Below, one piece after another: positions 1-64,000 of a DNA stretch of 64,000 nt. Origin of the DNA: Winogradskyella sp. (GTDB taxonomy: Bacteria; Bacteroidota; Bacteroidia; Flavobacteriales; Flavobacteriaceae); contig PBLD01000001.1 in assembly GCA_002722255.1 (NCBI GenBank), positions 268,012 through 332,011 on the forward strand, written 5' to 3'. The notes under the pieces were generated by a model. That model searched no databases. It was not told where the DNA came from and saw only the letters and a list, made by a program, of their open reading frames with translations. The translations under genes and the position numbers were made by a program. The stretch's first letter is position 1; each line of letters begins with the position of its first letter.

Positions 1-1233
1 TCTTAAAATATTTAATTCTGGATTATTCAAAAACTCGTCTATCTTGGTTATTAGGTTATTTGTGGTTGGAGCATTAAATCCAAACATACCGGAATAATCA
101 TTGTCCGATATTACATTGTTAACACGCATTATTAAACTCGTTGCATTTCCATAATTTCTTTCATCTCTATTGTTTGCCCAACGGTCGTTGAATATTTGAA
201 AACATTCATTCCCTATTTGCCTGTGGAGTAGATTTATACTGAAATTATTTATTGTGAAATCTTCTATAATAGATTTATAAGTAAAGTAGGCATTATTATA
301 TGCCGCAGTAATATTATTTTGTTTTACAACTAATCCATTATTTATAACTACTTGCTGACCCCTGAATGTAAAAGTATCGTTAGTTCCATCATTATTATGT
401 CCATTATTAGGAATATTCCCTAATAAGCAATGTGCAACTTTTAACGACTTAATAGCTTCCAATAAAACGGGTTGCTGTACTTGTCCTGATGGTCTGAACA
501 GAACGAATAAATCATTAATGGTTAAATTCTGATATGGAAAATAGCTTTCTGAAATCAGTGTTGAATGGTCAACTTTTGGATGAGCATCAAATGTAGAGTA
601 TTCTCCCGTTGGGTCTAAGATTATAGCTTTTGCTCCGGTTTCTATAACTCCCTCAATAAATTTGCTGATGGTATAACTTTTCCCTCCTCCTGTTGTACCA
701 ACAACCGCACAATGACGACTAAATATCGCTTGCAAAGAAATATCTACGGGAACATTTTTATCGTATATCAAATTCCCCATTCTAAAAGTAGGAGAATGTT
801 CGATATTTTCGGGTTTTATGCCAAAGGTTTTGAAATGTGTAGAAAGAAATTCCGACGAACAAATGAATACCTTAGAACCAATGAGTGGGAGGCTATTTAT
901 CCCTTTTTCTATTCTACTCGGGTCAAACAAATCAAATGATAAAAGAATTTCTATTCTTCCTACTGGATGAAATGCTTTAGTTGAAAAAGTTCTTTCACTT
1001 AATTCCAACCGTTCTTTTTCAGGTAACGATATTTCCAACATTTTTCCCAGAAAACCTTTTTCCTCTCCCTCAACAACAATATAGTTTCCTACAAGTCCAC
1101 CTCTCAACACTTCTGCGTGGTGAACAAATGTTTTCATCAAAACAGAAGACGGGAAATGCACTTTCACAAATGCAGGGGATACAAAATTTACATACCCAAG
1201 AAAATGACTGTGATTAAAGGGGCTATTGCTCAT
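1..1233 (-). CDS. herA: HerA-like ATPase of SIR2-HerA defence module (3' end outside window)
   Basis: The minus strand encodes one continuous reading frame of 411 codons that leaves the window at position 1. It begins MSNSPFNHSHFLGYV and has a Walker A motif GTTGGGKS at residues 179-186, then a Walker B-like strand (AIILDPTGEY). This is the HerA/FtsK-type DUF87 ATPase fold; an N-terminal HAS-barrel-like beta region precedes it. The ATG lies two bases after the stop of the SIR2 gene, so the two are translationally linked. In characterised SIR2-HerA systems the ATPase forms a hexamer that assembles with the NADase and triggers abortive NAD depletion on phage infection; that role is inferred here from pairing and order. 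The C-terminal third is not visible. Confidence 0.9.
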   Translation of the reverse strand, partial: MSNSPFNHSHFLGYVNFVSPAFVKVHFPSSVLMKTFVHHAEVLRGGLVGNYIVVEGEEKGFLGKMLEISLPEKERLELSERTFSTKAFHPVGRIEILLSFDLFDPSRIEKGINSLPLIGSKVFICSSEFLSTHFKTFGIKPENIEHSPTFRMGNLIYDKNVPVDISLQAIFSRHCAVVGTTGGGKSYTISKFIEGVIETGAKAIILDPTGEYSTFDAHPKVDHSTLISESYFPYQNLTINDLFVLFRPSGQVQQPVLLEAIKSLKVAHCLLGNIPNNGHNNDGTNDTFTFRGQQVVINNGLVVKQNNITAAYNNAYFTYKSIIEDFTINNFSINLLHRQIGNECFQIFNDRWANNRDERNYGNATSLIMRVNNVISDNDYSGMFGFNAPTTNNLITKIDEFLNNPELNILR

Positions 1234-1235
1234 AT

Positions 1236-2441
1236 CTAACTATTAGGGATATTAATTACTATTTGTCGTGTATCTTCCTGATTGTAAGATTTTAAGTCAG
1301 GATAATTCTTAGCGAAATCCTCAAAGGTTTCTGAAACAATAGATATATTGGAATATTTGTTTGCAGCATCAATAAAGGGTTTCATATTTTCGTTGGTTTC
1401 ATCTATCCCTTTATTTACAATCATCAATTGAAAGCCTGGATTTTGTTCCAAGGCTTCGATGATTGCGGTTACGATATGTTTATCCCCGAAACTAAAGCCT
1501 ATTGTAATAAGGAAAACATTCTCCTTTCTCAAATTGGACTGGAACCTCGACATCATTTCAAAATACGGCTGTTCATAAGAGCTTTCATATTTTGATTGAT
1601 GTGGATATATCATCAATGGTTCGTCAGGTTCTTCTTTTTGTATAATCTTGTTGTCTTGCTTTTCCCAATTTACAGAACCGTGTAATTTGTACAAATGGAA
1701 AACTTTTTGAATAAAATTGTCTTCTTCTTTTACTCTACTTTGATTGCGGGAAACAATATCGTAATCATAATTACGCCCACTAAATATTCTTGGTTGAGAA
1801 AATGAAAACCCGTCTATAACAACAAAATTGCTTTCACAAGCTGATTGTTCAAACATTAGGTCATAATTCAATGTAAACAGCTTAAATCTTGGTAAAGTAA
1901 CTTTGCGTTTCGTTATTTTATTTAATAAGAGCGTATGTGGCGAATTATCTGGCAAACTCAATTGACAGGCTTCTTTGATAAAATCTTTAATTTTGTTTAC
2001 ACAATCCTCAATATCTATATCCTCTTTGGGTATATATGGTATAGCAGGTGTTGCCATAGAAAGAACCTTTTCTAAATTCTTTACTATAGAGCCATCATCC
2101 CATTTTTCATCGTAGCCAATAGTTTCAAGTAACTTTCCAAAAACATCGGCTGTTAAAAGAGCTTCCGCATCATCCCATAAATTTGCCATCGACTTACCCA
2201 ACTTCCCATCTTTTCCCCAACCAATAGATGACCCTGCACCAGTTAGAAGTAATAAATTCTCAAATTGATTATTTAGAGTTTGGGAGTATTTATTCCTATT
2301 TGTTGCAATTGCATAATCAATTCTATTTTCGGTACTTTCTTTGAAATCGTGAAGTTTGCCGTCGATATATACTTTTATATCAGTAGCATCACTATCATCA
2401 TAAGCAACAGAACTGTTATTGTTGAGTAAAATGTATTTCAT
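1236..2441 (-). CDS. SIR2-family NADase, anti-phage effector
   Basis: The 401-residue protein has the SIR2 nucleotide-binding motif TGAGSS at 67-72, the catalytic-type TLNYD motif at 190-194, LHGS at 253-256 (the His expected for NAD cleavage) and a late GFSFGDKH at 315-322. These are the motifs of the SIR2-like domain found in prokaryotic defence proteins, not of protein deacylases (no zinc-binding Cys tetrad is seen). It lies between an XRE regulator and a HerA ATPase, all minus strand, which matches the SIR2-HerA defence module. The inferred role is NAD+ depletion in infected cells. An alternative reading as a generic SIR2 protein is unlikely given the HerA partner. Confidence 0.9.
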   Translation of the reverse strand: MKYILLNNNSSVAYDDSDATDIKVYIDGKLHDFKESTENRIDYAIATNRNKYSQTLNNQFENLLLLTGAGSSIGWGKDGKLGKSMANLWDDAEALLTADVFGKLLETIGYDEKWDDGSIVKNLEKVLSMATPAIPYIPKEDIDIEDCVNKIKDFIKEACQLSLPDNSPHTLLLNKITKRKVTLPRFKLFTLNYDLMFEQSACESNFVVIDGFSFSQPRIFSGRNYDYDIVSRNQSRVKEEDNFIQKVFHLYKLHGSVNWEKQDNKIIQKEEPDEPLMIYPHQSKYESSYEQPYFEMMSRFQSNLRKENVFLITIGFSFGDKHIVTAIIEALEQNPGFQLMIVNKGIDETNENMKPFIDAANKYSNISIVSETFEDFAKNYPDLKSYNQEDTRQIVINIPNS

Positions 2442-2496
2442 ATTCGCATATTTTATTTGTTAACCTTTTTATTGCCAAAGAAGAGTTGTTAAAAAC

Positions 2497-2796
2497 CTAA
2501 TCTGCATTATTCTTGATTGCATTTAATTCTTTTAAAACAATTTTTAAAGCCTGCTTTCCTATTTCTTTATCGTCAATAAGTCCCTTTATTTTATCTGAAA
2601 ACCATAAAACCAATAGCTCATCAATTGGGGTATTCAAAAATTCTGCAAGCTTTTCGATGTGTTTTCTTGGCAATGGTCTTTCTTCATTTTCGACTTTACT
2701 GATAAAAGCACTATCCAGTTCCAATGCAGCCCCAACTTCCCGTAGGAACAATCCTTTACTTTCTCTTAGTCTTTTTATGTGTTTTCCAAATGCCAT
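2497..2796 (-). CDS. XRE-family regulator of the SIR2-HerA module
   Basis: The 99-residue protein has a Cro/CI helix-turn-helix at about residues 8-62 (GKHIKRLRESKGLFLREVGA, then DSAFISKVENEERPLPRKHIEKL). It is the first gene of the minus-strand run leading into SIR2 and HerA. It belongs to the same subfamily as the regulator of the restriction system at 50246; both share the LLREVGAAL-type core, a following W-x-SDK segment and a short acidic/helical tail. A 17-bp TTGnC...GnCAA dyad lies 16 bp upstream of its start, probably an autoregulatory operator. Confidence 0.88.
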   Translation of the reverse strand: MAFGKHIKRLRESKGLFLREVGAALELDSAFISKVENEERPLPRKHIEKLAEFLNTPIDELLVLWFSDKIKGLIDDKEIGKQALKIVLKELNAIKNNAD

Positions 2797-2812
2797 TTTG
2801 CTTTTTTAAGAC

Positions 2813-2829
2813 TTGTCTAAATATGTCAA
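2813..2829 (-). promoter_or_regulatory. putative operator of the SIR2-HerA XRE regulator
   Basis: A 17-bp imperfect palindrome, TTGTCTAAATATGTCAA on the plus strand, has half-sites TTGnC/GnCAA and ends 16 bp before the ATG at 2796. The restriction-system regulator at 50246 has a 17-bp dyad with the same half-sites at 15 bp from its start. Function is inferred from symmetry, spacing and this parallel. Confidence 0.5.
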
Positions 2830-3000
2830 ATTTAAGCAAAATAGTTTAATAAATACGGATTTAGACTTTCTATAAAGCCACTCACTGCCAAATCATTCCT
2901 TTGACTGCCACTTTATTATAACGCCCTGATTTCTGAAACACCTTTGTTCCGAAAGTCCGCAAGGTGCGGGATAACAATAACAAATTAATGTGTTTCAATT

Positions 3001-3306
3001 ATGGAAAAACAGAGAAAAAAAGTTTTGCTGGCAGCCGTGGCTATGCTGTCAGGAATTGGTGCGTTCGCACAGGGAAACGGCTCGGCAGGTATCAACGAGG
3101 CTACCCAAATGGTAACTTCCTATTTCGACCCCGCAACCCAATTAATCTACGCCATCGGTGCGGTCGTGGGCTTGATAGGGGGCGTTAAAGTTTACAATAA
3201 GTTCAGTTCGGGCGACCCCGACACATCGAAGACTGCGGCAAGCTGGTTCGGTGCGTGTATCTTCTTAATCGTAGCGGCTACCATCCTGCGTTCATTCTTC
3301 CTTTAA
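3001..3306 (+). CDS. traE: conjugative transposon protein TraE (DUF4134)
   Basis: The 101-residue protein begins with a signal peptide-like hydrophobic stretch ending near AFAQG (residues 9-24), followed by two more hydrophobic segments (about 45-65 and 80-98). The pattern matches the DUF4134 family, TraE of Bacteroides conjugative transposons, a small VirB2/VirB3-like membrane component of the mating channel. It opens the tra operon; the next gene begins 11 bases after its stop. A competing frame (2964-3188) overlaps but has no family resemblance. Confidence 0.9.
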   Translation: MEKQRKKVLLAAVAMLSGIGAFAQGNGSAGINEATQMVTSYFDPATQLIYAIGAVVGLIGGVKVYNKFSSGDPDTSKTAASWFGACIFLIVAATILRSFFL

Positions 3307-3317
3307 TCCTTTGCTTT

Positions 3318-3650
3318 ATGAACAATTACAACATAAACAAAGGCATTGGCAGGACAGTGGAATTTAAGGGACTGAAAGCACAATACCTGTTCATTTTCGC
3401 TGGCGGACTGCTCGGTACGCTCATCCTCGTGATGATACTGTATATGGCAGGCGTAAACTCTTACATCTGCCTGTTCCTCGGAGCAGGCGGTGCTTCGCTC
3501 ATTGTGTGGCAGACCTTTTCACTAAACAGGAAGTACGGCGAACACGGGCTAATGAAAATCGGAGCAGGAAAAAGACATCCCCGATACATCATTTGTCGCA
3601 AGCCTGTACACCGCTATCTGAAATTCACTCCTAAATCGAATGCCCTATGA
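3318..3650 (+). CDS. traF: conjugative transposon protein TraF (DUF4133)
   Basis: The 110-residue product starts MNNYNINKGIGRTVEFKGLK, the characteristic N-terminus of DUF4133/TraF. Two adjacent membrane helices follow (about 25-45 and 50-68), then a basic cytoplasmic tail (KRHPRYIICRKPVHRYL). I chose the ATG at 3318 over upstream in-frame codons because it restores the family N-terminus and removes overlap with traE. It is a VirB3-like inner-membrane channel component, and its stop overlaps the traG start (ATGA at 3647). Confidence 0.9.
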   Translation: MNNYNINKGIGRTVEFKGLKAQYLFIFAGGLLGTLILVMILYMAGVNSYICLFLGAGGASLIVWQTFSLNRKYGEHGLMKIGAGKRHPRYIICRKPVHRYLKFTPKSNAL

Positions 3651-6151
3651 GAAACGTTGCAAAGACAACAACGCTGGAAAACAAATTTCCTTTGTTGGCA
3701 GTAGAAAACAACTGCATCCTTTCCAAAGATGCGGACATTACCGCCTGCTTTGAGGTTCGTTTGCCGGAACTGTTTACGGTAGCATCGGCGGAATACGAAG
3801 CTATTCACTCCGCCTGGCATAAGGCTATCAAGACCTTGCCGGATTTTACGGTCATCCACAAACAGGATTGGTACATCAAAGAAAGCTATGCTCCCGATTT
3901 GGCAAAGGAAGACCAAAGTTTTTTGGCTAAATCCTACCAACGCCATTTTAATGAGCGACCATTTCTGAACCATTATTGTTACCTGTTCCTGACCAAGACC
4001 ACTAAGGAAAGAATGCGTATGCAAAGCAACTTCAGTTCGCTTTGCAAAGGTACGCTCATACCAAAGGAAATCAGGAACAAGGAAACGATACACCGCTTTA
4101 TGGAAGCGGTGGCACAGTTTGAGCGTATCGTGAACGATAGCGGTTTCATAACCCTGCAACGCCTTACCGAAGATGAAATCATCGGAACGGACGAAAAGCA
4201 GGGATTGTTGGAACAGTACCTAACCCTGTCAAGGGAAAGCGGAACACCGATGCAGGACATCGCACTCGGAACGGAAGAAGTCCGTATCGGAAACAAAAGG
4301 TTGAGCCTGCACACCTTGTCCGATACAGACGATTTGCCCGGAACGGTATCGGCTGATACCCGTTTTGAAAAGCTATCCACCGACCGGAGCGACTGCCGTT
4401 TGTCGTTCGCTGCTCCCGTGGGATTACTCCTTAGCTGTAACCATATCTACAACCAATATTTGTTTTTGGATAACAGCGAAGACAACCTGCAAAAGTTTGA
4501 AAAGTCCGCCCGCAATATGCACTCTTTGGCAAGGTATAGCAGGGCAAACCAAATCAACAAAGAGTGGATAGAAAAATACCTGAACGAAGCCCACAGCTTC
4601 GGTCTGTCGTCTATCAGGGCACACTTCAACATTATGGCGTGGTCGGAAGACCCTGCGGAGCTGAAACAGTTAAAGAACGATTGCGGTAGTGCATTGGCAT
4701 TGATGGAGTGTAAGCCTCGCCACAACACTACGGACGTAGCCACTTTGTTTTGGGCTGGAATGCCCGGCAATGCAGGCGATTTTCCGAGTGAGGAAAGTTT
4801 TTACACTTTTATCGAACCTGCCTTGTGCTTCTTCACAGAAGAAACCAACTATCACAATTCGCCCTCGCCGTTCGGTATCAAGATGGCTGACAGGCTTACA
4901 GGAAAACCTATCCATTTGGATATTTCCGACCTGCCTATGAAGTGTGGCATTATCACGAACCGGAACAAGTTTATACTTGGTCCGTCAGGTTCGGGAAAAT
5001 CGTTCTTCACAAACCATATGGTAAGGCAATACTACGAACAGGGCGCACACGTATTGTTGGTAGATACGGGTAATTCTTATCAGGGCTTATGCGAACTCAT
5101 CAAAGGAAAGACCAAAGGTGAAGACGGTGTTTATTTTACGTACACCGAAGGCAACCCGATTGCATTCAATCCATTTTACACGGATGATGGGGTTTTCGAC
5201 ATCGAAAAGAGAGAAAGTGTTAAGACCTTAATATTGACACTATGGAAACGTGATGATGAACCGCCAACCCGTTCGGAAGAAGTGGCATTATCCAATGCCG
5301 TATCAGGTTATATTGAACGTATCAAAACAGATGATGTTTACCCATCATTCAACGGTTTCTACGAGTATGTCAAAGGTGATTACCGCAAGGTACTCGAAGA
5401 AAAACAGGTAAGGGAAAAAGACTTTGACATTGCAAATTTCCTGAACGTCCTCGAACCCTACTACAAGGGTGGCGAATACGATTATCTGTTGAACTCCGAC
5501 AAGCAGTTAGACCTGCTTTCCAAACGCTTTATCGTGTTTGAAATTGATGCGATTAAAGACCACAAAATCCTCTTTCCCATAGTCACAATTATCATTATGG
5601 AAGTTTTTATCAACAAGATGCGGAGGCTGAAAGGTATCCGAAAACTCATCCTGATTGAAGAAGCGTGGAAAGCGATTGCCAAAGAAGGAATGGCGGAATA
5701 TATAAAATATTTATTTAAAACCGTCCGCAAATTCTTCGGAGAGGCGATTGTCGTTACGCAAGAGGTAGATGATATTATCCAGTCGCCCATTGTAAAAGAA
5801 AGTATCATCAACAATTCCGACTGTAAAATCCTCTTAGACCAGCGTAAGTATATGAATAAATTCGATGACATACAGGCAATGTTGGGGCTTACAGATAAGG
5901 AAAAAGGTCAGGTACTTTCTATCAATATGAACAACGATGCAAGCCGACTGTACAAAGAGGTTTGGATTGGCTTAGGTGGTACGAACTCGGCAGTCTATGC
6001 CACCGAAGTTAGTTTGGAGGAATACCTCGCATACACCACCGAAGAAACCGAAAAAATGGAGGTAATGCAATTAGCTTCCGAATTGGACGGTAACGTAGAA
6101 CTCGCCATTAAGCATATCGCAATGCAAAGGCGTGACAAAGCAAATCAATAG
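3647..6151 (+). CDS. traG: conjugative transposon ATPase TraG (VirB4-like)
   Basis: The 834-residue protein is full length for the family. Its N-terminal half is the VirB4-type region; the C-terminal half is the P-loop ATPase with Walker A GPSGSGKS at 445-452 and a Walker B-type segment LILIEEAWKAIAKEG. It powers assembly and substrate transfer in the type IV secretion channel at the inner membrane. The start overlaps the traF stop by the ATGA arrangement, indicating coupled translation. Several antisense open frames inside it are artefacts of its codon composition. Confidence 0.95.
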   Translation: MRNVAKTTTLENKFPLLAVENNCILSKDADITACFEVRLPELFTVASAEYEAIHSAWHKAIKTLPDFTVIHKQDWYIKESYAPDLAKEDQSFLAKSYQRHFNERPFLNHYCYLFLTKTTKERMRMQSNFSSLCKGTLIPKEIRNKETIHRFMEAVAQFERIVNDSGFITLQRLTEDEIIGTDEKQGLLEQYLTLSRESGTPMQDIALGTEEVRIGNKRLSLHTLSDTDDLPGTVSADTRFEKLSTDRSDCRLSFAAPVGLLLSCNHIYNQYLFLDNSEDNLQKFEKSARNMHSLARYSRANQINKEWIEKYLNEAHSFGLSSIRAHFNIMAWSEDPAELKQLKNDCGSALALMECKPRHNTTDVATLFWAGMPGNAGDFPSEESFYTFIEPALCFFTEETNYHNSPSPFGIKMADRLTGKPIHLDISDLPMKCGIITNRNKFILGPSGSGKSFFTNHMVRQYYEQGAHVLLVDTGNSYQGLCELIKGKTKGEDGVYFTYTEGNPIAFNPFYTDDGVFDIEKRESVKTLILTLWKRDDEPPTRSEEVALSNAVSGYIERIKTDDVYPSFNGFYEYVKGDYRKVLEEKQVREKDFDIANFLNVLEPYYKGGEYDYLLNSDKQLDLLSKRFIVFEIDAIKDHKILFPIVTIIIMEVFINKMRRLKGIRKLILIEEAWKAIAKEGMAEYIKYLFKTVRKFFGEAIVVTQEVDDIIQSPIVKESIINNSDCKILLDQRKYMNKFDDIQAMLGLTDKEKGQVLSINMNNDASRLYKEVWIGLGGTNSAVYATEVSLEEYLAYTTEETEKMEVMQLASELDGNVELAIKHIAMQRRDKANQ

Positions 6152-6177
6152 TCATTAACATTTTAAAATTCATAAAA

Positions 6178-6810
6178 ATGAAAAAGTTCCTTTTTATGGT
6201 GTGTACGGCACTAATGCTCGCCGTAGCACCGTCCGCAAAAGCACAATGGGTAGTAACCGACCCCACAAATCTGGCATCGGGTATTCTCAACAGTGCGAAT
6301 GAAATCGTACAGACTTCTTCCACGGTATCCAATGTAATTAAAAATTTCAAGGAAGTGGAAAAGGTGTATAAACAGGGTAAGGAGTATTACGACAAGCTAC
6401 AAGCTGTAAATAATCTTGTAAAAGATGCACGTAAGGTACAGCAGACTGTATTGCTTGTCGGTGACGTATCCGAAATGTATGTTACCAACTTCGGTAAGAT
6501 GATGAACGACCCGAATTTTTCTGCACAGGAATTGGCAGCTATCAGCAATGGTTATTCGGCATTGCTGAATGAAAGTACCGAACTGCTGAAAGAACTCAAA
6601 CAGATTGTAACCTCATCAAGCCTTTCGCTGAACGACAAAGAGCGTATGGATATTATTGATAGAGTGTACAAAGAAGTAAAGGAATACCACAGCTTGGTAC
6701 GCTACTATACCAATAAGAATATCTCTGTAAGTATTCTAAGAGCAAAAAAGCAGAACAATACCAAAAGAGTGCTTGACCTCTATGGAACTCCTAACCAAAA
6801 ATACTGGTAG
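6178..6810 (+). CDS. traI: conjugative transposon TraI-type secreted protein (DUF4141)
   Basis: The 210-residue protein has a clear signal peptide (MKKFLFMVCTALMLAVAPSA then KAQ) and a helical mature part with EKVYKQGKEYYDKLQ-type heptads. It matches the DUF4141 family located between TraG and TraJ in CTnDOT-type elements, probably a VirB5-like periplasmic component. It ends two bases before traJ. The letter TraI follows the usual naming of this position, not a direct test. Confidence 0.85.
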   Translation: MKKFLFMVCTALMLAVAPSAKAQWVVTDPTNLASGILNSANEIVQTSSTVSNVIKNFKEVEKVYKQGKEYYDKLQAVNNLVKDARKVQQTVLLVGDVSEMYVTNFGKMMNDPNFSAQELAAISNGYSALLNESTELLKELKQIVTSSSLSLNDKERMDIIDRVYKEVKEYHSLVRYYTNKNISVSILRAKKQNNTKRVLDLYGTPNQKYW

Positions 6811-6812
6811 TT

Positions 6813-7808
6813 ATGGAATTTCAAAATCTTCACGAAGTCCTACGCTCATTATATGATGAGATGCTCCCACTGTCCGCCGATATGGCGGCAGTGGCTAAAG
6901 GGATAGCCGGATTGGGGGCTTTGTTCTATGTTGCCATAAAAGTATGGCAGGCTTTGAGCAGGGCTGAACCCATTGATATGTACCCTTTGCTTCGTCCTTT
7001 CGCTTTGGGGCTTTGCATTATGTTTTTCCCAACTATCGTATTGGGAACAATCAATGCCGTGTTAAGTCCGGTGGTACAGGGTACTCACACAATCCTCGAA
7101 AATCAGGTGCTTGACCTCAACAATTTGCAGGCGAAAAAAGACCTGCTCGAACGGGAAGCTATGCTACGAAATCCTGAAACAGCCTATCTCGTATCAAATG
7201 AGGAATTTGATAAAAAGCTCGAAGAATTGGGCTGGTCGCCCGGCGATTTGATTACGATGTCGGGAATGTATATGGATAGGTTTGCCTACCAAACCGAACA
7301 AGCTATTAAGAATTGGTTTCGCAATCTGTTAGAGGTACTGTTTCAGGCGGCAGCTTTGGTTATTGATACCATAAGGACGTTCTTTCTCATTGTCCTGTCC
7401 ATACTCGGGCCGATAGCCTTTGCGATAAGCGTGTGGGACGGTTTTCAGTCCACGCTCACGCAATGGCTGACCCGATACGTCAGCGTTTACCTGTGGTTGC
7501 CTGTGGCAGACCTGTTCAGCTCTATGCTTGCCAAAATACAATCCCTCATTATCGAAAAGGATATAGCAATGCTTGCCGACCCGACTTACATTCCTGATAC
7601 CTCAAATACCGTGTACATCATCTTTATGATAATCGGTATCGTGGGCTACTTCACTATCCCAACGGTAACAGGCTGGATTATTCAGGCAGGCGGTGCAGGG
7701 AACTTTACCCGTAACGTAAACCAAGCCGCAATGAAAACCGGAAATATCGCCGGAGCAGGAACAGGTTCGGCAGTTGGAAATATCGGTGGCAAGTTAATGG
7801 GGAAATAA
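6813..7808 (+). CDS. traJ: conjugative transposon protein TraJ (VirB6-like)
   Basis: The 331-residue polytopic membrane protein has hydrophobic segments near 22-42, 58-78, 175-205 and 262-285. A central soluble loop separates them and the C-terminus is glycine-rich (GAGTGSAVGNIGGKLMGK). Gene position after the DUF4141 gene and the membrane layout identify TraJ, the inner-membrane channel protein comparable to VirB6. Intergenic distance to traI is two bases. Confidence 0.92.
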   Translation: MEFQNLHEVLRSLYDEMLPLSADMAAVAKGIAGLGALFYVAIKVWQALSRAEPIDMYPLLRPFALGLCIMFFPTIVLGTINAVLSPVVQGTHTILENQVLDLNNLQAKKDLLEREAMLRNPETAYLVSNEEFDKKLEELGWSPGDLITMSGMYMDRFAYQTEQAIKNWFRNLLEVLFQAAALVIDTIRTFFLIVLSILGPIAFAISVWDGFQSTLTQWLTRYVSVYLWLPVADLFSSMLAKIQSLIIEKDIAMLADPTYIPDTSNTVYIIFMIIGIVGYFTIPTVTGWIIQAGGAGNFTRNVNQAAMKTGNIAGAGTGSAVGNIGGKLMGK

Positions 7809-7829
7809 AAACAATCAAATCATTTAAAA

Positions 7830-8453
7830 ATGGAATTTAAAACATTAAGAAATATCGAAAACAGTTTTAGGCAAATACGGCTGTATGCCATTGTATTTGC
7901 CGTTCTCTGCCTAAGCGTGGTAGGATTTTCACTTTGGAAATCTTACAGCTTTGCAGACGAACAACGCCAAAAAATCTATGTGCTGGATAATGGAAAATCG
8001 TTGATGCTTGCCTTATCGCAAGATGCAAGTATCAACCGACCTGTGGAAGCAAGGGAACACGTCAGGCGTTTTCACGAACTCTTTTTTACGCTTGCTCCCG
8101 ACAAGAACGCTATCGAAAGCAATATGAGCAGGGCATTCAACCTTGCCGATAAATCAGCTTTTGATTATTACAAAGACCTGTCGGAAAAGGGCTATTACAG
8201 CAGGATTATTTCGGGGAATGTACAGCAACGCATTGAGGTGGATAGTGTCGTGTGCAATTTCGACACCTATCCTTATGCGGTGCGTACCTACGCCAAACAA
8301 TTCATTATCCGTTCGAGCAACGTGACCAGGCGTAACCTGATTACTTCCTGTTATCTCGTGAACTCTGTCCGTTCGGACAACAACCCGCAAGGCTTCAACA
8401 TCGAAAAGTTTGCAGTGATAGAAAACAGGGATATAGAAGTTATCGAACGCTAA
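7830..8453 (+). CDS. traK: conjugative transposon protein TraK (VirB8-like)
   Basis: The 207-residue protein starts MEFKTLRNIENSFRQIRLYA, the typical TraK N-terminus, followed by one membrane helix (about 17-34) and a periplasmic domain that includes HVRRFHELFF and SNVTRRNLITSCYLV. These are conserved features of the TraK family, a bitopic VirB8-like scaffold of the channel. It lies 21 bases after traJ. Confidence 0.93.
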   Translation: MEFKTLRNIENSFRQIRLYAIVFAVLCLSVVGFSLWKSYSFADEQRQKIYVLDNGKSLMLALSQDASINRPVEAREHVRRFHELFFTLAPDKNAIESNMSRAFNLADKSAFDYYKDLSEKGYYSRIISGNVQQRIEVDSVVCNFDTYPYAVRTYAKQFIIRSSNVTRRNLITSCYLVNSVRSDNNPQGFNIEKFAVIENRDIEVIER

Positions 8454-8465
8454 AAAAACAATCTT

Positions 8466-8894
8466 ATGGAAGCATTATCAGATTTAAGCACGTTTGCAAA
8501 AATCCTTACCGATAAAGGATATAACGGCTATTTCCATACGCAGGGAGCGTATGCTGGAAAGTTGAAGGAAAGTATCGGCGAATACCTCGAAAACTGCCAA
8601 AAAGGTACAGATAGTTTGCCTAAACAGGACTTGTTGCTGACGGGCTACCTGCAATGGTCGGGCGAAGACAAGCCAAGTGTAGAATGCAGTATGTGGGTAA
8701 AATACCTGAACGGCAAATTCTCGCTTAACAGAATGGAGGTTGCAAGGAAAGACCAATTTGGGCAACTGCTGAAAAAATCGGAACTGACAAACCTGTCAGT
8801 CATATCCGCACCCAAAGCGGTTGAGGCAGTCGCTTTGGTCAATGAAGAACCGAAGCAAAAGGCAGGTCAAAGTCCTAAGCGTTTCAAGCTATAA
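8466..8894 (+). CDS. conserved hypothetical protein of the tra operon
   Basis: The 142-residue soluble protein has no signal peptide or membrane segment and a Lys-rich C-terminus (KQKAGQSPKRFKL). I do not recognise a domain. Its place between traK and traL, 12 bases after traK and in the same direction, and good codon use make it a real tra-operon gene. Similar-sized unnamed genes occur at this position in related elements, so a cytosolic accessory role in transfer is possible but unproven. Confidence 0.8.
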   Translation: MEALSDLSTFAKILTDKGYNGYFHTQGAYAGKLKESIGEYLENCQKGTDSLPKQDLLLTGYLQWSGEDKPSVECSMWVKYLNGKFSLNRMEVARKDQFGQLLKKSELTNLSVISAPKAVEAVALVNEEPKQKAGQSPKRFKL

Positions 8895-8913
8895 CAACAG
8901 AAATAGTAAGGTT

Positions 8914-9201
8914 ATGAAAAAACTAAGAGCAAATATGGACAGGTACTTTGACAAGCTGGACGAACGCTGGCGGGCATTGCCCTTGCGGAAACAGCACCAA
9001 TACACACTTTACTTTTTTGTGGGGTATCTACTGCTTACGGCAGGTGTCATTTGCAAAGTATGGTACGATACCTCAAAGTCGGGTAACGATATGGTCATTG
9101 AGCATATCGAAAACCCTGTCCTCAAAAAAAGTGAAAGTCCTGCAAGATTGCAGGACACATTATCAACAATTCTAAAAAACAAGATTTATGAAAGAAAATG
9201 A
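8914..9201 (+). CDS. traL: conjugative transposon protein TraL (DUF3989)
   Basis: The 95-residue product starts MKKLRANMDRYFDKLDERW. One membrane helix (residues about 30-50, YTLYFFVGYLLLTAGVICKV) follows, then a short periplasmic tail. This is the TraL/DUF3989 pattern. I chose the ATG at 8914 (preceded by AAGG) over upstream in-frame codons that would overlap the previous gene. Its 3' end overlaps the traM start by 14 bases, supporting coupled translation. Confidence 0.88.
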   Translation: MKKLRANMDRYFDKLDERWRALPLRKQHQYTLYFFVGYLLLTAGVICKVWYDTSKSGNDMVIEHIENPVLKKSESPARLQDTLSTILKNKIYERK

Positions 9202-10522
9202 GAACAAAAAGTCGGTTGTTCGGGTAACGGAAGGGAACCAGGCAGCAACCACTGATGTACTGCAAGACGGTACACAGAACAAAGCCGAAAAGCTCAAAAA
9301 GCCACTCATATTTGGCTTAATGGGAATTGTCTTCGTAGGTTGTATGTACCTCATATTTAAACCATCCGCAGACAAAAAGGAAATTGAGAACATCGGGCTG
9401 AACGATGCAGTACCGGAGGCTACCGGAGCAGGAATGCCTGCCGACAAAGGCAAGGCTTACGAGTTGGAAATGCTGGAACGCAAAGAGCAAGAAAAACGCA
9501 ATGCACTTACCACGCTTTCTGACTATTGGAATACTGAAGACAAAAAAGAGCCTAATGATGAATTTCCCGAAGAAGACGAAAACAGCAGCTATGGCGTTGG
9601 CAGAGGTTCGGGAAGAAACGGCAATCCTGCATTGAGCAGTTACCGCAATGCACAAAGCACATTGGGTTCATTTTATCAGGATAACAACTCTGAAACAACA
9701 GAACTCCGCAGGCAATTGGACGAACTAAAAGAACAATTAGCCGAGAAAGATGTACCTAAATCTGTAACCGTTGATGACCAGCTTGCCATAATGGAGAAAT
9801 CCTACCAGATGGCGGCAAAGTATCTGCCAACAGGTACAAATTCGACAGAAGCCCCACCTGCTAAGGATGCAGGTACGGCTACCGCAGGTTCAACTCAAAA
9901 GGAGCATTTTGTGGCATTCACACCTACAAGAAAGAACACCGTTTCCGCTTTGTATCGTGAGCCTACGGACAGTGCCTTTTTAGCCGATTGGAGCGAAACA
10001 AGAAACCGGGGCTTTTATACCGCAGGTTCTATTGAGCAAACGGCACAACCGAAAAACAGTATCAAAGCCTGTGTACACGATGCGCAAACGGTTATTGGCG
10101 AAACAGGGGTACGATTGCGATTGTTAGAGCCAGCCCAAACGCCTCAACGTACCATTCCGAAAGGAACGATTGTAACAGCTAATGCCAAATTTCAGGGAGG
10201 TCGATTGCAGCTAAAGATTACCTCCGTAGAATTAGAGGGCAACATCATTCCGGTTGATATTACTATTTACGATTTGGACGGACAGCAAGGCTTGTACGTT
10301 CCGTATTCGCCCGAAATGAACGCCCTTACCGAAATGGCGGGCAATATGAGCCAGACTTCGGGAACAAGCATAATGCTCACGCAGAATGCAGGACAACAGG
10401 TTGCTGCTGATTTAAGCCGTGGCGTGGTACAGGGTGTTTCGGGCTATTTCGCCAAAAAGGTAAGAACCCCAAAGGTTACGCTAAAAGCAGGGCATCAGGT
10501 CTTCCTTGTATCTAAAAAATAA
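9188..10522 (+). CDS. traM: conjugative transposon protein TraM (VirB10-like)
   Basis: The 444-residue protein has a short cytoplasmic N-terminus, one membrane helix at about 40-57 (PLIFGLMGIVFVGCMYLIF), a long charged linker rich in Glu/Asn/Lys, and a C-terminal beta domain. The domain includes the TraM signature RLRLLEPAQTPQRTIPKGT and ends GHQVFLVSKK. The architecture corresponds to VirB10, bridging the inner and outer membranes in the channel. It overlaps the traL end and is followed by traN after 24 bases. Confidence 0.93.
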   Translation: MKENENKKSVVRVTEGNQAATTDVLQDGTQNKAEKLKKPLIFGLMGIVFVGCMYLIFKPSADKKEIENIGLNDAVPEATGAGMPADKGKAYELEMLERKEQEKRNALTTLSDYWNTEDKKEPNDEFPEEDENSSYGVGRGSGRNGNPALSSYRNAQSTLGSFYQDNNSETTELRRQLDELKEQLAEKDVPKSVTVDDQLAIMEKSYQMAAKYLPTGTNSTEAPPAKDAGTATAGSTQKEHFVAFTPTRKNTVSALYREPTDSAFLADWSETRNRGFYTAGSIEQTAQPKNSIKACVHDAQTVIGETGVRLRLLEPAQTPQRTIPKGTIVTANAKFQGGRLQLKITSVELEGNIIPVDITIYDLDGQQGLYVPYSPEMNALTEMAGNMSQTSGTSIMLTQNAGQQVAADLSRGVVQGVSGYFAKKVRTPKVTLKAGHQVFLVSKK

Positions 10523-10546
10523 TGTTGAACTCAAATAATTTAAACA

Positions 10547-11440
10547 ATGAAAAATCATTTAAAAACCTTTTGGGCATTTGCCCTGATACTCGGCTTTGCC
10601 GTACAATCTTACGCACAGGATAGTGCAAAAACTCCGCTTGCATTAGGCAAGATAGAACCGTATAGAATGGAAGTTACCTACGATAAAACTTCACATCTTA
10701 TTTTTCCGACCGCCATCCGTTATGTGGATTTGGGAAGCGAATACCTGATTGCTGGAAAAGCGGAAGATGCGGAAAATGTATTGCGTGTAAAAGCATCGGT
10801 AAGGGAATTTGAAGCGGAAACCAATTTTTCAGTTATCACAAATGACGGGCGTTTTTACAGTTTCAATGTGTATTACAGTCCCTATCCCGAAGCGTTGAGC
10901 TATGACCTCTTGACAATGCAAAAGGCGGTTGATAAAGCCAACGGAAACGATGTGCTTTTTGAAGAATTGGGCAACAATTCGCCATCATTGGCAGGCTTGC
11001 TTTTGGAAACCATTTACAAAAAGGACAAACGTATTGTAAAGCATATCGGGGCTAAGAGTTTCGGTATTCAGTTTATCCTCAAAGGTATCTACATACACAA
11101 CGGCAAATACTATTTCCATACGGAATTGAGAAACCGTACCAATGTGCCGTTTCAGATTGATTTTGTGAATTTCAAAGTGGTGGATAAAAAGGTAGCCAAA
11201 CGTACCGTAGTGCAGGAACGCCCGATGATACCGCTTAGGACTTACAAACCATTGGATGAGATTGGCGGAAAAACGACCGAGCAAAACGTGTTCCTGTTAG
11301 ACCAATTTACCATTGCCGATGACAAGGTACTACTTATTGAGATTTTCGAGAAAAACGGTGGCAGGCATCAGACACTCCAGATAGAAAATTCCGACTTAAT
11401 CAAAGCTCGTTTGATTAACGATATGCACCTGAAATTTTAA
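10547..11440 (+). CDS. traN: conjugative transposon protein TraN (DUF4138, VirB9-like)
   Basis: The 297-residue exported protein has a signal peptide (residues 1-24, cleaved near SYAQD) followed by the TraN beta-rich domain: KIEPYRMEVTYDKTSHLIFP, YLIAGKAEDAENVLRVKA and GIQFILKGIYIHNGKYYF. These match the DUF4138/TraN family, the outer-membrane-associated channel partner of TraM. Its position is between traM and traO. Confidence 0.93.
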   Translation: MKNHLKTFWAFALILGFAVQSYAQDSAKTPLALGKIEPYRMEVTYDKTSHLIFPTAIRYVDLGSEYLIAGKAEDAENVLRVKASVREFEAETNFSVITNDGRFYSFNVYYSPYPEALSYDLLTMQKAVDKANGNDVLFEELGNNSPSLAGLLLETIYKKDKRIVKHIGAKSFGIQFILKGIYIHNGKYYFHTELRNRTNVPFQIDFVNFKVVDKKVAKRTVVQERPMIPLRTYKPLDEIGGKTTEQNVFLLDQFTIADDKVLLIEIFEKNGGRHQTLQIENSDLIKARLINDMHLKF

Positions 11441-11461
11441 TAACCTTTTAAAGTAAATAAT

Positions 11462-12022
11462 ATGAAAAAGTATATCTATACCGTGATGCTCATCTTTATG
11501 GCCATCACGGTCACACAGGCACAAAGAATGTTACCTAAACAGAAAGGATTGGAAGTGAGTACGGGTGTGCTGTCCGATGATAAAATCGGTAACGATTATT
11601 ACATCAATGTAGCAATGACCGTAAACGGCAAAAATGGTAACTACCAGCTTTGGGCGTTGGAATATACACACCAATACCACGATTATAAAGACCTCCGCAT
11701 ACCGCAGGAAACTTATACCGCAGAGGGCGGTTACAGTTTCTTCCTGTTGGGCGATGTTCGTAAGAACATCACGCTGAACTTTGGAATAACAGGCGTAGTC
11801 GGTTACGAAAGCATCAACCGTGGCGAAGCAATGTTGTATGACGGAGCGAAGATACTGAGCGAAGACAATTTTGTTTACGGAGCAGGCGGACGGCTCACAT
11901 TTGAAACGTACCTGTCCGACCGTTTTGTGTTAGTCCTGCAAGGGCGTACAAAGGTTTTGTGGGGTACAGACTTGGAACAATTCCGACCGTCCGCAGGCGT
12001 GGGATTAAGGTTTAATTTTTAA
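11462..12022 (+). CDS. traO: conjugative transposon protein TraO
   Basis: The 186-residue protein has a signal peptide (residues 1-20, ending VTQAQ) and alternating beta strands ending in GVGLRFNF, an outer-membrane beta-barrel C-terminal signature. This is the TraO family that follows TraN in Bacteroidetes elements; it probably forms part of the outer-membrane end of the channel. Confidence 0.9.
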   Translation: MKKYIYTVMLIFMAITVTQAQRMLPKQKGLEVSTGVLSDDKIGNDYYINVAMTVNGKNGNYQLWALEYTHQYHDYKDLRIPQETYTAEGGYSFFLLGDVRKNITLNFGITGVVGYESINRGEAMLYDGAKILSEDNFVYGAGGRLTFETYLSDRFVLVLQGRTKVLWGTDLEQFRPSAGVGLRFNF

Positions 12023-12030
12023 AATGTAAA

Positions 12031-12483
12031 ATGATGATAGCAATATTCAATAAATTCAGGATAGGATTAAGCTCAATATATATACTCTTGGCAATCCTCA
12101 CGGCTTCGGTTACGTTGGTATCTTGTAGCAAAGACGATGAACTCGAAATACAGAACGATTTCCCTTTTGAGGTCAAAGTAATGCCTGTACCCAAAGATAT
12201 TGCCAGTGGGCAGACCGTAGAGATACGGATTACCATACAGCGAACAGGCAATTACAGCAACACGCAATATTTTCTCCGCTACTTTCAATTTGACGGTCAA
12301 GGCACATTGCGGTATTATGACGAACCACCGTATTTGCCAAACGATTTGTATTCGTTGCCAACGGAGCAGTTCCGGTTGTATTACACTTCGGCATCTACCG
12401 TATCACAATCCTTTGAGGTTTGGATTTCCGATAACTTCGGTAACGAAAAGCAGTTGAGCTTTCAGTTCAACAGTAGTGATTAA
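12031..12483 (+). CDS. traQ: conjugative transposon lipoprotein TraQ (DUF3872)
   Basis: The 150-residue protein has a hydrophobic leader ending TLVSCSKDDEL, a lipobox with acylated Cys at residue 31, then a beta-sandwich-like domain with the DUF3872 signature (FPFEVKVMPVPKDIASGQTV). It is the last gene of the tra operon and is followed by a strong terminator hairpin. The usual traP (CHC2 zinc-finger primase) between traO and traQ is absent. Confidence 0.9.
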   Translation: MMIAIFNKFRIGLSSIYILLAILTASVTLVSCSKDDELEIQNDFPFEVKVMPVPKDIASGQTVEIRITIQRTGNYSNTQYFLRYFQFDGQGTLRYYDEPPYLPNDLYSLPTEQFRLYYTSASTVSQSFEVWISDNFGNEKQLSFQFNSSD

Positions 12484-12496
12484 TGCTACTTATATA

Positions 12497-12535
12497 AAAG
12501 CAAAACCGACTGTTACAGGTCGGTTTATTGCTTTT
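12497..12535 (+). terminator. tra operon terminator
   Basis: An inverted repeat reads AAAGCAAAACCGAC ... GTCGGTTTATTGCTTT with a 7-base loop, starting 14 bases after the traQ stop. The right arm ends in CTTTT. It closes the tra operon. Confidence 0.8.
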
Positions 12536-12594
12536 CAGCTTTCGGTGTACGTTGTTTTTTGTTTAAATTTACTTGAATTATAATCTTAACGGGT

Positions 12595-12876
12595 ATGGAT
12601 ACAGTTACGGCTCAATTGGTGTTTGGTATTATTGTTATCGTTATTGCGATAGTGCTTATTTATTGGATAAACCGCAGGAAATTTTATAGGCGTAATGGTA
12701 TGGGTGCAGAGGGATTTTCGAGTTTTGAAGCATCTGTATTTACCCGTTTTATAGAACGTGTCGGCAAATGGATTGCATACGCTTTGATAATTCTCGGTAT
12801 TGTCTGTATATGGACTTATAGCCAAATGAAAAAGGACAAAGAGAAGCAACAAGTGGAGATACCTAACTCGAAATAA
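12595..12876 (+). CDS. small two-helix membrane protein of CTnDOT-like elements
   Basis: The 93-residue protein has two membrane helices (residues 8-25 and 63-78) flanking the conserved motif GFSSFEASVFTRFIERVGKW. Homologues of this size recur next to tra operons in Bacteroidetes elements. They are sometimes labelled molybdenum ABC transporter permease, which the length and topology do not support. Function is unknown. Confidence 0.75.
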   Translation: MDTVTAQLVFGIIVIVIAIVLIYWINRRKFYRRNGMGAEGFSSFEASVFTRFIERVGKWIAYALIILGIVCIWTYSQMKKDKEKQQVEIPNSK

Positions 12877-12938
12877 GTATTTTTATGGAAATTTAGATTA
12901 TATGATTTAGTATTCATAATAAAGAGGAAAATTATAAA

Positions 12939-13739
12939 ATGACAAAATCCTTTGATGACATAACCCTACGAAATATATCTGATATTATATCAAATATACT
13001 GACACATACGAAAATTACAGAACATTTATCAGGTGCTGGTATTTCTCAATCTCAATATGGCACAAATAAAACAGACAGATTGTTTTATGCTTTAAAAGAA
13101 AGACAAGCACAAGACAGATGTGGAAATAATGTATTGGCATTTGTTGTTAGATTATTAAATCCTAAAAGATATAATTCCGAAGATGAATTTGAAAAAGATA
13201 GAACAACTATCAATGAGAAACTTGTTTATGAAGGGATAGAAATTGATAAAAGTGGACAGCCCCGACAAGTTGATAAGGCGAAAACTATTTCGGAAGCAAA
13301 AAGCAGGTCACTAAAAATCAAAGAAAAAGTACACGGAATTGGAGTTCATTCAGAAATTTTGCCTTATTGTGAAGCTGAATGGTTAAAGGAAAATTATTTT
13401 CACGCTATACTTGAAATTACGAAAAGTGTAGCAGAGAGGCTTAGGCAAAAAAGTGGCTATACTTCAGACGGAGCAGATTTAGTTGATGATTGTTTTGCGT
13501 TGGGAAAGGACAAAAGACCTATGCTTGCTTTCAATACTCTGAAAAATCAAAGCGAAGAAAGTGAACACAAAGGTTTTGGAAATTTCTGCAAAGGATTTTT
13601 TTCTATGTACAGAAATCCAAAAGCACACAACCCCAAAATATTGGAAGATACCCAACTTTCACAAATGACAGAAGTTTTGGTTGTAGCAACAATTATTCAC
13701 AACAAACTTGATAACACTTATAAAACGGGGCTTAAATAA
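12939..13739 (+). CDS. TIGR02391-family protein, probable defence cargo
   Basis: The 266-residue protein carries in its C-terminal half the TIGR02391 (Ymh) core: GFGNFCKGFFSMYRNPKAHNP, preceded by KSVAERLRQKSGYTSDGADLVD. The N-terminal half is a separate charged region. Ymh proteins often lie beside abortive-infection and restriction genes, and the R-NPKAHNP segment resembles HEPN-like RNase motifs; whether it is active is inference. Base composition is more AT-rich than its tra neighbours, and it sits alone between two strong terminators, as expected for inserted cargo. Confidence 0.7.
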   Translation: MTKSFDDITLRNISDIISNILTHTKITEHLSGAGISQSQYGTNKTDRLFYALKERQAQDRCGNNVLAFVVRLLNPKRYNSEDEFEKDRTTINEKLVYEGIEIDKSGQPRQVDKAKTISEAKSRSLKIKEKVHGIGVHSEILPYCEAEWLKENYFHAILEITKSVAERLRQKSGYTSDGADLVDDCFALGKDKRPMLAFNTLKNQSEESEHKGFGNFCKGFFSMYRNPKAHNPKILEDTQLSQMTEVLVVATIIHNKLDNTYKTGLK

Positions 13740-13740
13740 A

Positions 13741-13776
13741 AAAAATCGGATAGCTCAAAAGGTTATCCGATTTTTC
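13741..13776. terminator. terminator after the TIGR02391 cargo gene
   Basis: A hairpin AAAAATCGGATA ... TATCCGATTTTT with a 12-base loop begins right after the stop codon. A-run and T-run on the two arms allow bidirectional termination. Confidence 0.85.
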
Positions 13777-13892
13777 GTTTATGGCAAAAGTAAAAAGCCA
13801 AACACTGCCTTTCAACGCCAATCAATGCAACCTTTCCCAATCCTGCAATAAGCCTTTATAAATTCGACTTCCACAGAAAAAATGAGCAAACA

Positions 13893-14204
13893 ATGGAAGT
13901 TATTGCAATACAAAAAACCGCATTGGACGGAATGAAGAATGACCTAAGGGAACTTTTGGAAATGACCGAAAATGCCACACGAAAATATACCCCGATTTTC
14001 AAAGAGGAGCAATGGCTCGATAACCAGGAAGTGTGTTTGATGATGAACATTACCAAACGGACTTTGCAGACCTACAAGGACAAAGGCTTATTACCATATT
14101 CCAAACTGAACCGCAAGAATTATTATAAACGCTCGGACGTACAGGCTTTACTCGAAGCCGGACAGCCGTACAATACCAACGACAATGGATTTACTGACGA
14201 ATGA
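13893..14204 (+). CDS. excisionase-type helix-turn-helix protein 1
   Basis: The 103-residue protein has a MerR/Xis-like winged helix in its C-terminal half: WLDNQEVCLMMNITKRTLQT followed by YKDKGLLPYSKLNRKNYYKRSDV. A helical N-terminus precedes it. Such proteins control excision and transfer in CTnDOT-like elements (Xis/Exc accessory proteins). It overlaps the next gene by 20 bases and the two are clear paralogues. Confidence 0.85.
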   Translation: MEVIAIQKTALDGMKNDLRELLEMTENATRKYTPIFKEEQWLDNQEVCLMMNITKRTLQTYKDKGLLPYSKLNRKNYYKRSDVQALLEAGQPYNTNDNGFTDE

Positions 14205-14484
14205 AACGGAAGAAATCATCGCCCATCAGGAAATGATAATGCAGTTGAGAAACCGTATTGAAGAAATATTAAAAAATTACCGTCCTGTAATGAACGGAGA
14301 AATATACTTGTCGGGCGAAGATGTGTGTAGGCTGTTACATATCAGTAAACGGACTTTACAGCAATACCGTGACGATAATATCCTGCCGTATATACAAATT
14401 GGGGGTAAGATTATTTATAAGGAAACGGATATTCTGACCGTCTTAGAACAGAACTATATAACCAATGACAGACATTGCTTCTAA
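14185..14484 (+). CDS. excisionase-type helix-turn-helix protein 2
   Basis: The 99-residue paralogue of the preceding gene shares the layout: a helical start, then YLSGEDVCRLLHISKRTLQQ and YRDDNILPYIQIGGKIIYKETDI. Paired paralogues of this type are common in these elements and may act together on the att or excision-operon DNA. The start lies inside the previous gene, indicating coupled translation. Confidence 0.85.
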   Translation: MDLLTNETEEIIAHQEMIMQLRNRIEEILKNYRPVMNGEIYLSGEDVCRLLHISKRTLQQYRDDNILPYIQIGGKIIYKETDILTVLEQNYITNDRHCF

Positions 14485-14578
14485 TTAATTTGGTTCTGAC
14501 TATGTTTCAACGGAAGGACTTTAGTATATTTGCTATGTAAAATATAACAATACTTAAAGTGTTTTTGCTTTAGGTCTT

Positions 14579-14733
14579 GGTACTGAAAACTGGTAATTTT
14601 TTGTATCCCCAAGACAATAAGTAAGAACGCTCACGTCATAGGCGTGGGCGCTCGCTTATTCGGGGATTAAGGCGTACCAGTGCCTCAGTATCGGTAAGTG
14701 TGGTTGCCTGCGCTTCTTTTTTTTGTGCAGGGC
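14579..14733 (+). ncRNA. structured leader or small RNA upstream of the receiver-only gene
   Basis: Nested inverted repeats span the gap between two genes. The outer stem is 14579-14594 (GGTACTGAAAACTGGT) with 14676-14692. The inner stem is built from ATCCCC 14605 with GGGGAT 14662, AATAAG 14616 with CTTATT 14655, and GCtCACG 14629 with CGTGgGC 14643. A third hairpin (GCCTGC 14706, GCAGGGC 14727) carries an eight-T loop and ends about 25 bases before the ATG at 14759. I do not recognise the family; it could be a cis leader or a trans-acting RNA like the RteR class of these elements. Confidence 0.55.
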
Positions 14734-14758
14734 TACATCAACTCAAAAAAGTAATGAT

Positions 14759-15244
14759 ATGGAAACTGGTACAGCACAACAAAAAATTGCCCTCGCCTTT
14801 ATCAATGATAAAAGCCCGATTTTGGATTTGACCTGCAACGACCTCGTTGCTTCAGGAATTGAAGTATTGTTCCGTTCTGAAAACATTGAAGACGGACTAT
14901 CTCAATTACCAGCATTAAAAACACTTCCCAACATTTGTATTATTGACCTTGATTTTTACAATAAGAATGTGCTGGCACAGCTTCAAGAATTGAGAACACA
15001 ATATCCAACCATTAACCTGATTGCACATAATGATATTGATGCAGAAAAAGCCGTAAAACCTCTTTTGGAAATTGGTTTTACAGGTTATTTGCTCATTGGT
15101 AGCGATACGGACGATTTTAAAAAAGCTATTGATGTTGTTACCAATGGCGGTAGATATTTTAGTGTGGGAGTAGCGGAAATTGCACAGGAATATTTCAGTA
15201 ATAAGTTACGTTCCGATTATAATAGTATAAAATATCTGTTCTAA
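14759..15244 (+). CDS. response-regulator receiver-like protein without output domain
   Basis: The 161-residue protein resembles a two-component receiver fold. It has an acidic strand (ICIIDLDFYN with the phospho-acceptor-like Asp), an alpha/beta alternation, then GFTGYLLIGSDTDDFKKAI and NGGRYFSVGVAEIA, a segment typical of NarL/LuxR-type regulators. It stops just where the LuxR DNA-binding domain would begin. The ATG at 14759 was preferred to an upstream TTG at 14723, which lies inside a hairpin. It may be a truncated regulator or a stand-alone receiver. Confidence 0.7.
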   Translation: METGTAQQKIALAFINDKSPILDLTCNDLVASGIEVLFRSENIEDGLSQLPALKTLPNICIIDLDFYNKNVLAQLQELRTQYPTINLIAHNDIDAEKAVKPLLEIGFTGYLLIGSDTDDFKKAIDVVTNGGRYFSVGVAEIAQEYFSNKLRSDYNSIKYLF

Positions 15245-15429
15245 TCAAGCGGCGTTCTTTTGCTTCTTTTCTTTGGTCGCTTATGTGAAAAGAAAAGAAG
15301 TCATTGCATACCTAATCATTGGGATAATGAATATCCCACACAATAATGTCGCAACCTGTTTGGTAAAAGGTAGAGAAAGGAAATTGTGTAGCGGTGCATT
15401 TTGACAAAGGGGTTGCACCGATTTGATGC

Positions 15430-15468
15430 AAAAAGACTGTCCCGACCATCGGGAGGATCTGTCTTTTT
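15430..15468. terminator. bidirectional terminator between converging operons
   Basis: The arms AAAAAGAC and GTCTTTTT enclose a second stem (TCCCGA ccatc GGGA). It lies between the plus-strand receiver gene and the minus-strand PRTRC operon, serving both. The rest of the 15245-15486 gap holds other dyads (CTTCTTTTCTTT with AAAAGAAAAGAAG; GGTGCA with TGCACC) and no gene. Confidence 0.75.
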
Positions 15469-15486
15469 GCCGCCCGACTTTTCGGG

Positions 15487-16296
15487 TCAGGCGACTTTTA
15501 TCGGGTGGGTGCGGAAATCTTTCAGATTGTGAAAAAATCCTTTGTATTCAGTCATTCCCCTGCGAAATAAGTTCCACAGCAAAGAACAACCCATTTGGGT
15601 TAATGAGGAATTGATAAACAAGTCCTGGTGTTCCAACGCTTCGGCAAGTGAGCAACTTGGCGTGTTATCCTCTTGTTCGGATTGCTTCAGCAATTCGCCA
15701 AATTCATCGGTAACAAATGGCAGGCTTGCCACCGTTTGGTATTTCTCTGAATTGGGTTGCTTTATCTCTCCGATAGTAGATAGTAGCACTTGTCCTGTAT
15801 CTTGGCTGTTGCCAAAATCCAACCAATATTTCGGCTCATCTTGGTAGTGTCTGCGGTAACTTATTTCTTTAAGAATTTCAGCAACGCCAAACCTCGCCTG
15901 TACATTGTCCACACAAGTAATAGTAATGATTGCCCTTGCTTTTTCGGGTATTCTGCCAAACTTGTCCTTTTCAAATTTTACCGTTTCGGCTTTCCAATTT
16001 GTACCGATGCAACGATTGATACGGTTTATCAATGCAACCGATTTGTACAATCCTGTTTCACTTTCAAAAAAACGCTGTCTGCCTAAATTGGCACTCGTGA
16101 TAACATCATCATCCCAAAGGCGGACTTGCAACCCTGCGTGTCCCAACGCTATCAAGCTCTCGTTTATTTCCATTAAAGCGGTCAATACTTTTGAGCCTGT
16201 GCCACCTGCCCCGATAAGGTTTACCGAAATTGGGTTTGTCGGATTGAGCAGATAATTGTCCGTAAAATGGATTGCTGTTTTTGCTGTATTCATCAC
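15487..16296 (-). CDS. PRTRC system ThiF-family protein
   Basis: The 269-residue protein has an N-terminal Rossmann motif NLIGAGGTGSKVLTAL (residues about 25-40) and RLWDDDVITSANLGRQRF. These are the ATP-binding and adenylation core of ThiF/MoeB/E1 enzymes. This is the ThiF member of the PRTRC (ParB-related, ThiF-related) plasmid cassette. It is the last gene of a minus-strand operon whose other members are PRTRC proteins. A ubiquitin-like protein-activation role in element maintenance is inferred. Confidence 0.9.
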   Translation of the reverse strand: MMNTAKTAIHFTDNYLLNPTNPISVNLIGAGGTGSKVLTALMEINESLIALGHAGLQVRLWDDDVITSANLGRQRFFESETGLYKSVALINRINRCIGTNWKAETVKFEKDKFGRIPEKARAIITITCVDNVQARFGVAEILKEISYRRHYQDEPKYWLDFGNSQDTGQVLLSTIGEIKQPNSEKYQTVASLPFVTDEFGELLKQSEQEDNTPSCSLAEALEHQDLFINSSLTQMGCSLLWNLFRRGMTEYKGFFHNLKDFRTHPIKVA

Positions 16297-17015
16297 AATA
16301 GATTTTTAAGGGTTTTGTTATTCTTTTTTAATACTTCTTTCGGAAAAGGTTTATCAGTATTGATAAGGTCTTTCCAAAGGTTTACAATGTTTTTTTTCGT
16401 GAGGTTCTCGCATAATGAATGGCTGAAATAGGAATTAAAAAAATAATGTTCCCACGCCTGTGTAAATTCCTCAACCGAAGCCGAATTTTTAATATCAATA
16501 CTAACAGTACCCATACATACATTGCCCTTTTCGTAGATATTGAAGAAAGGTGCGTAATGCAATGGCGTTTTCTCGGTGGGTCTTCTGTCGCTTGCCAAAG
16601 CAAATACAGTAAGACTGCTTTTGCTCGCTAACCAAAGCATTGGCGGTACTTGTGCCATTCCGTTGGATATGCCCAAACTATCCACAAAATACAGTTGTCT
16701 TTGCTGTGCTTTGGTGTACCATAATACTATACCTTTTTCAGCATTTGGATTGATATGCAGAATGTTTGTAGGCAATATTCCCTTTGACTTTAAAAAGGCT
16801 GTGTTCTTTTCTTCATCGGTCTGTAACGCCTTTGCCAATACGTTGGCTTCTTTTACGGTCAATGGGTGGGCATTGATAGGCGTTCCGTTGCTATCCATAT
16901 CGAAATGCTCCACGTACATTGCTGTATCTGTTCCTTTGGTTTCATAGAAAACCAAAGCGGATTTTGGATAGTATAATGTGCCGAAATCTTTGGTTATGTC
17001 GTTTACGGTGTTCAT
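16293..17015 (-). CDS. PRTRC system protein B
   Basis: The 240-residue protein has features of PRTRC protein B: LVFYETKGTDTAMYVEHFDM near the N-terminus, VLWYTKAQQRQLYFV in the middle, and a late NLWKDLINTDKPFPKEVLKK. It overlaps the ThiF gene by four bases and the upstream gene by four bases. Its molecular function in element maintenance is not established. Confidence 0.88.
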   Translation of the reverse strand: MNTVNDITKDFGTLYYPKSALVFYETKGTDTAMYVEHFDMDSNGTPINAHPLTVKEANVLAKALQTDEEKNTAFLKSKGILPTNILHINPNAEKGIVLWYTKAQQRQLYFVDSLGISNGMAQVPPMLWLASKSSLTVFALASDRRPTEKTPLHYAPFFNIYEKGNVCMGTVSIDIKNSASVEEFTQAWEHYFFNSYFSHSLCENLTKKNIVNLWKDLINTDKPFPKEVLKKNNKTLKNLL

Positions 17016-18178
17016 TTTTCTGTTGTTTTATAGTTATATAATAAGTAAGAAAGGTCATCCAACAATTCAAACAGGCGATTTTCAAAATCAAGGTTGCCTT
17101 GTGTTATTTTACTGCCGTCAAATGCTTTGCAAATGGTCGGCTCTTCCATTTTTCCGTATTCGTTGAACTCATTGTTGATGCTTTCGGAAAGGCTTTCATA
17201 TAGCCAACCTTTGGTATCTGCGATAAATGAAATGTACTTTTCCATTCCGATTGCTTCGGTTTCGTAATCATCGTCATAAGGGTCTTCTTCGGGCAATGGT
17301 GCGTTTCTAAAAAAAGTTGCTTTCGGATATTCAGTACAAAGGGCAAACGCATTACACGCTACCTGCCAACATTCCCTGTCGAACGTGTCAAGGCTTTTAA
17401 ATCGGTTCAAACGCTGTTCAAATATCTTTAGATTGCTTCGGTTAAATAACTTTTGTTCTATCCTGTCGCCAATATATTCGGCATTTCTCAACTCACTTCT
17501 ATATGTTTCTGTTTCGTCCGTTTCCTCGTCCTGTTCTACCCAATCTTTATGCGTTTCATACAACCAATACAAATAGCTGTCTTCCTGCCTGTAATACGGC
17601 ACATCGGCAATATGGTACAGATAACTGCATACCGATACAAGTAGCTGTGCGGTCTTTTTACGCTTCGGGTCTTTGAGCATTTTAAAGAGTGGTGCAATAG
17701 GAATATAATACAAGGTTGTACCTACATTATACCTTTCCTCACTTACAAAAAAGGTTTTCTTACTATCCTGTACCAATTTGAAACTGTCCCAATTTATGTT
17801 GGTACGTTTTACTTTGGTTTCCATATCCCACATAGATAATACTACATTGTATGGAAACTCAAAATCATGGGTTTGCATCGGTTCAATGCTGTAATGCTCG
17901 GCAAGTCGGGAAAGGGACTTGTAAAAATCCCTCTCCGTTTTCTGACAAGCCTGTACGGATTGTGCTGTTTTCAGTTTAGGCAGAAACGTACACTTTAGAA
18001 TACCATTGGTAGCATTGCTATCGGTACGGATTTCTGCTTGTCTTTCTGCACTTGGTTTGCGTCCTTTGGTCTTTGTAGCCAATTTGCGAACTCGCCCAAC
18101 TGTCGGTGTAACTGCTGTTGTCGTTTCTGTTCGGGTATATTGATTGTTCCCGATATGATGTTGCGTTGCATAATTCAT
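17012..18178 (-). CDS. PRTRC cluster protein, possibly protein F
   Basis: The 388-residue soluble protein has a basic low-complexity N-terminus (RKLATKTKGRKPSAERQAEI) and a helical remainder with acidic patches (QDEETDETET; EEDPYDDDYETEAIGMEKYI). I do not recognise a catalytic motif. It lies between PRTRC protein C and protein B with a four-base overlap, so it is part of the cassette; by position it may correspond to protein F. Confidence 0.75.
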   Translation of the reverse strand: MNYATQHHIGNNQYTRTETTTAVTPTVGRVRKLATKTKGRKPSAERQAEIRTDSNATNGILKCTFLPKLKTAQSVQACQKTERDFYKSLSRLAEHYSIEPMQTHDFEFPYNVVLSMWDMETKVKRTNINWDSFKLVQDSKKTFFVSEERYNVGTTLYYIPIAPLFKMLKDPKRKKTAQLLVSVCSYLYHIADVPYYRQEDSYLYWLYETHKDWVEQDEETDETETYRSELRNAEYIGDRIEQKLFNRSNLKIFEQRLNRFKSLDTFDRECWQVACNAFALCTEYPKATFFRNAPLPEEDPYDDDYETEAIGMEKYISFIADTKGWLYESLSESINNEFNEYGKMEEPTICKAFDGSKITQGNLDFENRLFELLDDLSYLLYNYKTTEK

Positions 18179-18195
18179 CGTTTTAAAATTTTGGT

Positions 18196-18414
18196 TTAAC
18201 CTTTCGTACCCATTACGCTCTCAAATTTGTACTCTACCGCATCGTCTTTTATCTGTGGTGCAGATGCTTTTGCCGTTGTCAAAATCGGGTACATATTGGC
18301 GTAAAAATTCATTACGGCTTCCACGCTCCAACGTGGCTCTGGGTCGGTCAGTCTGATGTCCTGTCCTTTGTCTTTGAGTATGAAAACTCGTTCTAATTGC
18401 GTTGCTAATAACAT
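18196..18414 (-). CDS. PRTRC system protein C
   Basis: The 72-residue protein shows the short PRTRC C family pattern: RVFILKDKGQDIRLTDPEPR, WSVEAVMNFYANMYPILTTA, and a C-terminal VEYKFESVMGTKG. Some members resemble ubiquitin-like folds, which would fit the ThiF partner, but that is inference. A competing minus-strand frame (18221-18439) has no such pattern. Confidence 0.88.
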   Translation of the reverse strand: MLLATQLERVFILKDKGQDIRLTDPEPRWSVEAVMNFYANMYPILTTAKASAPQIKDDAVEYKFESVMGTKG

Positions 18415-18441
18415 AACTTTCTAATTTTGGGGTTAACACTT

Positions 18442-19044
18442 TTATTCTTCCTCGTCCGCTTCATCAATAGGATAATCGGCAGTAACTTCTTCCACCTTTG
18501 GCGGTTCGGGTGTAGCTTCTTCCATTGCTCCGAAAAGGCTCGGTGTTGCGAACTTGTCGGACAATGAAGTTTTGCGTTTGCGTATCTCGTCCGCTTTTTC
18601 GGGAAACTCCGTTATATCGGGTACTTTCATCCACGCTTCGCGGAACTTGCCCTCTTTCTCCAACTCGTCAGCCTTTACCATAGCATCTTTAAATTTCTTG
18701 TCTTTGGCTTCTTTTTCCTTTTTCTCCTTTTCTGCTTTTTCTTTCTCGATTGCCGATTGCTTTTTAACTTCTTCCAATTGCTTTAAGAATTTTTCCATAT
18801 CCACCATTAAGCCCGATACCTTTTGTATAGGTGTGGTAATCTGTTCAAAAAATCCCTCGTCAAACTCTTGGGGTGTGGCGTTAAATGTCAATGGGGGAAT
18901 AAGGTTTTTGGCACTATCTCCGCATTGTTCGTTATTGAGCAATACTGTTACGATTAGGTTGCTTTCTATTCCTTTTGAAATGTTCAGTTGCAATACTCCT
19001 GTAAAGTCCAACTGCTGTATCTGATTGAAAAAATTTGTGTTCAT
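18442..19044 (-). CDS. PRTRC system protein E
   Basis: The 200-residue protein has an N-terminal domain (NQIQQLDFTGVLQLNISKG; PPLTFNATPQEFDEGFFEQI). A long Lys/Glu coiled coil (about residues 85-125) follows, and the tail is acidic (YPIDEADEEE). This is the PRTRC protein E architecture. It is upstream of protein C in the minus-strand operon. Confidence 0.88.
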   Translation of the reverse strand: MNTNFFNQIQQLDFTGVLQLNISKGIESNLIVTVLLNNEQCGDSAKNLIPPLTFNATPQEFDEGFFEQITTPIQKVSGLMVDMEKFLKQLEEVKKQSAIEKEKAEKEKKEKEAKDKKFKDAMVKADELEKEGKFREAWMKVPDITEFPEKADEIRKRKTSLSDKFATPSLFGAMEEATPEPPKVEEVTADYPIDEADEEE

Positions 19045-19056
19045 CGTTCTTTGATT

Positions 19057-19251
19057 TTAATTGTTGTTTAACCGTTTTTTGATTGCTTTTAGTTTCTCGT
19101 ATATGTCCATCCAATAGGCATTTTGCCTTTTATCGAAGTCTGAAAAACTTTTGTCCTCGTGGCTATACCCTGTATTTCGTTTGGCAATACAGATAGCTTC
19201 TTTTAGGTCGGTTACTTCAATTTCGTAACCGTTCAAATCCGTTATTTTCAT
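19057..19251 (-). CDS. small conserved ICE protein
   Basis: The 64-residue soluble protein starts MKITDLNGYEIEVTDLKEAI. It has no recognisable domain. It sits 12 bases upstream of PRTRC E on the same strand, and the codon use matches neighbours. Probably an element-maintenance accessory. Confidence 0.7.
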   Translation of the reverse strand: MKITDLNGYEIEVTDLKEAICIAKRNTGYSHEDKSFSDFDKRQNAYWMDIYEKLKAIKKRLNNN

Positions 19252-19265
19252 ACCTGTTCTAATTC

Positions 19266-19604
19266 TTATTTAGTGATTTCCGCTATTTGGTCAATCCTGC
19301 CGTAAACAATACTTCTAAGGCTTGTTTTGTCGGGGGCGTTGTATTCTGCCCAACTGCCGTACTGCTTCACTACATAGGTTTTCAAAATATCCTCAAACCC
19401 GAAGCGATAACCCATAAGGGGTACGGCTCTTTTGAAGTAGGCATTTCGGTTTACTGCTTCCGCAAGCCAATTTTTTTCTGCTCGGCTCAACTTGTCGCTT
19501 TTGTTCAGTTTTTCCCTTAGTAGGTAAACCTTTGCATTTTGCAGGGTTTCCAATTCGGGAACATCGTAGCGTACAAACTTTGTGGCTATTGCTGTCGTTT
19601 CCAT
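19266..19604 (-). CDS. conserved hypothetical ICE protein
   Basis: The 112-residue soluble protein contains LSRAEKNWLAEAVNRNAYFK and a C-terminal TSLRSIVYGRIDQIAEI. No known domain is apparent. The operon position (minus strand, between PRTRC E and the DUF932 gene) and gap-free neighbours support it as real. Confidence 0.72.
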   Translation of the reverse strand: METTAIATKFVRYDVPELETLQNAKVYLLREKLNKSDKLSRAEKNWLAEAVNRNAYFKRAVPLMGYRFGFEDILKTYVVKQYGSWAEYNAPDKTSLRSIVYGRIDQIAEITK

Positions 19605-19621
19605 TGTATCTGCTTTAAGTG

Positions 19622-20005
19622 TTATGAATTAGTTTCAGCATCGGTGTATTTTCCATTTTCATAGTAGCCTATAAGCCGTTCCCAAAGCCGTATTAGGCTG
19701 TCGATATCTACATAGAAATACTCTGTTCTGTTGCAATAGATGATGTATATAGCTTCATCCCTGTATTGCGTTTCAAGGCTTTTTTCTTTAGCCATACTTT
19801 TGGCTTCGTCTATGGTTTTTGCTTTCATATTCTGCTGTTTTGTATCGTTATCAATCTTTACTATATCCACAATGGCACATTCGGGACAACCCTCTACGGC
19901 TGTTATCTGCTGTATTGCTCTCTGCTTTCCGCTAAGTGATACTACTGTCAGCGTTACTTTGCCTGTGTCGTGTTTCAGCGTTGCTTTATAGGTTTCCATT
20001 GTCAT
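19622..20005 (-). CDS. conserved hypothetical ICE protein
   Basis: The 127-residue soluble protein has an N-terminal beta region (METYKATLKHDTGKVTLTVV, then QITAVEGCPECAIVDIVKID) and a C-terminal part with Tyr-rich YCNRTEYFYVDIDSLIRLWE. The CPEC pair could bind a metal, but only one pair is seen. It belongs to the minus-strand maintenance operon. Confidence 0.72.
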   Translation of the reverse strand: MTMETYKATLKHDTGKVTLTVVSLSGKQRAIQQITAVEGCPECAIVDIVKIDNDTKQQNMKAKTIDEAKSMAKEKSLETQYRDEAIYIIYCNRTEYFYVDIDSLIRLWERLIGYYENGKYTDAETNS

Positions 20006-20057
20006 AGCTGTTGTTTATAATAGGCTACCACCGATTAAGGCGGTAGCCTGTGGTTAT

Positions 20058-21131
20058 CTAATTAAGGTTTAGGATTTCCGCACCGTCCAGAGCAAATGCA
20101 GTACATAGTTCAAATGCTTTCTGCGATTTGAGTTGGGCAGTACCACCCAATACAATGCTCTGCAACTTGGCTTCGTCATTCTTGTAACTCCTTACATTCT
20201 GATAGTAGCCTGTCACAGAATTGTACGCTCCGAACAACGTACCTTTGGTAGTGTCCATTTGTTGGGTGTCGCTTATCATAGCATACGCAAAAGCATCCTC
20301 AACGACATTTTTGAACACGGTGGAAATTTCATCTTCCGCACCTTTTTTGATTAGGTCAAGCGTTTCCTTATTTGGGCAAAGTGCCAACTGTATTAGCTTT
20401 CTTACTTCTCGGTCTGTTACCTTTACTTTTGCCCATTCGTTGAAAATGCCCTCTAATTGGTTGCTCAATGTGTTGGCAAGTCCCATAATCTTGTGAGCGT
20501 TCTCGATACGTTGTTTTGCTCCCGAAGTGTGCTTGATACGGACTACATTGGTCATACTGCGTAACGAAGCATTCAGCGTGTTTTGGCATACAATACGGAT
20601 AGGCGTAAATGCGGCTGTGATACTTCCGCTACCATCGTGCGAAGTGGTTAGGAAAATGTACTTTTCCGTAACATCATCGCCATTGCCTACACGGATATAG
20701 TCGGGCAATTTGGCTGTGATAAAAACACGTTCTCCGTTGCCTAACGCTCCTGCGGTTTCGTACAGAATGCCCTCGCCACCGCCTACAATGGCATCAAAGA
20801 AATTAAAGGCTTCACGGTTTTGTACGATATGGTAATCCTTACCGACTACGCCCAATACTGCATTGTTATCGGTGCGTATGTTGGCGAAATAGTTAGGTAC
20901 TTCTAATTCGCTACTGCCTATCTCTATGCCGTTGGTGGTTTCGATAATGCCCGAACCTTTGGTAAATAGTGGGGATTTTACGACTTCGTAATCTAACCCT
21001 GCGTATTTGATTGCTTCCTCACTTGTCGGGTATTGTTCTACGATTTGACCTAAACCGTGCCACGCTTTTTGTTGTACGCTAAAAAATGAATAACGTCCTG
21101 TTCTCTCGTTGAAATTGATATTATGTGCCAT
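20058..21131 (-). CDS. DUF932 (phage/plasmid-like) protein
   Basis: The 357-residue protein starts MAHNINFNERTGRYSFFSVQ and has AWHGLGQIVEQYPTSEEAIK, LTTSHDGSGSITAAFTPIRI and VCQNTLNASLR. These are hallmarks of the DUF932 family found in phages and conjugative elements, sometimes next to SSB genes. The precise function is unknown; a DNA-metabolism role is suggested by the adjacent SSB. Confidence 0.9.
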   Translation of the reverse strand: MAHNINFNERTGRYSFFSVQQKAWHGLGQIVEQYPTSEEAIKYAGLDYEVVKSPLFTKGSGIIETTNGIEIGSSELEVPNYFANIRTDNNAVLGVVGKDYHIVQNREAFNFFDAIVGGGEGILYETAGALGNGERVFITAKLPDYIRVGNGDDVTEKYIFLTTSHDGSGSITAAFTPIRIVCQNTLNASLRSMTNVVRIKHTSGAKQRIENAHKIMGLANTLSNQLEGIFNEWAKVKVTDREVRKLIQLALCPNKETLDLIKKGAEDEISTVFKNVVEDAFAYAMISDTQQMDTTKGTLFGAYNSVTGYYQNVRSYKNDEAKLQSIVLGGTAQLKSQKAFELCTAFALDGAEILNLN

Positions 21132-21175
21132 AATGCTTAAAATTTGATGTTTAAAAAATGATTGAATACTCGTTG

Positions 21176-21568
21176 TTAGAATGGGAGGTCGTCATCTGCT
21201 CCCTGTGCAGTAAAGCTGTTGTTCTCGGCTTGTGCAGTAGCCTGTATGGTTTCGGCTCTCTTACTACCTCCGTGCAGTTTGATTTGAGAGGTATGAAAGT
21301 TCAGCCCCGAATGTGCTTCGCCGTTTTTGCCTATCCACGCCCTTGTGCTTATTCTGCCTGTGAGTTCTACCAAAGTGCCTTTTGTGAGTAGGCTTGCCAC
21401 GTTTGCAGAAATCCAATAGGCACAATCGAAATAGGTTGTTTGCTCTATTCGTTCACCTTGCTTGTTTTTGTAGCTTTCATTGGTCGCTACTGAAAAGTTT
21501 ACTACCTGTTTTTCGTTCGACAATGTGCGTACTTCCGCATTTTTTGTCAGTCTTCCGATAATGTTCAT
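21176..21568 (-). CDS. ssb: single-stranded DNA-binding protein (ICE copy)
   Basis: The 130-residue protein has the OB-fold SSB signature MNIIGRLTKNAEVRTLSNEK, VNFSVATNESYK and FDCAYW. It ends with the acidic tip DDDLPF that recruits SSB partners. It is the first gene of the minus-strand maintenance operon. A second SSB, without the acidic tip, is at 46388. Confidence 0.93.
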   Translation of the reverse strand: MNIIGRLTKNAEVRTLSNEKQVVNFSVATNESYKNKQGERIEQTTYFDCAYWISANVASLLTKGTLVELTGRISTRAWIGKNGEAHSGLNFHTSQIKLHGGSKRAETIQATAQAENNSFTAQGADDDLPF

Positions 21569-21942
21569 AATCGTCCTGTTTTAAAAGTTTTACATTTTGT
21601 TACGTTCGCTTTTCTCGTTTCCTGCTTCCTGTTGTGGTTTGCTCCGCTTCGCTTCGCATAATTTTTTCCAAAAGAAAAACCGGAAAAAAGAAAGCAGATA
21701 ATCCAAGCGGGCAATAGCGAAAACCAAGAAAAAAAATGATTTAATGGGGGTTCCTTTAGGGGGAAACCGTTCATTCATTTTTTTTATTGGTGGGTGTGTG
21801 CGGTGGCTGCCCGCTATAACTTAGCTGCCTTTTTACCGGTTGATTGTGGAAATATTCTGTTCTAATTTTTATGGAATAAATGACCAGGCTATGAGAGCCT
21901 GAAATAGAGGTTGGAATAATCGAAAAGTAAGGGCATAAAAAA

Positions 21943-21964
21943 AGCAGGATAGTTAAATCCTGCT
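21943..21964 (-). terminator. integrase terminator
   Basis: A perfect hairpin AGCAGGAT-AGTTAA-ATCCTGCT lies downstream of the minus-strand integrase and is followed on that strand by seven T. The remainder of 21569-21995, between SSB and integrase, holds purine-rich sequence with overlapping spurious frames and no gene I can support. Confidence 0.85.
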
Positions 21965-21995
21965 TCAATCTGATAAGTAAAGAATGCACTAATTT

Positions 21996-23321
21996 TTAAA
22001 CCATAATTTCTTCGGTATTGTAAATTTTATCTGCGTTTGTATGTTCATTCAATAATGCTATTTCTTCCCGTTCCATTTTAATAATAAACGCATCTTCCAT
22101 TGCCTTAAATTTAGGCGAAACCAAATCCATATCCTTACTGATTTTTTGGCTGGTAATCTTAGCATAAATCTGTGTAGTGGAAATATTCTTATGACCCATC
22201 ATTTTGCTAAGGCTTTCAAGCGGAACACCCTCGGTCAAAAACATTGTGGCGAATGTATGACGGGCGGTGTGGAATGTAACTTTCTGTTCTGTAACAATAC
22301 CCGCTTCCTCAATAAGTTTACCTATATGCGTGTTGCAAGTCGCATTGGATGGCATTGGGAATACAAAATCATTTCTTGTAGCTCCACGATATTTCTCAAT
22401 GATGCGTTTGGGGATTTCCAAAAGACGGACGTTGGAGGCAACATCTGATTTCTTTCTCCTGCTGATTATCCATTGGTGTCCATCAAAGAAAGACTGGATA
22501 TTGCTCCATTTCAGTTTCTTAATGTCTATGTAAGAAAGCCCTGTGAAGCAACTGAAAATAAAAAGGTCTTTTACAAGTTCATATCGAGGCTTAGATGGTT
22601 TCAGGAGCATTAAGGTTTCTACATCCTCTTTTAAAAGGTAGCTGCGGTCGGTTTCTTCCATACTGATTTCATAATCCTCAAAAGGATTATCCCGTATCAA
22701 GCCTTTTTTAATAGCCAATTCTGCCAAAGCAATAACTGGCATTGTGTAAACCCAAACCGTATTATGGGTACATTCCTTATCAATGCGAAGAAAGAAATCA
22801 AACTCACGAATAAAATCAGAAGTGAGTTCCCGGAAAGCCATATCGTCCCGATGGTAACGCTCCCTTATAAATTCGCTAAGATGGTTGTAAACAGTGTTGT
22901 ATTTGCTATACGTGCTTTGAGAGCGTTTTCCCTTAGCGACCATTTTTTCAAAGTCTTCATTTTGGTCTTTAAAGACTTTTAGTACGGCATCGTCCATTAC
23001 ACCAACACCCAAAAACGAGAGCTTTACTTTCTGTGCGGTCGCAAAACCCTCGTGCTTCAGCATATCTTCGTAAATCTTGTCGATACGACCCCGTACGTTA
23101 TCCAGCTTTTGGTTAATGTTCAAAGCGGTGGCACTCTTGCCCTCAACTCTTCCGTATTTTAAATCCCAATTTTTCGGGTTAATTTCTAACTTTGTTCCCA
23201 AAGTTTTAGCTGTTCCATCAATGGTAATACGTGCCATAATCGGTGCATTACCGTTCTTTTTCAGTTCGTTCTTTTTCAGGTAGAAAAGCAGTTTGAACGT
23301 GGACTTTTTTGTCTGTTCCAT
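21996..23321 (-). CDS. int: IntDOT-type tyrosine recombinase (ICE integrase)
   Basis: The 441-residue protein has an Arm-binding N-terminal domain, a SAM-like core-binding domain and the catalytic domain. Catalytic residues visible are H351 and R354 (HTARH), H377 (MMGHKN) and Tyr386 (TTQIYAKI). The first catalytic Arg is replaced by Ser263 (TGLSYIDI), as is typical of Bacteroidetes IntDOT-like enzymes. It is placed at the edge of the element and catalyses integration and excision. It is not an integron-type IntI: no patch between boxes II and III is evident. Confidence 0.95.
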   Translation of the reverse strand: MEQTKKSTFKLLFYLKKNELKKNGNAPIMARITIDGTAKTLGTKLEINPKNWDLKYGRVEGKSATALNINQKLDNVRGRIDKIYEDMLKHEGFATAQKVKLSFLGVGVMDDAVLKVFKDQNEDFEKMVAKGKRSQSTYSKYNTVYNHLSEFIRERYHRDDMAFRELTSDFIREFDFFLRIDKECTHNTVWVYTMPVIALAELAIKKGLIRDNPFEDYEISMEETDRSYLLKEDVETLMLLKPSKPRYELVKDLFIFSCFTGLSYIDIKKLKWSNIQSFFDGHQWIISRRKKSDVASNVRLLEIPKRIIEKYRGATRNDFVFPMPSNATCNTHIGKLIEEAGIVTEQKVTFHTARHTFATMFLTEGVPLESLSKMMGHKNISTTQIYAKITSQKISKDMDLVSPKFKAMEDAFIIKMEREEIALLNEHTNADKIYNTEEIMV

Positions 23322-23541
23322 AACTCAAATGTTTAATGTTTAAAATTAAATTACATTGAGTTACAAGGGAATGTAAAAAAGGGTGCAAAAGACTGAAATA
23401 TAAACAGTTAAGCTATGTAGTTACCTTTATCAATCGGTAACGAATTAGTAACCTAACCTTGTGTTTTCAAGCCCAAAACCTATCAGACACCGAGTTCCAA
23501 ACTAAGACTACTGTTTTATAAAGCATTGTATAGCAACGGGT

Positions 23542-24099
23542 TTAATCGTTTTGCTTATTTTTGCTTTTTACTAATCTTTTTATGTAAAAATTTTCAAGCT
23601 CTTTTTTCAAAATATTAAAGGCTGTGTAAATCCTATATTCCACCACCTTTTGCGTAACACCTAACATCTCTGCAATCTCACTATGTTTTTTTCCTTCAAC
23701 CTTACTTAATAAAAAAGCTACGCGTTGTTCTTCCTTTAAACTGGCGAGTACACTTTTATATTTTTCCAAATATTGCTCTTGCTCCATAATAAATTCTGGA
23801 GTTTCGTTTGTGTACTGTTTTGATTTGGTTTTTTGGTAGTTTAAAACCACTTTTTGATGTTTAATTTCGTTAAGCATCAAATTATTTGCAACCGTAAACA
23901 AAAAAGACTTAGCCTTAGCAAAAGTTATCTGCTTGCAATTATCCCACAACTTTATAAAAGCTTCTTGTGCTTTGTCTCTAGGATTATACTGAGAGCCGTA
24001 TTTATAATATAGAAAATTGTGAACATCATCTGAGTATTTATTATAAACACGCTCAAATGCCGCTTCTTCACAAATATTATCGTTAAGACTTTTAGACAA
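23542..24099 (-). CDS. ECF-type RNA polymerase sigma factor
   Basis: The 185-residue protein has sigma region 2 (DKAQEAFIKLWDNCKQITFA, KAKSFLFTVANNLMLNEIKH) and region 4 with a helix-turn-helix (KEEQRVAFLLSKVEGKKHSE, IAEMLGVTQKVVEYRIYTAF). It is the first chromosomal gene beyond the element. It is divergent from a lipoprotein gene with 108 bases between, so the two may share a control region. No anti-sigma gene is adjacent. Confidence 0.92.
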   Translation of the reverse strand: MSKSLNDNICEEAAFERVYNKYSDDVHNFLYYKYGSQYNPRDKAQEAFIKLWDNCKQITFAKAKSFLFTVANNLMLNEIKHQKVVLNYQKTKSKQYTNETPEFIMEQEQYLEKYKSVLASLKEEQRVAFLLSKVEGKKHSEIAEMLGVTQKVVEYRIYTAFNILKKELENFYIKRLVKSKNKQND

Positions 24100-24207
24100 G
24101 GTTAAAAAGTTTTGTCTAAAGGTATATAAATATTTTTTTGAAAAAAGTTCAGTAGTTTTTAAAAGTGAGTTGTTATATCTTAAATGGCAATAAAAACTTT
24201 AGTCATT

Positions 24208-25272
24208 ATGAAACTCAAAACATTTTTAATCCTTTTTGTTATCACTTTCGCTTTTTCGTCTTGTAGAAAAGAAGAAAGAGAGTTTATTCAAACACCTGAA
24301 GAAGAAATTTTAGAGGCCAATACAAATGTCGCTGCTCTTATTAAAAGAACTGCTTCTAATGATGGCTCTTTAGATAATATAGTTGATAGAGCAAATTGTT
24401 TTGATATTGCTTTTCCTTACACTGTAAATGTTAATGGTGTGGAAATAGACGTAAATTCGGCAAGTGACTATGCCGTTATTGAGTGTGTTTTTGACCAGTC
24501 TGAAATTGATAACACTTTAAATATTGAGTTTCCTATTACAATTGTTTTATCAGATTACTCACAAGTAACCATAAACACTTTGGCAGAATTTGAGTCGTAC
24601 ACTGATAGTTGTAATGGAGAAAATGAATATGATGATGATATAGAATGTATAGATTTTATATTCCCTATTGAAGCTTCAATATTTAACCCAAATAATGAAC
24701 TATTAGAAACTATTACAATTGAAAATGATAATCAACTTTTTGATTTCATAGATGATCTTGATGAAGACAATATAACCACCCTAAATTTTCCCTTAACGTT
24801 AATCTTATTTGACAATTCTGAAGTTGTAATCAACAATTTTGATGAGTTGGAAATAGTAATAGATTATTCTATTAACTTATGTGATGAAGATGATGACTAT
24901 GATTATAGTGATGATGACTGTGACAACTGTACACCATCACAATTAGAAGATTTACTTATTAGCTGCACTGATTGGGAAGTTGATAAACTTGAGCGCGATG
25001 GAAATGATTACGACAATGCATACAATGGCTACGAGTTCAACTTTTTTAGCGATGGCACTATGTCTGTGTATTGGAACTCCATAATAGAGTATGGTACATG
25101 GACTGCTAGTGGCTCTGGCAATACTCTCGAAGTTTTAATTAACGTCCCAGCTTTACCATTATGTAATAACAATTGGATTTTGCACGAAATAGAAAACTGT
25201 TCTGACGAAACAAAAATAGATCTTAGAGTTGGCGATGAAGACAGATTACGTTATGAAAATAACTGTAATTAA
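24208..25272 (+). CDS. acidic surface lipoprotein
   Basis: The 354-residue protein starts MKLKTFLILFVITFAFSSCR; Cys19 is the lipobox acylation site. I preferred the ATG at 24208 to one 24 bases upstream because it gives a standard lipoprotein leader. Two similar beta-like repeats (PYTVNVNGVEIDVNSASDYA; FPLTLILFDNSEVVINNFDE) precede an Asp-rich stretch and a lipocalin-like C-terminal domain. That domain resembles the next gene product (SDGTMSVYWNSIIEYGTW). Function unknown; probably outer-membrane. Confidence 0.82.
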   Translation: MKLKTFLILFVITFAFSSCRKEEREFIQTPEEEILEANTNVAALIKRTASNDGSLDNIVDRANCFDIAFPYTVNVNGVEIDVNSASDYAVIECVFDQSEIDNTLNIEFPITIVLSDYSQVTINTLAEFESYTDSCNGENEYDDDIECIDFIFPIEASIFNPNNELLETITIENDNQLFDFIDDLDEDNITTLNFPLTLILFDNSEVVINNFDELEIVIDYSINLCDEDDDYDYSDDDCDNCTPSQLEDLLISCTDWEVDKLERDGNDYDNAYNGYEFNFFSDGTMSVYWNSIIEYGTWTASGSGNTLEVLINVPALPLCNNNWILHEIENCSDETKIDLRVGDEDRLRYENNCN

Positions 25273-25297
25273 TAACAAACCTTAAAATCAATTAATT

Positions 25298-25774
25298 ATG
25301 AAAACAAGATTTTTTTACAGCATTTTATTAATGATGAGTTTGTCATTAATGTCTTTTACATGTTCTGATGACGATGATGGAAGTAATCAGGATAATTCGC
25401 AAGAAATAGCTCAAATTGAAACAACCGTAGAATCTGGAGATTGGATAATTACAAGCTACATAGACTCAGGCACAGATGAGACCAACGACTTTAATGGTTA
25501 CACTTTTACTTTTGGAACCAACGGTGGTATTACAGCAACTAACGGTAATACAACTTACAATGGAACTTGGTCTGTTACCGACAGTAATAGTAATGATGAT
25601 AGTCCAGACAGTGACATAGACTTTAATTTATCATTTCCTGTACCTGATGATCATGATTTTGATGATTTAAATGACGATTGGGATATCATTAGTCACAGCA
25701 ATAACATGATTAGCTTAAGAGATGTTAGTGGTGGAGATGGAAGTGTAGACACTTTAATATTTGAAAGAAATTAA
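25298..25774 (+). CDS. lipocalin-like lipoprotein
   Basis: The 158-residue protein has a lipobox-type leader (residues 1-22, MSFTCSDDDD). A compact beta domain follows (GDWIITSYIDSGTDETNDFN, YTFTFGTNGGITATNGNTTY), typical of Bacteroidetes lipocalin-like proteins. It is 25 bases downstream of a related lipoprotein and probably in the same operon. Confidence 0.8.
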   Translation: MKTRFFYSILLMMSLSLMSFTCSDDDDGSNQDNSQEIAQIETTVESGDWIITSYIDSGTDETNDFNGYTFTFGTNGGITATNGNTTYNGTWSVTDSNSNDDSPDSDIDFNLSFPVPDDHDFDDLNDDWDIISHSNNMISLRDVSGGDGSVDTLIFERN

Positions 25775-25791
25775 TTAGAAAGCACCAAGCA

Positions 25792-26184
25792 ATGCGCAAG
25801 TGGATACTAATATTGGTTATTGCAATAGTTGTAGCAATTTTTGGCTACAATTATATATACCAAGACCACAGAGATATTCAAAGTGAACAAGCAGAATTCA
25901 CGATGACTTCTTCGGAAATAAATCAACTATTTTCTGAAAATTCCACTTCTCCTGAGCAAAAATTTTTAAACAAAACTATTGAGGTTTCAGGATTAATAAC
26001 AGATATCAATAGTAATGATATAACTATTGACGATAAAATATTCTGTCAATTCTCAAACAATCTTGAAACCTCATTAGACAAAAAAAAAGAAGACATATAA
26101 ATAAAAGGACGTGTTATTGGTTATGACGATTTGCTAGAACAAGTAAAACTAGACCAATGCACTATTATTAACCAATTAAAATAA
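25792..26184 (+). pseudogene. tRNA_anti-like (OB-fold) membrane-anchored protein, interrupted by an in-frame stop
   Basis: The frame starts MRKWILILVIAIVVAIFGYN, an N-terminal anchor, followed by an OB-fold resembling tRNA_anti-like proteins (KTIEVSGLITDINSNDITID). A TAA stops it at 26098-26100 after KKKEDI. The same frame continues at once with IKGRVIGYDDLLEQVKLDQC and ends at 26182-26184. That continuation is the expected C-terminal signature of the family, so the gene looks split by a single nonsense change. The first part alone could still make a 102-residue product. Confidence 0.75.
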
Positions 26185-26190
26185 AAAATC

Positions 26191-27342
26191 ATGAAGAACA
26201 ATTACTTTCTAAAAACAACTGCTCTACTAGTGTTAGTCTTGCTAAGTTTTTCAAGTCTTAACGCTCAAGTAAGAATTGCAAAGCTAGATCCTGCAACAAA
26301 TTCTGTTACATTAAAAAACTACGGTAGTACAAACGTCCCAATATCTGGTTATTGGTTTTGTAACTTCCCTGCATACGGACAAGTTAGCTCTATGACTTCT
26401 GTGGCTAGTTTAGATCCTGGTGAAGAAGTAAATATTGCGAGCTCAATAAACTTTGCAGTAGCCGATGGAGAATTTGGTCTATACAACACCAATAGTTTTG
26501 GTTCTTCAACTGCAATGGAAGATTACATGCAATGGGGAAGTGCAGGCCACCAAAGAGAATCTGTTGCCGTTGCTAAAGGGATATGGACAGCAGGTACATT
26601 TGTAGATCTTGCTGCACCTTTTGCTTATAGTGGCTCAGGCACAGAAAATGGTGCTGAACAATGGATAACGTTCAGAAGTGTTAGAATTTCAAAACTAGAC
26701 CCAAGCACCAACTCAGTAGCCCTTAAAAATTTCGGATCATCAACTGTAGATATTTCAGGATATTGGTTTTGTAATTTCCCAGCTTACGGACAAGTTAGCT
26801 CTATGACAAGTACAGTAATGTTAAATCCAGGAGAAGAAATAAATATTGCAAGCTCAGTTAATTTTGCCGTTGCTGATGGAGAATTTGGACTTTACAACAC
26901 TAACAGTTTTGGGTCTGATACCGCAATGGAAGATTACATACAATGGGGAAATGCAGGTCACCAAAGAGAATCTGTAGCAGTAGCTAAAGGTATTTGGGAT
27001 GCTGGCACTTTTATAAATGTTGCTCCTCCTTTTGAATATACAGGTAATGGTTCGCAACATGGTGTGGCTTATTGGAGTACACTTGGCATTGAAGATTTTG
27101 AGCAAGTTGGGAATATAACACTATATCCAAATCCTTCAAATTCTATACTCAATGTTCTTGTTCAAACCACTGGAGGAAATAGTACTATAGAGGTTTATAA
27201 TATTCTTGGTGAAAAGGTTATAAGCCAGGAATTACTAAGCGCAGCAACAAAAATTGATGTTTCTGATTGGAATAGTGGTGTATACTTAGTTAAAATTTCT
27301 TCTGATAACGGAGAAGAAACTAAACGATTTGTAAAGCAATAA
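26191..27342 (+). CDS. T9SS-secreted protein with tandem lamin-tail-like repeats
   Basis: The 383-residue protein has a signal peptide (1-25, LNAQ). Two nearly identical repeats of about 138 residues begin VRIAKLDPATNSVTLKNYGS and VRISKLDPSTNSVALKNFGS; each contains YWFCNFPAYGQVSSMTS and MEDYxQWGxAGHQRESVAVA. A C-terminal type A sorting domain follows (YPNPSNSILNVLVQTTGG ... GVYLVKISSDNGEETKRFVK). It is exported by the type IX system. The cluster with DUF5777, cytochrome c and YceI genes follows directly; the role is unknown. Confidence 0.88.
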   Translation: MKNNYFLKTTALLVLVLLSFSSLNAQVRIAKLDPATNSVTLKNYGSTNVPISGYWFCNFPAYGQVSSMTSVASLDPGEEVNIASSINFAVADGEFGLYNTNSFGSSTAMEDYMQWGSAGHQRESVAVAKGIWTAGTFVDLAAPFAYSGSGTENGAEQWITFRSVRISKLDPSTNSVALKNFGSSTVDISGYWFCNFPAYGQVSSMTSTVMLNPGEEINIASSVNFAVADGEFGLYNTNSFGSDTAMEDYIQWGNAGHQRESVAVAKGIWDAGTFINVAPPFEYTGNGSQHGVAYWSTLGIEDFEQVGNITLYPNPSNSILNVLVQTTGGNSTIEVYNILGEKVISQELLSAATKIDVSDWNSGVYLVKISSDNGEETKRFVKQ

Positions 27343-27397
27343 ACCAAACAGTTTTAGCTAGAGAATAATCCGAATTACATAATTTAATTATTTAAAA

Positions 27398-28252
27398 ATG
27401 AGATGCTTACATATACTCATCATGCTATTGCTATGCCAAATTTTAACGGCTCAAGGAGATGATTTACTTAGCGAAATTGACACAGATTCTAATGGAGACC
27501 AATATGCAACAGCAGCTTTTAAAGGTCTAAAAATCGTAAACTTTGAATCTACCAAACTCGTTGCAAAACAAGAGTTGACCTTCATGGTTTCGCACAGATT
27601 TGGTAGCATCGAAAATGGATTTGATAGTTTCTTTGGACTAGATGATGCCGTTACCAGACTAAACTTTGTCTATGGTATCACTGATGGAATAAATATTGGT
27701 GTATCTCGTAGCTCTTTTCAAAAAATTTATGAAGCTTCAGCTAAATACAGACTAGTAAGACAAAAAGAAAATGGTTTTCCATTTACCATAGCTACCTATA
27801 ATTCGATTTTAATAAATACCGCATTAGAAAAAGAAAATTTACCGAAGTTAGAATTTAGGGATCGTCTAGGATATACAGCGCAATTGCTCATATCTAAAAA
27901 AGTAAGTTCAAAATTGTCATTGGAAGTGGCACCAACATTTTTTCATGACAATTTTGTGGCTTATGACGAACAGCACAACTCGCAATACGCTATTGGTTTT
28001 GGAGGACGACAAAAATTAGGCAAGCGTTGGTCTATAAACCTAGATTACGGGTGGCATCTTAACAGAGCTGATGGCTCACCTTTTAAAAATCCGCTTTCTA
28101 TTGGTTTTGATTTAGAAACTGGAGGTCATGTATTTCAAATGCATTTTTCTAACGCTCAAGCCATGAATACCAATGGTTTTTTGGGGCAAGCTACAGGAGA
28201 TTGGAGTAATGGCAACATCTATTTTGGGTTTAACTTAAGTCGTGTGTTTTAA
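27398..28252 (+). CDS. DUF5777 beta-barrel outer-membrane protein
   Basis: The 284-residue protein has a signal peptide (1-19) and the DUF5777 signature TFMVSHRFGSIENGFDSFFG, LDDAVTRLNFVYGITDGINI. Alternating strands end in YFGFNLSRVF. It precedes a haem lipoprotein and a YceI gene, a combination that recurs in Flavobacteria. An outer-membrane channel or sensor role is inferred. Confidence 0.88.
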   Translation: MRCLHILIMLLLCQILTAQGDDLLSEIDTDSNGDQYATAAFKGLKIVNFESTKLVAKQELTFMVSHRFGSIENGFDSFFGLDDAVTRLNFVYGITDGINIGVSRSSFQKIYEASAKYRLVRQKENGFPFTIATYNSILINTALEKENLPKLEFRDRLGYTAQLLISKKVSSKLSLEVAPTFFHDNFVAYDEQHNSQYAIGFGGRQKLGKRWSINLDYGWHLNRADGSPFKNPLSIGFDLETGGHVFQMHFSNAQAMNTNGFLGQATGDWSNGNIYFGFNLSRVF

Positions 28253-28263
28253 AATTAATAGTT

Positions 28264-28626
28264 ATGAAATTTAAATATCTCTTATGTTTTACAAGCTTAT
28301 TCTGCTTGACTAACTGTTCATATAATAGTGAAGATGACTTAACAGAAGCTATTATTATTGAAGAATTTGTAACCTACGAAGACAATATAAAATCTATAAT
28401 AGACACTAATTGTATTTCATGCCACAATAGTCCTCCAATTAACGGAGCACCAAATTCTCTAGTAACCTACAACGATGTTGTAGATGCTATAGAAAACAGA
28501 GATTTAATTGGACGTATTTCTACCACAGATGCTGGTTTTGTAATGCCGTTTGGAGGTCCAAGATTACCGCAAAACTTAATAGATCTTGTTATTCAATGGG
28601 AACAGGAAGGTCTACTAGAAAACTAA
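28264..28626 (+). CDS. c-type cytochrome-like lipoprotein
   Basis: The 120-residue protein has a lipoprotein leader (Cys19 in CLTNCSYN) and one haem attachment motif CISCH followed by NSPPINGAPNSLVTYND. A distal Met lies in FVMPFGG as candidate sixth ligand. The single-haem layout fits a small electron carrier or haem sensor of the cell envelope. It starts 11 bases after the DUF5777 gene. Confidence 0.87.
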   Translation: MKFKYLLCFTSLFCLTNCSYNSEDDLTEAIIIEEFVTYEDNIKSIIDTNCISCHNSPPINGAPNSLVTYNDVVDAIENRDLIGRISTTDAGFVMPFGGPRLPQNLIDLVIQWEQEGLLEN

Positions 28627-28637
28627 AGTAATATGTT

Positions 28638-29186
28638 ATGAAAAAGGTCATATTTTTAGCACTATTCTCAATAAGCATAAGTGCAATAGCTCAAAGCAAA
28701 TACTTAACCAAAACAGGACAATTAAATTTTGAAGCCTCTGTACCTTCTTTTGAAGAAGTTGCTGCAAAAAACAATGCTGTTACTGCAATTTTAAATACTG
28801 AAAATGGGGAATTTGCAGCCTTAGCTTTAGTAAAAGGCTTCCGATTCAAAAATGCTTTGATGGAAGAACACTTTAATGAAAATTATGCTGAATCTGATGA
28901 GCATCCAAAAGCTACTTTTAAAGGAAAAGTTGATGGCCTAGATTTTGACAATTTAAGTAATGAAGAAAGTAACACTTCAATTGATGGTTCATTAACATTT
29001 CATGGAGTCACAAAACAAGTTGAAGGCATTTCTTTAACCATAAAAAAGGAAGATAAAAAAATTATTATTTCAGGTAATTTTAAGGTGTTAGCATCAGATT
29101 TTGAGATTGAAATCCCAAAAATTGTTGCCAACAAATTATCTAACGAAGTTGAGATAGATTTTAAGTTTGAATTGGTTAAAAAGTAG
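28638..29186 (+). CDS. YceI-family periplasmic protein
   Basis: The 182-residue protein has a signal peptide (1-18) and the YceI lipocalin-like fold with conserved KATFKGKV, GSLTFHGVTKQVEGIS and ISGNFKVLASDFEIEIP. YceI proteins bind isoprenoid-like lipids in the periplasm. It is the last gene of the T9SS/DUF5777/cytochrome cluster and is followed by a strong terminator. Confidence 0.92.
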   Translation: MKKVIFLALFSISISAIAQSKYLTKTGQLNFEASVPSFEEVAAKNNAVTAILNTENGEFAALALVKGFRFKNALMEEHFNENYAESDEHPKATFKGKVDGLDFDNLSNEESNTSIDGSLTFHGVTKQVEGISLTIKKEDKKIIISGNFKVLASDFEIEIPKIVANKLSNEVEIDFKFELVKK

Positions 29187-29204
29187 AATTCTATTCTAAA
29201 AACT

Positions 29205-29232
29205 AAAAGCGCTAGTTAGTACTAGCGCTTTT
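29205..29232. terminator. bidirectional terminator between yceI and rtcB
   Basis: A perfect hairpin AAAAGCGCTAGT-TAGT-ACTAGCGCTTTT lies between converging genes, with A/T runs on both sides. Confidence 0.9.
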
Positions 29233-29239
29233 ATAAAAT

Positions 29240-30682
<1,443 letters not shown>

Positions 30683-30734
30683 CTACTTTGAAGTCTGATT
30701 CCAAAAGACTTCTTCTAAATTATTCTATAATTAT

Positions 30735-31220
30735 TTATACAACTTTATCTGCACAAGACGAACTTGCAAATGCATAAGGTTTGGCCTTAAACACAAAGCC
30801 CATTCCTAATATGTAACCCATAGCATCTTTCAGTGCCACGTTAGATTGAAACTTAGGGTCTGTATTTATATCAGCATGTACTTCAAGTTCTACGCTGTAA
30901 GCTTCAAGAATATTGCATATAGCATAAGCTACTTCAACAGACATTGTTACCTCTTTAAGCATACGTTCTTTAAGGCCAATTTTTGTGTTACCCTTTAGGT
31001 TTCTGATAAACATAAAACCACCTTTACCTTCGCGTATCACCACAACTACTGTTGCATAAGCAATATAATCTTGGTACGCTTGTGAATCCGAACCCACACA
31101 TATCTTTAGGCGATGTCCTGCCTTTTGCTCTCTAACAATAGCATCTTTCACAAGTTTGGTAATAGGCTCATCAAATACCTTACCGCTCATGTTTCTCCAT
31201 TTTTGCTGAGTTAGTTTCAT
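30735..31220 (-). CDS. RNase H-like YkuK-family protein
   Basis: The 161-residue protein matches the YkuK/DUF458 family, an RNase H-like fold: KICVGSDSQAYQDYIAYATVV with the first acidic residue, then EVHADINTDPKFQSN near the C-terminal part. The ATG at 31220 is preferred to an in-frame GTG three codons upstream. The gene starts 33 bases after tRNA-Phe at the end of the tRNA array and precedes rtcB, suggesting an RNA-processing role. Nuclease activity is inferred from the fold only. Confidence 0.85.
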   Translation of the reverse strand: MKLTQQKWRNMSGKVFDEPITKLVKDAIVREQKAGHRLKICVGSDSQAYQDYIAYATVVVVIREGKGGFMFIRNLKGNTKIGLKERMLKEVTMSVEVAYAICNILEAYSVELEVHADINTDPKFQSNVALKDAMGYILGMGFVFKAKPYAFASSSCADKVV

Positions 31221-31252
31221 GATTTCCACTTTTTAGTTATACAATTTATTAG

Positions 31253-31325
31253 CGGAACAGACAGGAATTGAACCTGTATCGCCAGATCTTCAATCTGGTG
31301 CATTGACCATCTTTGCTACTGTTCC
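31253..31325 (-). tRNA. tRNA-Phe (GAA)
   Basis: The acceptor GGAACAG/CTGTTCC, anticodon arm CCAGA-TTGAAGA-TCTGG and T arm ACAGG-TTCAATT-CCTGT are intact. The D arm (TAGCAAAGATGGTCAATGC) is weakly paired. No CCA is encoded (discriminator G then CT). It is the last member of the array, next to the YkuK gene. Confidence 0.82.
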
Positions 31326-31331
31326 GGTTTA

Positions 31332-31425
31332 AGCGTCTATCAAGGGTCGAACTCGATCTTAGAGGATATACCTCTTGTGCGATGAACTTGTACTGAGCTC
31401 AGTCTAAGTATTACACTATAGACAC
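31332..31425 (-). tRNA. interrupted tRNA-like gene, identity undetermined
   Basis: The acceptor GTGTCTA/TAGACGC and T arm TCGAG-TTCGACC-CTTGA pair well. The D region is enlarged: GTG ... CAC enclose about 36 bases that include the 12-base palindrome ACTGAGCTCAGT followed by ACAAGTTC. The anticodon stem AGAG-GTATATC-CTCT would place ATA as anticodon, which is not a normal bacterial choice. Either a decayed tRNA with a small insertion or a precursor needing removal of the insert. Confidence 0.55.
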
Positions 31426-31433
31426 TATTTTTG

Positions 31434-31504
31434 ATAACCTGAATGGATTTGAACCATTACCTCAAGAGTCAAAGTCTTGAATGCTGCCATTACACCACAG
31501 GTTA
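31434..31504 (-). tRNA. tRNA-Gln (TTG)
   Basis: Acceptor TAACCTG/CAGGTTA, anticodon arm CAAGA-CTTTGAC-TCTTG and T arm AATGG-TTCAAAT-CCATT are all paired. The D loop reads GTGTAATGGCAGCAT. The discriminator T is followed by CAAA. Confidence 0.85.
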
Positions 31505-31510
31505 ATATTG

Positions 31511-31582
31511 TAAGCTCAATAGGATTCGAACCCATACCTCAAAGTCCGTAGCTTTGAATGCTATCCATTACACCATAAGCTT
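31511..31582 (-). tRNA. tRNA-Arg (ACG)
   Basis: Acceptor AAGCTTA/TGAGCTT, anticodon arm CAAAG-CTACGGA-CTTTG and T arm ATGGG-TTCGAAT-CCTAT. The discriminator A is followed by CAATAT, then the next tRNA. Confidence 0.85.
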
Positions 31583-31586
31583 ATTG

Positions 31587-31660
31587 TACTCCACCCAAGA
31601 CTCGAACTTGGACTTAAAGGTGCTTAAAACCTTTGCCTCTTCCATTTGGGCTAGTGGAGC
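31587..31660 (-). tRNA. tRNA-Leu (TAA) with short variable loop
   Basis: Acceptor GCTCCAC/GTGGAGT, anticodon arm AAGGT-TTTAAGC-ACCTT and T arm CCAAG-TTCGAGT-CTTGG. Bacterial tRNA-Leu normally has a long variable arm; here the variable region is only about four bases. The Leu assignment rests on the anticodon, and charging identity is uncertain. Confidence 0.75.
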
Positions 31661-31665
31661 ATTTG

Positions 31666-31787
31666 TACAGGAAGAGAGATTAGCTCACATCATTTCCATT
31701 GTTTTATGTGTTCGTGAATGCTGTGCATTTCGATCTCCCAATTTCTCGATTCTAAATCGAGTGCGTTTACCATTTCGCCATTCCTGC
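31666..31787 (-). tRNA. tRNA-Leu-like (TAG) with about 47-nt insertion in the T loop
   Basis: Acceptor GCAGGAA/TTCCTGT and anticodon arm CTCGA-TTTAGAA-TCGAG are perfect. The T stem GGGAGA (minus strand of 31734-31739) pairs with TCTCTC (31674-31679), but 54 bases separate the arms instead of 7. The insert contains its own CACAT/ATGTG stem. The variable region is also short for Leu. It could be a decayed tRNA or an intron-like interruption. Confidence 0.6.
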
Positions 31788-31793
31788 AAACTG

Positions 31794-31865
31794 TTGAGGT
31801 AATAGGGATCAAACCTATGACTTTCACGATGTAAGCGTGACGCTCTTCCACTGAGCTATACCTCA
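31794..31865 (-). tRNA. tRNA-Val (TAC)
   Basis: Acceptor TGAGGTA/TACCTCA, a regular D arm (TAGCTCAGTGGAAGAGC), anticodon arm TCACG-CTTACAT-CGTGA and T arm ATAGG-TTTGATC-CCTAT. The discriminator A is followed by CAGTTT. Confidence 0.92.
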
Positions 31866-31870
31866 TTTTG

Positions 31871-31943
31871 TACTCCGTAAGGGAATTGAACCCTTAATTC
31901 CACATAGAAAGTGTGGCGTCTTAAACCATTTGACCAACGGAGC
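31871..31943 (-). tRNA. tRNA-Glu (TTC)
   Basis: Acceptor GCTCCGT/ACGGAGT, anticodon arm CCACA-CTTTCTA-TGTGG and T arm AAGGG-TTCAATT-CCCTT. The discriminator A is followed by CAAAA. Confidence 0.88.
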
Positions 31944-31949
31944 GTTTCG

Positions 31950-31986
31950 CAGTACCGACAAGATTCCCTTCGACTGCGCTCAGGGT
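31950..31986. repeat. partial tRNA-Asp 3' copy joined to a REP-like palindrome
   Basis: Bases 31950-31965 repeat, with one change, the 3' end of the neighbouring tRNA-Asp. They run straight into CCCTTCGACTGCGCTCAGGG (31966-31985), a short palindrome family that also occurs in the attC loops at 53666 and 54356. This indicates a local duplication or strand-slippage event during insertion of the palindrome. Confidence 0.65.
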
Positions 31987-32013
31987 AAACTTCTCATCTC
32001 TTGTTCTGTTTTG

Positions 32014-32085
32014 CAGTACCGACGAGATTCGAACTCGCAACTTCTCGGGAGACAACCGAGTGCTCTACCATTGAACTACGATACT
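32014..32085 (-). tRNA. tRNA-Asp (GTC)
   Basis: Acceptor AGTATCG/CGGTACT, D arm TAGTTCAATGGTAGAGC, anticodon arm CTCGG-TTGTCTC-CCGAG and T arm GCGAG-TTCGAAT-CTCGT. The discriminator G is followed by CAAAA. Confidence 0.92.
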
Positions 32086-32091
32086 ATATTG

Positions 32092-32174
32092 TGGGAATTG
32101 AAAGATTCGAACTTTCTAAGTACAATACAACTGTTTTACAGACAGTCTCAGCTCTCCAACGCTGACGAATTCCC
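32092..32174 (-). tRNA. tRNA-Tyr (GTA)
   Basis: Acceptor GGGAATT/AATTCCC, anticodon arm ACTGT-CTGTAAA-ACAGT, an extended variable arm (TGTATTGTACTTA) as expected for a type II tRNA, and T arm GAAAG-TTCGAAT-CTTTC. The discriminator A is followed by CAATAT. Confidence 0.92.
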
Positions 32175-32181
32175 AAATTTG

Positions 32182-32254
32182 AGACAAGAATGAGATTCGA
32201 ACTCATAAAAAACAGAGTTGCAGTCTGTTGCCTTAACCCTTCAGCCATCTTGTC
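32182..32254 (-). tRNA. tRNA-Cys (GCA)
   Basis: Acceptor GACAAGA/TCTTGTC, anticodon arm ACAGA-CTGCAAC-TCTGT and T arm ATGAG-TTCGAAT-CTCAT. The discriminator reads T, followed by CAAATTT. It is the first member of the minus-strand array. Confidence 0.9.
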
Positions 32255-32257
32255 TTT

Positions 32258-32286
32258 AAAATCGGCAAACCAAGGTCTGCCGATTT
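32258..32286 (-). terminator. hairpin between TPR gene and tRNA array
   Basis: An inverted repeat AAATCGGCA ... TGCCGATTT with an 11-base loop lies 22 bases after the TPR gene stop and four bases before tRNA-Cys. Only four T follow on the minus strand, so read-through into the array is conceivable. Confidence 0.55.
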
Positions 32287-32307
32287 GTTATTCCGCTTTC
32301 TTTTTAA

Positions 32308-32889
32308 TTACAAGAAATTATTCAACCGATTCTGAAACCAACTTTTTGGTTGTGTTTCAGTCTCTTTTTTGGCCTGATTTTCTAATATTCTGTTTTCGTT
32401 TGCCTGTGCTTTTCTTTTCTTTTTTACACGAGACAACACATTTTCAACAAAACTTATAAAATCATCATTCAACGCTAACTGCTTTGCTTCTTTTAAAGCA
32501 CGTTCTGCGTCTTCAAACTGAGCCATACTTTCAAACAATTGGCCTTGTGCCAACGCTATACCAGCCTTATCTATACCTTTTACAGTTTTGGCAAAATCAA
32601 TAGCTTTTTGAGCTTCTTCAAAGTCCTCGTTATTGGTTAATAACCGTATGTAATCTGGATAAATATCTGTTAAATCCAATCTGCTCGCTAAAGCACTTTC
32701 GAAATATGTCTTGGCTGTTTCGTAATCACCCAATTGCTCTGCATATACTTTTGCCATTAAGTGCAACGCTTTAGCATTTTCTGGGTCGTAAGACAAAGCG
32801 TAGTGTAATGCTTCTACTGCTTTTTCTAATTCCCAAGGGTAAGCTTCAATTGCTCTAAACAAGTGTATATTTTGTAATATATTTCCCAT
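32308..32889 (-). CDS. TPR-repeat protein
   Basis: The 193-residue soluble protein has at least three tetratricopeptide-like helices pairs (ALHYALSYDPENAKALHLMA, AKTYFESALASRLDLTDIYP, EDAERALKEAKQLALNDDFI). A basic tail ends KPKSWFQNRL-like. The ATG at 32889 with upstream AAAGGA is preferred to a TTG five codons earlier. It lies directly upstream of the tRNA array; a functional tie is unproven. Confidence 0.82.
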   Translation of the reverse strand: MGNILQNIHLFRAIEAYPWELEKAVEALHYALSYDPENAKALHLMAKVYAEQLGDYETAKTYFESALASRLDLTDIYPDYIRLLTNNEDFEEAQKAIDFAKTVKGIDKAGIALAQGQLFESMAQFEDAERALKEAKQLALNDDFISFVENVLSRVKKKRKAQANENRILENQAKKETETQPKSWFQNRLNNFL

Positions 32890-32990
32890 TTTTCCTTTAT
32901 TCAATAGTTAATACTGTCTTAAACGCATCGCCTTTAATGGATGCTTTTAAAACTGTTTGTTTTTGATTAAATCTTAATATTGAGACATAA

Positions 32991-33025
32991 AAAAATCCGA
33001 AACAGTTTTATTGCTTCGGATTTTT
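32991..33025 (-). terminator. terminator of the 33044-33163 unit
   Basis: A perfect hairpin AAAAATCCGAA ... TTCGGATTTTT is A/T-flanked on both sides. It lies 18 bases after the stop of the small minus-strand frame at 33044-33163. Confidence 0.85.
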
Positions 33026-33043
33026 TTCTGGAAGATGATCTGT

Positions 33044-33163
33044 CTATTTATAAGCAGATATTTCAGAAATATACCGAAGCCATTTTTTATACGACTCGAG
33101 GTCACGTTCAACCATACTTGTTGGCTGGTTAAAATTTTGAAATGCTATACAATACTTTAGCAT
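33044..33163 (-). CDS. small protein, 39 residues
   Basis: The minus-strand frame reads MLKYCIAFQNFNQPTSMVER and ends EISAYK. It is soluble and has no known domain. Evidence for a gene is contextual. About 50 bases upstream lies TTG-N21-TATATTTG, an exact match to the Bacteroidetes promoter consensus, and a strong terminator follows the stop. It could also be a small RNA with an incidental frame. Confidence 0.5.
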   Translation of the reverse strand: MLKYCIAFQNFNQPTSMVERDLESYKKWLRYISEISAYK

Positions 33164-33488
33164 GGCTTCTTGTTTTTGTTGTTATTGTTTTAAATGCGAA
33201 TCTATTTGTTTGATTCTGCGTTGCAAATATAAAGTTGAATTTTTGAAACTTCCAAATAAAATTTCAATTTAATTAATTGATTATCAAGTGTTTATGTTTA
33301 TTTTTAAACAAAGGAAATCCTGTCCGCATTATGCAGATACTTGAAGGTTTTCCGCAAACGTTTGTCTCCCAATTGCTTAATCTTCAAAGTCTATATTTTA
33401 GTTTTTAAAATCTTGTTTCAATTAGTTTCGATAATTTTTTTGAGTTTTCATATTTCTGTTTGTCAATCGTTTTGTTTTTATACAAAAA

Positions 33489-33512
33489 AAGCGTCCAATT
33501 TCTTGGACGCTT
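33489..33512 (-). terminator. terminator of the 33549-33671 unit
   Basis: A perfect hairpin AAGCGTCCAA-TTTC-TTGGACGCTT, followed on the minus strand by TTTTT. It lies downstream of the small frame at 33549-33671. The gap between this hairpin and 33163 holds the promoter of the next unit and nothing else recognisable. Confidence 0.85.
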
Positions 33513-33548
33513 GTAATCTATAATAATGGTTTAAGTCTAAATCATCTG

Positions 33549-33671
33549 TTAATGATGACTAAAATAGATACATAACGTCCTTTCTCGTTGAAATAATTCG
33601 ATACTATTTCTACGATAATCCCACTGACACATCAGTGATTTTAGTGCTTTATGTACTATTGTTGTTCTCAT
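33549..33671 (-). CDS. small protein, 40 residues
   Basis: The minus-strand frame reads MRTTIVHKALKSLMCQWDYR and ends CIYFSHH. Upstream, TTG-N20-CATATTTG resembles the Bacteroidetes promoter (one mismatch), and a strong terminator lies 37 bases after the stop. No domain is recognised. As with the unit at 33044, an expressed small RNA is the alternative. Confidence 0.45.
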   Translation of the reverse strand: MRTTIVHKALKSLMCQWDYRRNSIELFQRERTLCIYFSHH

Positions 33672-33811
33672 TAGCGGTACAAATATGAAATAATTATGAC
33701 GTAAAATCAAAATTCATGTCCAAATTAGATTAAATATGAATAATCAATATCATCAACTATTAACTAAGTTTTAAGTTATTAGTTATTATTTTTATAAAAA
33801 ACTAAAGGGTT

Positions 33812-34336
33812 ATGTTATCAAAATCAATAGAAGCTGCATTAAATAAACAAATACGTATTGAGGCAGAATCGTCTCAGGTATATTTAGCAATGGCCGTTTG
33901 GGCAGAAGTAAAAGGATTAGAAGGCATTTCAAATTTTATGTACGATCAGTCTGATGAAGAGCGTGAGCATATGCTGAAGCTGGTGAAATTTGTTAATGAG
34001 CGTGGTGGCCATGCACATATTTCTGAGTTAAACGCACCTAATGTAACCTTCAATTCGTTTCAAGAAATGTTTCAAAAACTTTTAGAGCATGAGGTGTTTG
34101 TGTCTGAAAGTATTAATGAGCTTGTACATATATCTCTACAAGAAAAAGACTATGCAACGCACAACTTCTTACAGTGGTATGTTGCTGAACAAATTGAAGA
34201 AGAGGCTGTAGCCAGAACTATCTTAGACAAAATAAATATGATTGGAGATGATAAAGGAGGTCTTTATTTATTTGACAGAGATATACAACAACTAACCGTA
34301 AGCTCTGCTGCTCAGACACCTGGACCAGGTATTTAA
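33812..34336 (+). CDS. ftnA: ferritin
   Basis: The 174-residue four-helix protein has ferroxidase ligands in the usual places: EAESSQVYLAMAVWAEVKGL, YDQSDEEREHMLKLVKFVNE, and QWYVAEQIEEEAVARTILDK. It is a bacterial non-haem ferritin that oxidises and stores iron in a 24-mer cage. It is a single gene with its own upstream region of about 140 bases. Confidence 0.95.
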   Translation: MLSKSIEAALNKQIRIEAESSQVYLAMAVWAEVKGLEGISNFMYDQSDEEREHMLKLVKFVNERGGHAHISELNAPNVTFNSFQEMFQKLLEHEVFVSESINELVHISLQEKDYATHNFLQWYVAEQIEEEAVARTILDKINMIGDDKGGLYLFDRDIQQLTVSSAAQTPGPGI

Positions 34337-34398
34337 TGTTAAAGTTTATTTAGAACAAATTAAAATAGTTATTTTTGCACTGTTGATTTTTAGTCAAT

Positions 34399-34575
34399 AT
34401 GGGCAAGAAGAAAAAAGATAAGAAGCTTAAAAAAGAACGCATTAAAGTTCTTGAAACTTCTGGTATAGAAACTTTAGGCAAAGTAAAATCTAAATGCTGC
34501 AAGAAATATAAAAAGGCAGAACACAAACGTTGCAAAAAGTGCCCTTGCTTTGATCTTCTTAAAAAAGTTGCATAA
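34399..34575 (+). CDS. small basic Cys-rich protein
   Basis: The 58-residue frame starts MGKKKKDKKLKKERIKVLET and ends with a Cys cluster (KSKCCKKYKKAEHKRCKKCP then CF). The four to five Cys suggest a zinc-binding knuckle and the Lys-rich part suggests nucleic-acid binding. Similar short Lys/Cys proteins occur in Flavobacteria. It is 62 bases after the ferritin gene. Confidence 0.75.
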   Translation: MGKKKKDKKLKKERIKVLETSGIETLGKVKSKCCKKYKKAEHKRCKKCPCFDLLKKVA

Positions 34576-34624
34576 AGACGTTTAGCTCTGTAATGTTTTA
34601 TGGTGTATGTAGACTTACATATAC

Positions 34625-35467
34625 ATGAAATATACTTTTAGCGAATTTTCTACAGGTGCAATTTTTAATATTGGTAATTCCGATGATCTTAATCCATTTA
34701 AAAAAGCACAACAAGTTAATCTTTATACTTTTATTTGGGCTCGATCTCAACCTATAGAGCTTATTGTTGATAGCATTCCTATTACGCTTCCACCTCATCA
34801 TATTTTAGCACTTTCACCAATACAATATGTACAATATTTAAATGGTGCAGATGTAATTATATATCAATTTAATAGAGAATTTTACTGTATTAAAGATCAT
34901 GATCATGAAGTGAGTTGTGCTGGCATGTTGTTTTTTGGCAATACTAATATTCCAATAATTAGTCTTGATGAAAAAGAACAGCAGAAATACAAAACACTGC
35001 ACGAGGTTTTTATAGACGAGCTAGAGACCGAAGACAATATACAAGCCGAAATGCTTAGAATGTTGATGGGTAGATTTATAATAAAAAGTACGCGATTACT
35101 AAAAGCAAAAGAAGGCATTATCGAAACTCCAAAAAGTTCTAAAGTAGATTTACTGAGAGCTTTTAACGTATTAGTAGAACAGCACTTTAAAGAAGAACAT
35201 AGTGTGTCTTTTTATGCCGAAAAACTCTTCAAGTCACCCAAAACGCTTTCTAATAATTTCGCAAAGCTTAACCGTAGTCCGTTACAAATTATTCATCAAA
35301 GAATTGTTTTAGAAGCTAAACGCTTATTGACCTATACCGATAAATCTGCAAAAGAGATTGCCTACGAAATTGGTTTTGATGATGCTTCACATCTTAGCAG
35401 ATTGTTCAAAAAATATACATCTCAATCTCCATCTGAATTCAAAAAAACACTTACCACTCTTACTTAG
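34625..35467 (+). CDS. AraC-family transcriptional regulator
   Basis: The 280-residue protein has an N-terminal cupin-like ligand domain and a C-terminal double helix-turn-helix (SVSFYAEKLFKSPKTLSNNF; EAKRLLTYTDKSAKEIAYEI; FDDASHLSRLFKKYTSQSPS). It is upstream of a CMD-family gene and the hydroxybutyrate-type locus in the same direction, so it may control one of them. Confidence 0.93.
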   Translation: MKYTFSEFSTGAIFNIGNSDDLNPFKKAQQVNLYTFIWARSQPIELIVDSIPITLPPHHILALSPIQYVQYLNGADVIIYQFNREFYCIKDHDHEVSCAGMLFFGNTNIPIISLDEKEQQKYKTLHEVFIDELETEDNIQAEMLRMLMGRFIIKSTRLLKAKEGIIETPKSSKVDLLRAFNVLVEQHFKEEHSVSFYAEKLFKSPKTLSNNFAKLNRSPLQIIHQRIVLEAKRLLTYTDKSAKEIAYEIGFDDASHLSRLFKKYTSQSPSEFKKTLTTLT

Positions 35468-35556
35468 GAAAAATTGACAAGATTAAGGGTAAATTCCTCA
35501 TTCTATTATATTACCTCATACTTCATCTTTGTAGTGTAATTTTTAAACTATAAAAG

Positions 35557-35712
35557 ATGAAACATTCCATTAAATCAATATTCAATCTTATTGAAATATT
35601 TGCAAAAAGCCCTAGACGCATTGCAACAAGCAAATTATCTAATACGCATTGTGAGCATGAGCAATTGCATGATTATTACTGCGACGCAGAAAAACCACAC
35701 ATTAACCCTTAA
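35557..35712 (+). CDS. small protein, 51 residues, possible
   Basis: The frame starts MKHSIKSIFNLIEIFAKSPR and ends with a Cys/His-rich tail (CEHEQLHDYYCDAEKPHINP). The C-x-H and C residues might bind a metal. It lies between the AraC regulator and the CMD gene, with a TTTG box about 20 bases upstream. Weakly supported; it may be a leader of the CMD transcript. Confidence 0.45.
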   Translation: MKHSIKSIFNLIEIFAKSPRRIATSKLSNTHCEHEQLHDYYCDAEKPHINP

Positions 35713-35834
35713 GGAAATAATGACATGTACAAGGGAAGTATTTTCATTCTATTACTTCCCTTTCTACTGCAACTTTGTACCAAAAAAAAATTAAATAACA
35801 ATCGCTGATTTATTCAGCTTAAAAAATTAAAATT

Positions 35835-36383
35835 ATGAGCACATTTAATGTACCAACAAGAGAAAACGTTAGTGAAAATAACCAAGCAATTTTTGACAAC
35901 CTTAAAAAAGCTTTAGGATTTGTACCAAATTTATACGCAACTTATGCGCATAGCGATACTGCTTTAGAAAACTACTTAAACTTTGCTAATGCAAAGACAT
36001 CTTTATCTGCAAAAGAAAAAGAAGTTGTAAACTTAGCGGTAAGCCAAGTAAATGACTGTATTTACTGTTTGTCTGCCCATACAGCGATTGGTAAAATGAA
36101 TGGTTTTACTGATGAACAAATTTTAGAGTTAAGAGCTGGTTTTTCTACTGTAAATAGCAAATTAGATGCTTTAGCAAAATTAGCAAAAAACATTACAGAA
36201 AATAGAGGTCGTACAGATGCTGATGTTTTAGAAAACTTCTTTAACGCTGGCTACACCAAAGCTAATTTAATAGATACCATTTCTTTAGTTGGTGACAAAA
36301 CCATCTCTAATTATGTACATAGTACCACACAAGTACCTGTTGATTTTCCAGAGGCACAGCCACTGGAAACTGAAACTGTATAA
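35835..36383 (+). CDS. carboxymuconolactone decarboxylase (AhpD-like) family protein
   Basis: The 182-residue helical protein has the peroxidase-type motif C75-x-x-C78-x3-H82 (NDCIYCLSAHTAIGK). AhpD-like proteins reduce peroxides or act on reactive small molecules. An AraC regulator lies immediately upstream; an inverted repeat terminator follows. Confidence 0.9.
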   Translation: MSTFNVPTRENVSENNQAIFDNLKKALGFVPNLYATYAHSDTALENYLNFANAKTSLSAKEKEVVNLAVSQVNDCIYCLSAHTAIGKMNGFTDEQILELRAGFSTVNSKLDALAKLAKNITENRGRTDADVLENFFNAGYTKANLIDTISLVGDKTISNYVHSTTQVPVDFPEAQPLETETV

Positions 36384-36408
36384 AAAGAAAATTCAGAAGT
36401 ATTCTTTA

Positions 36409-36441
36409 TAGCGCAACTTTGATTGAGTTGCGCTATTTTTT
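36409..36441 (+). terminator. terminator after the CMD-family gene
   Basis: The hairpin TAGCGCAACT-TTGATTG-AGTTGCGCTA is followed by a run of T on the plus strand. Confidence 0.9.
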
Positions 36442-36591
36442 TAAAAGTCACACACCTGTTTATATCTAATTTTATTGATATTTAACTAATATAATTCATA
36501 TATATTTAATAGTCACACTATATTTATACAAAAACAATATCTATTAGTTATAGATTTCTTTTTTATTTGTTAGTAAGATACTTTTATAAAT

Positions 36592-38100
36592 ATGATAGCA
36601 TCAGACCAATGGGTAACCTACATGTGTATTCTACTAGCAGTTTATGCTTTAGTTATACTCTATTTTGTAGTACGTGGGGCACGTAAAAACATAGATATTA
36701 AAGACTATGCTGTTGGCAATTTAGGTTTTCCAGCTTGGGTAGTTGGTTTATCTTTAGCTGCGTCTATGACGAGTGCAGCCACGTTTATAATCAATCCAGG
36801 TTTTATTGCACTTTATGGTTTTTCAGGCATTATTTCTTTTGCACTTGTTTTACCTATTGCTGCATTTATTTCGCTCATTGTATTTACTAAAGGTTTTGTA
36901 AAGCAAGGGAATGCAGTAAAAGCAACAACAATGGCCCAGTGGATTGGTAAACGCTACAATAGTAAAAACTATGCCTTTTTCTTCGGAATTATTGCCTTGC
37001 TTTTAATCACTTTTATTGTTCTGATTAATGTAGGATTAACACAGGTTATTTCTAAAGCATTGAACGCAGATCCTTTTTATGTTTTACTTTCTATCACAGC
37101 TTTTGTATTTGGTTATATGATGTTTGGAGGTGCAAATTCTATGGTTTACACCAATACCATTCAGGCTATAATTATGTTTATTGTGGCTTTGATTTTAATA
37201 GGTTCTGGTTGGGAGTTCTTTTCAGGAGGTATAAGTGGTATAGTAGAAAAACTCAATGCAATTGATCCAAATCTCACCAAACCAACTAATGAAAGTAGCT
37301 TTCTTTTTAGAGATTATTTTGAAATTATTGTTACACAAATCGTCATTGGTGTTGCTGTCGTTTGTCAACCTCATATTATCACCAAATCGCTTTTATTAAA
37401 AGATTCAAGTAAAATAAACACCTATTTAGCTAGTGGAATTATCTTTATGATTGTATTCTTTTTGGTAGTAGTTGTAGGCCTTTATGCAAGAATCAGTTTC
37501 CCAAATTTTATGGTGAACGGCAACACATTAAAAATGGATGAAATTATTCCAACCTATGTGGTTACCAAGTTTTCGGTTGGTGTAGGTTTAATAATTGTTG
37601 TTGGCTTAATTTCAGCAGGACTTTCAACTTTAGAAAGTTTAATTCAATCGTTGTCCATTACTATTACTTCAGATATTATTGATCCTATTTCAAAACATAA
37701 GCTAGGAAACAAAACTATAATGGTAAATAAAATAGTGATTGTAGGTCTGGCAGTTGTGAGTTTTGTTTTAAGCTGGCAACAAATTAAGTCACCAGATGTA
37801 AGTGTAGCTATTTTTGCTCAAAATGGTGTCTATGCCTATTTTGCCGCAGCTTTTGTTCCTGTATTGTTCGGCACGTTCTTAAAAAATGTAAGCACGCGCT
37901 CTGTACTTATAGCTAGTATTATAGCAATTATCGTGCACTTTGGCATTTACTACGGAAGATTAACACCTTACATGCAAGAACCTGTAAACAACCCTGGAGT
38001 ATCTGCTGCTATCGGCATCGTTTCTTCGTTAATTATAGGATTCGTATTTTACAAACTAGATTTAAACAAACAACGTGAACACGCTAGACTGGACAGCTAA
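36592..38100 (+). CDS. sodium:solute symporter
   Basis: The 502-residue protein has about thirteen membrane helices and typical SSS-family elements (AASMTSAATFIINPGFIALY; GLISAGLSTLESLIQSLSIT). Substrate cannot be read from sequence. It opens a block with an acyl-CoA ligase, esterases and a 3-hydroxybutyrate dehydrogenase-like enzyme, so a short hydroxy- or keto-acid is the best guess. Its 3' end overlaps the next gene by 26 bases. Confidence 0.9.
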   Translation: MIASDQWVTYMCILLAVYALVILYFVVRGARKNIDIKDYAVGNLGFPAWVVGLSLAASMTSAATFIINPGFIALYGFSGIISFALVLPIAAFISLIVFTKGFVKQGNAVKATTMAQWIGKRYNSKNYAFFFGIIALLLITFIVLINVGLTQVISKALNADPFYVLLSITAFVFGYMMFGGANSMVYTNTIQAIIMFIVALILIGSGWEFFSGGISGIVEKLNAIDPNLTKPTNESSFLFRDYFEIIVTQIVIGVAVVCQPHIITKSLLLKDSSKINTYLASGIIFMIVFFLVVVVGLYARISFPNFMVNGNTLKMDEIIPTYVVTKFSVGVGLIIVVGLISAGLSTLESLIQSLSITITSDIIDPISKHKLGNKTIMVNKIVIVGLAVVSFVLSWQQIKSPDVSVAIFAQNGVYAYFAAAFVPVLFGTFLKNVSTRSVLIASIIAIIVHFGIYYGRLTPYMQEPVNNPGVSAAIGIVSSLIIGFVFYKLDLNKQREHARLDS

Positions 38101-39577
38101 ATGGGCAGATTACACGCCAAATAAAATTGCACTTACCTCTTACGATAGTGGTGAGCAGTATTCCTTTAGCGATCTTAATACTTACGCTAATCGTTTAGCA
38201 GAAAAGTTTAAAAGGATAGGGCTGCAAGAAGGAGATAGAGTCGCCATTTTAGCTGAGCATGGCTTAGAATACATTGTTTTATTTGTAGCTTGTCAACGCC
38301 TTGGGATTATTCTGGTGCCTTTGAATTATAGGTTTCCAGTTAACGAAATTCAGAAGCTGATTTTAGACTGTACTCCTACGCTTTTTATTTATAGTTATAA
38401 TCATTTTGAAAAATTTGAAGAGCTTAACATAACAAGTAAGCACATTTTCAACATTAAAGATGTAAGACATTTTTATCTTGACGACACTATAAATGTTGAA
38501 CCTAGAACATACAAAATAAAGGAAAGTAGTCCCTTATTTATATTCTATACTTCTGGTACAACAGGTCGCCCAAAAGGCGTCATCTACACCAATAAAATGC
38601 TGTTTTGGAATAGCCTGAATACGTCCATGCAATTGGGTATTACGTTTAGAGATTCTACCATAAACACGCTTCCACCCTATCACACTTCGGGTTGGAATGT
38701 GTTTTTAACACCATTGTTGCATAAAGGAGCACATATTGGAATGCTAGAAAAATTTGACCCAAAAAAGGTACTTCAGCTTTTAGAAGCCAATAAAACAACA
38801 CTTTTTATGGCATTGCCGACTATGTTGTTAATGATGCAAAAAGACCCAAGTTTTAAAGCCATTAGCTTAAAAAAATTACGATACATAATCTCTGGCGGTG
38901 AAAAGGTCCCGCCAGAATTAGTGTCGCACTGGAAAACCGAAAAGAACATTTATATAAGGCCTGGTTATGGACTCACAGAAGCAGGTCCGAGTATTACCTC
39001 GCTTCACCATAAAATGGCACAATTAAAACCTAACTCCATAGGAAAGCCTAACTTTTATCTCGAAACTAAAATTGTAGATAAAAACGGAAAAGTAGTAAAA
39101 AACAACACGATTGGTGAGCTCTGTATTAAAGGAAACATTGTAACTCCTGGTTATTGGAACAATTCGGTAAAAACCAATAACAACATTAAAAGAGGTTGGT
39201 TGTTTACAGGTGATTTTGCCTACAGAGATCATGAAGGCTATCTTTACATAAAAGGGCGTAAAAATGATATGTATATTTCTGGTGGAGAAAACATTTACCC
39301 TCAAGAAATTGAAACACATCTTGAAGCTCTTGATGGTATTAGAAAAGCAGTTGTACTGAGCGTAAAAGACGAAAAATGGGGCGAATGTGGCATTGCTTTT
39401 GTAACCCCTACCAATAAAGCGTTAACAGCTAAAGATGTTAGAGCACTTTTAAAAGATAGATTAGTAGCTTATAAACATCCTAAATATATCTTTTTCTTAG
39501 ACGATATTCCATTAACAAGTATTGGTAAGGTGTCTAGAAAAAAATTATTGAAATATTTCAATTCGGTAAAAATATAA
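38075..39577 (+). CDS. AMP-forming acyl-CoA ligase
   Basis: The 500-residue adenylate-forming enzyme has the P-loop-like YTSGTTGRPKGVIYTNK, the motif YGLTEAG, the hinge TGDFAYRDHEGYLYIKGRKN, and the catalytic Lys region TSIGKVSRKKLLK. It activates a carboxylic acid to its CoA thioester. A GTG start overlaps the symporter, implying coupled expression with uptake. In the locus context it would activate the imported acid (for example hydroxybutyrate or acetoacetate). Confidence 0.9.
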   Translation: MNTLDWTAKWADYTPNKIALTSYDSGEQYSFSDLNTYANRLAEKFKRIGLQEGDRVAILAEHGLEYIVLFVACQRLGIILVPLNYRFPVNEIQKLILDCTPTLFIYSYNHFEKFEELNITSKHIFNIKDVRHFYLDDTINVEPRTYKIKESSPLFIFYTSGTTGRPKGVIYTNKMLFWNSLNTSMQLGITFRDSTINTLPPYHTSGWNVFLTPLLHKGAHIGMLEKFDPKKVLQLLEANKTTLFMALPTMLLMMQKDPSFKAISLKKLRYIISGGEKVPPELVSHWKTEKNIYIRPGYGLTEAGPSITSLHHKMAQLKPNSIGKPNFYLETKIVDKNGKVVKNNTIGELCIKGNIVTPGYWNNSVKTNNNIKRGWLFTGDFAYRDHEGYLYIKGRKNDMYISGGENIYPQEIETHLEALDGIRKAVVLSVKDEKWGECGIAFVTPTNKALTAKDVRALLKDRLVAYKHPKYIFFLDDIPLTSIGKVSRKKLLKYFNSVKI

Positions 39578-39582
39578 CACAG

Positions 39583-40527
39583 ATGAAACAACTAAAATTA
39601 GTTCTATTATTCACACTAATTAGTACTTCAATTTTTTCACAGCAAGAAACAAAACCCATGAAAGAAGTCCTTTCAGAATACAAGTTCGAAACAAAATCAA
39701 TCACCTTAGATAGCTTAAATATTAGCTATGTAAAGGAAGGTAATGGAGAAAAAACACTGTTGTTTTTGCATGGCTTAAGTAGTAATTCTGATGCGTGGTC
39801 TAAAAACATTGAAGCCTTAAGTAAAAACTACACGTGTATTGCTTTGGATTTACCTGGCTATGGCAAGTCTTCTAAACCAAAAGCAGACTATACATCTACA
39901 TTTTTTGCTGATGTTACTTACCAATTTCTGCAAAAATTAAAATTGAAAAACGTTGTTTTAGTGGGTCACTCTATGGGAGGACAAGCCAGTATAAAACTTG
40001 CAACTACACACCCAAATGTTATTGATAAACTCATTTTAGTGGCACCTGCAGGTATAGAGAAGTTTACTAAAACCGAAGGAGATATGATAAAAAGCATCTA
40101 CACCGCAGATATGGTGAAACATACTACAAATGAACAAATAAGAAAAAACTATGCCCTGAATTTTTATAAGCAACCAGAAGATGTTTCTAAAATGATTGAA
40201 GACAGAATAAAGATAAAGTCCTCTTCTGATTTTGATGCACATTGCGAAGCTATTGTAAAAAGTGTTTCTGGAATGATTGACGATCCTGTTTTTGAAGACT
40301 TAAAAGATATCAGCCAAAAGACATTAGTCCTCTTTGGAAAAAACGATATGCTTATTCCAAATCGTTACTTTCATCCAACTTTATCTGTGGAAAAAGTTGG
40401 CGAAATTGCAGAAGAACAAATCAAATCGGTAACTGTAAAATACATTGATGAATCTGGTCATTTTGTTCAATTTGAAAAACCTGAAGACGTTAATTTATTA
40501 ATTAGGGAATTTGTAGAAGAGGATTAA
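39583..40527 (+). CDS. exported alpha/beta hydrolase
   Basis: The 314-residue protein has a signal peptide (1-19, SIFSQ) and the alpha/beta hydrolase fold: oxyanion HG at LFLHGLSSNSDAW, nucleophile Ser130 in GHSMGG, the acidic residue near LFGKNDMLIP and the His in DESGHFVQFEKPEDV. It probably hydrolyses an ester in the periplasm before uptake. It follows the ligase by five bases. Confidence 0.9.
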   Translation: MKQLKLVLLFTLISTSIFSQQETKPMKEVLSEYKFETKSITLDSLNISYVKEGNGEKTLLFLHGLSSNSDAWSKNIEALSKNYTCIALDLPGYGKSSKPKADYTSTFFADVTYQFLQKLKLKNVVLVGHSMGGQASIKLATTHPNVIDKLILVAPAGIEKFTKTEGDMIKSIYTADMVKHTTNEQIRKNYALNFYKQPEDVSKMIEDRIKIKSSSDFDAHCEAIVKSVSGMIDDPVFEDLKDISQKTLVLFGKNDMLIPNRYFHPTLSVEKVGEIAEEQIKSVTVKYIDESGHFVQFEKPEDVNLLIREFVEED

Positions 40528-40598
40528 TTATTAATCATATAGCGAAAATGATAATGAGATGTTCCATGTGACCATTGAAAAACAATAAATATTAACAC

Positions 40599-42014
40599 AT
40601 GAAACAAAAACTCAAAAAATTTACAGAGTTTAGCAAAACCATTCTACCTCACGAAGCTAATTACCTTAAGTCCGTAATCCAATTTACTGACGACGAAAAA
40701 CTTAAAATTATAAATCTTTTAATCTCTAACGCTTTGTCTAAGTTAGAATTTAAAGATTTTGATACCGCAATAAACAAAAGAAAGTATTCCTACATTAAGG
40801 ACTGGGTAGAAAAAAAGCTAGCCAATATCGATGTAGATGCCACCATAGACTGGCTCATTACCTTAAAGAAGAAAATACTCACGGATGCCATTACCTCAAA
40901 TGAGGAACTAGAGTTTCTTCAGTATGTTATACAGTATAAAACTGTTGAATATAATTTTCAAAGTCTTTACGGACTTGCTAAAGAATACAAATCTTATTTA
41001 TTGGTAAGAATGCGCTATAAAGACCATGAGATCATCGCAGATTTTTTGAACAATTACGAATCAGCCTATAAAAAATCTATTGCCATACATGAAAAACTTT
41101 ATGCAGCAACTACCGAAATTACAAACCAATATACACTAAATAACAATGAGACAAAGCACTTAGAATCTTGGCTTTTCGAAGTGTTTAATGACGAAACTCT
41201 TGATGGAAAAAACAGATATCAAGCCTTTGTTCTATTAGCTTTTATGTATACTAACTATAACGAAAACAACAAGTTAAAATCTTTGTTCGATGAGATAGAT
41301 GTTCATTTTAGTAAAGGCGAAATGTACTCCAGACGTCTACTCTCAAATTATTATGCTAGTAGAGTGTTGCTGCATTCAAAACAAAATGAATTTAAGGAAG
41401 CAGAATATTACGGATACCTCTCTATTCGTCAAAACAATAATGATACTTTGATGTATGTAAACAATTTGGCAGCAATTTTACTTCGTAATGGCAATCCAAA
41501 ACAAGCTTTTACACTTTTTGAAAACTATAAAGACTTGTATAGAGATGTCCACAATTACCACCAAAAAATTGGATTTTGTTCGTATTTAATAAGAATTCAT
41601 GCTGAATTGGGTAAAGCTGAACTCGCAGAGGCTACTGCTAAAACCTTTCTGAAAAAATATAAGAGCGAAGTGCTTCAACATCGCTGGCATCATTTTTTCA
41701 CCTCTTATATTAATATTTTAATTGCTAAAGAGAAGTATGATGAAGTCTTAAAATTGTCTTCAAAATTCAACCTTATTGAAAGAGAAAAAGAACGTTCAAG
41801 AAAAATAAATTATGTGCCAAATGTTTCATGGAGTATTTCGCTTTCAAGATACATGGAAGGTAAAATAAATTCAGATCGTTTGCTTGATGAAATCAAAGAA
41901 CCGCTAAAGCATATTCAACCTACTTTAAACCAAAAACAATTGATGTTTAAGGTTATAGATAAGCTATCTAACAACCTTCCTGAGGCGTTTTTAAAACTAA
42001 AGTCACACATCTAA
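40599..42014 (+). CDS. TPR-like helical protein
   Basis: The 471-residue all-helical cytosolic protein has repeat-like pairs (SNYYASRVLLHSKQNEFKEA; LMYVNNLAAILLRNGNPKQA; RIHAELGKAELAEATAKTFL) in the second half. No catalytic motif is seen. It is embedded between the exported hydrolase and the TonB receptor on the same strand and may be a scaffold or a regulator of the locus. Confidence 0.75.
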   Translation: MKQKLKKFTEFSKTILPHEANYLKSVIQFTDDEKLKIINLLISNALSKLEFKDFDTAINKRKYSYIKDWVEKKLANIDVDATIDWLITLKKKILTDAITSNEELEFLQYVIQYKTVEYNFQSLYGLAKEYKSYLLVRMRYKDHEIIADFLNNYESAYKKSIAIHEKLYAATTEITNQYTLNNNETKHLESWLFEVFNDETLDGKNRYQAFVLLAFMYTNYNENNKLKSLFDEIDVHFSKGEMYSRRLLSNYYASRVLLHSKQNEFKEAEYYGYLSIRQNNNDTLMYVNNLAAILLRNGNPKQAFTLFENYKDLYRDVHNYHQKIGFCSYLIRIHAELGKAELAEATAKTFLKKYKSEVLQHRWHHFFTSYINILIAKEKYDEVLKLSSKFNLIEREKERSRKINYVPNVSWSISLSRYMEGKINSDRLLDEIKEPLKHIQPTLNQKQLMFKVIDKLSNNLPEAFLKLKSHI

Positions 42015-42172
42015 AAACACCCAGCAAATCACTGTTTAACAAGTGCTTAAATAAGTTTTGTTTTTAACAACGTAGATAAAGTCACATTTTATTACTCACT
42101 TTTTTAAGCGTACATGTTTACGATTTCATAATAGATTGCAGTAAAATGTAACTAAACAACTAATCTATAATC

Positions 42173-44656
42173 ATGAAAAAATTATTACTATTACTAACCT
42201 TTATTGGCTCTCTGTTGGCTGGTGCTCAAAACACCGGAAAAATAGAAGGGAAAATAACTCTTGAAGATGGCATGCCATTATCTGGTGCCACTGTTTACAT
42301 TAAATCTTTAGACAAAGGAACTGTAACTGATTTTGATGGAAAATATACCATTGATGATGTTACTGCAGGTACTTATGATATTTCCTTTTCTTATGTTGGA
42401 TTTGAAACTATAACTCAAAGTGTAACAGTCACTGCAGGACAAACCACAACTACTAACGTTTCTTTAAAAGAGTCTGACAGTATGCTCAATGAAGTTATTA
42501 TCACTTCGAGCAAGCAACCACAAAAAATTACAGACGTGCCAGCATCTGTAAGTGTTATTAGAGCAAAAGATATAGAAGAGTTTCCGAGTTTTAATATTGG
42601 TGAACTTGCTGCAAGACAAAAAGGTGTAGATTTTGTTCGTACAGGTGTACTAGGTACAGGTATAAATATCAGAGGGTTTAACTCGGCTTTTAATTCTAAA
42701 AATCTTCAGGTAACTGACGATCGTATTTCTATGTTAATTGCAACAGGTTTACCATTTGGTACATTTTCTACAGTAACAAAAGATGATATAGAGCGCGTAG
42801 AAATACTTTTAGGACCAAACGGAACATTATATGGGCCAAATGCACATAATGGTTTGGTAAGTACTATTACAAAAAACCCAAGAACATCAGAAGGAACCAC
42901 CTTAGTTTTTGGTGGTGGTAGCCAAAACGTTATTACTGGTCGTTTACGTCATGCTCAGGTAATTAATGATAAGCTGTCTTATAAAGTACATTTAGAAAGA
43001 ACAGCTGGTAGAGAATTTCAGTATGTAGATTCTGTATATGTTGGCACAACAGCTTACACAGAGAAGAACTTAGATAGAGATTTTGACTTATTAAGATATG
43101 GAGGTGCAGTACACTATAAAACAGGTAAAAAATCGGAATTAATAGGATATTATGGGCACAGTAACAATACTAATTTAGGTGTTACTAATGCTGGTAGAAA
43201 CCAAATAAAAGACTGGACTATGGATTTAGCTCAGTTAAAATTTGTGTCAGATCGTTTCTTTGCAAATGCATATTATACTTGGAGTAGAACTGATGAAACG
43301 TACGCTATAAATCAACGTACACAAAACTACGTGTCATTTATTGAGAACGGTTTTTCTGAAGAAGAATCTTGGAGACGTGCGTTATATGAGCAATGGGTAC
43401 CCGCTTTTGGTATAGCTATTCCTAGAGGAGCTTTATTCAAAGATGCTTCAGAGCGTTTTAATGCAGAAGCCCAATACAACAATAATTGGGGAGATTTTTA
43501 TCTTACTGTTGGAGCACAATATCAAAAAGATATGGCAGACTCAGAAGGTACTTATTTATTAGACCAAGATGGCCCTATAGATATAGCTCAAACAGGTGTT
43601 TATGGCCAATTTGAATACAAAATGGATTCTGGTTGGAATTTCTTATTAGGTTTACGTGCTGATAACCATGATTTATATGGAACCAACTTCTTACCAAAAG
43701 CTGCCATTACTAAATCTATTGACGCAGGTACATTTAGATTAACTTATGGACGAGGTATGGCTGTACCATCTATCCTAAACCTAAAAGGCAACTTATTTGG
43801 TGGATTAGTTTTAGGTAACGGAGAAGGTTTTACATTAAGCAACGGCAATACTGTGGATGCCCTAGAAGTAGAAACTATAAACTCTTTTGAAGCTGGTTTT
43901 AAAGGTCAATTATCGGATAAATTATTTTTAGACACAAGTGTGTACTATAATATGTCTGAAAATTTTATTAGTCCACTTCGTAATATTGTAGATGCAGCAA
44001 ACAATGTATATGCAACGCACATAGGTGATACACCAATAGATGAAGTATCACCAGGTGCAAGTGCGTCTCCTTTTCTATTAACGTACAGCAATTTTGGTAG
44101 TGTAGACACTTACGGATTAGACATAGGGTTAAATTACTATTTCTCAGACGCTTTTAGAACTTCTCTTAACTACTCTTACTTTGGCAGAAATTTAGATACT
44201 GATGATTTAGCAAATGATGGAAACCTAGACGGTGTGGTTTTAGAAAGTGAATTACCGATTAACACACCTGCTAACAAATTTACTTTAGGTTTACATTATA
44301 ATAAGAATAAATTCTATGGCGCAGTTTTTGGCCGTTGGATAGAAGATTATGACTTCTTTTCTGGTATTAATGTAGCTGCTGAAACACAAGACTTAGATGG
44401 AGACGGTGTTAATGAAATTGTAGAAAATGCCAGAGTTGGAAGAACATGGAACTATGGTCCTTTAGGAGGATTTGTTGTAGATGCCAACATAGGGTACAGC
44501 CTTAACGACAATGTATCTTTTGGTCTAAATGTAACAAACCTATTTGATACTGATATGAGAGAGTTTGTGGCATCACCTGCTATAGGACGTTTAATTTCAT
44601 TCGAACTTAAATACAACGTTAACTTTTTTAAAAACAGAAAAAATAACGACGATTAA
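42173..44656 (+). CDS. TonB-dependent outer-membrane receptor with carboxypeptidase-like domain
   Basis: The 827-residue protein has a signal peptide (1-18) and a carboxypeptidase regulatory-like beta domain (GKIEGKITLEDGMPLSGATV). The plug includes ITDVPASVSVIRAKDIEEFP and IERVEILLGPNGTLYGPNAH; a 22-strand barrel ends YNVNFF. It imports a nutrient across the outer membrane. No SusD gene is adjacent, so it is not a classical glycan locus; the neighbours suggest an ester or oligomer substrate. Confidence 0.93.
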   Translation: MKKLLLLLTFIGSLLAGAQNTGKIEGKITLEDGMPLSGATVYIKSLDKGTVTDFDGKYTIDDVTAGTYDISFSYVGFETITQSVTVTAGQTTTTNVSLKESDSMLNEVIITSSKQPQKITDVPASVSVIRAKDIEEFPSFNIGELAARQKGVDFVRTGVLGTGINIRGFNSAFNSKNLQVTDDRISMLIATGLPFGTFSTVTKDDIERVEILLGPNGTLYGPNAHNGLVSTITKNPRTSEGTTLVFGGGSQNVITGRLRHAQVINDKLSYKVHLERTAGREFQYVDSVYVGTTAYTEKNLDRDFDLLRYGGAVHYKTGKKSELIGYYGHSNNTNLGVTNAGRNQIKDWTMDLAQLKFVSDRFFANAYYTWSRTDETYAINQRTQNYVSFIENGFSEEESWRRALYEQWVPAFGIAIPRGALFKDASERFNAEAQYNNNWGDFYLTVGAQYQKDMADSEGTYLLDQDGPIDIAQTGVYGQFEYKMDSGWNFLLGLRADNHDLYGTNFLPKAAITKSIDAGTFRLTYGRGMAVPSILNLKGNLFGGLVLGNGEGFTLSNGNTVDALEVETINSFEAGFKGQLSDKLFLDTSVYYNMSENFISPLRNIVDAANNVYATHIGDTPIDEVSPGASASPFLLTYSNFGSVDTYGLDIGLNYYFSDAFRTSLNYSYFGRNLDTDDLANDGNLDGVVLESELPINTPANKFTLGLHYNKNKFYGAVFGRWIEDYDFFSGINVAAETQDLDGDGVNEIVENARVGRTWNYGPLGGFVVDANIGYSLNDNVSFGLNVTNLFDTDMREFVASPAIGRLISFELKYNVNFFKNRKNNDD

Positions 44657-44666
44657 GTTTTAAAAG

Positions 44667-45449
44667 ATGTCAAAAATTAAAGTCAATGACATAAGCCTAG
44701 ACTATGAAGATTATGGTAGTGGTAAAGTACTACTTATGCTTCATGGTTTAGGTTCTACAAAAAAAGACTGGGATGCCCAAGTACCGTTTTTCTCTAAAAA
44801 TTTTAGAGTTATAGCTGTAGATCTAAGAGGTCATGGTAATTCTACAAAACCACAAGATGCATACGGTGTACCTTTAATGACTGAGGATATTAAATGCTTT
44901 TTAGATGCTTTGGGTATTAAAAAAGCAACTCTAATAGGTTTCTCTATGGGAGGAGCTGTAGCTTTTGACTTTGCAGTAAAGCATCCGGAGTATTTAGATA
45001 ACCTTGTAATAGTCAACAGCGGTCCAGATTTTAATGATATGGGACAAATAGGCGAAGACTTACTCAATGGTCGAACAAAGTTTCTAGAAACCAAAGGTCT
45101 TAATGCTCTAGCCAAAGAAATTTCATATAACATGTTTCCTGAGGCATCTCAAGTAGATTTAAGAAACGAATTTGAAGAACGCTGCAAACAAAATGACTAC
45201 AATGCTTATTACAAATCCTTTACCACTTTAATGAATTGGGGTTTAGGCAAAAAGCTAAAAGAGATAAAAACTAGAACATTAGTAGTAGCTTCAGACATGG
45301 ATTATACACCAGTTTCTTTTAAAGAAGAGTATGTCTCAAGACTACCAAACGCAACATTAGTAGTCATAAAGAATTCAAGACATGGTGCTGTTATAGATCA
45401 ACCAGAGGCTTTTAATAATGTGTTGCTAAATTTTTTAAATGATGAATAG
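44667..45449 (+). CDS. cytosolic alpha/beta hydrolase
   Basis: The 260-residue protein has no signal peptide and has the fold motifs LMLHGLGSTKKDWDAQ, nucleophile Ser93 in GFSMGGAVAF, the Asp in VASDMDYTPVSFKE and the His in SRHGAVIDQPEAF. It likely cleaves an imported ester or dimer. It overlaps the downstream dehydrogenase by 11 bases and follows the TonB receptor by ten. Confidence 0.92.
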   Translation: MSKIKVNDISLDYEDYGSGKVLLMLHGLGSTKKDWDAQVPFFSKNFRVIAVDLRGHGNSTKPQDAYGVPLMTEDIKCFLDALGIKKATLIGFSMGGAVAFDFAVKHPEYLDNLVIVNSGPDFNDMGQIGEDLLNGRTKFLETKGLNALAKEISYNMFPEASQVDLRNEFEERCKQNDYNAYYKSFTTLMNWGLGKKLKEIKTRTLVVASDMDYTPVSFKEEYVSRLPNATLVVIKNSRHGAVIDQPEAFNNVLLNFLNDE

Positions 45450-46212
45450 AGTTGCACTAATTACAGGAAGCACAAGTGGTATAGGTCTTGGGATTGCAAA
45501 ACATTTTGCAAAAGAAGGTTACGATATTATGTTTCATGGTTTAGAAAATAATGGTGGTGAGATTGCGCAATCTGTAGCTAAGGAATACAATGTTAAAACT
45601 TCTTTTTCTAATGCTAATATGTTAGAAGCAGAAGCGATAGAAAATCTGGTAAAACAAACTATTGAAACATTTGGTGGGCTTCATATATTAATTAATAATG
45701 CTGGTATTCAATTTGTATCTCCTATTGAGGAGTTTCCAAATACCAAATACGAGAACATCATCGCTATAAATATGAATGCCGCTTTCTATGCATCTAAAGC
45801 TGCTTGGTCTCAAATGAAATCGCAAAATTTTGGAAGAATTATTAATATTTCTTCGGTTCATGGTTTAAGAGCTTCAGAATACAAAACGGCTTATGTAGCA
45901 GCAAAACATGGTGTTATTGGCATGACCAAAGTAATGGCATTAGAAGGTGCAAACCATAATATAACATGCAATGCCATTTGTCCTGGTTACGTAAAAACAC
46001 CTTTGGTAGAAGGACAAATAAAAGATCAAGCCAAAGCGCATGACATGTCTGAAGAAGAGGTTGTAGAAAAGGTAATGCTAAGAAAGCAAGCTGTAAAAGA
46101 GTTTGTACCATTAAAAGCAATAGCAGATATGGCATTATTATTAGCAAAAGACAGTTCTACAACAATTACAGGTACATCCTTCGCATTAGATGGTGGTTGG
46201 AGTGCTCAATAA
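45439..46212 (+). CDS. 3-hydroxybutyrate dehydrogenase-like short-chain dehydrogenase
   Basis: The 257-residue Rossmann protein has the cofactor motif TGSTSGIG (9-16), NNAG (86-89) and the catalytic Tyr152-x3-Lys156 (YVAAK). The C-terminal EVVEKVMLRKQAVKEFVPLK ... ITGTSFALDGGWSAQ closely follows the BDH family pattern. It would oxidise (R)-3-hydroxybutyrate to acetoacetate. It terminates the symporter-ligase-esterase-receptor block. Confidence 0.85.
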   Translation: MMNRVALITGSTSGIGLGIAKHFAKEGYDIMFHGLENNGGEIAQSVAKEYNVKTSFSNANMLEAEAIENLVKQTIETFGGLHILINNAGIQFVSPIEEFPNTKYENIIAINMNAAFYASKAAWSQMKSQNFGRIINISSVHGLRASEYKTAYVAAKHGVIGMTKVMALEGANHNITCNAICPGYVKTPLVEGQIKDQAKAHDMSEEEVVEKVMLRKQAVKEFVPLKAIADMALLLAKDSSTTITGTSFALDGGWSAQ

Positions 46213-46320
46213 TGAATAATAATAGGTATTCTATAATTTGATTAAGAGTTAGTTAATTGGCAAAAAGTATTATTTCAAATTATTAAATACAATTTGCAAG
46301 TAAAAAGCTTGCAATATACA

Positions 46321-46367
46321 AGACATCAGAAGAATCTTTTAAGTGTTTCATTTATCTTCTGATGTCT
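46321..46367. terminator. bidirectional terminator between the dehydrogenase gene and ssb
   Basis: A 13-base perfect stem AGACATCAGAAGA ... TCTTCTGATGTCT with a 21-base loop lies between converging genes. A second small dyad (TTGCAAG/CTTGCAA, 46293-46313) precedes it. Confidence 0.75.
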
Positions 46368-46387
46368 ATTTTTATGTGATTATACCT

Positions 46388-46720
46388 TTACTTTCCTAAC
46401 ATTAACAGTTCATTACAAACTACTTCAGTGGTGTAGCGTTTCATGCCATCTTTATCCTCCCAGGAGCGTGTTGTTAGTTTACCTTCAATGGCTACTTCTC
46501 TGCCTTTGGTTACAAATTTTTCAACGATTTGAGCCGTTTTTCCCCAAGCTACAATATTGTGCCACTGCGTATCTGTAACTTTTTCTCCATTGGCATTTTT
46601 GTAACTTTCGTTAGTAGCGATAGAAAATTTTGCAAGCATTTTACCAGACTCAAGGTTAATGATTTCTGGGTCGTTTCCTAAATTACCAATCAACTGTACT
46701 TTGTTTTTTAATGTGTTCAT
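46388..46720 (-). CDS. ssb: single-stranded DNA-binding protein, tail-less
   Basis: The 110-residue OB-fold SSB reads NTLKNKVQLIGNLGNDPEII, LAKFSIATNESYKN, WHNIVAWGKTAQIVEKFVTK and TTEVVCNELLMLGK. It ends just after the OB fold and lacks the linker and acidic tip seen in the ICE copy at 21176. It is divergent from the first gene of the cassette array 247 bases away. Short SSBs are common in Flavobacteria; a link with the array is only suggestive. Confidence 0.92.
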   Translation of the reverse strand: MNTLKNKVQLIGNLGNDPEIINLESGKMLAKFSIATNESYKNANGEKVTDTQWHNIVAWGKTAQIVEKFVTKGREVAIEGKLTTRSWEDKDGMKRYTTEVVCNELLMLGK

Positions 46721-46967
46721 GTGTTCTAAATTTTATATGTTAAACAGTTAATACAATTGAACCTTCAATGATTCAACACTGCAAAGATGAGATGACTAAC
46801 AAATTTTAGTCGGTAGTTACCTATTTAATTTCGTTTGTAAATGTTTGTAGTCGTTTGTAAATGGTTAACACTTTGTTATTATAGGCTTTTATTGTAGATT
46901 TCAGTTTATTTTATAATACTTCCGTTTATTCGGTAGTTGTGCGTCATACCCAAAAAAACCTAGAAAA

Positions 46968-47738
46968 TTGACTGAACAAATAAGAACAGAATTAAAACGA
47001 ATTGAAAAAGAGAATGATATTCAAATTCTCTATGCTGTGGAATCTGGAAGTAGAGCTTGGGGTTTTGCCTCAACTGACAGCGATTGGGATGTAAGATTCT
47101 TGTACATACAAAATCCGAATTGGTATTTGTCTATTGACGACAAAAAAGACAATATGGAAGTTATGTTACCTAATGATTTAGACTTTGCAGGTTGGGAATT
47201 ACGAAAAACACTAAAATTATTTAGGAAATCAAATCCACCTTTGTTAGAATGGTTGAGAAGTCCGTTAATTTATTTAGAACATTATTCGACAGCGGAAAAA
47301 ATGCGTGAACTGACTAAATATTATTTTAACCCAAAATCTTGTACATATCACTATTTGCATATGGCAAAAGGTAATTATCGAGATTATTTACAAACTGATT
47401 TAGTAAGAGTGAAAAAATACTTTTACGTTTTGAGACCGATTTTAGCTTGTAAATGGATTGAATCTATGGGAACAATGGCACCAATGGAATTTGAAAAACT
47501 TGTGAATACTCAAATTGAGAATCCTGAATTGAAAAAAGAAATTGAGAAGTTATTGGAACGGAAAAAATCAGGAGAGGAACTTGATAAAGAAACTCGAATT
47601 GGAATTATCAATGAATTTGTAGAAAAGCAAATTGAATATTTTGAAAAGAAAGTAGAAGATTATAATAAAAATTTTAAACCAGAAACTGAAAAGCTTGACA
47701 AGCTATTTAGGGAAACATTAAATGAGGTTTGGAAATAA
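46968..47738 (+). CDS. cassette 1: RlaP-type nucleotidyltransferase
   Basis: The 256-residue protein starts at a TTG and has the minimal nucleotidyltransferase motif ESGSRAWGFASTDSDWDVRF (GS ... DxD), followed by the YHYLHMAKGNYRDYLQ and KYFYVLRPILACKWIE segments of the PF10127 (RlaP) family. Members were named for association with RNA-repair genes; the actual substrate is unknown. It begins 32 bases after the cassette junction, leaving little room for a promoter, as is usual for integron cassettes. Confidence 0.88.
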   Translation: MTEQIRTELKRIEKENDIQILYAVESGSRAWGFASTDSDWDVRFLYIQNPNWYLSIDDKKDNMEVMLPNDLDFAGWELRKTLKLFRKSNPPLLEWLRSPLIYLEHYSTAEKMRELTKYYFNPKSCTYHYLHMAKGNYRDYLQTDLVRVKKYFYVLRPILACKWIESMGTMAPMEFEKLVNTQIENPELKKEIEKLLERKKSGEELDKETRIGIINEFVEKQIEYFEKKVEDYNKNFKPETEKLDKLFRETLNEVWK

Positions 47739-47747
47739 AAAGTACGA

Positions 47748-47882
47748 ACGCACAACAACGTGTATAATTAATGGCTAGTTCGAGCCTACTTACGAAAATC
47801 CTCGCGGATTTTCTATTCGGTTTTTATTTGCTAAATTAGGTGCTTAAACACGCCACTAATCATACACAAAACCGTTAGCAGC
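47748..47882 (+). repeat. attC-like site 1
   Basis: R'' ACGCACAAC and R' GTTAGCAGC bound arms GTGTATAATTAATGGC and GCCACTAATCATACAC (two mismatches in 16). Inside is a perfect GAAAATCC/GGATTTTC hairpin. The R' half matches the next cassette's own R'', as expected when cleavage occurs at G/TT. Confidence 0.8.
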
Positions 47883-47892
47883 AATTTGAACA

Positions 47893-48495
47893 GTGAATAC
47901 TAAAGAATTACTTGGAGAAAGAATTAAGGACATTCTCGTTTGGTCAAAAATGGAAGTTGGCGGACTTGACCAAGGACAAGTTTTCATTGAATTGAATAAC
48001 GGAAAAACAATTTCGATTCCTTGGGATTTCGAATCTGAAAATATCGAAACCAAACCAATAGCTAAATCTAAAAGTTTGGTGCTGAAATCAAGCGATAAAA
48101 TTAGAATTGAATCAACTGAATTTAATTTTCCAGAAGGTAAAACTTGGAAAGACGTAAGAGAAGATGTTAAAAGGAATCAAAACTCAACTTTATTCGGAAG
48201 ACTCAAAAATAAACTTGGAATTAAAAACGGAATTCCTAAAAAATACACATCGAAATCGACAGAGATTGTGGACAATGAAATGAAAAAATTTCAGAATCTC
48301 AAAATCGTGGATTTTATAATGTTTGAGGACTATGATTCCGTAGGCTTTTTGGAATTAGAAAATGGAAATATAATAACCGAAACACTAACTGCGCCTCACG
48401 GAACTGGAATGGCTGGACTGAATATTTTTGAGAATTTAAAGGACTTTGAGGAAAGTTGCGGAACTGAATATAAACGATTAAAAAACAGCTGCTAA
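47893..48495 (+). CDS. cassette 2: hypothetical protein
   Basis: The 200-residue soluble protein starts with GTG, MNTKELLGERIKDILVWSKM. Both ends have beta-rich segments about binding (QVFIELNNGKTISIPWDFES; SVGFLELENGNIITETLTAP), suggesting two copies of a small domain. I do not recognise a family. Its stop lies in the first bases of attC-like site 2. Confidence 0.82.
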   Translation: MNTKELLGERIKDILVWSKMEVGGLDQGQVFIELNNGKTISIPWDFESENIETKPIAKSKSLVLKSSDKIRIESTEFNFPEGKTWKDVREDVKRNQNSTLFGRLKNKLGIKNGIPKKYTSKSTEIVDNEMKKFQNLKIVDFIMFEDYDSVGFLELENGNIITETLTAPHGTGMAGLNIFENLKDFEESCGTEYKRLKNSC

Positions 48496-48620
48496 CACCG
48501 TGTATAGCTCATTGCGGCTGAATTCCTAATCGGAATTCATTGCAATTTGCTATCTTTCGGCTACGGCGGAAAATCATAGCTGATTTTCCGCAACGATCCA
48601 TACACAAAACCGTTGTACGC
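48488..48620 (+). repeat. attC-like site 2
   Basis: R'' GCTGCTAAC and R' GTTGTACGC bound arms GTGTATAGCTCATTGCGG and CCGCAACGATCCATACAC (four differences in 18). Internal hairpins are ATTCC/GGAAT and GGAAAATCA/TGATTTTCC. Confidence 0.82.
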
Positions 48621-48645
48621 AAGCTGTGAACACCTGTGAAAACCT

Positions 48646-49293
48646 ATGAGAATCATTAAATTCTTCATTCTATTTATAATATTTAGCCAAGTTTCATTTG
48701 GACAAAATAACTGCGGAGATTTTAAAAATTATGAAGAATCTCAAAAGTGGGTTAAGAACATTAAACAATTGAGTCCTGAAGAGCGCAAAAATAAAATTAT
48801 TGATAGAATTGAATGTGAGCAAAAATCAGAACGAAATGAAATTGACTTTTGGCTTACAATAGTAATTGATGGTGGAGCGTTTTCAATTGCTCATGACTTT
48901 TCTGACAAACAAATTGAGAATTTAAAATTAATTCCAGCTGACAGTTTCAACATTGCGCAATCTCTTTGCGAATCAGAAGGAATCTATCCTCAAAGATGTA
49001 ATCTCGGTTTTGTACTAATTAATCGTCCTGATAAACCAGTGCTCAACGAAATAACGGAATTCAAAAATATTCAAATAAAAAGGAGAAAAGGAAAAATCAT
49101 TATCAAATTGGAATCGGAAATTGAAGACGAAATTAAATTTGAATTAAATCACTTACTAAAAGGACATAGTACAAAGCTTTTCGTAAATACCAAACTGAAA
49201 AAAGGCAAAAACAGATTTGTTTTTAAAAGGAGTAATAATTTACAACTTGTAGAAACAGAATTAAATGGAAAAAAATTAATCATAATAATATAA
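48646..49293 (+). CDS. cassette 3: exported hypothetical protein
   Basis: The 215-residue protein has a signal peptide (1-19, VSFGQ) and a mature part with CGDFKNYEESQKWVKNIKQL, a central Cys pair region (CESEGIYPQRCNLGF) and a beta-rich C-terminus. No domain is recognised. It is probably periplasmic or secreted. Confidence 0.82.
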   Translation: MRIIKFFILFIIFSQVSFGQNNCGDFKNYEESQKWVKNIKQLSPEERKNKIIDRIECEQKSERNEIDFWLTIVIDGGAFSIAHDFSDKQIENLKLIPADSFNIAQSLCESEGIYPQRCNLGFVLINRPDKPVLNEITEFKNIQIKRRKGKIIIKLESEIEDEIKFELNHLLKGHSTKLFVNTKLKKGKNRFVFKRSNNLQLVETELNGKKLIIII

Positions 49294-49299
49294 AAGCCA

Positions 49300-49436
49300 G
49301 CGTACAACAATGTATAACCGCAATTACGGCGGATTCGACTACGTCCGAATCCACTCGGAATTGCTAACGTCAGTGCTAAACCGAAAATCATTATCTTTAA
49401 TCCCGTAACTGACGGTTATACGAGACCGTTAGCAAC
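49300..49436 (+). repeat. attC-like site 3
   Basis: R'' GCGTACAAC and R' GTTAGCAAC bound arms TATAACCGCAATTACGG and CCGTAACTGACGGTTATA with one extra base on the right arm. Internal GGATTCG/CGAATCC stem. Its interior is almost identical to sites 4 and 8. Confidence 0.85.
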
Positions 49437-49464
49437 AAGCAAAGACGAACGCCAGGAATTATCT

Positions 49465-49953
49465 ATGAAAATTGAATTTAAAGAAAGACAAAAGTTTACT
49501 CAATGGTGGATTTGGCTGATTTTAATTGGATTGTCAATTATTCCAGTTTACGGAATTTACAAACAACTAATTATGGGAATTCCAGTTGGAACTAAACCTG
49601 TTTCGGATTTGACTATGACAATTTTATCGATTTTTATATTTGGGTTAATTTATTTCAATTGGTATATGACATTAATCACAGAAATCAATAAAGACGGAAT
49701 TAAAATGAGGTTCATTCCTTTCGTAAAAAAAGAAATTCAATGGAGCGAATTGAAATCTATAAAAATAGTGAACTATGGATTTGTTGGTTACGGAATTAGG
49801 CTCGGAAGTAAATACGGAACTGTATACAATATGAAAGGAAATAGAGGGCTTGCGATTGAATTAAATAATGGAAAAAAATTTGTAATCGGAACACAAAAAG
49901 AAATGGAATTGAAAAATGTTGTGGAAAAAATGCCAGTTGCTAACAATGCATAA
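49465..49953 (+). CDS. cassette 4: two-helix membrane protein
   Basis: The 162-residue protein has two membrane helices (about 14-32 and 47-68). A PH-like cytosolic domain follows (FIPFVKKEIQWSELKSIKIV, then YGFVGYGIRLGSKYGTVYNM), as in bacterial membrane PH-domain proteins. The last codons (PVANNA, stop) are formed by the start of attC-like site 4, a common feature of cassette genes. Confidence 0.8.
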   Translation: MKIEFKERQKFTQWWIWLILIGLSIIPVYGIYKQLIMGIPVGTKPVSDLTMTILSIFIFGLIYFNWYMTLITEINKDGIKMRFIPFVKKEIQWSELKSIKIVNYGFVGYGIRLGSKYGTVYNMKGNRGLAIELNNGKKFVIGTQKEMELKNVVEKMPVANNA

Positions 49954-50073
49954 CCGCAATTACGGCGGATTCGACTACGTCCGAATCCACTCGGAATTGC
50001 TAACGCCTGCGCTAAACCGAAAAATTTGCGTACTTTAACCCGTAACTGACGGTTATACTTTACCGTTACCTGC
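49936..50073 (+). repeat. attC-like site 4
   Basis: R'' GTTGCTAAC and R' GTTACCTGC bound arms beginning CATAACCGCAATTACGG and ending CCCGTAACTGACGGTTATAC. Same interior GGATTCG/CGAATCC stem as site 3. It contains the stop codon of the cassette 4 gene. Confidence 0.85.
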
Positions 50074-50096
50074 AAGCTGAAAAAAAGCCACCACAC

Positions 50097-50149
50097 GTTC
50101 AAGCACATTTCATTTTGCTCGTTCCTCACAAAATAAAAAGAGCTTTCAC
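50097..50149 (+). repeat. direct repeat A flanking the restriction-modification genes
   Basis: The sequence starts GTTCAAGCACATT, has CTCGTTCCT in the middle and ends AGAGCTTTCAC. The same three blocks recur at 52977-53025. Each copy can form a stem around CTCGTTCCT (ATTTTG/CAAAAT here). It lies within cassette 5, just after its junction. Confidence 0.75.
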
Positions 50150-50213
50150 TTCCCCACCGCCACCCAAAAAATAAATGACAAATTCGATTGAAATTCAAAA
50201 CTAATTCTTATAT

Positions 50214-50230
50214 TTGACAAATATTGTCAA
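50214..50230 (+). promoter_or_regulatory. putative operator of the restriction-system C protein
   Basis: A perfect 7-3-7 dyad, TTGACAA-ATA-TTGTCAA, ends 15 bases before the ATG at 50246. The geometry matches the dyad upstream of the SIR2-HerA regulator. It is probably bound by the adjacent XRE protein for autoregulation. Confidence 0.6.
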
Positions 50231-50245
50231 GTCAATTATAGGCGA

Positions 50246-50551
50246 ATGAAAAGTATAGGACAGACATTAAGGGAGTTACGTGAATTGAAAGGATTGCTTT
50301 TACGAGAAGTCGGAGCTGCATTATCAATCGACCCAACTCTATTGAGTAAAATTGAGCGTAATGACAGAATGCCCACAAAAGAACAAGTTAGTGCCTTATC
50401 CGAATTCTATCAAGACAAAAAGAATGAAGTCATAATTGCTTGGTTAAGCGACAAACTTGTTTACGAAATCCAAGATGAAGATTTGGCATTAGCAGCAATG
50501 AAAGTTGCAGAACAAAAAATTGAATACTTAAAAACTCATAAAGCTCAATGA
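50246..50551 (+). CDS. cassette 5: XRE-family control protein of a restriction-modification system
   Basis: The 101-residue protein has a Cro/CI helix-turn-helix (GQTLRELRELKGLLLREVGA; DPTLLSKIERNDRMPTKEQV). It is a relative of the regulator at 2497. It overlaps the nuclease gene start by four bases (ATGA). Such C proteins delay nuclease expression when the system enters a new cell, which is useful for a mobile cassette. Confidence 0.9.
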   Translation: MKSIGQTLRELRELKGLLLREVGAALSIDPTLLSKIERNDRMPTKEQVSALSEFYQDKKNEVIIAWLSDKLVYEIQDEDLALAAMKVAEQKIEYLKTHKAQ

Positions 50552-51462
50552 ATATAACTAAGGAAACAGCAAACTATAAAGAAGGTCTCTTGCAATACTT
50601 TCGAGATAGGTCAAGTGAATTTTTGGCAGAAGTAAATGGCGAGTACGGTAATACTGAATACAAAAAGAAAGCAAAGAAATTAAACACACTACTTGTAAAA
50701 GCCAGAACTACTATTATTGAAATAATTGAGCAAAAAGGGAAAAAAGAAAATTGGACAAATAAAGAAATTCTCGAATGCGTGTTGATGGTTACTTACTGCA
50801 ATTATGTTGTAATGCTTGAAGTTCGTCATTCGGTTTGGCCTTATGAATATATGGCTTTCTCACGTAGAATAGGAGAATTATGGGAACCTTTTTGCAAATT
50901 AGCTTTTGAGTATCCTATAAACGATTTAGAGCTTTTTGTTCCACCTTTATTTGCTGATGTAAAAAAGCAATTAGCTGATGAAATTGAAGATTACATTAAC
51001 GGATTGAATCTCACGAATGAAGAAAAGGAGCAACTAATCAAATACTACAACAAAGTTTGGAGTTTGGTAATGTCTGGAGAAATTCAACTTGAACTTGATT
51101 TACATTTCATATTTGAAGGCAAAAAATATGTTGTGGACTTTAAAAGTGGATTTGGCTCAAATGAAAAAGGAAATACGAATAGACTATTATTAGTTGCAAG
51201 TATCTACCACAACCTTGAAGATAATTACGAACCGTTAATCTTCGTGAGAGCGTCAGAAAACAACAATTACTTTAACACATTGAAAAACTCTGGAATTTGG
51301 AGTGCCTTTTCAGGTTCAGAGACCTATGACGAACTTCATAAATATTCAGGATTTGACATTCGCTCTTGGATAAACCAAAATGTGAATTGGGCAGAAGATT
51401 TAGATGATGACTTTGTAGAGCATTTAGAGTCTAACGATTTAACACAATATTTAACTTGGTAA
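50548..51462 (+). CDS. cassette 5: type II restriction endonuclease (PD-(D/E)xK-like)
   Basis: The 304-residue protein lacks methylase motifs and carries a candidate nuclease core: E182/D184 in IQLELDLHFIFEG, then D197-F-K199 in KYVVDFKSG, spaced as in PD-(D/E)xK enzymes. It lies between a control protein and an adenine methyltransferase and ends one base before the latter. Specificity cannot be read from sequence. Confidence 0.82.
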   Translation: MNITKETANYKEGLLQYFRDRSSEFLAEVNGEYGNTEYKKKAKKLNTLLVKARTTIIEIIEQKGKKENWTNKEILECVLMVTYCNYVVMLEVRHSVWPYEYMAFSRRIGELWEPFCKLAFEYPINDLELFVPPLFADVKKQLADEIEDYINGLNLTNEEKEQLIKYYNKVWSLVMSGEIQLELDLHFIFEGKKYVVDFKSGFGSNEKGNTNRLLLVASIYHNLEDNYEPLIFVRASENNNYFNTLKNSGIWSAFSGSETYDELHKYSGFDIRSWINQNVNWAEDLDDDFVEHLESNDLTQYLTW

Positions 51463-51463
51463 T

Positions 51464-52966
51464 ATGATAAGCGAGCAAAGAATATTTCAAGCATACTACA
51501 CAAAGTCAGAACCGATAGTGTCTTATATGGTTGATTTGTTAGGCCTTAATGGTACAGAAACCATTTTTGAGCCATGTGCTGGAGACGGAGTTTTTTTAGA
51601 CCCTATTTTGAGTAAATATGAAACAGTAAAAGTTGATGCTTTTGAACTTAATCTTTCAGCTTATAATAAATTAAAAAGTAAATATTCTGATTTAGAAAAT
51701 GTTTCAATAAAACAAACAGACACATTAACCGATTTGGATTTGGAATTTCTATGTTCAATGGGCGGGAAATATGATGCTGTTATTGCAAATCCACCATACG
51801 GAGCTTGGAGAAACACCGAAGATAGAGCCTCTTTAAAAAGAAGATTTAATGGTTTTTATGCCAAAGAAAGCTACTCACTATTCTTATATAGAAGTATTGA
51901 ATCATTAAATGAAGGTGGTAAGCTTGTTTTCATTATTCCTGATACTTATCTAAACTTAAATATGCACAAGGATATTCGAAAATATATCCTTACAAACACC
52001 AAGATTAAAGAAATCTCATTATTCCCTTCTTCATATTTCCCAGGAGTAAATTTTGGTTATGCTAACTTATCAATTATTGCTTTGGAAAAATGCAGTAATT
52101 ATTCTTCAAACCTGAACAATTCATTCAATATCTACAAGGACTTTAAATCGGTTGAAGAACTTGGAAAAAATGAATTGCAACATTTAACGAAGTTAAAATT
52201 CAAACAAGAAAATGTTTTAAATAATGATGGTCATATTTTTTTAACAAGCAAAAATCAAAATGTTTCTGATACAATTAGAAAAGCTGAATTAACTATCGGA
52301 GATATTTGTGATTGTGCTACAGGATTTTATTCAGGTAATGACAAAGACAGATTAAAAGTTTTAAGCAAGTCAATCAGAAACTCAAAAAGATATGATAAAG
52401 TTGATAAGACCAAAATAACTTATGACTGTAGCTCAAGACCGTTAAATGGGATTGAAACAGAAAAGGTATATGTTCCAATTGTTAAAGGCGGAAATGTAAA
52501 ATATTTCAAAGCAGACAATTGGTTTATGGAATGGTCAAAGGAGATTGTCGACTTCTACAAAAAGGACAAAAAAGCACGTTATCAAAATTCGTCATACTAT
52601 TTCCGAAAAGGAATAGCAGTACCAATGGTTAGTTCAAGTTCAATAACTGGAGCGATAATAGAAAACCGACTTTTTGACCAATCAATTGTTGGAATTTTCC
52701 CTAAAAATGAAGATTTGATTTATTATTTGTTAGCGTTTTTCAATTCACCAACTTGTAATAAACTGATAAGAACAATTAACCCTTCAACAAATAATTCTTC
52801 TAACTACATAAAGAAAATTCCATTCTTTGAACCTATACCAAAGCAAGAGAAAAAAATTACAGAAAATATAAAGCAGATAATTGAACAAGTTAAACTTTCA
52901 GGCGACTATGATTTAGAACTTGAAAACGAAAACAACAAAATAATAAATGAACTGTACGGATTTTAG
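51464..52966 (+). CDS. cassette 5: N6-adenine DNA methyltransferase
   Basis: The 500-residue protein has the AdoMet motif I FEPCAGDGVF (35-44) and the catalytic motif IV NPPY at 109-112. The order motif I-IV and the following large C-terminal target-recognition region (for example DICDCATGFYSGNDKDRLKV) fit gamma-class type II enzymes of the TaqI/Eco57I kind. It protects host DNA from the adjacent nuclease. Confidence 0.93.
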   Translation: MISEQRIFQAYYTKSEPIVSYMVDLLGLNGTETIFEPCAGDGVFLDPILSKYETVKVDAFELNLSAYNKLKSKYSDLENVSIKQTDTLTDLDLEFLCSMGGKYDAVIANPPYGAWRNTEDRASLKRRFNGFYAKESYSLFLYRSIESLNEGGKLVFIIPDTYLNLNMHKDIRKYILTNTKIKEISLFPSSYFPGVNFGYANLSIIALEKCSNYSSNLNNSFNIYKDFKSVEELGKNELQHLTKLKFKQENVLNNDGHIFLTSKNQNVSDTIRKAELTIGDICDCATGFYSGNDKDRLKVLSKSIRNSKRYDKVDKTKITYDCSSRPLNGIETEKVYVPIVKGGNVKYFKADNWFMEWSKEIVDFYKKDKKARYQNSSYYFRKGIAVPMVSSSSITGAIIENRLFDQSIVGIFPKNEDLIYYLLAFFNSPTCNKLIRTINPSTNNSSNYIKKIPFFEPIPKQEKKITENIKQIIEQVKLSGDYDLELENENNKIINELYGF

Positions 52967-52976
52967 CCAACGCAAA

Positions 52977-53025
52977 GTTCAAGCACATTGCAATCCTCGT
53001 TCCTGCGGTTGCAAAGAGCTTTCAC
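52977..53025 (+). repeat. direct repeat B flanking the restriction-modification genes
   Basis: The copy starts GTTCAAGCACATT, has CTCGTTCCT and ends AGAGCTTTCAC, matching repeat A at 50097. Its own stem is TGCAA/TTGCA. Together the two copies bracket the C-R-M genes within cassette 5. Confidence 0.75.
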
Positions 53026-53058
53026 GCCCACGCTCACGGACTGAAAAAAAGAAAGCCA

Positions 53059-53193
53059 GCAGGTAACAATGGCTATACGTAATGCGGGCTAAAGAGCTAA
53101 TATGGAAGTAATTACAATAAATAAACTAACAGCTAAACGGAAAGTGAAGTGCCTTGAAATCCCGCACTACGCATAGCCGAGACCGTTAGCAAC
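53059..53193 (+). repeat. attC-like site 5
   Basis: R'' GCAGGTAAC and R' GTTAGCAAC bound arms GGCTATACGTAATGCGGG and CCCGCACTACGCATAGCC, paired at all but two of 18 positions. The R'' half is the complement of the start of cassette 5 (GTTACCTGC), showing that the entire C-R-M module travels as one cassette. Confidence 0.85.
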
Positions 53194-53220
53194 AAGCTGA
53201 AAACATCCCGTAAAAATAAA

Positions 53221-53616
53221 ATGAATAGAATTCTAATAATATTATTTCTGACTTTTAACTTTTGTGCTTTTGGACAAACTCAGCACGAAATGCACAAGGA
53301 AGCGAGTGAAGAATATAAAAAGTCTGATATTGAATTAAATAATGTTTATCAAAAAATACTGACTGAATATAAATCTGACTCAACTTTTATTGACCGACTA
53401 AAAAAGACACAAAGAATTTGGATTACTTATAGAGACTCTGAATTGGAAATGAAATTCCCAGCTGAAAATAAACAAGCCGAATATGGAAGTGTTTATCCAA
53501 TGTGTGTTTCTTTGTTTTTAAAGGAACTGACTGAAGAGCGAACTGAAAAATTACGGATTTGGTTAAATGGGATTGAAGAAGGCGATATGTGTTCAGGTTC
53601 AGTTAAAACGAATTAA
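53221..53616 (+). CDS. cassette 6: LprI-like (DUF1311) exported protein
   Basis: The 131-residue protein has a signal peptide (1-19, FCAFGQ) and the DUF1311/LprI core: DIELNNVYQKILTEYKSDST, KKTQRIWITYRDSELEMKF, then a late Cys (YPMCVSLFLKELTEERTEKL). LprI-type proteins include lysozyme inhibitors. It is probably periplasmic. Confidence 0.88.
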   Translation: MNRILIILFLTFNFCAFGQTQHEMHKEASEEYKKSDIELNNVYQKILTEYKSDSTFIDRLKKTQRIWITYRDSELEMKFPAENKQAEYGSVYPMCVSLFLKELTEERTEKLRIWLNGIEEGDMCSGSVKTN

Positions 53617-53622
53617 AAGCCA

Positions 53623-53808
53623 GTTGCCAACAATGTATAACCGCAATTACAGCAAATTCGACTATCCTTCGACTATGCTCAAGACAAACTTAAACAAATC
53701 CACTCGGAATTAGCTACACTGAACCCAAAGGTTTGCTAACGTCAGTTCTTAACCGAAAATCATTAGCTTTAAAACCGTAACTAACTTTTATACAATACCT
53801 TTAGCAGT
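53623..53808 (+). repeat. attC-like site 6, with palindromic inserts
   Basis: R'' GTTGCCAAC differs at one base from the complement of its cassette start (GTTAGCAAC). R' reads TTTAGCAGT, having lost the G of GTT. The loop is longer than in sites 3, 4 and 8 because it carries CCTTCGACTATGCTCAAG (53666) and AACCCAAAGGTT (53722). Confidence 0.72.
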
Positions 53809-53815
53809 AATTAGA

Positions 53816-54310
53816 ATGAACAAAACAGATAAATCAAAACATAATATTTCAATTGCTGCGATTAAGCGTTCTACGTTTAAGCCATATGACTATGAATTGA
53901 CAAAATTCTATGAATCAAATTCTGAATTCCCATACCGTGGAATGGAACTTGACTTGACTGAAAATGAACTGATTATTTGCTCAACAGTTGTTGATTCCGA
54001 AAATTATAGTGTTTTGACAACTCAAAAATTAATAACTAAAGAAAACGGAATTAAAAATATTGGGAATTTAATTGGCGCAAAAGACAAACTTTATGGAGAT
54101 TTTAAAGGCTACAAAGACAAGTCATACACATTTGGATTTGTAGAACTGAATAATGGTACGGATTTTAAATATTTTATTGAAACAGGAAAAGCTTCTATGA
54201 TTATGATTTACGGAGTTAGAACTATCATTCGAACAGAAGAAATGACTGAAAAAAATATTCAAAACTCTATAAGAAATTGGAATAGACAAAATGAAAAGAA
54301 TGAAAAATAA
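53816..54310 (+). CDS. cassette 7: hypothetical protein
   Basis: The 164-residue soluble protein starts MNKTDKSKHNISIAAIKRST. It is beta-rich in the middle (GMELDLTENELIICSTVVDS; YTFGFVELNNGTDFKYFIET) with a C-terminal helix. No family is recognised. The ORF fills the cassette and ends just before attC-like site 7. Confidence 0.8.
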   Translation: MNKTDKSKHNISIAAIKRSTFKPYDYELTKFYESNSEFPYRGMELDLTENELIICSTVVDSENYSVLTTQKLITKENGIKNIGNLIGAKDKLYGDFKGYKDKSYTFGFVELNNGTDFKYFIETGKASMIMIYGVRTIIRTEEMTEKNIQNSIRNWNRQNEKNEK

Positions 54311-54312
54311 CT

Positions 54313-54498
54313 ACCGCCAACAATGTATAACCGCAATTACAGCAAATTCGACTACCCTTCGACAAGCTCAGGTCAGGCTCAAGCGAATCCACTCGGAATT
54401 AGCTACGCTGAACCTAAAGGTTTGTTAACGTCAGTTCTTAAACGAAAATCATTAACTTTAATACCGAAATTGACGGTTATACAATACCGTTGTAACGC
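54313..54498 (+). repeat. attC-like site 7, with palindromic inserts
   Basis: R'' ACCGCCAAC and R' GTTGTAACG bound a loop that, like site 6, carries a REP-like CCTTCGACAAGCTCAGG (54356-54372) and the palindrome AACCTAAAGGTT (54411-54422) at the same two points. The bounding arms TATAACCGCAATTA and TTGACGGTTATA are conserved. Confidence 0.75.
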
Positions 54499-54515
54499 AT
54501 TTAAATAAATCACAA

Positions 54516-54980
54516 TTGAACAAAAGTCATAAATTAGAAACTCTGACAACTGAAATAATAAAGCGGGATTTTATGCTGATTAATTCATCATATTTTTCAG
54601 AAATTGTTTATGACGAAAACCGCAGATTTTTTGACTTGTATTTGAATGTAGGTACTAATGGAATTCTAGAAAATCATGTAAAAAAATTTAATGAACTAAT
54701 TGAAAATCTGAACGAATATCTGATTAAAATTAGTATGTATTTAAAATCGACTTACTCAAACTCTGAAAAAAAGAAAGCGGCTGAACTGAATGAAAAAAAG
54801 CTGAATATTAGTGTTGTTCAGATTTTAGACGACAACAAAGACTTCGATACGGTTATAGTTTGCGAAAAAGAATACAAATATTTTGGAATTTTCAAAAGAA
54901 ACATTTCTGTAAGAACCGAAATTAAAAATAGTCGAATTATAACCATGGAAAGAAAAAAAGATACTTTAAAGGAAAATTAG
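54516..54980 (+). CDS. cassette 8, gene 1: hypothetical protein
   Basis: The 154-residue soluble protein starts at TTG, MNKSHKLETLTTEIIKRDFM. It has a helical first half and a beta-containing second half (FDTVIVCEKEYKYFGIFKRN). No family is recognised. The second gene of the cassette begins two bases after its stop. Confidence 0.75.
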   Translation: MNKSHKLETLTTEIIKRDFMLINSSYFSEIVYDENRRFFDLYLNVGTNGILENHVKKFNELIENLNEYLIKISMYLKSTYSNSEKKKAAELNEKKLNISVVQILDDNKDFDTVIVCEKEYKYFGIFKRNISVRTEIKNSRIITMERKKDTLKEN

Positions 54981-54982
54981 AG

Positions 54983-55225
54983 ATGACTGAATTTATAATC
55001 ATACTAATTTTAATCATCGTTTTTGGAGCTTTTTTATATTGGGCTTATTTGCCAGATTATAGGAGAAATCCAAAAGAGTTTTGGCGAACTTTAATCGGAA
55101 TGCCAATTGGAATGTTATTTGGTGGAATTGGATTTAATGATTTAAACGAACGAATCAAAAAATGGGCAGTTGGAGATAAAAATGAAAAAAAAAGAAAAAT
55201 AAAAACGTGTTACAACAATGTATAA
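54983..55225 (+). CDS. cassette 8, gene 2: small membrane protein
   Basis: The 80-residue protein has one strong membrane helix (residues 4-25) followed by a second hydrophobic patch (IGMPIGMLFGGIGFNDL) and a Lys-rich tail. Its stop lies inside attC-like site 8. Function unknown; two genes per cassette is uncommon. Confidence 0.72.
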   Translation: MTEFIIILILIIVFGAFLYWAYLPDYRRNPKEFWRTLIGMPIGMLFGGIGFNDLNERIKKWAVGDKNEKKRKIKTCYNNV

Positions 55226-55344
55226 CCGCAATTACGGCGGATTCGACTACGTCCGAATCCACTCGGAATTGCTAACGTCTGTGCTTAACCGAAAATCATT
55301 AACTTTAATCCCGTAACTGACGGTTATACGAGACCGTTGTAGAC
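55207..55344 (+). repeat. attC-like site 8
   Basis: R'' GTGTTACAAC differs at one base from the complement of its cassette start (GTTGTAACGC). R' is GTTGTAGAC. Arms TATAACCGCAATTACGG and CCGTAACTGACGGTTATA and the GGATTCG/CGAATCC stem equal those of site 3. Confidence 0.85.
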
Positions 55345-55355
55345 AATTATCCCAT

Positions 55356-55808
55356 ATGAGAATATTACTAATTATCCTATTAGCTGTTCTTTCCCTTAAT
55401 TCGTGTATGAATGAACAAAGCAAAGAATTGGAATTAAATGACCGAATAGCTGAACTCGAAAAAATGAATAAAAAGTTGTCTGATTCGTTGAACAAAATGA
55501 TGGAAAACAGAATTTACAATACACAACTTATTGCAATACCTGAAAAAACAGAGGTAACTATGGGTGTGCCCAACAAGTTAAATATAGTAATGCATACTTT
55601 TCTTCCTTATCCTAATTATAAGGTTTACCGTATGAAGGGCAATAATGAAAAAGAAATTCTAAAAGAAAATCTAACTAAACCAAGTTTTGACTTAGAGTTT
55701 ATTCCAAGAGCAAATGAAAAAACTATTGTGAATTATTCGGTAGTAATTGACTTTAATGGCAAGAAAATTGAAATCCCAAGTCAAGTTTCTTATGAGCCAG
55801 AAAAATAA
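55356..55808 (+). CDS. cassette 9: lipoprotein with coiled coil
   Basis: The 150-residue protein has a lipobox leader (LLAVLSLNSC, Cys17) and a coiled coil (ELNDRIAELEKMNKKLSDSL). An Ig-like C-terminal beta domain follows (VTMGVPNKLNIVMHTFLPYP; VNYSVVIDFNGKKIEIPSQV), resembling the end domains of GldM-type proteins. It is probably anchored in the outer membrane. No function is assigned. Confidence 0.8.
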   Translation: MRILLIILLAVLSLNSCMNEQSKELELNDRIAELEKMNKKLSDSLNKMMENRIYNTQLIAIPEKTEVTMGVPNKLNIVMHTFLPYPNYKVYRMKGNNEKEILKENLTKPSFDLEFIPRANEKTIVNYSVVIDFNGKKIEIPSQVSYEPEK

Positions 55809-55814
55809 AAAACT

Positions 55815-55952
55815 GGTTACAACAAAGCCTATAATTAATTGCAGCTTAATTTACTCACGGGAGTTTCAATCTTATTCATTATCTTTCGATTACGGCAAAA
55901 AAATCACAACTACTTTTCCGTTAGCGTTACACACTAACACATTGTAAGCAGT
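55815..55952 (+). repeat. attC-like site 9, degenerate
   Basis: The left half GGTTACAACAAAG, then TATAATTAATTGC, follows site 1 closely. The right half (CACACTAACACATTGTAAGC) has lost bases and the GTT reads GTA. It marks the right limit of the recognisable array; recombination activity is doubtful. Confidence 0.5.
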
Positions 55953-55960
55953 TAGAATAC

Positions 55961-56926
55961 ATGAACAAAAAAATTAAAAGCACCATAATTGCAATTGGGA
56001 TTCCGGTTGTTTATGCAATCCTCGTCCGAATGGCATTTGGGATGAGACTAAAGACCTGGGATGATTATTTTCAGGTAATGTCTACAACTTTTTTATTTTT
56101 CCTTCCTACAATAATTGGTGCTCTAACCGTGTACCTATCAAGCCAGGAAAAAGCAAAAAGTATTGCTTACAGAATATTTACACCTTGGGTTCCTGTTTTA
56201 TTATTCTTATTTCTAACATTGGCTTGGGGAATTGAAGGTTGGGCTTGTTGGATAATGATTTTGCCTGTCTTTTTATTAGCTGCATCCATTGGAGGACTAT
56301 TTGGTGGTTATTTAAAAAACTACAAAAAAAATGACCGACTAAACATTTCGCTATTAGTATTATTACCGTTTTTAGTTGGGCCAATAGAAAGTATTATTGA
56401 AACGATTCCGGCAACCTATAAAGCCTATACCTACATAGATATTGATGCTCCTGCAGAAAAAATCTGGAATAATGTAACACGTGTAAAAGAAATTCCTGTA
56501 GAACAAGATAAAGGCTATCTTACAAGAATGCTTGGCTTTCCCAGACCTGTAAAAGCAGAATTGAATTTTGAAGGAGTTGGTGCATACAGAGAAGCTATTT
56601 TTACAAAAGGGCTTGTATTCCACGAAACTGTAACAGACTACGAAGACAACAAAAAAATGGTGTTTTCTATAAAGGCATATCCACACGAAATACCATCAAC
56701 CACTTTAGATGAGCACGTAGTTATTGGTGGAGATTATTTTGACGTTTTAGATGGCACCTACGAACTCGAAAAACTACCAAACGGACTACATCGTTTGCAT
56801 TTATACAGTCACTTTAAAATGAATACAACTTTTAATTTCTATGCTGGTTGGTGGGGAAAATGGATAATGAAAGACATTCAAAACAACATTTTGCAAGTAG
56901 AGAAAAAAAGGTCTGAGATTGGATAA
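55961..56926 (+). CDS. membrane protein with C-terminal SRPBCC-like domain
   Basis: The 321-residue protein has four membrane helices in the first 150 residues. An SRPBCC/START-like domain follows (YTYIDIDAPAEKIWNNVTRV ... NGLHRLHLYSHFKMNTTFNF). It begins directly after the degenerate ninth attC-like site, so it might be a former cassette that has lost its own attC; no palindrome follows it. Confidence 0.78.
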   Translation: MNKKIKSTIIAIGIPVVYAILVRMAFGMRLKTWDDYFQVMSTTFLFFLPTIIGALTVYLSSQEKAKSIAYRIFTPWVPVLLFLFLTLAWGIEGWACWIMILPVFLLAASIGGLFGGYLKNYKKNDRLNISLLVLLPFLVGPIESIIETIPATYKAYTYIDIDAPAEKIWNNVTRVKEIPVEQDKGYLTRMLGFPRPVKAELNFEGVGAYREAIFTKGLVFHETVTDYEDNKKMVFSIKAYPHEIPSTTLDEHVVIGGDYFDVLDGTYELEKLPNGLHRLHLYSHFKMNTTFNFYAGWWGKWIMKDIQNNILQVEKKRSEIG

Positions 56927-57015
56927 TGTCTACAAATAATAAAAATATAAAACTGCAATTGTACTTTAAAACCCTAAAGAAATAGTATTCTTATAGCCTT
57001 ACTTTTAACTTTATA

Positions 57016-57660
57016 ATGAAACGTTTGCTCAGCTACATCTATCCCGTGACCAAAACCATCGAATCCAAATACAGCGGAAAGCTAGAAATTACATGGTATA
57101 ACGGAAAAAAACATCTTAACTCAGCGAACGCTAATTATAGTTATGGTTCGCTACAACGCATTTTAAAGTTTGGGTTAAAAAAGATAGATCTTTCCAAAGT
57201 AAATTCAGTTTTAATTTTAGGATTAGGAGGCGGAAGTGTCATTGAAACTTTACGACAAGACTTTAACTATTCTGAACTAATTGAAGCTGTAGAACTTGAT
57301 CCGGTAATAATAGATATCGCCAAAACAGAATTTGGTATAGAACAGAACGAAACATTAAAAATTCATTGTGCAGATGCCTATGAATTTGTTAAAGACCACT
57401 CAAAAACATTCGACCTCATTATTGTTGATCTTTATATAGATTTAGATGTTCCAAATAAATTTCTGGATTTTGAATTTTGGGATCATATTTTGGCACTAAA
57501 AAATTCATCTGGCTCCATAATTTTCAATGCTGCAGTTAAGATTTCAAAAGCTGATAAAATCATTTCGATTTCAAATTACCTGAAAACAAAAGTATTCAAG
57601 GTTGAGCTTTACGACAATGTTAACAAGACTAATACCCTCATTATTGCAAAAGGCTTGTAA
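57016..57660 (+). CDS. spermidine-synthase-like methyltransferase fold protein
   Basis: The 214-residue protein has the AdoMet-type motif VLILGLGGGSVIETL, the acidic EAVELDPVIIDIAKTEFG and LIIVDLYID, as in spermidine synthase-related proteins. The polyamine-specific gatekeeper region is not evident. It may be a methyltransferase or a stand-alone aminopropyltransferase relative. Confidence 0.85.
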   Translation: MKRLLSYIYPVTKTIESKYSGKLEITWYNGKKHLNSANANYSYGSLQRILKFGLKKIDLSKVNSVLILGLGGGSVIETLRQDFNYSELIEAVELDPVIIDIAKTEFGIEQNETLKIHCADAYEFVKDHSKTFDLIIVDLYIDLDVPNKFLDFEFWDHILALKNSSGSIIFNAAVKISKADKIISISNYLKTKVFKVELYDNVNKTNTLIIAKGL

Positions 57661-57808
57661 ATATTTAAAAATTACAAAATATTGATACTAGCATTCTGTA
57701 ATTACAATTTACATTTATAAAAAATAAAGACATCGTAAAACTAAACTTAATCTTGCAGTAGCAAAGTATTAATTATTAACTTCACTACCTCAAACGAACT
57801 AAAAACCA

Positions 57809-58027
57809 ATGAATTTTTTAGAAAAATTACCAGACTTAATCCTCTCTGGTATATTACTTTTCTTTTGGAATAAATATATAGTAACAACATTAGTGAAAAA
57901 AGTTGTACAACTAAATCCAGATAATGATTGGTTGGCAGCAAATCAACATATTTTTATAAAAGGATTTCAAACTTTTTATTGGACTTCTTATATAATGATA
58001 ATAATCGCATTTTTAGTATCCGAATAA
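57809..58027 (+). CDS. small membrane protein
   Basis: The 72-residue protein has two hydrophobic helices (residues 8-25 and 50-68) with PDNDWLAANQHIFIKGFQTF between. No family is recognised. It is six bases upstream of another membrane protein gene, likely the same operon. Confidence 0.72.
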   Translation: MNFLEKLPDLILSGILLFFWNKYIVTTLVKKVVQLNPDNDWLAANQHIFIKGFQTFYWTSYIMIIIAFLVSE

Positions 58028-58033
58028 GTACAT

Positions 58034-58591
58034 ATGAAAACGTATTACATAAAAAAAGAAGGCATTGATGACTATGTAAACAGAGAAACAAAGAAAAAAA
58101 TGAGGATTAGTGCAATTGGCTTTTTCATTTTTTTCATTCTAATGTTTGCTTTTACATATTCGTACGGAGTACACAAAATTCTAATGCTGCCACTTGTTAT
58201 CTTTTTTCTAATCATTTTGGGTGTACTCTACACATCGAGTTTGTCTCAAAATAAAAATTTAATAGACCTTACTTGCTTTGTTTTTTCAGAGGAATCAGTA
58301 TCAAAATTACTAGATAAAGAACAGCTTAATTTAATGAACAAAGTAGGCGTCTCAAGAAACGAGCATAGGTATGGTGTAAAGTTTAACAAAACCATTAAGT
58401 TTAGCAATATTGAATCTACTACGATAAAAGCAAATGAAATAGTTATAAAATCTAAAGATTACGATTTTACAACTGGTAATGGTAAAATTTCAATACCTAA
58501 AGAAATTGAAGATTACGAGACTATTAAAGCCGAAATTATAAAAAATGCTGCTACTTACAAGTTGAAATTAACTGAAAACACTAATGGTTAG
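58034..58591 (+). CDS. membrane protein with cytosolic domain
   Basis: The 185-residue protein starts MKTYYIKKEGIDDYVNRETK. Two helices (about 26-45 and 50-68) are followed by a beta-rich domain (YGVKFNKTIKFSNIESTTIK, then ITKS-like repeats), reminiscent of membrane PH-like proteins. It overlaps the next gene by eight bases. Confidence 0.75.
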   Translation: MKTYYIKKEGIDDYVNRETKKKMRISAIGFFIFFILMFAFTYSYGVHKILMLPLVIFFLIILGVLYTSSLSQNKNLIDLTCFVFSEESVSKLLDKEQLNLMNKVGVSRNEHRYGVKFNKTIKFSNIESTTIKANEIVIKSKDYDFTTGNGKISIPKEIEDYETIKAEIIKNAATYKLKLTENTNG

Positions 58592-59072
58592 AATTCTAAT
58601 ATTTATATCCTTTTTAGTTTTTAGTTGTAAACGTAAAGACAACCATAATATTGACGGATTAAAGTCTACAAAAGGTATTACAGCATTAAGCATTGTAAAA
58701 AAAGCTACAGACACCATAACTAACTGGCAGCTTTACAAAGATTCTGAGTTATTGTTTAAAAGCAACATTATAGAATCTAATCGATATACTGCAAAAATTA
58801 AAAAATCGGATGCGTACAAGAGCCTTACTCTTAAACTCTTTTCGGACTGTAATAACGACATTATTAATCGAGAAATAGTTTTAGCACTCAACGATAAGCG
58901 ATTTGCTACTTTTAGAAATGAAAATACAGTACGCTCTCCCTTCCCAATCGAAAAACATATTATAGATAGAATAAGAATGGTAAAGCCAAAGGAAACCTTT
59001 GAAATTATTTATTCAGACCCATATTTTAAAAATGGAATTTCTATTGGTTTTTTAGAGCTGACAGAAGAATAA
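58584..59072 (+). CDS. small lipoprotein
   Basis: The 162-residue protein has a lipobox leader (MVRILIFISFLVFSC, Cys15) and a soluble mature domain. No family is recognised. It is the last gene of the three-gene envelope operon and is followed by a terminator. Confidence 0.72.
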   Translation: MVRILIFISFLVFSCKRKDNHNIDGLKSTKGITALSIVKKATDTITNWQLYKDSELLFKSNIIESNRYTAKIKKSDAYKSLTLKLFSDCNNDIINREIVLALNDKRFATFRNENTVRSPFPIEKHIIDRIRMVKPKETFEIIYSDPYFKNGISIGFLELTEE

Positions 59073-59081
59073 GACATAAAA

Positions 59082-59107
59082 AAAGCACCCCTTTTTAGAG
59101 GTGCTTT
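59082..59107 (+). terminator. terminator of the 57809-59072 operon
   Basis: The hairpin AAAGCACC-(10 bases)-GGTGCTTT lies about ten bases after the stop at 59072; the right arm ends in TTT. Confidence 0.8.
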
Positions 59108-59295
59108 GTGTTGGCTATTAATTTTAATAGTTCAATGGATTATATTAAGATTCCCCTTAAAAATCTTAACGTTTCAAAGATATAGAATAATACCTAGATA
59201 AATGGTAATATTCTATAAGAAAAGTCTTTCATATTTTTTTGTAAACATTTGTAAGCTAATATTTTGTAATTTGTGTTATTACTAAAAACAAGCCT

Positions 59296-59646
59296 ATGCA
59301 AAGAAAATGTCCTGAGTGTGGAGATAGAATAATTGGTAGAGTAGACAAAAAGTTTTGTAGTGACAGTTGCAGAAATGCACATAATAATCGCATTAACAAA
59401 GACTCTAAAAACCTAATTAGAAACACTAATAACAGACTCAGAAAAAACTATAGAATCTTAGAAGCACTCAACCCAAATAAAAAGACCAAATGCTCTAGAG
59501 CCAAACTTATAGAAAAAGGGTTTGATTTTAACTATTTTACAAGCATATACACCACAAAAGCAGGAGCTATATATTACTTTGTGTACGACCAAGGATATTT
59601 ACCTTTAGAAGGAGATTATTATGCTTTGGTAAAACGAGATGATTAG
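59296..59646 (+). CDS. zinc-ribbon protein
   Basis: The 116-residue protein begins with a four-Cys zinc ribbon, CPECGDRIIGRVDKKFCSDS followed by CRNAHNN, a DUF2116-like knuckle. A helical middle and a short beta tail follow (YYFVYDQGYLPLEGDYYALV). It is common in Flavobacteria; nucleic-acid or protein binding is inferred. It overlaps the end of the CBS gene on the other strand by four bases. Confidence 0.82.
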   Translation: MQRKCPECGDRIIGRVDKKFCSDSCRNAHNNRINKDSKNLIRNTNNRLRKNYRILEALNPNKKTKCSRAKLIEKGFDFNYFTSIYTTKAGAIYYFVYDQGYLPLEGDYYALVKRDD

Positions 59647-60125
59647 CCTTTCGTTGTGCTGTTCCAGTTTTCTCCTTTAAGCTCTAAAGCTGCCTTAAGA
59701 ATATCTTTTTGACTAATCTGACCTACCAATTTACCATTTTCTACTATTGGAAAACGTCTGCGCTTAGAGTTTAAAAATTTATTAGCAGCATCAAAAACAT
59801 CCATGTTGCCATCAATGGTTTCAACATCTCTCGCCATACGTTTTTCTACATTATCGTGTTCTAAAGGCATGTTATAATAACGACTTTCACTAAGTTGTTT
59901 AAGACAATCCCCTTCAGAAATAATACCAACCAATTCTTGCCTGTCATTAACTACTGGGCCACCAGAAATCTTATACCTTATCAAAGATTCTACAACCTCT
60001 TGTACCGTTTGGTCTGGTTTAAACGTTATAAGATTTGTAGACATGTAGTCTCGTACTTTTAATGCTGTTGCTGGTGCAGTATTCTGTTGTTGCTTACGTG
60101 CACCTTGAAAACTTTTTATTCCCAT
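59643..60125 (-). CDS. CBS-domain pair protein
   Basis: The 160-residue protein has two CBS repeats: VRDYMSTNLITFKPDQTVQE, GPVVNDRQELVGIISEGDCL; and KRMARDVETIDGNMDVFDAA, RRFPIVENGKLVGQISQKDI. CBS pairs sense adenine nucleotides and regulate partners. It is a single gene, divergent from the reductase at 60238. Confidence 0.92.
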   Translation of the reverse strand: MGIKSFQGARKQQQNTAPATALKVRDYMSTNLITFKPDQTVQEVVESLIRYKISGGPVVNDRQELVGIISEGDCLKQLSESRYYNMPLEHDNVEKRMARDVETIDGNMDVFDAANKFLNSKRRRFPIVENGKLVGQISQKDILKAALELKGENWNSTTKG

Positions 60126-60237
60126 AACATTTAAATTTTAGTGTTTATTTAAAGTTACTGAAAATTAATTGGTTAGCAAAATGAAAAAATTCTTAAGCAA
60201 TTGTTACGTATTTTTAACTTAAAATTATTCTCAAATT

Positions 60238-61047
60238 TTGAAGAAAAAAATTAGCATCATTGGTTGTGGTTGGTTGGGTTTTCCACTTGCAAAAACCCTT
60301 GTAGATAAAGGCTATATTGTAAAAGGTTCTTCAACATCAAAAGAAAAACTAAAAACGATTAGTGATGCCAATATTGAAGCTTTTCATATTGTATTAAATG
60401 AGGATGGTGTAAGTGGTAATTATATTGATTTTTTAAAAGGAAGCGAATCGGTTATCATTAATATTCCACCTGGCTTAAGAAGAAATCCTAATAAAAATCA
60501 TGTCGCAGAATTACAGCATTTAATTCATGCTATTGCATCTTCCAACATTAAAAACGTTATTTATATAAGTTCTACTTCTGTTTTTAAAGATGAAACCCAC
60601 TTTCCTGCTTATAATAGCAATTCTATACCAAACGCAACCTCTAATAGCAGTAAACAACTTATTGCGATTGAAAATTTGTTAAAGAAAAACAACAATTTTA
60701 ATACAACTATTATTCGGTTTGGTGGCTTATTTGATTCGGAAAGACACCCAGCAAAATACTTAGCAGGTAAAACAAACCTCTCTAATCCAAAAGCTCCTGT
60801 AAATCTTATTCATAAAGAAGACTGTATTAACATCATTACCTTAATACTAAAACATAATATATGGAATGAAGTATTTAATGCAGTACATCCTAATCATCCA
60901 ACAAAAAAAGACTACTATACATCCTATTGTAAAAAGCATCAATTAGACTTGCCAAAATTTAACGATGCAGAAAAAAATGAAGGAAAAATAATAGAAAGTA
61001 CAAATTTGGAACAGCTTTTGACATACAGTTTTAAACAGGCACTATAG
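60238..61047 (+). CDS. NAD(P)-dependent epimerase/dehydratase-family protein
   Basis: The 269-residue protein starts at TTG and has the Rossmann motif ISIIGCGWLGFPLAKTL, plus YISSTSVFKDETHFPAYNS. It resembles small YeeZ/extended SDR-like proteins. There is no clear YxxxK catalytic pair in the usual place, so its reaction is uncertain. Confidence 0.8.
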   Translation: MKKKISIIGCGWLGFPLAKTLVDKGYIVKGSSTSKEKLKTISDANIEAFHIVLNEDGVSGNYIDFLKGSESVIINIPPGLRRNPNKNHVAELQHLIHAIASSNIKNVIYISSTSVFKDETHFPAYNSNSIPNATSNSSKQLIAIENLLKKNNNFNTTIIRFGGLFDSERHPAKYLAGKTNLSNPKAPVNLIHKEDCINIITLILKHNIWNEVFNAVHPNHPTKKDYYTSYCKKHQLDLPKFNDAEKNEGKIIESTNLEQLLTYSFKQAL

Positions 61048-61117
61048 AAATTAATAGTTTATTAAGAGCTATATTCTCAAAATTTTATAGTTTTAGCCCT
61101 CAAAATTTATATTTATA

Positions 61118-61831
61118 ATGAAACAAATTACAATTGCAATTGTTATGCTTTTCTCGGTAAGTGTTTTTGCCCAGACTAATGCAGATTTAAAAGCACACTA
61201 CGAGACTTATTACAAGGAGATGAAAAAGCAAGGTGATGTGCAAGGTATTATTAACGCCTTAACACACCTTAATATTTTAGAGCCTTCTGTAGCAAGAAAA
61301 GACACCTTAGCATATTTATACCTTTCTGAAGGTAAATACTTGCAAGCACTTAACACTATTGGTGTAGAAAAAAACGATTCAGACTCTGATATGAATGTTG
61401 AAGTAAAAGCTTTAGCACTCAAAAATCTTAATCAGCCTAAACTAGCTTTAGAACACTATGAGGTTTTATTTAAAAGAGAACCAAGCGTTTATTTAGCTTA
61501 TGAAATGGCAGACATGAAAATTCAGGTAAAAGATTTAGCTGGTGCAAGGTCTAATATTGAGTATGGTCTTGCTAATGTAAAAGATGACATGAAACGTGCT
61601 TTTTACGAAACACAGCAACCTTATGAGACCTCTATGAAAGCTGCACTTTTATGCTTAAAGGGGTTATTAACGTTTACCGAAAACAGAACAGCGAATGTTG
61701 ATGCCGCAATTAAACTTATGAATGATGCATTAGCTATTGATCCTAATTTTAACCTTGCAAAGGTTAGCAGACAAGGTTTAGAAAGCCAAAAAGCTCAGCA
61801 AGCACAAGCTGCTGCAAACAAAAAGAATTAA
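61118..61831 (+). CDS. exported TPR-like protein
   Basis: The 237-residue protein has a signal peptide (1-18, VFAQT) and helical repeats (YLYLSEGKYLQALNTIGVEK; LKNLNQPKLALEHYEVLFKR; KLMNDALAIDPNFNLAKVSR). It ends in an Ala/Gln-rich helix. Probably a periplasmic scaffold; no enzyme motif. Confidence 0.82.
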   Translation: MKQITIAIVMLFSVSVFAQTNADLKAHYETYYKEMKKQGDVQGIINALTHLNILEPSVARKDTLAYLYLSEGKYLQALNTIGVEKNDSDSDMNVEVKALALKNLNQPKLALEHYEVLFKREPSVYLAYEMADMKIQVKDLAGARSNIEYGLANVKDDMKRAFYETQQPYETSMKAALLCLKGLLTFTENRTANVDAAIKLMNDALAIDPNFNLAKVSRQGLESQKAQQAQAAANKKN

Positions 61832-61860
61832 GTCATTTTTTTAAAATGCTTTAAATAAAA

Positions 61861-61884
61861 AATGCTGCCAAACTAGGCAGCATT
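61861..61884. terminator. bidirectional terminator
   Basis: A perfect hairpin AATGCTGCC-AAACTA-GGCAGCATT with T-runs on either side lies between converging genes. Confidence 0.9.
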
Positions 61885-61906
61885 TTTTGTTTTACTATGT
61901 AGTTTT

Positions 61907-62434
61907 TTAGTATTCAGATTGTATTTTCTCATAGAAATCACGTTCTAATTTTTTATTAATCTGATAATTAAGATTAGAAAATGCAACCAGTACCTCTTTC
62001 ACACTTTCAAGTTTTAGCTGGTTATCAATATTGTCTAATGTTAAATTTTCGTTTAGTCTTAAAATCGACGTTTCAATAATTGCAGTTCTAGAAATTATTG
62101 GATTTGTAGAAAGTATTGGAGGTGTTTTTAACTTAAGAGTATCTATAAACCCTTTTAAAAGCGCCTTATCTCCATTAAAGAAAGACAAATCTGCTTTTTT
62201 AAGATAATTAACTTGTATTGCTAATTCCTGATATTTATCCCAAGCTGAAACAGCATTTTCACCTCTCGTACTCAATACGTAATCTGTATATTTAAAGCCT
62301 TCAATAGCTTTAGCGTTTATAACAGGCTGTTGTGCTTTATCTTCTTCAGTCTTAAGTTCAGAAGATGGCTTGTCCTCACCACAATTGAAAAGAAAAAGAA
62401 AACATAGATTAAGAAGAATAAGCCCAACTCTCAT
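61907..62434 (-). CDS. small lipoprotein
   Basis: The 175-residue product starts MRVGLILLNLCFLFLFNCGE, a lipoprotein leader with Cys18. An upstream in-frame start would add 26 residues and spoil the signal, so the ATG at 62434 is preferred. The mature part is helical. No family is recognised. Confidence 0.8.
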   Translation of the reverse strand: MRVGLILLNLCFLFLFNCGEDKPSSELKTEEDKAQQPVINAKAIEGFKYTDYVLSTRGENAVSAWDKYQELAIQVNYLKKADLSFFNGDKALLKGFIDTLKLKTPPILSTNPIISRTAIIETSILRLNENLTLDNIDNQLKLESVKEVLVAFSNLNYQINKKLERDFYEKIQSEY

Positions 62435-62600
62435 AAAACAAATTATTTGCTGTAAATATACTGAAACTAATATTTTCAAATTATAGTATATTCTTAAAAT
62501 ATAGATTATCAACTTTTTACTTAAACATTGATTTTTTTGAAAATTTTAATTTTTGCACACCTAAATTCTTCATATTTTTGAGAATACTTTAATTACACTT

Positions 62601-63557
62601 ATGTCTTCTAGAATATTAATTATAGGTGCTTGCGGCCAAATAGGCACGGAACTCACCTCAAAGCTTAGAGAAATACATGGCGTTGAGAACGTTATAGCCA
62701 GCGATATCAATACCAGAAAATTAGATTTGGTTAACTCTGGCCCTTTTGAAATCATTGATGCCAAAAATTTTAATGCCATTAAAGATTGCTGTATAAACTA
62801 TAATATAGATACAGTCTATCTTATGGCTGCGCTTCTAAGTGCTACTGGAGAAAAATATCCTATGGAAGCATGGGATCTTAATATGAATTCGCTTTTTCAT
62901 GTTTTAAACCTAGCAAAAGGAGGCACTATTAAAAAAGTATATTGGCCTAGCAGCATTGCTGTTTTTGGTCCTACGACACCTAGAGACAACACACCTCAGC
63001 ATACAATTTGCGAACCAACTACAGTCTATGGTATTACCAAACAAGTTGGTGAGCGTTGGTGCGAATACTACTATAAGAAATACGGTGTTGATGTAAGAAG
63101 TATACGCTATCCTGGTATTATAAGCCATAAGGCTATGCCTGGAGGAGGTACTACTGATTATGCAGTAGAAATTTATCACGAAGCCATTAAAACAGGAAAC
63201 TATAATTGTTTTCTATCTGAGAATACAAGTTTACCAATGATGTTTATGGATGATGCTATAAAAGCAACGGTAGATTTAATGGAGGCTCCTGCAGACAATT
63301 TAACTATTAGGTCTTCTTACAATCTTTCTGCGATTTCATTTACACCAAAAGAGATTTTTGAAAGCATAAAACGTCATATTCCAGATTTTAAAATTACTTA
63401 CAGCCCAGATTTTAGGCAAGCCATTGCAGATAGTTGGCCATCTTCTATTGATGATTCTATAGCACGAAACGACTGGAACTGGCAACACAGTTTTGACTTA
63501 GATGCTATGACAGAAGTGATGTTAAAGGAATTAAATAAAAGATATGCTAATGACTAG
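62601..63557 (+). CDS. NAD-dependent L-threonine 3-dehydrogenase-like SDR
   Basis: The 318-residue extended SDR has the cofactor motif IIGACGQIGTEL, the Ser region YWPSSIAVFGPTTPRD and catalytic Tyr-x3-Lys in TTVYGITKQVGERWCEYY. It follows YGVDVRSIRYPGIISHKAMP as in the SDR-type threonine dehydrogenase family. It oxidises L-threonine to 2-amino-3-ketobutyrate in glycine formation. Confidence 0.9.
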   Translation: MSSRILIIGACGQIGTELTSKLREIHGVENVIASDINTRKLDLVNSGPFEIIDAKNFNAIKDCCINYNIDTVYLMAALLSATGEKYPMEAWDLNMNSLFHVLNLAKGGTIKKVYWPSSIAVFGPTTPRDNTPQHTICEPTTVYGITKQVGERWCEYYYKKYGVDVRSIRYPGIISHKAMPGGGTTDYAVEIYHEAIKTGNYNCFLSENTSLPMMFMDDAIKATVDLMEAPADNLTIRSSYNLSAISFTPKEIFESIKRHIPDFKITYSPDFRQAIADSWPSSIDDSIARNDWNWQHSFDLDAMTEVMLKELNKRYAND

Positions 63558-63611
63558 ACTTAACTGTCTAGTTTACATAATTTTATTATATTTGGCGCTT
63601 TAAAGCCTCAA

Positions 63612-64000
63612 ATGTTTGCAAAAGTTAGAAAAAGAGAGGTGTTAATCCCTTTTTTTTCCTTTTTACTTCTCAACCTACCTGTTCTATTTCTATGGGACCA
63701 ATCTGTTACTGCTCAAAAATTAGCATTACAGAGACGCGTGCACAACTCTGGCGAACTTCTTTCTAAAAAGTTTCTTTCTATAATTAAAAGAGATATACAA
63801 AGTCTTGAGAACTTAAAATATAGGTTTGAGATTACCAATGGCGACTATTTTAACTACTGGGAAAATGATGCCGAATTACTTTTACAACAAAATGCATCCT
63901 TTAAATTCATTGAGTGGATAGATGACTCAATGATAATTAGAAAAATAAACCCAACAAAAGGGAATGAGGCTGCAATTGGTTTAGATATTTCTAAAATAGA
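63612..64000 (+). CDS. CHASE-domain sensor protein (3' end outside window)
   Basis: The visible 129 codons start MFAKVRKREVLIPFFSFLLL with one membrane helix. An extracytoplasmic CHASE-like domain follows: FKFIEWIDDSMIIRKINPTK and GNEAAIGLDIS, the conserved end of CHASE. A histidine kinase or diguanylate cyclase would be expected downstream, beyond the edge. Confidence 0.82.
   Translation, partial: MFAKVRKREVLIPFFSFLLLNLPVLFLWDQSVTAQKLALQRRVHNSGELLSKKFLSIIKRDIQSLENLKYRFEITNGDYFNYWENDAELLLQQNASFKFIEWIDDSMIIRKINPTKGNEAAIGLDISKI

Follow-up and report, generated by a model that had tools for sequence, protein, structure and literature searches.

A nine-cassette integron-type array in Winogradskyella and the recombinases outside the IntI clade that likely serve such arrays

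The window, the whole 64,000-nucleotide stretch of Winogradskyella sp. DNA that was analysed, holds at 46937-55945 what is very probably a nine-cassette array of the integron type. Its sites likely adopt a bottom-strand fold, and a tyrosine recombinase devoid of the IntI additional domain likely recombines them at G|TT. We read the system as a new integron variant, inferring catalysis from sequence: a recombinase encoded beside the cassettes would both excise them (attC x attC) and insert them at attI, while its N-terminal domain or another part would recognise the hairpins, as the additional domain of IntI does canonically.

The array consists of nine plus-strand cassette units, each closed by an AAC...GTT palindrome, with all cassette genes on the plus strand, as the preliminary description of this DNA had stated. 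Using a covariance model made from the nine window sites only (R1), attC-like sites were located on the minus strand at 47754..47876 (site 1, 80.3 bits), 48494..48614 (site 2, 106.9 bits), 49306..49430 (site 3, 139.2 bits), 49942..50067 (site 4, 118.4 bits), 53065..53187 (site 5, 96.8 bits), 53629..53802 (site 6, 111.1 bits), 54319..54491 (site 7, 113.8 bits), 55214..55338 (site 8, 137.8 bits), and 55821..55945 (site 9, 74.7 bits). Their cores measure 121-174 bp, the 133-186 bp reported earlier taking in some flank, and all nine have the described outer boxes, opening 5' with AAC and closing 3' with a GTT-type box that is degenerate in site 6 (TTT) and site 9 (ATTG). Two genes end inside their own palindromes (stops at 49953 and 55225), again as described, and a third has its stop codon inside the AAC box (48495). 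Nine attC-like sites thus cluster without a nearby integrase, the layout known as CALIN, which together with the differing gene content of sister species bears out the earlier assignment. The absence of a visible integrase holds for the array region and not for the genome, in which recombinases lie on other contigs; among the matches of the genome search, the sole recombinase on the array's own contig is a 442 aa protein about 24 kb off that matches in its C-terminal part only.

The genes filling the cassettes are varied. Cassette 1 (46937..47874, +) encodes an RlaP-family nucleotidyltransferase (46968-47738; PF10127, 318 bits), cassette 2 (47875..48612, +) a 200 aa protein with no Pfam match between the complementary ends TTAGCAGC/GCTGCTAA, and cassette 3 (48613..49428, +) a 215 aa protein, with ends TTGTACGC/GCGTACAA. 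A DUF6141-like protein that ends within its site (PF19638, 28.4 bits against a cut-off of 27) fills cassette 4 (49429..50065, +). Cassette 5 (50066..53185, +; ends TTACCTGC/GCAGGTAA) is a three-gene type II restriction-modification unit comprising an HTH gene (50246-50551), a restriction endonuclease (50548-51462; PADLOC PDLC03405 REase_II, 338 bits), and an Eco57I-type methyltransferase (51464-52966; Pfam Eco57I). The remaining plus-strand units encode an LprI-like protein (cassette 6, 53186..53800; PF07007, 71 bits), a 164 aa protein with no Pfam match (cassette 7, 53801..54489), two proteins of 154 aa and 80 aa (cassette 8, 54490..55336), and a 150 aa protein (cassette 9, 55337..55943).

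Two tyrosine recombinases, of 395 aa (contig C10) and 375 aa (contig C2), are encoded elsewhere in the genome, both with a candidate attI and then cassettes directly behind the gene. The IntI-type recombinase proposed in the preliminary description was not recovered: no recombinase of this draft genome, which is 83.9% complete, exceeded the TIGR02249 cut-off (265 bits), all six recombinases scanned scored below it, and the enzymes adjacent to sites lack the additional domain and fall outside the IntI clade. IntI4 has 66 residues between aligned blocks against 23 in the 395 aa recombinase, and the spacing between the catalytic K and H is mostly 64-65 residues (64 in the genome's own recombinases) against 106 aa in IntI, L164 having given no usable reading frame for this comparison; the catalytic residues R, K, H, R, H, and Y are invariant in 27/27 recombinases. 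In a tree of 108 rows, built without L143 and L174 (too short), ten IntI rows and L167 form one clade (SH-aLRT 100) with no site-adjacent rows inside. Topology tests, from which 12 long, short, or near-identical rows were omitted, rejected a grouping of IntI with the site-adjacent rows alone, their close kin left out (p 1.4e-5), and did not reject IntI as sister to the whole Bacteroidota-type group (p 0.53). These recombinases may be kin to IntI all the same, since not every member of a published integron-like subgroup of tyrosine recombinases has the full domain; that publication describes the insertion as "not fully conserved" in the subgroup, which may already contain kin of the recombinases considered here, and calls it essential for integron function in IntI (PMC8138268).

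By fold and score the site-adjacent recombinases are Xer-like, with XerA (5hxy) the best match. They resemble XerA and archaeal-type recombinases in that NF040815, which NCBIfam labels "site-specific tyrosine recombinase/integron integrase," is the top NCBIfam match for five of the six scanned, three scores lying above its cut-off of 220 bits (226, 245.5, and 242.2) and three below (219.1, 198.4, and 190.7). They differ from XerA in their association with cassette arrays and, for most of them, in an N-terminal domain of about 100 residues. A model of this domain, which we at first took to be HARP, bears a weak likeness to the XPB/HARP fold, and a fold search of the PDB returned no match at E ≤ 0.001; in Pfam the isolated domain matched nothing above threshold, DUF5710 and Pox_A22 both falling short, and HARP was never listed. 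The domain is not universal, since L095 and L102 (277 aa) stand beside sites without it.

Of 30 recombinase loci, 17 have sites no more than 1.5 kb away (13 co-directional, 4 divergent); none was found within that distance at the other 13, several of which are broken by contig ends. Directly behind the recombinase stop codon, a conserved sequence runs to G|TT and a cassette then starts at seven loci, reading TATATCCAATTG|TT at four of them and ATATAACnAG|TT at three, which makes it a candidate attI. The first cassettes behind these candidates match at 5-6 of 6 end positions in 5/6 loci and at 4/6 in the remaining one (L108). Some recombinases were listed with stops, and the idea that these genes are broken was discarded: the stop in the C2 gene is the one that closes an intact 375 aa frame, and others keep full frames, although L098 (192 aa) and a handful besides are short. 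Five genomes, each assembled in one or two contigs, have a non-IntI recombinase adjoining the array, and the one of them searched for IntI (G010) has none over the cut-off.

The distribution of sites bears on whether the array could instead be the remnant of a canonical integron, its cassettes having been moved by an ordinary IntI that was lost or lies in an unassembled part of the genome. The missing part of this draft genome could indeed hold such a gene, and in the wider phylum 84/296 genomes carry a canonical IntI over the cut-off. Against this, the genome itself has none over the cut-off, and among 73 genomes of the same class or closer only one (G118) does, whereas sites are found in 18/28 genomes of the same family in the phylum sample. 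Within the genome at least 74 site matches were obtained at E ≤ 1 among the 150 candidates scored out of 1491 (65 beyond the nine, most with E < 1e-5, and a few representing the same cassettes where the contigs C2, C10, and C12 overlap at their ends), and within the genus all 37 genomes searched have sites, from 3 to at least 56 per genome. R1, applied to all 80 named loci, matched 13 at E ≤ 0.001, every one of Bacteroidota type and beside a recombinase, with weaker matches at L137 (E 0.012), L121 (E 0.051), and the unrelated L190 (E 0.076); it found no site at the 11 named IntI loci. R2, to whose construction 14 of the 16 loci that it then matches had contributed and which was run on 46 of the 80, was likewise without a site at those 11 and at 8 more with short flanks, and found none at 13 of 29 Bacteroidota-type named loci. 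R2 matches also occur outside the class, including in some genomes with canonical IntI, and G118 combines a single R2 match with its IntI. We consider a canonical remnant very improbable.

Cassette recombination is indicated by the cassette ends. The first bases of a cassette complement its own last bases at five or more of six positions in 85/89 cassettes from eleven loci (a set including a few near-copies from overlapping contigs), compared with 8/89 for the linear site and 0/20,000 permutations. At full 16-base ends 87 of these cassettes remain; sites without AAC/GTT (6 in this set, 10 in the named-genome set) and gaps shorter than 150 or longer than 6000 bases did not enter the test. The nine cassettes of the window are complementary at 45/63 end positions, a value reached by 1/100,000 permutations, with the start of cassette 1 set 5 bases off in that count; read from 46937, its ends match at 8/8. 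In named genomes (14 loci) complementarity was found in 25/33 cassettes against 3/33, the failure of 8/33 possibly reflecting missed intervening sites. That cassettes complement their own ends implies a crossover at G|TT and a circular form, and G|TT is, as read from the cassette boundaries, the crossover point; the sites accordingly unite an AAC/GTT palindrome, a G|TT boundary, and complementary cassette ends, as attC sites do. An account in which the palindromes are interspersed repeats and the genes were shuffled by homologous recombination only can draw on the likeness of some sites (sites 3 and 8, 88% over 161 bases), but it leaves the own-end complementarity without a reason and the diverse sites whose homology stops at G|TT unexplained, and we regard it as very improbable.

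The palindromic sites likely fold as the bottom strand. Among 97 distinct sites, 92.7% of cells are paired, and both sides have changed in 253 cells as against 78.9 in shuffled alignments and at most 83 with slid partners, in an alignment that had been fitted to the model; RNAalifold on a MAFFT alignment of the nine window sites recovered the stem in part only. One stem pair is a bottom-strand G.T wobble in 96/96 sites and another in 84/96, and such conserved wobbles, being C.A mismatches on the other strand, would select the bottom strand. These observations weigh on the proposal that the host XerC/XerD use the sites as double-stranded DNA, in the manner of dif-like mobile modules, with palindromes that mimic attC. 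The Xer-like character of the array-side recombinases (XerA 5hxy, NF040815) speaks for it, but the arms covary as a single folded strand, the G.T wobbles stay on one strand, and the arrays start with the sequence directly behind a dedicated recombinase, which leaves it a highly improbable account.

Comparison with relatives indicates that the locus changes its content. The left junction (46936..46937, +), TTTATnCGGTAG|TT, is common to two relatives with other cassettes there, the left flank being shared with L225 (sister genome G064) and L231 (G027) up to G|TT, after which the sequences part. Between the same flanks, G064 holds about 3.5 kb and five sites where the window holds 8.9 kb and nine, the fifth and last of its sites being the shared site 9 (95.9% identity from 55831). 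The comparison of cassette order among relatives that had been suggested earlier therefore found different cassettes at the same locus and no invariant content, and it is by comparison only that the array can be called active or recent. Cassettes also recur elsewhere, their homology stopping at the site boundary: the cassette 1 unit (46936-47891) in another array on contig 3 of G030 (89.9% identity), cassette 3 in G015 and G011 (82-84%), and the gene part of cassette 9 on another contig of G064 (83%), where a different site follows the gene. The first gene of cassette 8 (54490-54977) lies directly beside ssb in G031 (86.7%), at a locus where R1 found no site. To the right of the array, a 321 aa gene without a Pfam match is present in 2/60 genus genomes, this one included, and is so rare that the right flank is comparable only in the closest sister; the next gene (57016-57660, Spermine_synth) is near the locus in G031 as well. 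L230 and L232 were considered as empty sites; no site was found there, but the flank is too diverged for that call, and the idea was set aside. The window array would have originated beside ssb, at a secondary insertion site distinct from attI. Immobile transcription terminators or small-RNA-type repeats would suit palindromes that come after genes, but have next to no likelihood, given that an Rfam scan of the array returned no family at the gathering score and nothing relevant to attC, that sister cassettes differ, and that cassettes recur elsewhere with homology ending at the site boundary.

The integron-type array shares with sedentary chromosomal integrons and CALIN elements its tandem cassettes, the palindrome after each gene, the AAC...GTT boxes, and the G|TT crossover, and with integrons generally an attI-like site adjoining a tyrosine recombinase gene and variable cassettes whose genes mostly have a defence role or no known function. 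It departs from integrons in that its recombinase lacks the additional domain, falls outside the IntI clade, and usually points the same way as the cassettes (13/17), in the conserved G.T wobbles of its sites, in a multi-gene cassette of 8.7 kb among those found, and in cassette-end arms that pair over some 13 positions (8-9 bp, one fixed mismatch, which on the bottom strand is T.G, and 3 bp) against the 7-bp core of integrons. Integrons are on record for Bacteroidota (PMC8618304), though thinly: the IntegronFinder 2.0 paper mentions only In0 elements in Bacteroidetes from its earlier survey and cites a single complete integron, from Salinibacter (PMC9024848). An integrase survey retained only genes with the additional domain (PMC2426708). 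No description of the present system was found in the titles and abstract openings of open-licence PMC articles, preprints aside, which is weak evidence of absence.

Because an adjoining recombinase outside the known integron-integrase clade likely swaps the cassettes, as the sequences suggest, large gene-capture systems may be overlooked across the phylum. We give about even chances to the broader view that Bacteroidota widely harbour a second lineage of integrons, in which recombinases without the IntI additional domain recognise wobble-marked hairpins through an XPB/HARP-like N-terminal domain; the additional domain would then be unneeded for cassette recombination, and the lineage may descend from the patchless stock that gave IntI and would have been missed by surveys selecting on that domain. 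If the recombinase works as proposed, direct tests become possible of how integrons arose, whether the additional domain is needed, and how the strand of attC is chosen, and a large reservoir of cassette genes opens, restriction systems included. As a separate observation, one relative carries an IS110-family element in three sites, always at the same spot, with the inner arm on one side and the GTT box on the other; attC sites are targets of known IS1111 members (PMC11187229), and this case is alike in placing an IS110-family element in attC-like sites and unlike in that the target is a new, Bacteroidota class of site.

The array at 46937-55945 of the window works like an integron, with presumed catalytic steps; by recombinase criteria, however, the system is outside the family of integrons as defined by IntI, the canonical integrase with its additional (patch) domain. 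All nine tandem units of the preliminary description were found, each consisting of at least one plus-strand gene and then a palindrome, and the two genes said to end inside their palindromes do so (49465-49953 and 54983-55225). The palindromes start with AAC and end in a GTT-type box (cores of 121-174 bp), the 3' box departing from GTT in site 6 (TTT) and site 9 (ATTG). Cargo includes RlaP (cassette 1), DUF6141 (cassette 4), a type II restriction-modification unit (cassette 5) and LprI (cassette 6), while further arrays of the same genome encode type II and type III restriction genes plus an Hhe/PDC-S37-like protein.

Cassette units may leave as circles through a crossover between G and TT. 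Such circles predict that the start of a cassette is complementary to its end before its own palindrome, and that the linear palindrome (own 5' arm against the next cassette's start) is not. Among the window's nine cassettes, 45/63 end positions were complementary as against 17/56 between neighbours (equally high in 1/100,000 permutations), a count made with a misplaced start for cassette 1. The window and ten more loci together supplied 89 cassettes, a few of them near-copies because two contigs of the window's genome (C2 and C12) overlap in content. Of these, 85/89 matched at 5 or 6 of the 6 variable positions within the cassette vs 8/89 across the linear site, and the observed sum was reached in 0/20,000 permutations. 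Named genomes of another collection (14 loci) gave an end match in 25/33 cassettes vs 3/33 across the linear site. In 87 cassettes, pairing spans positions 1-8 or 9, breaks at position 10 and returns at 11-13; position 10 is a fixed mismatch (A in 86/87 starts, G in 75/87 reversed ends) that forms a T.G wobble on the bottom strand. This differs from canonical integrons, for which one account gives an attI/attC common core consisting of a 7-bp GTTRRRY box, the first and second bases of which flank the crossover point (PMC8876359).

Within 97 distinct sites, the stem is paired in 92.7% of cells, and both-side changes occur in 253 cells compared with 78.9 when shuffled and no more than 83 when partners were slid, the alignment having been fitted to the model and the count thus biased towards structure. 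A bottom-strand G.T occupies one stem pair in 96/96 rows and another in 84/96, and both pairs are C.A mismatches on the top strand. The bottom-strand fold is the stabler in nine of nine window sites with both RNA and DNA parameters. From these sequence features, we infer that the bottom strand of the folded site would be the strand recognised.

The possibility of ordinary interspersed repeats, raised in the preliminary description, was put to the test by comparison with relatives, and both differing cassettes at the same locus and recurrence elsewhere were observed, which speaks against such repeats. The sister species G064 shares the left flank (87.6%) and the right flank (95.9%) with the window, with other cassettes between them, in an array of ~3.5 kb vs 8.9 kb and with five sites, the last of which is site 9 in both. 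A further relative, G027, has the left junction TTTATnCGGTAG|TT as in the window and then yet different cassettes. The window array adjoins ssb (PF00436); in G031, the cassette 8 gene lies directly beside ssb, and no site was detectable there. Elsewhere, G030 has the whole of cassette 1 (46936-47891), G015 and G011 have cassette 3, and a different contig of G064 has the cassette 9 gene.

The IntI-type recombinase that had been expected elsewhere in the genome or in trans did not emerge, as the genome search yielded none above the integron-integrase cut-off (TIGR02249). Instead, tyrosine recombinases of 395 aa (contig C10) and 375 aa (C2) are each followed by co-directional cassettes of the window's site class. 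In relatives, 17/30 recombinase loci have sites within 1.5 kb, 13 downstream and co-directional and 4 divergent. Immediately behind the recombinase stop, TATATCCAATTG|TT is common to four loci and ATATAACnAG|TT to three, in each case followed by the cassette starts, and these are candidate attI sites; the window array lacks an attI-like sequence of this recombinase-adjacent kind. The first cassettes match at their own ends at 5-6 of 6 positions in 5/6 loci, and behind the 375 aa recombinase lies an 8,668 bp multi-gene cassette whose ends match 8/8. This cassette includes an Hsp70-family gene (PF00012).

All of R, K, H, R, H and Y are present in 27/27 of these recombinases. Their K-to-HxLRH spacing is short, mostly 64-65 residues (63 to 69), whereas nine canonical IntI rows have 106-107 and another has 87; against IntI4 (2A3V), 23 residues stand between two aligned blocks where IntI4 has 66. 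One classification has an integron-like subgroup in which the insertion is not fully conserved, yet terms it essential for integron function (PMC8138268). In a 108-row tree, the IntI rows group as a single clade with SH-aLRT support of 100 (quick method), and every site-adjacent row lies outside it. The 375 aa recombinase falls in a seven-row clade together with that of Winogradskyella ursingii, a placement that makes a flavobacterium the likely host. Constraining IntI with the site-adjacent rows alone was rejected (p 1.4e-5), while a clade of IntI and all 64 Bacteroidota-type rows was not (p 0.53); a patchless common ancestor of both is therefore possible on phylogenetic grounds.

Using the covariance model built from the nine window sites, 13 of 80 named-genome loci, fetched with a recombinase alignment, matched at E<=0.001, all 13 being Bacteroidota-type (including Zunongwangia, Algibacter, Winogradskyella, Seonamhaeicola, Flavobacterium aciduliphilum, Aquiflexum, Pontibacter and uncultured Bacteroidales and Sphingobacteriales); 11 named IntI loci gave none at this threshold. 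A broader model matched 16/29 Bacteroidota-type loci examined, 14 of these 16 having also contributed sites to it, and all were co-directional except L148. It matched 0/19 IntI loci, a control weakened by flanks of only ~1.5 kb in 8 of them, and 0/6 archaeal, Spirochaetota or candidate-phylum loci.

The window's genome holds at least 74 matches to the window-only model at E<=1, many of them located at the ends of contigs, with a few being repeats of the same cassettes from overlapping contigs. In a 60-genome set, sites occur in 37/37 genomes of the genus (at least 3 to at least 56 per genome, with up to 56 candidates scored in each) and in at least 6/23 outside it. Phylum-wide, the broader model at E<=1e-4 matched at least 104/296 genomes (best 11 candidates scored per genome), by hand count 2/2 in the genus, at least 18/28 in other genera of the family, at least 1/6 in the order, at least 14/37 in the class and at least 69/223 in others, some of the last also carrying canonical IntI. 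Contigs C2, C10, C12, C14, C15, C16 and C17 end within or close to cassette arrays, and the first cassettes of C10 are also those of C12; the assembly is therefore probably broken at these repeats, concealing part of the integron.

Other features were observed around these loci. An IS110-family element (PF01548 and PF02371 in the one copy tested) is present three times in locus L103 (7672-8664, 9536-10528 and 17633-18625), in a different site each time and always at the identical position just before the ACCGTT box. L161 and L158 encode recombinases of ~680 aa whose N-terminal part is much longer, with sites following in L161. A similar-looking N-terminal extension is seen outside Bacteroidota in an Undinarchaeales bin (L141) and a Spirochaetota bin (L131), in neither of which either model gave a site. 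In five loci, a gene for a small cysteine-motif protein of ~125 aa lies upstream of the recombinase gene in divergent orientation (L103 2671-3054, its copy without a Pfam match; L106 7602-7985; L107 6690-7073; L104 2768-3139; and L010, on C2, 10441-10824), and a gene right of the window array (59296-59646), also without a Pfam match, resembles it by eye. The window additionally contains a segment (22143-22343) of a different type of tyrosine recombinase, 442 aa long and with the match confined to the C-terminal part, and eight clustered tRNA genes on the minus strand (31253-32254).
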